A DNA stretch of 21,023 nt, from IMG/VR virus record IMGVR_UViG_3300042868_013743, positions 1 to 21,023 of that record. One strand, 5' to 3'. Position numbers and translations under genes: made by a program. The notes below the pieces were generated by a model. That model had not been told where the DNA came from. It made no database searches and saw only the letters and a list, made by a program, of their open reading frames with translations. Positions within the stretch are counted from its first letter, which is position 1. Each line of letters begins with the position of its first letter. This DNA is from a virus. Positions 1-21,023 of this stretch are shown piece by piece.

Positions 1-2503
1 GGGGGAACCACATAATTCTACCACCATTAGGTCCTTTTTCACAAAGTGGTAAGTAAGCTGATTGTGGAGCATCTACCCAAGCTAAATTTTCTATTGAAAA
101 CATGTAAGGTATTACTTTGGGTTTAAAAGTTGCTAAACCTTCTAAAGCCTTAAGAGAAGGTGAGTCCTTAATATTTTTTACTAATACATTATAATTTTCT
201 TGTATGTTTAATTCTCTAACACCATCTTTTTCCCAAGCAATTTTTGGCATACCTACCTCGTTCAATGTCATTAAATCACTATAATTACTAGGTACGTCAG
301 AACCAAGTACATCAGCAGGTTTAGTTGTTAACCACCAATTTTTTTCACCCCTAATTAAGTTTTCAAAAGAAGTGTACTTTCTTTTAGACGACCAAGAACG
401 ACAATAAAACTCACCTGTAGAATTTTTTGCCGTATTACCTCTTGATGGTAGTTTTGGTGGACCGACTGCAGGAAGCACTACTGGAATACCCCCAATGTTA
501 ATACTACTCGCTTTAAGTCCAGTTGAATGTCCGTGTTTATCACTTTTTTGGTAATAATCAGCATTACCATTAAAGGCTTTAGGTGAATCAAAATATCCTA
601 TATAACTTCCAACATCATTTAAATTTTCAGAATTATTTATAATTTCCTGTGTGTATTTTAATAAACCTCTTTTAAAAGGATTTGTTTCTCTTTTTTGCCA
701 AGAATACTGTTCAGTTGTAGGTAAGGCATTAGCATCAGAGTTAGCTTCAGTAGTGGTACCTATATATCTAGTGTCATAACCGGTATTAAACTGAAGTGTA
801 TCTGTAAGTTCTTGGAACCCCAAAATATCTGATTGTGATTTGGCGTCATTTACTATTTCTGTTTTACCAAAAAAACCTTCTGCAGCCTGACCTGTCTTGT
901 ATTCTTCTTGTGGTATTGGCCCACCCTTCTTTTTATCTGAAGGAAAAAAGTAATTACCCTGATTATATTTTTCATAATTACCTTCTAAATTAGGTCCGTA
1001 TTTATTGATATTGAAAGTATCTATTATTAAATTTCTGGTATTTTTACCAGTTTTATCTAATAAACTACTACTAATATCAACTTCATTGTAGTTTACTTGA
1101 TTTTTATCTAGTACTCTACCTACTTGAACTTGTTTATTATAATCAGATAAATTAAAATCACCTGAGTTTAATATAGAGTTAGGGTTATTAAATCCTGTTA
1201 GTTTAGCTAAAAATTCTGCTGCCTTACCGATAGCTGTTTTACGTGAAGTAATAGAATAATTTTTAATAATTAAATCTTGTCCTGTTAATAAACCAATTGG
1301 ACTTGTATTAATCAATCCCACTGTATTATCAGTAAAGTTTAATTTAATTCTATTTAAAACTTCTACACCTCTTCTTTTTCTAGCTATTGTATCTAATTCC
1401 GAAATGTTTGTACCATCGGGTTTGTAATTTATACCTGAACCTATAGTACTAAAAGGAATTACACCAACACCTAAAGTTCTACTAAATAGTTGGTCTCTAA
1501 AATCTCCTTGAATACCTGGGTTATAAGATACAAAACCTGTACGATTATTTAATAACTCATCACCTGTAGTTCCGTAAGAAATTATTTGTGTTGGTCCGTA
1601 TTTGTTATTTGCTTTTGTTAATAAGTCCCTATCTCTAATTTCTCTAGTTGTTATAACTTGTCCACCAGGTTTAACCCAAGAGTTAATATTACCAGCAAAA
1701 CTTAATCTTAAAGTTTGTGGGACCCCATATGGTGTATTATAATCTCCTGACCATTGTTGGTAAACTGCCGCAAATTCAACTGGATACCAACTTAACAAGT
1801 CTTCTTCTGTAGGGTTTAAAGCTAGATTATCTGGTCTAGGTTGTGTAAAATTGTTTATCGTACTAGATATCTCTGATGCCTCCTGTACAGAAGGTAAATC
1901 AAGATTAGCAACATTTGAGTTGAACAAAGAAGTAGCGTCTTGACCTAAACCCGCTTGTTGTGGTGTAGTTTGCCCTAAAACATTGGCAACTTGTGGATTT
2001 ATATCTTGTAAATTACTACCAACATTTATTTGTCTTGGGTTTGTTAAATTATTGTATAAAGAAGGTGTTTCAGAAACCTCTTGGACTGAAGGTAAATCTA
2101 TATTTGAAATATTTGGGTTAAAAGTTACGTCTAATCCTAAACCAGCCTCTTCAGGTTTATCTTGACCTAAAACGTTAGCTATCTGCGGATTTATATCTTG
2201 TAAGTTACTACCAAGATTAATTTGTCTTGGGTTTGTTAAATTATTGTATAAAGAAGGTGTATTAGCAACTGTAGTTAAATTAGGTACATCTATAACGTTA
2301 AAAGTACTTTGACTAACATCATACTCTGTCCCTCTATCAGCCCAAGGATTACTTAAAACACTACTAATAACCGGATTTGGTGTTCCTAAATTATGTGTAA
2401 AAAGATAAGTTCTAAAATCGGTATCGGTTATTGGTCCTAAAATACCACTATCAAACTTATCTATATTGTAATCAAAAGGATTTATTTGTGGACTGTTAGG
2501 CAT
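1..2503 (-). CDS. Large virion-type protein, C-terminus beyond left edge (partial)
   Basis: An open frame of at least 834 codons starts at ATG 2503 and runs off the left edge; I read the frame through most of its length and found no in-frame stop. I do not recognise the family. The N-terminus (MPNSPQINPFDYNIDKF) has no signal peptide. Residues about 82-209 hold two near-identical 64-residue tandem repeats (core PSLYNNLTNPRQIN) with a decayed third copy after them. The rest looks like a soluble, Asn/Gly/Pro-rich structural protein; the last visible part has the segment NLAWVDAPQSAYLPLCEKG followed by GGRIMWFP. It follows the tape measure on the same strand, after a 122-base gap that carries a late-promoter box, so a late tail, baseplate or fibre-associated protein is likely. 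That role is inferred from context only. Confidence 0.85.
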   Translation of the reverse strand, partial: MPNSPQINPFDYNIDKFDSGILGPITDTDFRTYLFTHNLGTPNPVISSVLSNPWADRGTEYDVSQSTFNVIDVPNLTTVANTPSLYNNLTNPRQINLGSNLQDINPQIANVLGQDKPEEAGLGLDVTFNPNISNIDLPSVQEVSETPSLYNNLTNPRQINVGSNLQDINPQVANVLGQTTPQQAGLGQDATSLFNSNVANLDLPSVQEASEISSTINNFTQPRPDNLALNPTEEDLLSWYPVEFAAVYQQWSGDYNTPYGVPQTLRLSFAGNINSWVKPGGQVITTREIRDRDLLTKANNKYGPTQIISYGTTGDELLNNRTGFVSYNPGIQGDFRDQLFSRTLGVGVIPFSTIGSGINYKPDGTNISELDTIARKRRGVEVLNRIKLNFTDNTVGLINTSPIGLLTGQDLIIKNYSITSRKTAIGKAAEFLAKLTGFNNPNSILNSGDFNLSDYNKQVQVGRVLDKNQVNYNEVDISSSLLDKTGKNTRNLIIDTFNINKYGPNLEGNYEKYNQGNYFFPSDKKKGGPIPQEEYKTGQAAEGFFGKTEIVNDAKSQSDILGFQELTDTLQFNTGYDTRYIGTTTEANSDANALPTTEQYSWQKRETNPFKRGLLKYTQEIINNSENLNDVGSYIGYFDSPKAFNGNADYYQKSDKHGHSTGLKASSINIGGIPVVLPAVGPPKLPSRGNTAKNSTGEFYCRSWSSKRKYTSFENLIRGEKNWWLTTKPADVLGSDVPSNYSDLMTLNEVGMPKIAWEKDGVRELNIQENYNVLVKNIKDSPSLKALEGLATFKPKVIPYMFSIENLAWVDAPQSAYLPLCEKGPNGGRIMWFP
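1877..2260 (-). repeat. Two 192-base in-frame tandem repeats
   Basis: The 40 bases at 2221-2260 recur exactly at 2029-2068, 192 bases (64 codons) apart, and the flanking sequence is also highly similar. The units are about 2069-2260 and 1877-2068. A degenerate third unit continues below 1877 (ISSTINNFTQPRPDNLALNP against PSLYNNLTNPRQINLGSN). Nucleotide identity this high within one gene points to a recent duplication in the coding sequence of the large left-edge protein. Confidence 0.85.
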
Positions 2504-2522
2504 GATTTAAATTTCTTTTTCT

Positions 2523-2530
2523 ATAAATAT
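2523..2530 (-). promoter_or_regulatory. Late-promoter box ATATTTAT
   Basis: On the coding strand the sequence reads AAATATTTATAGAAAAAG, 19 bases before the ATG at 2503. It is one of ten exact copies of ATATTTAT placed just upstream of gene starts in this window, oriented with the gene. The rest of the 2504-2625 gap holds a weak AT-rich inverted repeat (2593-2615) and no coding sequence that I can support. Confidence 0.6.
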
Positions 2531-2625
2531 TTACTTATAAACTTTTTATTTACAATATTAGCGCGAGATCTTTAATAAAGCTTAAAATAATATAGCTTAT
2601 ATAATAATAAAGCTAGCAGATAAAA

Positions 2626-5301
2626 TTATCTTGGTTTTCCACCGTTTCTATCAGCTACCTTCGAGTATTCAATAAATTCTTTTAATTTTGAAACAAATAT
2701 AGGGTCTGTAACCCAGTCTGTATTTGATTTACCTCCGGCCTCTCCTTTTAAAACAATTGAACCATCTACTGTTAAATTTTCTTCAAACTTAATTGTTGGT
2801 GATGCCCCTATTAAAGAAAACCACATGGATAAATCTTTTAAAGCATCTAATTTATTTTGGTCTACAGAATTGATTGCGTTTACAGCCTTTTCTATACCTT
2901 CTCCACCACCACTTGCCGCCAACGCTGTTGCAGTTTCTGTTAACATTGAAGTAACTCCACCCAATATTAATAATCCAGGTAATGCAAAAATAGCTGCCGC
3001 TCCCATAGCAATTAATGACAATGTTAAAACACCTATTCCAGCGGCCATAGCCAAGAAACCTAAACCAGCATCTAATAATTGTGAACCCGCGTTTGGTAGT
3101 ATTGTAAATAAATTGGTAAAAGAATCTACTAAAGTCGACATACCTTGGGCGACAATCCATACCGCTCCCCCTATCATTAATAAAGCAGCACCGACACCTA
3201 ACATTATTGCCACCCCTATTTCACCAATACCACTAGCTCCTAACAATCCCATAGCCCCTACAAAAACTAATAACCCTGTACCAACACCAATTAATAAATT
3301 TGTCGGTACTTTTTGTAATTTTAACATAGCATCCCCAAAAATATCCAAAGCCTTTGCAACCATCATTAATGCAGCCCCTACCGCTAAAATTTGTGCAGCT
3401 GAACCTAGAGATTTCATCATACTACCCATTCCTGCTGCTTTAGATGCCTGACCTTGCATTGCCATTTGAGCACCAGTCATCGGTGTTTCACCACCACCCC
3501 CAGGTAATTTTGAAGTTAAAGAACCAAATAAACTTTTAAGTTTACCTCCAGCACTAATCAAAATACCTTTACCAGCGGCTAAACCAAACGCTAAACCAGC
3601 TATCACTTGTTTACTAACCCAATATGTTGCGAAAGCAATCGCCGCCACACCTAACACTGTTTTCCAATTTTCAGCAACAAATTTTAATTTTTCTCCTAAT
3701 CCAACAAAAAAGTTTTTCAATCCGTCTATAAAACCTGAAATATCAACTTTTGTAAAAAAGTTTTTTAGTGACTCGGCCCAACCTGTAGTTTTTTCTTTTA
3801 AGATATCAACTAAAGGTTGTAAGTTTTGTTCTAAAGCCTGAAATAAAGGATATACCGCAACCATTAATTGATTCATAACATTTTGGATTCTTTCCATGAT
3901 ACCTGTTGCCTGTGATGCCGCTTCTTTAGCACTTTTTTTATCATTTAAAACTCTTTGTAAATCATCTTTACCGACTGCAGTCAAGTCTTTCATCATGGCT
4001 TTACCATCTGGACCGACACCAATTTGAATTTGTGCTTTACCATCTACCATTTGACTCATCATGGCAACAGCGTCTTGTTCTTCAGGTGAAAGACCCTTAC
4101 CACCCAATAACCCTTTAAACATGTTAACTTGAGCAGTCGATTTTGCCTGTTCAACTAAGTTTTCCATAGATTGTCCGGTCGCTTCAGCAACAACACGTAA
4201 TCTATCTATTTCCATAGCATTAACTTGAAACTCTCCTGTTTGACTATTAAAAGTAGCTGATTCAGCGGCTGCTTTTGCCATATCTTCGGCAAATTTTTCA
4301 GGATTGTTACGAGCCTTATACATTAACTGAAACGGGTCTCCTAAACTAGCCATTGCACCACCCATTACTTGTAATTGAGCAGCCATTTCAATAGCACCTT
4401 CAGGTGAGAAAGCCTTTTCAGATGCATTCGCAATACCATTCATGTCTATTTTATACTTCTCACTTAACTGAGCCATTTTTTGTAGACCTTTGATTCCGTT
4501 TTTAAAATTTAATTTATTTAACAGACCGATATTTTCTTGAAATTTTTTAATTACTTTACCAGCATTTAATCCCATGGCTGTTGAATCCGAATACATAGAA
4601 TATATCATTTTAGCTGAATCCTCAGCCCCAAGACCAAATTGATTCATCTGAGCTGTTAAACCTGCCATACCCTGCATACCAAGACCAGTTGCTTTACCAA
4701 TCATGGACATATTTTCTAATGCGGATTGTGTTAAAATAACTGAACGACCTAACTCATCGGAATACGCTTGTTGTGCCTCAAGAGCATCGGTTACACTAAC
4801 ACCATAACCTGCCATTTGTACAGCAGCTTGTTGAATGTTACTCTGTAACATATTCATGTTGTTAGAACCTAGACCTATTTGTGCAGCAACGTCTCTTGTT
4901 TTTTGACTAAATTCTAAATAACCTGTTAAAGCCTGACCTAAGTAACTTACAAGACCACTAAAACCAGCTCTAACAGCCCCACCAAGTGAAGCCATTTGTT
5001 TATTGATAGACTTTATTTCGTCTTTTTGTTTTTTAAGATCTTCTACTTGTTGACGTATAATTGCCGCTCTTTCTTGATCACTTTTGTTACGAGATTTACT
5101 TAACTTATCAGCCTCTTTTTCTAAGTCTCTAATTTTACTAGAAACTTTTTGCATTTCACGATAATTTAAAAGAATGGTTTTGGTATACTCACCAGCACTT
5201 TGTAAACTTTTACCAGCATCTCTTTGAGCATCACGAATTTGTTCTTGTAACTGTAAAAACGCTTTTTCGTCTTCTATATTCCTTTTAATATTGTCTGCCA
5301 T
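2626..5301 (-). CDS. Tail tape measure protein
   Basis: This 891-residue protein has the architecture of a phage tape measure protein: it sets tube length inside the growing tail and is ejected with the DNA. Residues about 8-105 are charged and helical (coiled coil). Residues 110-480 are Ala/Met/Gly/Gln-rich helices with repeated runs such as GLGMQGMAGLTAQMNQFGL. From about 545 come strongly hydrophobic stretches (about 547-585, 634-652, 668-720 and 742-785) with a Gly-rich linker near 600 (LPGGGGETP). The C-terminal 100 residues are soluble. At the usual rule of about 1.5 angstrom per residue the tail would be near 130 nm, longer than that of T4. It starts 6 bases after the upstream gene stops and has no promoter box of its own, so it is co-transcribed with it. 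The start is the only good ATG before the coiled coil; no Shine-Dalgarno is visible. Confidence 0.88.
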   Translation of the reverse strand: MADNIKRNIEDEKAFLQLQEQIRDAQRDAGKSLQSAGEYTKTILLNYREMQKVSSKIRDLEKEADKLSKSRNKSDQERAAIIRQQVEDLKKQKDEIKSINKQMASLGGAVRAGFSGLVSYLGQALTGYLEFSQKTRDVAAQIGLGSNNMNMLQSNIQQAAVQMAGYGVSVTDALEAQQAYSDELGRSVILTQSALENMSMIGKATGLGMQGMAGLTAQMNQFGLGAEDSAKMIYSMYSDSTAMGLNAGKVIKKFQENIGLLNKLNFKNGIKGLQKMAQLSEKYKIDMNGIANASEKAFSPEGAIEMAAQLQVMGGAMASLGDPFQLMYKARNNPEKFAEDMAKAAAESATFNSQTGEFQVNAMEIDRLRVVAEATGQSMENLVEQAKSTAQVNMFKGLLGGKGLSPEEQDAVAMMSQMVDGKAQIQIGVGPDGKAMMKDLTAVGKDDLQRVLNDKKSAKEAASQATGIMERIQNVMNQLMVAVYPLFQALEQNLQPLVDILKEKTTGWAESLKNFFTKVDISGFIDGLKNFFVGLGEKLKFVAENWKTVLGVAAIAFATYWVSKQVIAGLAFGLAAGKGILISAGGKLKSLFGSLTSKLPGGGGETPMTGAQMAMQGQASKAAGMGSMMKSLGSAAQILAVGAALMMVAKALDIFGDAMLKLQKVPTNLLIGVGTGLLVFVGAMGLLGASGIGEIGVAIMLGVGAALLMIGGAVWIVAQGMSTLVDSFTNLFTILPNAGSQLLDAGLGFLAMAAGIGVLTLSLIAMGAAAIFALPGLLILGGVTSMLTETATALAASGGGEGIEKAVNAINSVDQNKLDALKDLSMWFSLIGASPTIKFEENLTVDGSIVLKGEAGGKSNTDWVTDPIFVSKLKEFIEYSKVADRNGGKPR

Positions 5302-5307
5302 TAATTA

Positions 5308-6663
5308 TTAAAGTTTTTTAATTCGTATTTTAGCTATTGTTGATTCAGTGAATTTATCATTTCCCGTAATTTTTGGAGCAATTTCAACACTAAGATTTTT
5401 CATTAAATTTGTTTCTTTATTTAATAATTTACAAACAATTGCTTTTTTACCGCCAAGTGTTGGAAACCCTATTATAATAGTGCCTTTATCTCTAGCACTT
5501 CTTCTGATTGTGGTTTCACCTTCAAAATTACTTTTACCTAAAAGACCCTGTATTTGTTTAAAAATTCTTTCTTGTTCAGGAGATAAATTGCTATCATCAA
5601 GAACCAAACTTAATCCACCAACATTTACTGTAGGTGGGATTTGACCTACTTTTGCTTTTGGTAAATTATTAAAATTACCGTCCCATTTTGTTTGACCCTT
5701 TTGTGATTGATTTACTTTATTCACATAATTATTTTTTTCTTCACCAGCTCTAGCTTTTGCCTTAGGACCCAAAACAATTGTTTGTACATAAATTTGACCA
5801 ATGTAATCTTTCTCAACCGTCATTTTAGTTGGGTCTTTTGAGTTATCTTCCTCACCCTCACCCTCATCTTCATCGTCTTCTTTAATTAAAATAACTTTTT
5901 TAGCTATTTGATTAATATAAGACTCTAACGTATTTTTACGTTTTTCTTTTGGAAATAATTCTGGAGCAGCAAGTCTTCTATTATTATATGTAAATTTGAA
6001 AAATCCGGCTAAATCATTAAATAATTGTTCTTTATTATTTTTACCCCCTTCTGTTCCCTCACCTTCTGTTTCCTCACCTTTTGTTTCTCCACTTTTGTTT
6101 TTTTTATCCTCTTCACTTTCTACCCCACCTTTTTCTTTTTCTTTATTTGCTTCATCAACAAGTTCTTTAGCGTGATCGAATTGTATTGAATAGTACTTAC
6201 CTTCTTCTTTACCATCTTCAGAAACTAAAGCCATAACTTTATTACTTTTACCAATGATTGGTTCTTTTGTACCTGGTAGTTGTGTAATTAATTCTTCCTC
6301 TTTTGTAAAAATCATTTTAAACAATACACCTTCATTAGTCTTAACCTCCAAAGTCAAAGGGTTTTTTTCAACCACACGAGCCAAAGTTTCAAATGGGTGT
6401 GGTACTGGTAAAGTAAGTCCTTGAGGATTATCTGGGATTTGTAGTAAAAAATCAAACTTAAAAGGTTCTATAGCTAATTGGTCTATTGTGTTGATAGAAT
6501 CCAATCCAGGTATATCAGTTATTTGTAATCTAGCTAACCTGTCCTTTGCTTTAGCAATACCACCTTCAGCTTTAGCAATATCTTGAGCTGCTTTATCACC
6601 AGAGATAGGAGCTTCTTTTAGAAGTTTTTTAAAGTTATTGTTGTTTAATAAAATTACTGACAT
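5308..6663 (-). CDS. Unknown structural-type protein upstream of tape measure
   Basis: I do not recognise a family. The frame is open from ATG 6720, but I choose ATG 6663 (MSVILLNNNNFKKLLKEAP, 451 aa) because a late-promoter box (6680-6687) and the terminator of the preceding gene (6697-6721) lie inside the longer version. The N-terminal helix ends in LLKE-A, an L-x-E motif shared with other proteins here. Residues 60-175 are mixed alpha/beta. Residues 175-208 are a Glu/Lys/Gly-rich low-complexity linker (KGEETEGEGTEGG). Residues 209-237 (core LFNDLAGFFKFTYNN) are nearly identical to a segment of the 831-aa protein at 11232-13727. An acidic patch (KEDDEDEGEGEED) precedes a more globular C-terminus. 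Its place beside the tape measure suggests a tail or baseplate role. Confidence 0.82.
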   Translation of the reverse strand: MSVILLNNNNFKKLLKEAPISGDKAAQDIAKAEGGIAKAKDRLARLQITDIPGLDSINTIDQLAIEPFKFDFLLQIPDNPQGLTLPVPHPFETLARVVEKNPLTLEVKTNEGVLFKMIFTKEEELITQLPGTKEPIIGKSNKVMALVSEDGKEEGKYYSIQFDHAKELVDEANKEKEKGGVESEEDKKNKSGETKGEETEGEGTEGGKNNKEQLFNDLAGFFKFTYNNRRLAAPELFPKEKRKNTLESYINQIAKKVILIKEDDEDEGEGEEDNSKDPTKMTVEKDYIGQIYVQTIVLGPKAKARAGEEKNNYVNKVNQSQKGQTKWDGNFNNLPKAKVGQIPPTVNVGGLSLVLDDSNLSPEQERIFKQIQGLLGKSNFEGETTIRRSARDKGTIIIGFPTLGGKKAIVCKLLNKETNLMKNLSVEIAPKITGNDKFTESTIAKIRIKKL

Positions 6664-6679
6664 TGAAAAATGTTTATTT

Positions 6680-6687
6680 ATAAATAT
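6680..6687 (-). promoter_or_regulatory. Late-promoter box ATATTTAT
   Basis: The coding strand reads TGATATTTATAAATAAAC, 16 bases before ATG 6663 and just after the terminator of the upstream unit. This copy also contains TATAAATA in the coding orientation, the classic T4 late box. It decides the start of the 451-aa protein. Confidence 0.62.
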
Positions 6688-6696
6688 CAAGTAAAT

Positions 6697-6721
6697 AAAA
6701 AATGGGGCTATTAACCCCATT
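6697..6721 (-). terminator. Rho-independent terminator of the gp26-like unit
   Basis: On the minus strand a 7-bp stem (AATGGGG/CCCCATT) with a 7-base loop is followed by a run of six T. It begins three bases after the stop of the +1-frame ORF at 6725, which supports that small ORF as the true last gene of the unit. Confidence 0.8.
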
Positions 6722-6724
6722 TAA

Positions 6725-6865
6725 TTATCTTCTTTTTGATTTTGCTTTATCGTATTCTTTTTTCTGGTCTTCAAGTTCTTTTTGCCATAAATCAAGATAA
6801 ATACGTCTTTCCCATACTGGCATATTTTGAACTGATTCATAAGAAAATCTCATATGTTTTACCAT
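6725..6865 (-). CDS. Small tail-assembly partner ORF, possibly frameshift-fused to the gp26-like protein
   Basis: From ATG 6865 this frame gives 46 residues (MVKHMRFSYESVQNMPVWER then RIYLDLWQKELEDQKKEYDK and AKSKRR). The same frame stays open upstream, back to and past the T7 run at 6914-6920, so a frameshift there would give a 62-residue extension on the gp26-like protein (about 312 aa in all). A hydrophobic helix, then F-x-Y-x-x-V-x-x-(M/L)-P-(V)-x-x-R-R and a charged coiled coil, is the type of small domain I recall after tail chaperone/gp26-like genes in other large phages, where it is expressed separately or by frameshift. That likeness is from memory. The ORF stops just before a terminator, with no gap. 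Independent initiation at 6865 (or 6853) is possible; no Shine-Dalgarno is seen. Confidence 0.75.
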   Translation of the reverse strand: MVKHMRFSYESVQNMPVWERRIYLDLWQKELEDQKKEYDKAKSKRR

Positions 6866-6893
6866 ATAGTAGATTTCTCTTTTAATACTTAAA

Positions 6894-7664
6894 TTATAAT
6901 CTGACGTTAGGCCAAAAAAAGTTGAGTCCGAGGGTAACTGGAGCTTGAAATGTACCTGTCGGTCCCTCCACTTCGGCCGACATATCTATACCTGGTTCAA
7001 TTGAGTCAGAATATTCTCTGAATTTAAGGGAATCAAAAGCTGGCATCACATTAACAAATTGTTGGATGTAGTTAATATCTCTATTACCATCAACTTCTTT
7101 AATCTGAGCTTGTAGTCTATAAGTTAAAGCGTTTGAAATTTGAGATTTTGTTGCTTTCTCATATTTTTCAGACCTACTAACAATAGATTTTTCATCACCA
7201 ACGGTTAAAAGTCTAAATTTAATTTTCTTTTTACATTTTGGTAATAAGAAAGAAAATTCTCCTTTTTCATCTGGTTCGACACCTTCTGGTAGTTCTTTTG
7301 TTTTTAAAGTAGATAAATCTATTTCAGTTTCAAATTCAACACCACTTGTCGGGTCAGTTAATTTAACAGGATACATTTCACCGTAACCTGTAGCACGTAA
7401 CCAAATCATGATTGCGTTTCTATCACCAACTAATAATTCTTCAAAAGGTACTGGGGATTCTTTAACTTTTCTTTCCAATAAAACATCAAGAACTTTCCCA
7501 CTTTTAATTAAATTGGGTGATGTTAAAATATTTTCATCCATTGCGGTCATATATTCCACTTTTACAGCACCTTGTTGTCCAGGGTATAAAAGACCTCTAG
7601 ATGGCAAAGGAATAACATCGAATGGGGCTTGAAATTGAATTTCTTGTGTTTGTTGTTTTGACAT
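6894..7664 (-). CDS. gp26: gp26-like baseplate hub / tail assembly protein
   Basis: This 256-residue protein looks like the T4 gp26 baseplate family: LPSRGLLYPGQQG near residues 17-29, then VEYMTAMDENILTSP, a helical LLVGDRNAIMIWLRATGYGE segment and a beta-rich middle with a charged KCKKKIKFRLLTVGDE strand. In T4, gp26 belongs to the baseplate hub; relatives in other phages act as tail assembly chaperones near the tape measure, which is two genes downstream here. The C-terminus (LGLNFFWPNVRL) is encoded across a run of seven T; slipping one base there replaces the last six residues by a 62-residue charged extension. It shares a terminator with the small ORF. Only a one-mismatch promoter box is seen 74 bases upstream (7739-7746). 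The family assignment is from recalled motifs. Confidence 0.8.
   Translation of the reverse strand: MSKQQTQEIQFQAPFDVIPLPSRGLLYPGQQGAVKVEYMTAMDENILTSPNLIKSGKVLDVLLERKVKESPVPFEELLVGDRNAIMIWLRATGYGEMYPVKLTDPTSGVEFETEIDLSTLKTKELPEGVEPDEKGEFSFLLPKCKKKIKFRLLTVGDEKSIVSRSEKYEKATKSQISNALTYRLQAQIKEVDGNRDINYIQQFVNVMPAFDSLKFREYSDSIEPGIDMSAEVEGPTGTFQAPVTLGLNFFWPNVRL
6914..6920 (-). other. Possible programmed frameshift site (T7 run)
   Basis: On the coding strand the zero frame reads AAC TTT TTT TGG, and seven T in a row lie 18 bases before the stop of the gp26-like gene. Moving to the +1 (equivalently -2) frame after the Phe codons gives GGC CTA ACG and an open frame of 62 codons that includes the MPVWERR motif. 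The -1 frame meets a stop almost at once. A frameshift at this point is a known device for tail-assembly proteins of long-tailed phages; its use here is inferred. Confidence 0.5.
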
Positions 7665-7738
7665 TATAAAAACTTTTTTTTAAATTTATTATTCTAATTA
7701 ACCTTAAAACTTATTTTTTAATAGTAAAGATTATAACC

Positions 7739-7746
7739 ATAAATAG
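7739..7746 (-). promoter_or_regulatory. Weak late-promoter-like box
   Basis: The coding strand reads CTATTTAT, one mismatch from ATATTTAT, 74 bases before ATG 7664. It is farther away than all the other boxes and is the only candidate in the 7665-7809 divergent gap for the gp26-like gene. Confidence 0.3.
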
Positions 7747-7797
7747 GTTTATTTTAATTTTTCCTTAATAAAATTTTATTATTAAATAAAATCTTCT

Positions 7798-7805
7798 TAT
7801 ATTTG
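7798..7805 (+). promoter_or_regulatory. Bacteroidota-type -7 box TATATTTG
   Basis: TATATTTG fits the TAnnTTTG -7 element of Bacteroidota promoters and ends 4 bases before ATG 7810. No clear -33 TTG is visible. If used, the transcript would be leaderless or almost so; a second in-frame ATG lies at 7816. The plus-strand gene at 14501 has the same box at exactly the same distance. Confidence 0.45.
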
Positions 7806-7809
7806 TAAT

Positions 7810-8793
7810 ATGAAAATGACACAAGATAAATTAACTCGATTAACTGAAGTTCTTTCAGTACCGACTCACTCTCGTAACGAAAAACTTATGATTGAGTATT
7901 TACAAAAAGTTTTAACCCAAAAAGGTTATGAACACTATACCGATAGTCACGGTAATATTTATGTTACAAAAGGTGTTAGTAAAAACTTCCCTTGTTTTGT
8001 TGCACATACAGATACGGTTCACCCTGTTAATATGAATATGATTGTTGTTCAAACAGAAGGTGAAGATGGTGTTATTCTTACAGGTATGGACAAAGTCACC
8101 AAAAAAGCTTCAGGTATTGGTGGTGATGATAAATGTGGTGTTTATTTAGCTCTTGAAATGTTAGACACATTACCAAATGTTAAAGCAGCATTTTTTGTTT
8201 CAGAAGAAATTGGTTGTAAAGGTAGTATGTATGCCGACCCTAAGTTTTTTGAGAATATTGGTTATGTAATTCAGTATGATTCTCCAGGTGGAGCATCAAT
8301 GAGTTTAACATTAATGGGTCGTTATTTATTCAACCAAAAATCACAATTCGCGGATAAAGTAACAGGTTTAATTAAAGAACATGGTATTGTTGATTGGGCA
8401 TACCATCCATACACCGATGTTTGGCAAATCATGGAAAAATTTAATATTGCTTGTTTAAACTTGGCGGCTGGGTATTATCGTTATCATACAGATAATGAAT
8501 ATGTTATTGTTGACGATGTTCAAAACGGTTATGAACTTGGTTTAAAACTTGTTGAAGAATTGGGTGAAAACAAATACGAAAACCCAAAAGAAGATAAAAA
8601 TTACAATAATTTAAGTACTTATTGGAGTGGTAGTTCTAAAACTAAAACAAAAGAAGTAAAAACACTTTTGATTGAAGATGATGAAGATGAGAACGATATT
8701 TTTAATAGTGGTGAGTATGTTTATTCAGACCGTAAAAAAGATGATTATTACAGTAGAAGTTGGAATGAGTGGGATGAGGATTATGATTGGTAA
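7810..8793 (+). CDS. M20/M28-type zinc metallopeptidase (peptidase T-like)
   Basis: This 327-residue protein has the metal-binding pattern of clan MH co-catalytic zinc peptidases: H66 and D68 in AHTDTVHP, D106/D107 in GIGGDDKCG, E132-E133 in FVSEEIGCKGS, D157 in QYDSPGG and H226 in YRYHTDNEYV. All expected ligands and the catalytic acid appear intact, so an active amino- or tripeptidase is likely; HTDTV and GGDDKCG recall peptidase T (M20), EEIGCKGS also M42. The canonical M20 dimerisation lid appears reduced (the protein is shorter than the usual 400 aa). Residues about 255-327 form an acidic, Tyr-rich tail (EDDEDEND, DYYSRSWNEWDEDYDW) foreign to the family. No signal peptide is seen, so it should act in the cytoplasm. 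It lies opposite to the structural genes, with its own promoter candidate and terminator, and was probably acquired from a bacterium. Confidence 0.88.
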   Translation: MKMTQDKLTRLTEVLSVPTHSRNEKLMIEYLQKVLTQKGYEHYTDSHGNIYVTKGVSKNFPCFVAHTDTVHPVNMNMIVVQTEGEDGVILTGMDKVTKKASGIGGDDKCGVYLALEMLDTLPNVKAAFFVSEEIGCKGSMYADPKFFENIGYVIQYDSPGGASMSLTLMGRYLFNQKSQFADKVTGLIKEHGIVDWAYHPYTDVWQIMEKFNIACLNLAAGYYRYHTDNEYVIVDDVQNGYELGLKLVEELGENKYENPKEDKNYNNLSTYWSGSSKTKTKEVKTLLIEDDEDENDIFNSGEYVYSDRKKDDYYSRSWNEWDEDYDW

Positions 8794-8796
8794 AAT

Positions 8797-8823
8797 AAAG
8801 GGGGACTTAACGGTCCCTTTTTT
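8797..8823. terminator. Bidirectional terminator between converging genes
   Basis: A GGGAC/GTCCC stem with loop TTAACG is flanked by an A-rich arm and a T6 run. It sits between the stop of the plus-strand peptidase (8793) and the stop of the minus-strand gene ending at 8825, and can serve both directions. Confidence 0.8.
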
Positions 8824-8824
8824 G

Positions 8825-9304
8825 TTAATTAGGTTCTTTTAACCTAACACCGTATTCAACACCACCCTTATCAAAATAAGAGATTTCAACATTTTCAAGA
8901 TGAGCGGGATAATCAGAACCAAAGATAAAATCGGACATATCTTTTGGTGTACCGTAAGCCTCTTCATCATCAAAAGAACCTAAAGCCAAACCAGTACTTT
9001 TAGCTAATGCTGACACATCTTTCCATCTACTATAATCACGATTGTCTAATAAAACCAAATAAAATTTACAAACATTAACAAAGGTTTCAAAAGACCTTGG
9101 GTTTTCCATATTAAAAACAAATTCTTCTCTAAGATAAGCATCACTGTAGTCCCAACTAGTTTTCATAACAAAAAGATTTGATTTTGCTGGTCTATTTATT
9201 GGGTTTAACGCAACCTCAAATGGTAAATCTACACCACTAAACTGATTAGATAAATCATCCAACCAATCAGATTCTCTTAGTATTTTTTTTATTAAAGGTT
9301 TCAT
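8825..9304 (-). CDS. Unknown 159-aa protein with MKxLIxKIL N-terminus
   Basis: I do not recognise a family. The N-terminus MKPLIKKILRES is close to that of its upstream neighbour (MKNLIRKILKEE) although the rest is unrelated, which suggests a shared targeting or docking tag; L-R-E before S fits an L-x-E cleavage pattern. The remainder is an acidic, soluble alpha/beta protein (pattern SFETFVNVCKFYLVLLDNRD, then DDEEAYGTPKDMSDFIFGSD). The start codon lies 38 bases inside the upstream gene, so translation is probably coupled. It ends at the bidirectional hairpin 8797-8823. Confidence 0.78.
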   Translation of the reverse strand: MKPLIKKILRESDWLDDLSNQFSGVDLPFEVALNPINRPAKSNLFVMKTSWDYSDAYLREEFVFNMENPRSFETFVNVCKFYLVLLDNRDYSRWKDVSALAKSTGLALGSFDDEEAYGTPKDMSDFIFGSDYPAHLENVEISYFDKGGVEYGVRLKEPN

Positions 9305-9743
9305 TTAACTGACTTTCTAATTCTTCTATTCTATCTTTTAATTCTTGGATTTCTTCTTGTGCTGACTCTCTACCCTCTTCTCGACCTTCTTCACGTGCTT
9401 CTTCTTTTTCCCTATCCGCTTCTTGATAATAAACATAATCATCACAACAACCATCACAATCACAAGAATCACGACCAGATTCATAACCAGACTCACGAGC
9501 ATCTTCGTAAACACGATCTACTTCATTATACAACTCATCACCAATTTCCATTAATTTATTAATATCTCTAATACCAGCATCAACTATCATATCATAAATG
9601 TTAATAGCATCAAAATTAAAATTACGTTCTATTTGAATGAAAGGTTTTTTGACAATTTTTTCGGCCTCAGAAGTATCAAAACCACGAGCCCATTCAAACT
9701 CGTCTTGTTCTTCTTTTAATATTTTACGGATAAGGTTTTTCAT
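9267..9743 (-). CDS. Unknown coiled-coil protein with Cys cluster
   Basis: This 158-residue protein begins MKNLIRKILKEEQDEF, the helix shared with the next gene. Residues about 80-105 have an Asp/Cys-rich cluster (SCDCDGCCDD) that could bind metal. Residues 105-150 are a highly charged coiled coil with near-repeats (EEGREEGRESAQEEIQELKD). No family is recognised. The last 38 bases overlap the next gene. A late-promoter box lies 6 bases before the start and coincides with the last codons of the upstream homing endonuclease. Confidence 0.75.
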   Translation of the reverse strand: MKNLIRKILKEEQDEFEWARGFDTSEAEKIVKKPFIQIERNFNFDAINIYDMIVDAGIRDINKLMEIGDELYNEVDRVYEDARESGYESGRDSCDCDGCCDDYVYYQEADREKEEAREEGREEGRESAQEEIQELKDRIEELESQLNETFNKKNTKRI

Positions 9744-9747
9744 TTTA

Positions 9748-10614
9748 TTATAAATATTCAGATAATTTGGATTTTACAGAATCAATTGAATCATTTATAT
9801 CTTTTTCCCAAAATCTTAAAAGCGGGATGTTATTTTCTTTTGCGATTATATTTTTACGTTCATCATTTTCTTTAACAAACTTTTGAATTTCATGGATTGC
9901 CTCAGGATGAACATCGGGATTACAATGAAACCAATCACCATCAACCTCAATTAAAATATTATGTTTGGGAATATAGAAGTCGTATAGATAACCATTTAAA
10001 GGATGTTGATTAATAAATTGAATATTAAGTTCGGTTAATAAATCCTCAAACTTTTGTTCTAGTTTGGATTTTTTGTTAATTTGTTTGGTTCTTAAATATT
10101 CAACTTGATCTAATCTTCTTTGTTCGCGATTCTCAGGTTTGGACCAATACTCCAACATACCCTTATTTAATTTTTCCAAAACTTTTTTTGGTCTTTTACG
10201 ACCTTTTAAAGCTTTGGATATTTTTTCAGAACGTTCTTTATTGTCAGAAATTTTTTGACCATAACCCAAACGGTCATCAACTTCTTTGGTTAGACCTTTG
10301 TTCCATATAACTAAGTCACCATTTTGGTGCATTTTTTTTTGAGTTTCGTGTGCTTTATCATTAGCTTTTTTATTATGACCCCAATTATTGTGAACCCTCG
10401 ATATATGACCGTGAATATATTCTCTAAAGCCTTCATAAATACCTAAATATTTTGGTCTTTCACCACAACCACAGGCACAAGTTGGTGGTATTCCATTTAA
10501 GAAGTATTCGATATAAACATCTTCAGCTTTCATTTTATGTTTTAAACGACAATGAGCCGATAACCCCTGTGGGTTTGTTAATTCTTGATTACAAATTTTA
10601 CAAATGTGTTGCAT
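9748..10614 (-). CDS. Free-standing homing endonuclease, Vsr-like (PD-(D/E)XK) with zinc finger
   Basis: This 288-residue protein starts with a C2H2 zinc finger (C5, C8, H21, H26), then a second Cys group (CACGCGE, 46-52), then a NUMOD-like DNA-binding segment (WNKGLTKEVDDRLGYGQKIS, about 104-123, followed by a SEKISKALKGRKRP helix). The C-terminal 100 residues are a Vsr/DUF559-like nuclease: E187, D212 (YDFYIP), E223-x-D225 (LIEVDGDWFH) and a closing LLRFWEKDI strand. Such genes spread by cutting phage lacking them. It stands between the tail tube gene and the 158-aa gene. Its ATG directly follows the tube gene's terminator, and its final codons double as the promoter box of the next gene, a neat insertion that should leave neighbours functional. 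Confidence 0.88.
   Translation of the reverse strand: MQHICKICNQELTNPQGLSAHCRLKHKMKAEDVYIEYFLNGIPPTCACGCGERPKYLGIYEGFREYIHGHISRVHNNWGHNKKANDKAHETQKKMHQNGDLVIWNKGLTKEVDDRLGYGQKISDNKERSEKISKALKGRKRPKKVLEKLNKGMLEYWSKPENREQRRLDQVEYLRTKQINKKSKLEQKFEDLLTELNIQFINQHPLNGYLYDFYIPKHNILIEVDGDWFHCNPDVHPEAIHEIQKFVKENDERKNIIAKENNIPLLRFWEKDINDSIDSVKSKLSEYL
9750..9757 (-). promoter_or_regulatory. Late-promoter box ATATTTAT inside the endonuclease 3' end
   Basis: The coding strand reads TGAATATTTATAATAAAATG: the box is made of the Glu-Tyr-Leu-stop codons of the homing endonuclease and lies 6 bases before ATG 9743. The leader would be extremely short. Confidence 0.5.
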
Positions 10615-10652
10615 AAAAAATCCCTTTTAGCAATAAATATGCTAAAAGGGAT
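10615..10652 (-). terminator. Strong terminator after tail tube gene, with promoter box in its loop
   Basis: A perfect 12-bp inverted repeat (ATCCCTTTTAGC / GCTAAAAGGGAT, 10620-10631 and 10641-10652) with a 9-base loop is followed on the minus strand by six T and then at once by ATG 10614. It ends the tail tube transcript. The loop contains ATATTTAT (10633-10640), the late-promoter box, 18 bases before the endonuclease start. Confidence 0.85.
10633..10640 (-). promoter_or_regulatory. Late-promoter box ATATTTAT in terminator loop
   Basis: The coding strand reads AGCATATTTATTGCTAAAAGG. The box forms most of the loop of the 10620-10652 hairpin and is correctly spaced for the homing endonuclease gene at 10614. 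Confidence 0.5.
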
Positions 10653-10679
10653 AGTAAAGTCGACTTCGACAGAGAAATT

Positions 10680-11168
10680 TTAAAATACGTGGATAGCGCG
10701 GTCAAATCTTAACGTGCCGGTAATCTCAGCAATATCAGAAGATGAATAATCTAATGAACCAAAATCAACGTTTGTTAACATTGTACCTTGAAGAATCCAT
10801 TTTTCAATTACAACACCTGTTGGGTCAAGTAATTCTAATTCAATATCTTTCTTATAACCTGCTGCGTAACCTTGACGACCTGTTACAGATTCAGAGTGAA
10901 GACGTACCCACTCCATTAAAGCTTGTGCCGCTGAAGGACCAATTGGGTCACGGAATGTAACGTCAATAGTATCCCAAGTAAAACGACCAATTACCCATGT
11001 TGAAGTATTTAAGAATTGAATCTCAGTTTCTTCTTGAGAAATTTTTGGTCTTGATGAAGATTTCACAAACCATTCTTGAATTCCTAATGGTGAAGGGAAT
11101 CTAAGGATAAATCTATTTTGTTTTTTCGGTTCGTAAGGAATCGGCATCCTCATTAATAAATCTGCCAT
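10680..11168 (-). CDS. gp19: Tail tube protein, T4 gp19-like
   Basis: This 162-residue protein has the features of the gp19 tail tube family, the subunit that stacks into the inner tube through which DNA passes: KKQNRFILRFPSPLGIQEWF (15-34), SSRPKIS (38-44), WDTIDVTFRDPIGPSA (65-80), GYKKDIELELLDPTGVVIEKW (104-124), and the closing VDFGSLDYSSSDIAEITGTL then RFDRAI. Its length matches T4 gp19 (163 aa). It is a cytoplasmic assembly protein without signal peptide or membrane segment. A late-promoter box lies 35 bases upstream and a strong terminator follows, so it forms its own high-output unit. In T4 it sits next to the sheath gene; here it lies about 6.6 kb away. Confidence 0.95.
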   Translation of the reverse strand: MADLLMRMPIPYEPKKQNRFILRFPSPLGIQEWFVKSSSRPKISQEETEIQFLNTSTWVIGRFTWDTIDVTFRDPIGPSAAQALMEWVRLHSESVTGRQGYAAGYKKDIELELLDPTGVVIEKWILQGTMLTNVDFGSLDYSSSDIAEITGTLRFDRAIHVF

Positions 11169-11203
11169 AATATTTTTGTTTTTTTAAGTTGTTATCTTTT
11201 ATT

Positions 11204-11211
11204 ATAAATAT
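11204..11211 (-). promoter_or_regulatory. Late-promoter box ATATTTAT for tail tube
   Basis: The coding strand reads AGCATATTTATAATAAAAG, 35 bases before ATG 11168, in the 63-base gap after the 831-aa gene. Confidence 0.6.
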
Positions 11212-11231
11212 GCTATAATTTTATTTTTTAT

Positions 11232-13727
11232 TTAAATCTTATTCATTAAAGTTAAAATACGTTTAACTTCTTCTTTTAAAAATTTATTTTCAGGTTTTTG
11301 AATAGATTCTTGTTTAACTTCAGGTTTTTCAGTTGGTTTTTTTTCTTTTGAACTACCTGGTGCTTTTTTCTCTACAGTTTTAGTATCAGACTTACCGCCT
11401 AATTTACCTTCTTTTTTAAGTTTATACATGTATTGGAATAATCCCATAACATCTACTATAAATTGAATAGTATTTTGTTTAAGTCCAGGTTTACGTTCAA
11501 CATTATCTTCTTCTACAATATAAGATTCACCCATAGGTTTATTTATATTTCCACCACCTAAAATTCCCATTTTATTAACCATACCGCCGGCATCTTTAAA
11601 GGTTTTACCTCTAAAATTACCTTTGTATATAACTTCAATAAAAGAGTTTATAAACTTACCCATCTTCTCAACGCTTTCAGGTTTTTTTGGGTTAACGTTA
11701 AAAGTATTGGTAAAATCAGTTTTCATTATTGGATTGGCTTTAAGTTTTTGAATATACTTATCAATTACTTTATCACCCGTATTGTTCATTTTTTTAACTT
11801 TATTTCTAATAATTTCTATACGAGTTAAAAATCCTTCAAAGAATTTAAGTTTGTTTTGGTCGATCCCAGATTTTTGTTTTAAAATTTTGATTACTTCTGG
11901 GTCTTTTATAAATTTACCTTCAGAAATTAAATTGTTGTTTGACATTTCGTTTATTAATTTATTATTCTTAATCATGGATTCAGAAAGTTGTGTACACCCT
12001 ACGGCGTAAGTACCACCATCTTCTCTTTTAACTTTAACTTGTCCTTTTTGTATTGAATCGTCTTCTATACTATTGGCAATAACCTCAACCGTTTTACCGG
12101 CTTTTGTTTTTACTTTTTGGCCTTTAGTAAATTTAGAACAAGGATTTTCGTTCAAATCTTCTTTTTTATCACCAAAAATTTCAGGAGAGGCCATTTTTCT
12201 ATTATTATATGTAAACTTAAAGAATCCTGCTAAATCATTAAAAAGACCTTCTTTATTGTTTTTACTATCACCACCTGTTGTTGTTTTTTCTTCTTTTGGT
12301 TTATTTGCCTCAATATCTAATACAGGAGGTAAAGATGCCTCTTCAGCTTTAACAGGTTGTAGTGAATTTAATAAATCTTGTAATGTTTTTGCTCTTGATT
12401 GTTTTTGACCTTTAACTCTCATTAGTTTAACTAATGCTCCGGTGGCTAATAAACCAATACCTAAAGGAGCTAGAACACTACCAACAGCCGCTATTTTAGT
12501 TGCTAAAACAGTACCAGCTGCACTACCAGCAACTGCTTTAGTAGCTTGTTTTATTATAATTTTAGATACAAAAGATGCGGCTTTTGAAACTCCAAATAAA
12601 TTTCGACCACCTTTCATGTCACCAAAAGTACTACCTTTAAATAAATCACCAACAGATTTACCAGCGTTTTCACCGCCTACCAATTGTTGTAATTTACCCA
12701 CTTGGTCCATGGAATCACCCGCACCATTACCATCAAACATATGGCTAACATTTTCAGCACCAAATTTGTTAACAAAATTAGATACATCAGCACCTGTTTT
12801 CATTGGGTTATTTGGATCTATTTGATGTGCCCAATGAATGAATCCTTGAGCATCAGGTTTACCACCTGTTACTGTTTTATATATAGCCTCAGAACCCTCG
12901 GTACCTGGTTTATTTAACCAAGTTTCTAATAAACTTTTTAACCAATCGGTTTGAGCCAACCAACCTAAAGCACCTAAAGAACCACCTACGGCTGTTAAAA
13001 CCAAAGGTAATTTATTAGATTTAAGACCTTTCATTCTTTCACTGTCTCTATCCTTAGCATCACCTTTTTTAGCTTGTAATTTTGCTCTTACATCGGCCGC
13101 TTCATCTTCATTTATATCTTCTACTTCATCAGTTAATAATTCTTCTTCACCATCATCCGTAACTTTTTCTTCTTCAGAATCCATTACAGAATAGGATGCA
13201 GATAAATCAACGTCTAAAAATTTCTTAACATATTCTGCTAAATCTTCAATAACAACATTTGCTGCATCTGTTGGTAAATAACCTTCTTCTTTTGGGTTTT
13301 TCTTAGTCGCTTCAATAATTGAGTCGTAAACTGCCGCAATTTCCATTACAGTTTTTAAAAACTGTTCACCTTTTTCATTATTAGGAAATTCAGGGTTTTC
13401 TTCTTTGATTTTAGTGTTTAAAACCTTAATAAGTTCATTACCTTTTTTATCTAAAATAGATTGAATTTTAGCTCCAGCTTCTTGGTCTATTTTACCTTTA
13501 CCGAATATCTTACCACCGGCTTTATATCTACCTAATTTAGATAAGCCATATTTTACTTTTTCCCAAAGGCCTTCTTGTAATACTTTATGTTCTTCTTTAG
13601 AAAGGTGGTTTTCAACCAACATTCTATTACCTTTCAACATTAAATCAACATTTTCAACTAATTCATTTAAAGTATCCTGATAATCTTGGTTTAAAGCCTT
13701 ATTTAAATCACTTTCAGTTAATATCAT
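11232..13727 (-). CDS. Large unknown virion-type protein with shared 29-residue module
   Basis: I do not recognise the 831-residue protein. It starts MILTESDLNKALNQ (L-T-E before S). Residues 1-175 are helical and charged; 183-235 acidic. There are two hydrophobic regions, about 239-258 (KLPLVLTAVGGSLGALGWLA) and 384-437 (Ala/Gly-rich, ending GIGLLATGALVKLM), that could be membrane-active. Residues 490-518 (core LFNDLAGFFKFTYNN) nearly duplicate part of the 451-aa protein at 5308-6663. Residues 531-580 look like a small KOW/SH3-like barrel (FTKGQKVKTKAGKTVEV ... GGTYAVGCTQL). A helical domain and a Lys/Glu/Pro linker lead to a C-terminal helix (FLKEEVKRILTLMNKI). Position between sheath and tube suggests a virion protein; the hydrophobic parts would suit an ejected internal protein, but that is a guess. 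Confidence 0.82.
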   Translation of the reverse strand: MILTESDLNKALNQDYQDTLNELVENVDLMLKGNRMLVENHLSKEEHKVLQEGLWEKVKYGLSKLGRYKAGGKIFGKGKIDQEAGAKIQSILDKKGNELIKVLNTKIKEENPEFPNNEKGEQFLKTVMEIAAVYDSIIEATKKNPKEEGYLPTDAANVVIEDLAEYVKKFLDVDLSASYSVMDSEEEKVTDDGEEELLTDEVEDINEDEAADVRAKLQAKKGDAKDRDSERMKGLKSNKLPLVLTAVGGSLGALGWLAQTDWLKSLLETWLNKPGTEGSEAIYKTVTGGKPDAQGFIHWAHQIDPNNPMKTGADVSNFVNKFGAENVSHMFDGNGAGDSMDQVGKLQQLVGGENAGKSVGDLFKGSTFGDMKGGRNLFGVSKAASFVSKIIIKQATKAVAGSAAGTVLATKIAAVGSVLAPLGIGLLATGALVKLMRVKGQKQSRAKTLQDLLNSLQPVKAEEASLPPVLDIEANKPKEEKTTTGGDSKNNKEGLFNDLAGFFKFTYNNRKMASPEIFGDKKEDLNENPCSKFTKGQKVKTKAGKTVEVIANSIEDDSIQKGQVKVKREDGGTYAVGCTQLSESMIKNNKLINEMSNNNLISEGKFIKDPEVIKILKQKSGIDQNKLKFFEGFLTRIEIIRNKVKKMNNTGDKVIDKYIQKLKANPIMKTDFTNTFNVNPKKPESVEKMGKFINSFIEVIYKGNFRGKTFKDAGGMVNKMGILGGGNINKPMGESYIVEEDNVERKPGLKQNTIQFIVDVMGLFQYMYKLKKEGKLGGKSDTKTVEKKAPGSSKEKKPTEKPEVKQESIQKPENKFLKEEVKRILTLMNKI

Positions 13728-13758
13728 TTGACAATTATTTTTATTATAAATATCTTTA
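13727..13758 (+). promoter_or_regulatory. Possible Bacteroidota-type promoter for clpP
   Basis: TTTG (13727-13730), then 20 bases, then TATCTTTA (13751-13758), one mismatch from TAnnTTTG, and a leader of about 15-20 bases before ATG 13781. It overlaps the minus-strand late box. Confidence 0.35.
13746..13753 (-). promoter_or_regulatory. Late-promoter box ATATTTAT in divergent gap
   Basis: The coding strand reads AAGATATTTATAATAAAAATAA, 18 bases before ATG 13727. Read on the plus strand the same bases are TATAAATA, so this site could in principle serve the divergent clpP gene as a T4-type late box. Confidence 0.58.
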
Positions 13759-13780
13759 AATAAACAAAATTCATATACAA

Positions 13781-14464
13781 ATGACAGAATTCGAAAAATT
13801 TGCTATTAAAGACCAAGGTATTGGATCTAACACCTTACACAGTTATCAAAACTTTATGTCACAAATACCTAACATACAAGGTAGTATGACTCCTTATGTT
13901 TTGGAAGAAAGGGAGATGAGAGCAACTCAGATTGATATCTTTTCACGTTTAATGATGGACCGTATCCTTTGGGTTGCAGGACCTGTTAACGATAGAATGT
14001 CAACAGTGGTACAAGCTCAATTACTTTTTTTAGACCAGCAAGATTCTAAAAAAACAATTACAATGCACATTGACTCTCCTGGTGGTTCCGTAAAGTCAGG
14101 TCTTAGTATGGTAGACGTAATGTCTTACATCAAAGCACCAATCGCAACGGTTAATACAGGTATGGCAGCATCAATGGGTTCTGTATTATTGGGTGCAGGA
14201 ACAAAAGGTATGAGAAGTTCTTTAAGGTTCTCAAAAACAATGTTACATCAATCAAGTGGTGGTGCTTTGGGTAATATCCAAGATGCACGTATTACCATGA
14301 AAGAGTGGGAAAAAACTAATGAAATTCTTTTTGAACTTCTTGGTGGGTATTGTGGTAAAAACGCAAAACAAGTTGCTAAAGATGCTGAACGTGATTTGTG
14401 GTTATCAGCTGAAGAAGCTTTAAAATACGGTATTATAGACGAGGTTATCCAATCTAAAAAATAA
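13781..14464 (+). CDS. clpP: ClpP-type serine protease
   Basis: This 227-residue protein matches ClpP, the cytoplasmic barrel peptidase that degrades proteins fed by a Clp ATPase. The catalytic triad is intact: S131 in GMAASMGSVLLG, H156 in TMLHQSSGG, and D205 in AERDLWLSAEEALKYGIIDE. The oxyanion-region motif HIDSPGGSVKSGLSM is at 96-110. The length is usual for ClpP with an N-terminal segment of about 45 residues before the first strand. Jumbo and T4-like phages sometimes carry such genes; whether it pairs with host ClpX/ClpA or only remodels the host enzyme cannot be told. It is divergent from the 831-aa gene, 53 bases apart, and is followed by the small membrane protein. ClpP-fold enzymes can serve as prohead proteases, but this one has the sequence of a housekeeping ClpP. 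Confidence 0.95.
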   Translation: MTEFEKFAIKDQGIGSNTLHSYQNFMSQIPNIQGSMTPYVLEEREMRATQIDIFSRLMMDRILWVAGPVNDRMSTVVQAQLLFLDQQDSKKTITMHIDSPGGSVKSGLSMVDVMSYIKAPIATVNTGMAASMGSVLLGAGTKGMRSSLRFSKTMLHQSSGGALGNIQDARITMKEWEKTNEILFELLGGYCGKNAKQVAKDAERDLWLSAEEALKYGIIDEVIQSKK

Positions 14465-14496
14465 TTTTGCCTAACAAATATTTATCTATATATTTG
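14465..14496 (+). promoter_or_regulatory. Host-type promoter TTTTG-N19-TATATTTG plus late box
   Basis: TTTTG (14465-14469), 19 bases, then TATATTTG (14489-14496) is a good match to a Bacteroidota housekeeping promoter. It ends 4 bases before ATG 14501. The late box ATATTTAT (14478-14485, plus strand) lies in the spacer, so the gene could be read both by unmodified and by late-modified polymerase. Confidence 0.5.
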
Positions 14497-14500
14497 TGTT

Positions 14501-14803
14501 ATGGAAAATATAGGAAAAAATAATCAAGAAATTGAAGATGTATTATTATCAGAATTAAAAGATTTTAATGTTAAAATTAATATCGCTAAAGTATTCATCG
14601 TTTTACTTATGATTATAATACCTAGTGTTTTAATATTAAAAATACTTGGATTGATTAGTGGGTTGATAACTTTCTTATCTATTATTAGTCTTTTAGTTGG
14701 TTTAGTCTTTTCTTTAAGAATGTATAACCATACTAAAATATTATACAAAACACATATTTGGCTTTTAGATGGTATTTTAAATGAAAAACCTCTTAATAGA
14801 TAA
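14501..14803 (+). CDS. Small two-helix membrane protein
   Basis: This 100-residue protein has a charged N-terminal helix (1-28), two hydrophobic segments (about 31-49 and 51-71) separated by a very short turn, and a charged C-terminal tail, so it should form a membrane hairpin with both ends on one side. No family is recognised. A holin-like or a host-membrane/exclusion role is conceivable, but nothing in the sequence decides it. It lies 36 bases after clpP, has its own promoter candidate and is followed at once by a terminator. The overlapping minus-strand frame starts inside the terminator hairpin and is a shadow. Confidence 0.75.
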   Translation: MENIGKNNQEIEDVLLSELKDFNVKINIAKVFIVLLMIIIPSVLILKILGLISGLITFLSIISLLVGLVFSLRMYNHTKILYKTHIWLLDGILNEKPLNR

Positions 14804-14807
14804 AAAT

Positions 14808-14836
14808 AAAAAACCCTCATTTACTGAGGGTTTTTT
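14808..14836. terminator. Bidirectional terminator
   Basis: AAAAAA-CCCTCA-TTTAC-TGAGGG-TTTTTT is a symmetric hairpin with A and T runs on both sides, placed between the stop of the plus-strand membrane protein and the stop of the minus-strand gene at 14856. Confidence 0.88.
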
Positions 14837-14855
14837 ATTTAATATTTAGTTTAGA

Positions 14856-15461
14856 TTATCCACCTACTGGACCACCTGGGCCACCTAGTTTAGTACCTTT
14901 TTTAATAAAAACTTTTTCTTCTGAATTCCATTCAGGTGCGTTAGCCCCACCAAATTGAATAACTTCAGCTCCAGTATCCATCATAAGTTTGATTAAAGCC
15001 TTTTTCATTGTTTCAAAATCGGTATTGTATCTTTTGGCTAAAACATCTACATTTTTTTCACCACTTTTATTTTTAGCGTTATATCTTTTTTCAAAAATTT
15101 CCGTAGCCTTTTTTTCACTCATTGTAGTACCAATTATGTTACCAAGAAAACCTTCTTCGATTTCTTCTTCTTCTTTCATAACACCAGCTTTGTTGGTATG
15201 TTTCATACCAGCTTTTGACATGTATTTTTTAGCGTCAGCTGCTTGAGAAAGTTTTTTCTTCATTGGAGTAACTGATGGCATTCCTTCGGATTGATCTACC
15301 ATATTACCTGACATTTTATTTTTAACATGTTTTTTAGCTTCAGCACCTTGAGAAGGAATCATGTTTTTAACTGGAGCTTTCTTAGATTCAATTGAAGCCT
15401 CCATTACGAAGTTCTCAACGATTCTTTCTAATTGTTCTTTGGTTACTTTATATCTAGCCAT
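14856..15461 (-). CDS. Unknown 201-aa protein with N-terminal helix and Gly/Pro tail
   Basis: No family is recognised. The N-terminus (MARYKVTKEQLERIVENFVM then EAS) is an amphipathic helix ending in M-E before A. Residues 30-95 are Lys/Met-rich with two related stretches (SQGAEAKKHVKNKMSG and SQAADAKKYMSKAG), a small internal duplication. After an EEEEIEEG patch comes a helical domain (about 105-165: SEKKATEIFEKRYNAKNK, DVLAKRYNTDFETMKKALIK) and a tail of GGPGGPVGG. It starts 7 bases after the upstream gene stops, has no box of its own, and so is co-transcribed with it; the unit ends at the 14808-14836 hairpin. Composition suggests a virion or assembly accessory protein. Confidence 0.78.
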   Translation of the reverse strand: MARYKVTKEQLERIVENFVMEASIESKKAPVKNMIPSQGAEAKKHVKNKMSGNMVDQSEGMPSVTPMKKKLSQAADAKKYMSKAGMKHTNKAGVMKEEEEIEEGFLGNIIGTTMSEKKATEIFEKRYNAKNKSGEKNVDVLAKRYNTDFETMKKALIKLMMDTGAEVIQFGGANAPEWNSEEKVFIKKGTKLGGPGGPVGG

Positions 15462-15468
15462 TTTTATT

Positions 15469-16152
15469 TTATTTTTTATATGTGTAATTTGATAGTTTAT
15501 TGAATCTTGCCAACTCTTCGTTGATTAAAGATTTATTAGACGAAATATTTTCTTCCATAATTTCTTTAATTTTAGAAACTAATTCATCTTCAGTATATTC
15601 TTCTGGGTTATTTTTTACCTTTAATTGTAAAAGTTGTAGTTTAGAAGATTGTTCTTTTGATAAGTCTTCTTTTTTAGGATATTCTTTTCCAGACTTTTTA
15701 ACTGTCTCTAAAGCTTCTTTAAATTTAGATTCATTCATAATTTCTTTAATTTTAGAAATTAATTCATCTTCAGAATGTTCATCTGACCTTAACTTTAAAA
15801 GTTGTAATTTAGATTTTTGTTTTTCAGATGGCTTAGGTAATTTTTCACCGTCATTATCTTTCTTTATTTTTTCTAAAGCTTTTTCAAACTTAGATTCATT
15901 CATAATTTTTTTAATTTTAGAAACTAACTCTTCTTCAGAATATTCATTTGGATTAACTTTTACTTTTAATCTTAAAGCTTGTAATTTAGACTTTTGTTCT
16001 TCAGATTGTTTAGGAAGTTTTTCACCATCATTATCTTTCTTCATTTTTTCTAAAGCTTTTTCAAACTTAGATTCTTCATTTATTATACCAGCCTTTTCTA
16101 AAGTACTTTCGATAAGTACATCAAGGTCTTTCTTTTTAACTATTTTTGACAT
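15469..16152 (-). CDS. Unknown protein built of three tandem helical repeats
   Basis: The 227-residue protein consists of a short N-terminal helix (MSKIVKKKDLDVLIESTLEK), three repeats (27-85, 86-140, 141-200) and a tail. Each repeat follows ESKFxxALExxKK, then a Lys/Pro-rich loop, then SKLQ(A/L)LxLKV, then (S/T)E(E/D)ELxSKIKxIM. This looks like a helical-bundle repeat with high charge. No family is recognised. It has its own late-promoter box 15 bases upstream and precedes the 201-aa gene in one unit. An overlapping plus-strand frame of similar length mirrors the repeats and is a shadow. Confidence 0.8.
   Translation of the reverse strand: MSKIVKKKDLDVLIESTLEKAGIINEESKFEKALEKMKKDNDGEKLPKQSEEQKSKLQALRLKVKVNPNEYSEEELVSKIKKIMNESKFEKALEKIKKDNDGEKLPKPSEKQKSKLQLLKLRSDEHSEDELISKIKEIMNESKFKEALETVKKSGKEYPKKEDLSKEQSSKLQLLQLKVKNNPEEYTEDELVSKIKEIMEENISSNKSLINEELARFNKLSNYTYKK
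15553..16074 (-). repeat. Three tandem repeats of about 165-180 bases
   Basis: In-frame units encode residues 27-85, 86-140 and 141-200 of the 227-aa protein. Units 1 and 2 share long runs (coding for KFEKALE and KKDNDGEKLPK); unit 3 has diverged more. The unit length varies (59, 55 and 60 codons) because of the loop. Confidence 0.82.
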
Positions 16153-16167
16153 AATTCAGTTTTATAT

Positions 16168-16175
16168 ATAAATAT
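16168..16175 (-). promoter_or_regulatory. Late-promoter box ATATTTAT
   Basis: The coding strand reads CCATATATTTATATATAAAAC, 15 bases before ATG 16152, in the 40-base gap after the homing endonuclease. Confidence 0.55.
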
Positions 16176-16192
16176 ATGGTAAATGTTAAAAA

Positions 16193-17674
16193 TTATTTTT
16201 TATATAAAAATTTCATGTTACCACAATCCCATATCCTATCAAAACCACGTTCTTGCATAATTTCCCATTCTGTTTTATTTGAGTCAAACCCTTCTGACAC
16301 TAACTTTGATTTTCTAAAGTTAAAACGATGGTATCTTTTAATTTGGGAAGAGGGTTTAAAATACCAATAATTAGGATTGGATAGACCGGCAAACCTCATA
16401 CCACATTTATGGTAAACAGTTTTTTCATGATTTAACCCAGACCATCTACAATCTGAATAAGTCATAAAAGTTTTTATATTTGTATTTTTTAAAATATAAG
16501 ACAATAACTTATTAAAGCCACCCCTAACCGAGTGGTAATTTTTATTACAAAACCTAATCAACTCCCAATTAGAATCTTTTGAACCAGTTATTTTTCTTTT
16601 ACCGAAAGTCATTAAAGAAACTAATTCTTCTTTATAAAAAAGACCGTATCTAATAGTATCTTTTGAATCACCCTGAAGATGATTTTCTTCTAAGAATTTA
16701 GATTTAGTACTACTTGTTATTTCTTTTACAGAACATTTTCTGGCATCAATTTTTATGTCGTTTAATTGTAGTTCATTGGAAAGTTTAGATAAAATAATTT
16801 TTTTTTGATTTAATATTTCATCCTCAAGTATTTGTATCAACTTGGTACCCACTTTTTCAGCCATTTTAGATTTATTTACATGATAGTTTTTATCTTTACC
16901 ATTTAACTCACTATGATAATAAAGGCCGTTAACTTCTATACCTAAATTATAATCTGGTAGAAAAAAATCTATCTCATATGGTGAAATAATTTTTCTATTG
17001 TTTTGAATATATTTTATATTTTTTTGATTTAAAAATTCTTGAATAAATAACTGTGGTTTAGAATCTTTCTGTGATGGATGACATTTACTACATCTTGGTA
17101 TGATACCACACCCTAATAAAGTACTTGTAAATTTATGATCACAAACTGAACACTCAAATTCATATGACAGTGATGTGTTACCATTTTTATTTGTCATATA
17201 ATTAGAGAGTAATTTTAAATTATTGGATTCTAATTTTGGTATTAATTTTGATAAAGTTTTTTTACGAACAGTTTCCTTCTGCTTTTCAACAACCAATCCC
17301 ATGTCCCGACTATTAATTGTTTTTTGATGTATATCTTTTATATGCCAAATATGATTAACACCATATTTTTCTTGTACAGTTTTTTTAATAGAGCTTAATC
17401 TTTTTTCTTTAACACTATCTTTTTCACCCCATACTAATCTACATTCGTCCGAACAAATTTCTTTGGAGTGTTTTTTCTTAACCTCAAACTCTTTATTACA
17501 AACTTTACATTCTCTAACTTCTCTAATGGTTTCATCTTTTTTTCGGCCCATTTTTGTCTTACCGTTTCTAACGTCTTCAAAATAACAATCCCTAGAACAA
17601 AATTTTTTATCTCTAAATTTAAATTCGGTTTCAAAAGGTTTATTACAACATTGACATGTTAACTCTATTTTCAT
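16193..17674 (-). CDS. Free-standing homing endonuclease, Vsr-like with C-terminal GNAT-like domain
   Basis: I choose ATG 17674 (MKIELTCQCCNKPFE, 493 aa) over ATG 17728, whose extra 18 residues are encoded by terminator and promoter-like DNA. The order is: zinc-binding Cys pairs at 7-10 and 26-30 (CQCC, CSRDC), 57-60 and 74-78 (CKVC, CSDEC), a linker, another zinc site at 175-198 (CSVC ... CSKC), then a Vsr/DUF559-like nuclease (about 206-300) with E234, D236 (YEIDFFLPDY), E247 (IEVNG) and H254, and finally a 180-residue domain (NHLQGDSKDTIRYGLFYKEE, SLMTFGKRK, ELIRFCNKN, TYSDCRWSG, YHKCGMRFAG) that I know from other phage endonucleases and which resembles a GNAT fold. It sits between the sheath gene and the repeat protein, just after the sheath terminator. 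Confidence 0.88.
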   Translation of the reverse strand: MKIELTCQCCNKPFETEFKFRDKKFCSRDCYFEDVRNGKTKMGRKKDETIREVRECKVCNKEFEVKKKHSKEICSDECRLVWGEKDSVKEKRLSSIKKTVQEKYGVNHIWHIKDIHQKTINSRDMGLVVEKQKETVRKKTLSKLIPKLESNNLKLLSNYMTNKNGNTSLSYEFECSVCDHKFTSTLLGCGIIPRCSKCHPSQKDSKPQLFIQEFLNQKNIKYIQNNRKIISPYEIDFFLPDYNLGIEVNGLYYHSELNGKDKNYHVNKSKMAEKVGTKLIQILEDEILNQKKIILSKLSNELQLNDIKIDARKCSVKEITSSTKSKFLEENHLQGDSKDTIRYGLFYKEELVSLMTFGKRKITGSKDSNWELIRFCNKNYHSVRGGFNKLLSYILKNTNIKTFMTYSDCRWSGLNHEKTVYHKCGMRFAGLSNPNYWYFKPSSQIKRYHRFNFRKSKLVSEGFDSNKTEWEIMQERGFDRIWDCGNMKFLYKK

Positions 17675-17707
17675 GGTAAAATATTTATATAAGTTATTCC
17701 TACATAT

Positions 17708-17715
17708 ATAAATAG
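17708..17715 (-). promoter_or_regulatory. Late-promoter-like box CTATTTAT
   Basis: The coding strand reads AACTATTTATATATGTAGG, one mismatch from ATATTTAT, 33 bases before ATG 17674 and just after the sheath terminator. Confidence 0.4.
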
Positions 17716-17726
17716 TTATTAAAAAC

Positions 17727-17756
17727 AAAAAAGTCCACCGAAGTGGACTTTTTATT
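17727..17756 (-). terminator. Terminator of tail sheath gene
   Basis: AAGTCCAC-CGAA-GTGGACTT: an 8-bp perfect stem with a tetraloop, flanked by an A run and a T run. On the minus strand it lies 14 bases after the sheath stop and reads into TTTTTTG. It could also work in the plus direction. Confidence 0.87.
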
Positions 17757-17769
17757 TATTATTTAAAGA

Positions 17770-20700
17770 TTAAACATTATCAAAAGATGCTCCTGTAGGA
17801 GTAACATTGAACTCGATAATAATGTATTCTAAGGTAGGTATTGGTTTTAAGAATATCTTACCTCTCATTTCATTTCTGTCGATTTCTTCAGGGTCATTAG
17901 ATAACTGAACTCTAAAATCAGCTAAACCTCTTTCTTTTCTAATATTATCTAAGATTGGGTTAACTAAGTTTAAGAATTGGTTTCTTACGATTTGGTCATT
18001 TTGTTCAAATAACAATCTAATACCAACCGCTGTAATTAATTTACGAGCTTGTAACAACAATCTTCTAATATTAAGTCTGTCAAGAACAGAATCTTTAACT
18101 TGTAAGTTTTTGTTACCCCAAATTACAACACCAACATCAGTGAAAGTTGCCATTGGATTAACACGTCCTTCGTAAAGAGTATCTCTATCATCTTCAGTAA
18201 GTTTGATACGAGCTTGAAGAGCGTTTGTTAAACCTCTAGTGTAACCAGCTACTGCGTACCATGGGAAAGCTACGTTATCTGTTAAAGCGATGTTACGACA
18301 AACTTCAAGAGTTGCTGGTAACCAAACGTTAACATTATTTTCAGTATCTCTTTCTTGAATCCATGGCCAATATGTGGCGGTGTAGTTAGAATCAATGTCC
18401 GCTGCGTCTAACAAATCAACTAAAGATTCTGCGTCGTTAATTGACACGGAGTTAAATCCAAAACCAACTGTATCATCAGATGTATCATAAGTTACATTCT
18501 CTGGTGAAGTTAAGATATAAACAGAGTCAGCTCTTTGTTCTTCAACCATGTCAATAGTTTCTTGAACTAAATAAGCGTTATCACCGTAATCAATACCAGG
18601 TGTTGCTAACACGTTAATGTTAACAGCCTCAGGATTAGCAAAAGTTTTAATAGCGTTAAAATAAGCGTACAAGTCAGAAGTACCGTCTTGAGGCCCAAGT
18701 TGGATAAATTGTCCGTTGGCTAAACCAGCTGTAAATCCAGCTTTACCTACACGGTATCTATCAGTATTAGTTCTAGATCTTCTGTGACAATCCCAACCAT
18801 CAAAACCAAAGTAAGGTACTAATGTAAACTTTCTAGCTACCGCACTTTCATAAGTAGTACCTTGAATAGATAATACATCGGTGAAACCAAATTGACCAAC
18901 AGAGAAGTTACCTGCTATTGTTGCTCCACTATCCATGTGGAAACCTTTAGTTGTTGCCGTCCAATAAGTATCGTTTTCAGTTAAACCTTTCCATTGGAAC
19001 ATGTCCGAATCGATTCCTTTTGTGTTACTAATACCTAAATAAACTTTTTTAAGTCTTTCATTTGTAAGGTCGTAAGAAGTTTTATAGTCAATAAAAGGCG
19101 GTATGTATAAAACATCCGTTGCTGAAGTAACAGTGTTACCAAAATAATCTCTAACAATATAACCTTCAAAACCGGCCGGGAAAGAGTCGGTAGGTGCGTT
19201 CTCATTCATAACCATCATAATAAATCTACTATTTAATGTAAATTCACCATCGGCAGTACCAATTCTTCTTGCTATGTAATTGTTAGAACTAACATCCAAA
19301 TTACATTTAGGGTAACTTTCAAGTATTGAAGGGTTAGCGTCAGTATCATTCCACTGTCTAACTATTACATCAAATTGTTTGTTATCAAGGTCAATGTTTT
19401 GAATTGAAATTTTAATTTCAGTGTTAGCAGCTGTACCATCAGATATTGAAATAAATTTAAATAATTTAATTACTTCATTACCACGAAGTTCAGATACTAC
19501 CCAAGGAGTTTCAGGTGTTTGATATTGTTGTTTGTAGTTTTCAATATTATCCATATAAACTAATTCTTGTTTTAAACCAAGAATATAGTCATTGTCTAAT
19601 AAGTCTTGTAACATGTTAGGATAAATTTCTTCTACATAAACTCTAGTTCCTCTATCGTGACAATCTTCACCTAACACACCTGTTATGTAGTTTCTATTAT
19701 TTCTATCTAAAGAAACATCGTATACCGAGACGGCTGATAAAGATATATCTGTATAAGCTGATAAACTAAATTGAGCTAAAGGATTAGTTAAAGTTGGAGT
19801 CAATCCACCAATTAAACCTGTAGCACCACCTTGGTAAGTAGACCAATATAATACATCATTTATGTAATTAGCTCTAGACCTTAAAACGGCTAAAACCATA
19901 CCTTCATATTGTGTATAAGCACTAGCACTGTAAGTTACTACTGTACCCGATACTATACCACTTAAAGAAGCACCTGATATAAAAGTTATTGTTGCTGAAA
20001 CACCAGTAAAATTAGTACCAACAGTCCTGTCAAAAACAATACCTTGTGGGTATGTTGTTGTTACTCCAGGAATAGAAGCGGTAGTTAAAGTTGGTCCATT
20101 AGGGAACAATCCTAAGTTGTATAAATACTGTGCATTAGCATCACTAATATTAGAATAAGATGAACCAGTAAAAGAGGCTGTAAAAGGTGTACCAACAATT
20201 AAAGTACTACCAGAAACACAGTCAATTGATGTAACAGTGATTAATAAATCTGATGTTGTGTTACCAATAGAAGAACCTGAAATTGTTAAAGTATCTCCAG
20301 TTAAATAACCTGTACCTGCTACAGAAATTGTAACTGCGGTAACAGCACTAAAAGAATCAACAGTTACGTCGAAAGAGGCTGCGGAACCACTACCACCAGT
20401 TGCTGTAATACCTGTGTAAGTACCAGGAGTACCACCACTGACACTAGTAAAAGATATTGTTAAAATTTGTCCTAAACAGTTGTAGATATTATTACTTGAA
20501 GTAACAATTGTTGAAGGATCATAATTTGCTCTTGAAACTATGGCCCAACCAGAACCGGCATCAAAGCCAGTTAAACCTAATGTTCTAGTTACAAATAACT
20601 GATTTGATTCAGTTAGATAACTTTTAGCTATGTAAGGTAATTCATACTTTGGTTTATCGTTACCAAATTTTACGGGACTCAAACCACCAAATATTGTCAA

Positions 20701-20862
20701 AAACTCATCATAGTTTGTGATAAAAATCGGTTCGAAAGCGGGTCCTTTAAGAGTTTCACCTGCCAAACCCAAGGTTGTTACACCTACTTGTTGTGCTACA
20801 AAGGTTAAATCTTTCTCTGAAGTAAAGACACCTGGTGATACAAATATTTTTTGTGAAGCCAT
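17770..20862 (-). CDS. gp18: Contractile tail sheath protein, T4 gp18-like, with beta-rich insertion
   Basis: This 1030-residue protein is the sheath subunit that forms hexameric rings around the tube and contracts at infection. Family marks: the N-terminus QKIFVSPGVFTSEKDLTFVA, FITNYDEFLTIFG (47-59), YLTESNQLFVTRTLG (82-96), and a conserved C-terminal third (WIQERDTENNVNVWLPAT, then VGVVIWGNKNLQ, LNIRRLLLQARKLI, LLFEQND, closing YIIIEFNVTPTG). T4 gp18 is 659 residues, so this one is much enlarged. Residues about 120-316 look like an insertion: Ser/Thr/Gly-rich strands, with GTYTGITATGGSGSAASFDV then TVDSFSAVTAVTISVAGTGY and TGDTLTISG at 148-196, a motif common in decorating domains of other phage structural proteins. 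It is a single-gene unit with a late box 33 bases upstream and a terminator after it. Confidence 0.95.
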   Translation of the reverse strand: MASQKIFVSPGVFTSEKDLTFVAQQVGVTTLGLAGETLKGPAFEPIFITNYDEFLTIFGGLSPVKFGNDKPKYELPYIAKSYLTESNQLFVTRTLGLTGFDAGSGWAIVSRANYDPSTIVTSSNNIYNCLGQILTISFTSVSGGTPGTYTGITATGGSGSAASFDVTVDSFSAVTAVTISVAGTGYLTGDTLTISGSSIGNTTSDLLITVTSIDCVSGSTLIVGTPFTASFTGSSYSNISDANAQYLYNLGLFPNGPTLTTASIPGVTTTYPQGIVFDRTVGTNFTGVSATITFISGASLSGIVSGTVVTYSASAYTQYEGMVLAVLRSRANYINDVLYWSTYQGGATGLIGGLTPTLTNPLAQFSLSAYTDISLSAVSVYDVSLDRNNRNYITGVLGEDCHDRGTRVYVEEIYPNMLQDLLDNDYILGLKQELVYMDNIENYKQQYQTPETPWVVSELRGNEVIKLFKFISISDGTAANTEIKISIQNIDLDNKQFDVIVRQWNDTDANPSILESYPKCNLDVSSNNYIARRIGTADGEFTLNSRFIMMVMNENAPTDSFPAGFEGYIVRDYFGNTVTSATDVLYIPPFIDYKTSYDLTNERLKKVYLGISNTKGIDSDMFQWKGLTENDTYWTATTKGFHMDSGATIAGNFSVGQFGFTDVLSIQGTTYESAVARKFTLVPYFGFDGWDCHRRSRTNTDRYRVGKAGFTAGLANGQFIQLGPQDGTSDLYAYFNAIKTFANPEAVNINVLATPGIDYGDNAYLVQETIDMVEEQRADSVYILTSPENVTYDTSDDTVGFGFNSVSINDAESLVDLLDAADIDSNYTATYWPWIQERDTENNVNVWLPATLEVCRNIALTDNVAFPWYAVAGYTRGLTNALQARIKLTEDDRDTLYEGRVNPMATFTDVGVVIWGNKNLQVKDSVLDRLNIRRLLLQARKLITAVGIRLLFEQNDQIVRNQFLNLVNPILDNIRKERGLADFRVQLSNDPEEIDRNEMRGKIFLKPIPTLEYIIIEFNVTPTGASFDNV

Positions 20863-20895
20863 TTAATTATTTTTTTTCTTTATGTTATTTTTAAT

Positions 20896-20903
20896 ATAAA
20901 TAT
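20896..20903 (-). promoter_or_regulatory. Late-promoter box ATATTTAT for tail sheath
   Basis: The coding strand reads GACAATATTTATATTAAAAATAAC, 33 bases before ATG 20862. Confidence 0.6.
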
Positions 20904-20951
20904 TGTCAGTTTTTTCAAAAGTTTTTTAAAGTAAAGAATAAATAAGTATTA

Positions 20952-20990
20952 GTATGACTAGTGTAATACTTTTGTATGACTAGTGTAATA
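20952..20990. repeat. Two 17-base direct repeats in the divergent gap
   Basis: GTATGACTAGTGTAATA occurs at 20952-20968 and 20974-20990, 22 bases apart (two DNA turns). Each copy carries the palindrome ACTAGT. The first copy also overlaps an inverted repeat AAGTATTA / TAATACTT (20944-20951 and 20964-20971). A third partial echo (GTAATACTAACACT) follows. The site overlaps the promoter of the gene starting at 21010 and has the look of an operator. Confidence 0.65.
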
Positions 20991-20995
20991 TTTAT
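20988..20995 (+). promoter_or_regulatory. Late-promoter box ATATTTAT on the plus strand
   Basis: The plus strand reads GTAATATTTATGTAATACTAAC, with 14 bases to ATG 21010. It starts in the last bases of the second 17-base repeat. Confidence 0.5.
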
Positions 20996-21009
20996 GTAAT
21001 ACTAACACT

Positions 21010-21023
21010 ATGAAAAGAGATAA
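21010..21023 (+). CDS. Possible start of a plus-strand gene (partial)
   Basis: Only the first codons (MKRD) are inside the window. It is supported by the promoter box and operator-like repeats directly upstream and by the divergent arrangement with the sheath gene. The product cannot be named. Confidence 0.4.

Follow-up and report, generated by a model that had tools for sequence, protein, structure and literature searches.

Here we report that a short array of repeated DNA sites, lying between a small RHH-like gene and a divergent tail-sheath gene, is locked in its spacing to the promoter-like box of the sheath gene, and this locking is the new result of the analysis. The starting material was a virus record of 21,023 bases (the window, that is, the whole stretch of DNA that was analyzed). 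The real unit of the array is a 7-bp half-site on an 11-bp grid, present five times in the window and usually three times in its relatives. The repeats are very probably the docking site of the product of the gene starting at position 21010, and their fixed distance to the sheath promoter suggests that this RHH protein also helps to control tail-sheath production. We put at roughly two in three the probability that the array is the operator of the RHH protein, serving both autorepression and a phase-dependent action on the sheath promoter.

The sheath gene (17770-20862, minus strand) and the ATG at 21010 are separated by 147 bases, which hold both exact copies of the 17-base sequence GTATGACTAGTGTAATA (20952-20968 and 20974-20990, offset 22 bp). 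A sequence-only reading of the window had described these copies, the 8-bp inverted repeat AAGTATTA/TAATACTT (20944-20951 and 20964-20971) overlapping the first of them, and a plus-strand box meeting the second copy ahead of the ATG; all three were found at their places, the box being ATATTTAT at 20988-20995. When extended, the repeat covers 22 nt at 91% identity (20949-20970 and 20971-20992). No further copy of the 17-mer occurs in the window at up to three mismatches, and its own virus record holds the two copies only at up to two mismatches. Repetition by chance was ruled out by a shuffle test, in which 100 shuffles gave 0.11 such matches on average and none gave two. An RNA element was also considered and rejected, since the transcript of 20940-21009 folds no better than shuffled sequences (z -0.28). 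In a scan of IMG/VR the 17-mer was tracked to 11 contigs. It lies between the sheath gene and a short reading frame, upstream of the same gene as in the window, in nine of them, and stands as a single copy in unrelated context in the other two (L090, L092), so that it is not randomly scattered.

On the plus strand the grid reads GTATGAC-TAGT (half-site at 20952-20958, forward), GTAATAC-TTTT (20963-20969, reverse), GTATGAC-TAGT (20974-20980, forward, duplicate of the first), GTAATAT-TTAT (20985-20991, reverse, duplicate of the second) and GTAATAC-TAAC (20996-21002, reverse, with TGTAATACT repeated at 20995-21003); the first two half-sites are also aligned in the relatives. ACTAGT, which had been taken as the centre of the repeated sequence, is present, but it is the junction between two inverted half-sites and not the centre of a site, and the 22-base period is real but is here refined to two 11-bp units. 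Many relatives carry a simple form, forward, reverse, reverse (for example AGTATGA...TCATACTTTTGTCATACTTAT), and a more distant clade carries GGTA...CTACCTTTTTTCTACC on an identical 11-bp grid. The 22-bp repeat of the window is therefore a duplicated forward-reverse pair, by which three half-sites have become five in this lineage. The grid was also recovered by a motif-free test, in which a 6-mer was repeated at lag 11 in 44 of 92 non-redundant upstream regions against 2.8 in shuffles, the next lag being 22 (8/92 against 1.9); 16 loci of this set failed the pattern test, among them L162 and L163, whose array is of the usual kind but lies further upstream. The array thus has several subsites on the same side of the helix, as is typical of RHH operators. 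The earlier description of the repeats as operator-like agrees with this, since, at this spacing, all sites look to the same side of the helix and the family of the likely binder binds DNA as dimers.

Two other features were noted around the array. In L162 and L163 the usual array is followed, before the start of the RHH gene, by an insert made of repeats of about 20 bp (ATCAAATTTACCCCTATAA-like). A hairpin with arms of 10-12 bp, whose sequence varies by locus (e.g. TTATGGAGTAGAATACTCCATAA, TTCCGATGTATATAATACATCGGAA), stands just upstream of the array in L016, L019, L022, L140, L152, L155, L158, L166, L170, L172-L176 and L180; arms of at least 10 were counted in 16 of 92 loci against 0.23 in shuffles, and the hairpin is perhaps a terminator against antisense read-through.

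The gene expected at 21010 does start there (plus strand, 21010-21023) and runs off the window; its full frame of 56 residues, beginning MKRDKNIKITSVTHELLK, was obtained from near-identical contigs (L083-L086, L088, L093). The protein scores weakly but consistently as RHH-like, by sequence profiles and by a structure model. The protein of the window lineage matched PF10723 (RepB-RCR_reg) at 21.3 bits, the cut-off being 21; three other members tested fell below the Pfam cut-off, and a match at E ≤ 0.1 was found in 38 of 42 relatives. PHROG 582, an Arc-like repressor family, was matched at E 1.2e-4. The AlphaFold2 monomer (pLDDT 72) has helices at 11-24 and 28-40 after an extended N terminus, with no strand assigned; the strand of the RHH fold needs the dimer. 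The leading fold matches are mostly RHH proteins (Arc, CopG, ParG, CopASO), with Z up to 5.8, identity of about 15-28% and poor Foldseek E-values (0.23 at best). In the sequence search of solved structures the sole RHH row was SvtR (2kel, E 0.27), the other 27 of the 28 rows being SUMO proteins (best E 9.1e-5), which were taken as chance.

At least 574 relatives of the RHH protein were collected in one IMG/VR scan, and each of 10 longer records has exactly one RHH gene at E ≤ 1. For cultured relatives, the phage collection gave weak matches only, none covering 80% of the RHH query. The RHH proteins (A1, L123-L202) end in a conserved KKDIYGE-like tail, which follows a linker of variable length. 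A nearby virion-type protein (L093, 12480-12998; L203, 7845-8366) carries a similar DDVYGEA or DDIYGEA. When residues of the RHH proteins were compared by eye with the type of half-site, clade was a confounding factor.

The tail block of the window is mostly on the minus strand, with a tail tube gene at 10680-11168 and the sheath gene (PHROG 23, E 1.8e-49), the proposed second target, as the last gene before the right edge. The RHH gene lies beside the sheath gene in 71 of 80 sheath relatives (L003-L082), and the remaining nine hold less than 180 bp upstream of the match. In the reverse direction, a search with the RHH profile left 80 loci, and in 79 of them a divergent sheath gene lies 128-299 bp away; the distance is 2,994 bp in L187. 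In a 130-kb relative (G001) the RHH gene is the lone plus-strand gene within a minus-strand tail block. A sheath relative was seen in two genome records, of which a Prochlorococcus single-cell record has both the gene and the array and a Wolfebacteria bin lacks both. The annotation of the two cultured sheath neighbourhoods examined shows no divergent RHH gene.

Other observations were made within the tail block. A tandem repeat of 177 bp, in 2.2 copies (15707-16079), lies within the minus-strand reading frame 15469-16152; the matching frames are shorter in L093 and G001, and the copy number seems variable. Two endonuclease-like genes lie on the minus strand among the tail genes, one at 9748-10614 with matches to HNH and homing endonucleases, the other at 16193-17728, endonuclease-like by reading only and missing from the matching place in G001. 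Neighbouring proteins (8825-9304 and 9267-9743 in the window; 6159-7077 in G001) open with near-identical peptides (MKPLIKKILRES, MKNLIRKILKEE), as if they shared a common signal.

The sheath gene has its promoter-like box at 20896-20904 (minus strand, AATATTTAT), and this box is kept in the relatives shown; a CAAAAG element about 20 bp from the start of the box (20915-20920) is a possible -35-like part of the same promoter. In the window the AATAC of half-site 2 begins 69 bp from the start of the sheath box at 20896. A gapless alignment of the loci on this box put the array at matching columns in nearly every locus shown. Leave-one-out weight matrices were used to score how far the first reverse half-site stands from the sheath box, and this distance was 68-70 bp in 103 of 110 loci (68 in 4, 69 in 70 and 70 in 29), seven of 117 loci being unscored (L006, L013, L033, L127, L190 and L433 below 10; L222 with no box) and the ATAAATA box being assumed to be rightly chosen. 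The seven exceptions lie at 59 (L157, L184, L186, L187), 60 (L018), 80 (L367) and 91 bp (L012), shifted by 9-11 or 22 bp, i.e. by about whole helical turns. By eye they are true changes of the spacer and not slips of the matrix along the array, save for L012, which has a duplicated unit. Loci fetched later (25 after removal of similar ones) gave 68-70 bp in 22 of 24 with a box, as first scored; L430 has a second ATAAATA in its leader and joins the 68-70 class when the box is corrected.

These loci share ancestry and the counts are not independent events, so more weight is given to how the flanking segments behave by contrast. In 86% of locus pairs the two spacers differ in length by no more than 1 bp, whereas such agreement is reached in 18% on the sheath side and 28% on the RHH side, where the segments vary freely. 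The sequence of the spacer, among 65 loci at 69 or 70 bp, has a mean identity of 44% against 33% expected from composition. With the array at a constant helical distance from its box, the sheath gene is probably a second target.

The array follows the RHH gene in its distribution. At seven sheath loci without an RHH gene and with at least 200 nt upstream, the array is absent in all seven (best matrix score -0.3 or lower), the sheath box is kept in all seven, and CAAAA lies about 20 bp away in six, with CAAAG in L397; L396 and L398, and L427 and L429, look alike over the stretch shown, which leaves fewer independent cases. The array is thus tied to the RHH gene, and the box and CAAAA accompany the sheath gene, which can therefore be expressed without the RHH gene. 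A genome-wide regulon is unsupported, for in G001 near-clade models place the array at this locus only, and the next match of the pair model (14.0 at 67717) is at the level of column-permuted controls (9.9-14.1). The general weight matrix gives the own array of G001 only 5.5 and no place in that genome 10 or more, and so is uninformative for it. In one pattern search all matches with up to two mismatches fell at this locus in 9 of 9 records, and three-mismatch matches were about as many as in a reversed-pattern control. Two more searches gave matches at this locus only (5 of 6 records, and 4 of 7 with a pattern ill-suited to part of the group), and a further one (7 of 9 records) gave matches elsewhere at two mismatches, except one with a single mismatch (G007, 364-379).

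The box of the RHH gene itself, ATATTTAT, overlaps half-site 4, in the fourth 11-mer. Of its 59 occurrences in G001, 51 are found no more than 150 nt ahead of a start on the same strand, mostly at 12-45 nt, and only 20 of 59 occurrences of its reverse complement are so placed; in three records it was found in 43 of 90 upstream regions and its reverse complement in 10 of 90. From position, we infer that the coding-strand ATATTTAT marks promoters of this phage group. T4 late promoters are described as having an 8-bp AT-rich box a short way ahead of structural genes (PMC2988020), of the form TATAAAT (PMC3037559). The box studied here is alike in composition, size and place, but the T4 form is the reverse complement of what the coding strand carries, ATATTTAT/TATTTATA, and TATAAATA was not what the coding strand of the 90 regions favoured. 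Activation of the T4 late genes comes from a sliding clamp without site-specific binding (PMC2988020). The ATATTTAT/TATTTATA box occurs on the coding strand upstream of genes in G001 (L113-L119), in G004 (L120-L122) and in the window, for example at 13746, 16168 and 20896, and may be a late promoter class read by a different factor.

At other loci the box comes after or before the array, or the last half-site (ATACTTAT) is one base off the box, so that the position of the array relative to the RHH gene's own box varies between clades. Where the array overlaps this box, a bound protein should impede the transcription of the gene encoding it. It had been suggested that the gene past the edge may be timed apart from the tail genes; the sequence does not show this, for in the window that gene has the same ATATTTAT box as they do, and the operator would have to be the source of any difference.

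We infer from the layout that RHH dimers bind 7-bp half-sites at 11-bp intervals and come to lie next to each other on the same face of the DNA. The bound protein would overlap its own promoter box and shut off its own gene, and it would act on sheath transcription, in one direction or the other, by touching RNA polymerase or by shaping the DNA. If the sheath box is -10-like, the half-sites of a standard locus would stand at about -65, -77 and -88 of the sheath gene. Targeted upstream activation in E. coli is described as effective from -60 to -100, in narrow windows that recur each 10-11 bp (PMC7113249). A more specific version, held only tentatively and rather doubtful as a whole, is a dual switch in which the protein turns its own gene off and activates or gates the sheath promoter from an array at about -65 to -90, the KKDIYGE-like tail contacting RNA polymerase.

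The simplest rival is that the array controls the RHH gene alone, the fixed spacing coming from overlapping divergent promoters or from slow change. The box of the RHH gene is indeed overlapped or adjoined by the array, RHH proteins such as RelB are commonly autorepressors (PMC2812701), and the seven loci without the gene keep the sheath box. But the flanking segments change length freely and the segment between box and array does not; the spacing is kept both where the RHH box precedes the array, as in the distant clade, and where this box lies within or after the array, as in the window clade and others; and the exceptions are shifted by about whole helical turns. We therefore regard autorepression alone as unlikely.

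Other rivals concern the binder and its purpose. It is very unlikely that a host protein or another phage protein binds the array instead, as the array occurs where the RHH gene does and is missing where the gene is, and a series of sites every 11 bp suits RHH proteins. Repeat arrays that overlap promoters are also bound by RHH partition proteins, as in pSM19035 (PMC9499535), and weak matches to omega (8 of 42 members) and ParG (2 of 42) were obtained, which would fit a partition or DNA-anchoring site with the RHH protein as centromere-binding protein. The arrays are short, however, usually of three half-sites, and no ParA-like AAA_31 gene was found at E ≤ 0.001 in the 10 longer records, some of them possibly incomplete, so that this is more improbable still. 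Least probable of these is a toxin-antitoxin pair with the RHH protein as its antitoxin. The RHH fold and repeat operators are common among antitoxins (PMC2812701), but here the gene is alone, the next downstream gene being convergent and part of the tail block in the two layouts seen (G001 and L093), and the protein has little beyond its RHH part.

The preferred reading, an operator acting on both genes, was compared with the closest known systems. By model comparison the protein has the same small RHH fold as Arc of phage P22 and CopG of plasmids, whose dimers sit side by side on repeated operator sites; the low identity of the fold matches sets it apart, and to our knowledge neither Arc nor CopG lies beside a tail gene. 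SvtR and F55 resemble it as small viral RHH regulators. SvtR, from an archaeal virus, is described as repressing its own gene and binding the promoter of a tail-fibre gene, and F55 as binding two tandem repeats with an 11-base consensus (both PMC5569661). They differ in belonging to archaeal viruses with TATA/BRE promoters, and SvtR has inverted repeats at four genome sites, whereas the window has one array, in fixed phase between the RHH and sheath genes; the similarity in sequence to SvtR is also only that E-value of 0.27.

In geometry the nearest case is p4 of phage phi29, described as binding between promoters, repressing the early ones and activating a late one (PMC3100819). The array lies likewise between divergent predicted promoters and is helically phased with the sheath-side one, a layout which would allow repression and activation from one site. 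The difference is that p4 has its own unrelated fold and works with p6, whereas the model and profiles of the window protein point to RHH and its actions are proposed from the layout; by this analogy it may work like p4 but is not a p4.

The open-access papers searched held no comparable system. If the dual switch is true, one late structural gene in uncultured T4-like phages would have a dedicated, phase-dependent regulator, and a major tail protein would have its dose or timing set in a way that differs from the T4 sliding clamp, by a site-bound regulator in helical phase with the sheath promoter. The RHH gene is widespread, as its many relatives indicate, and the locus would offer a compact two-promoter switch which can be tested in the laboratory. 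The loci also form a natural operator series, in which the half-site shifts from CATAC to CTACC on a constant 11-bp grid, and this series would be useful for studies of how RHH specificity evolves.
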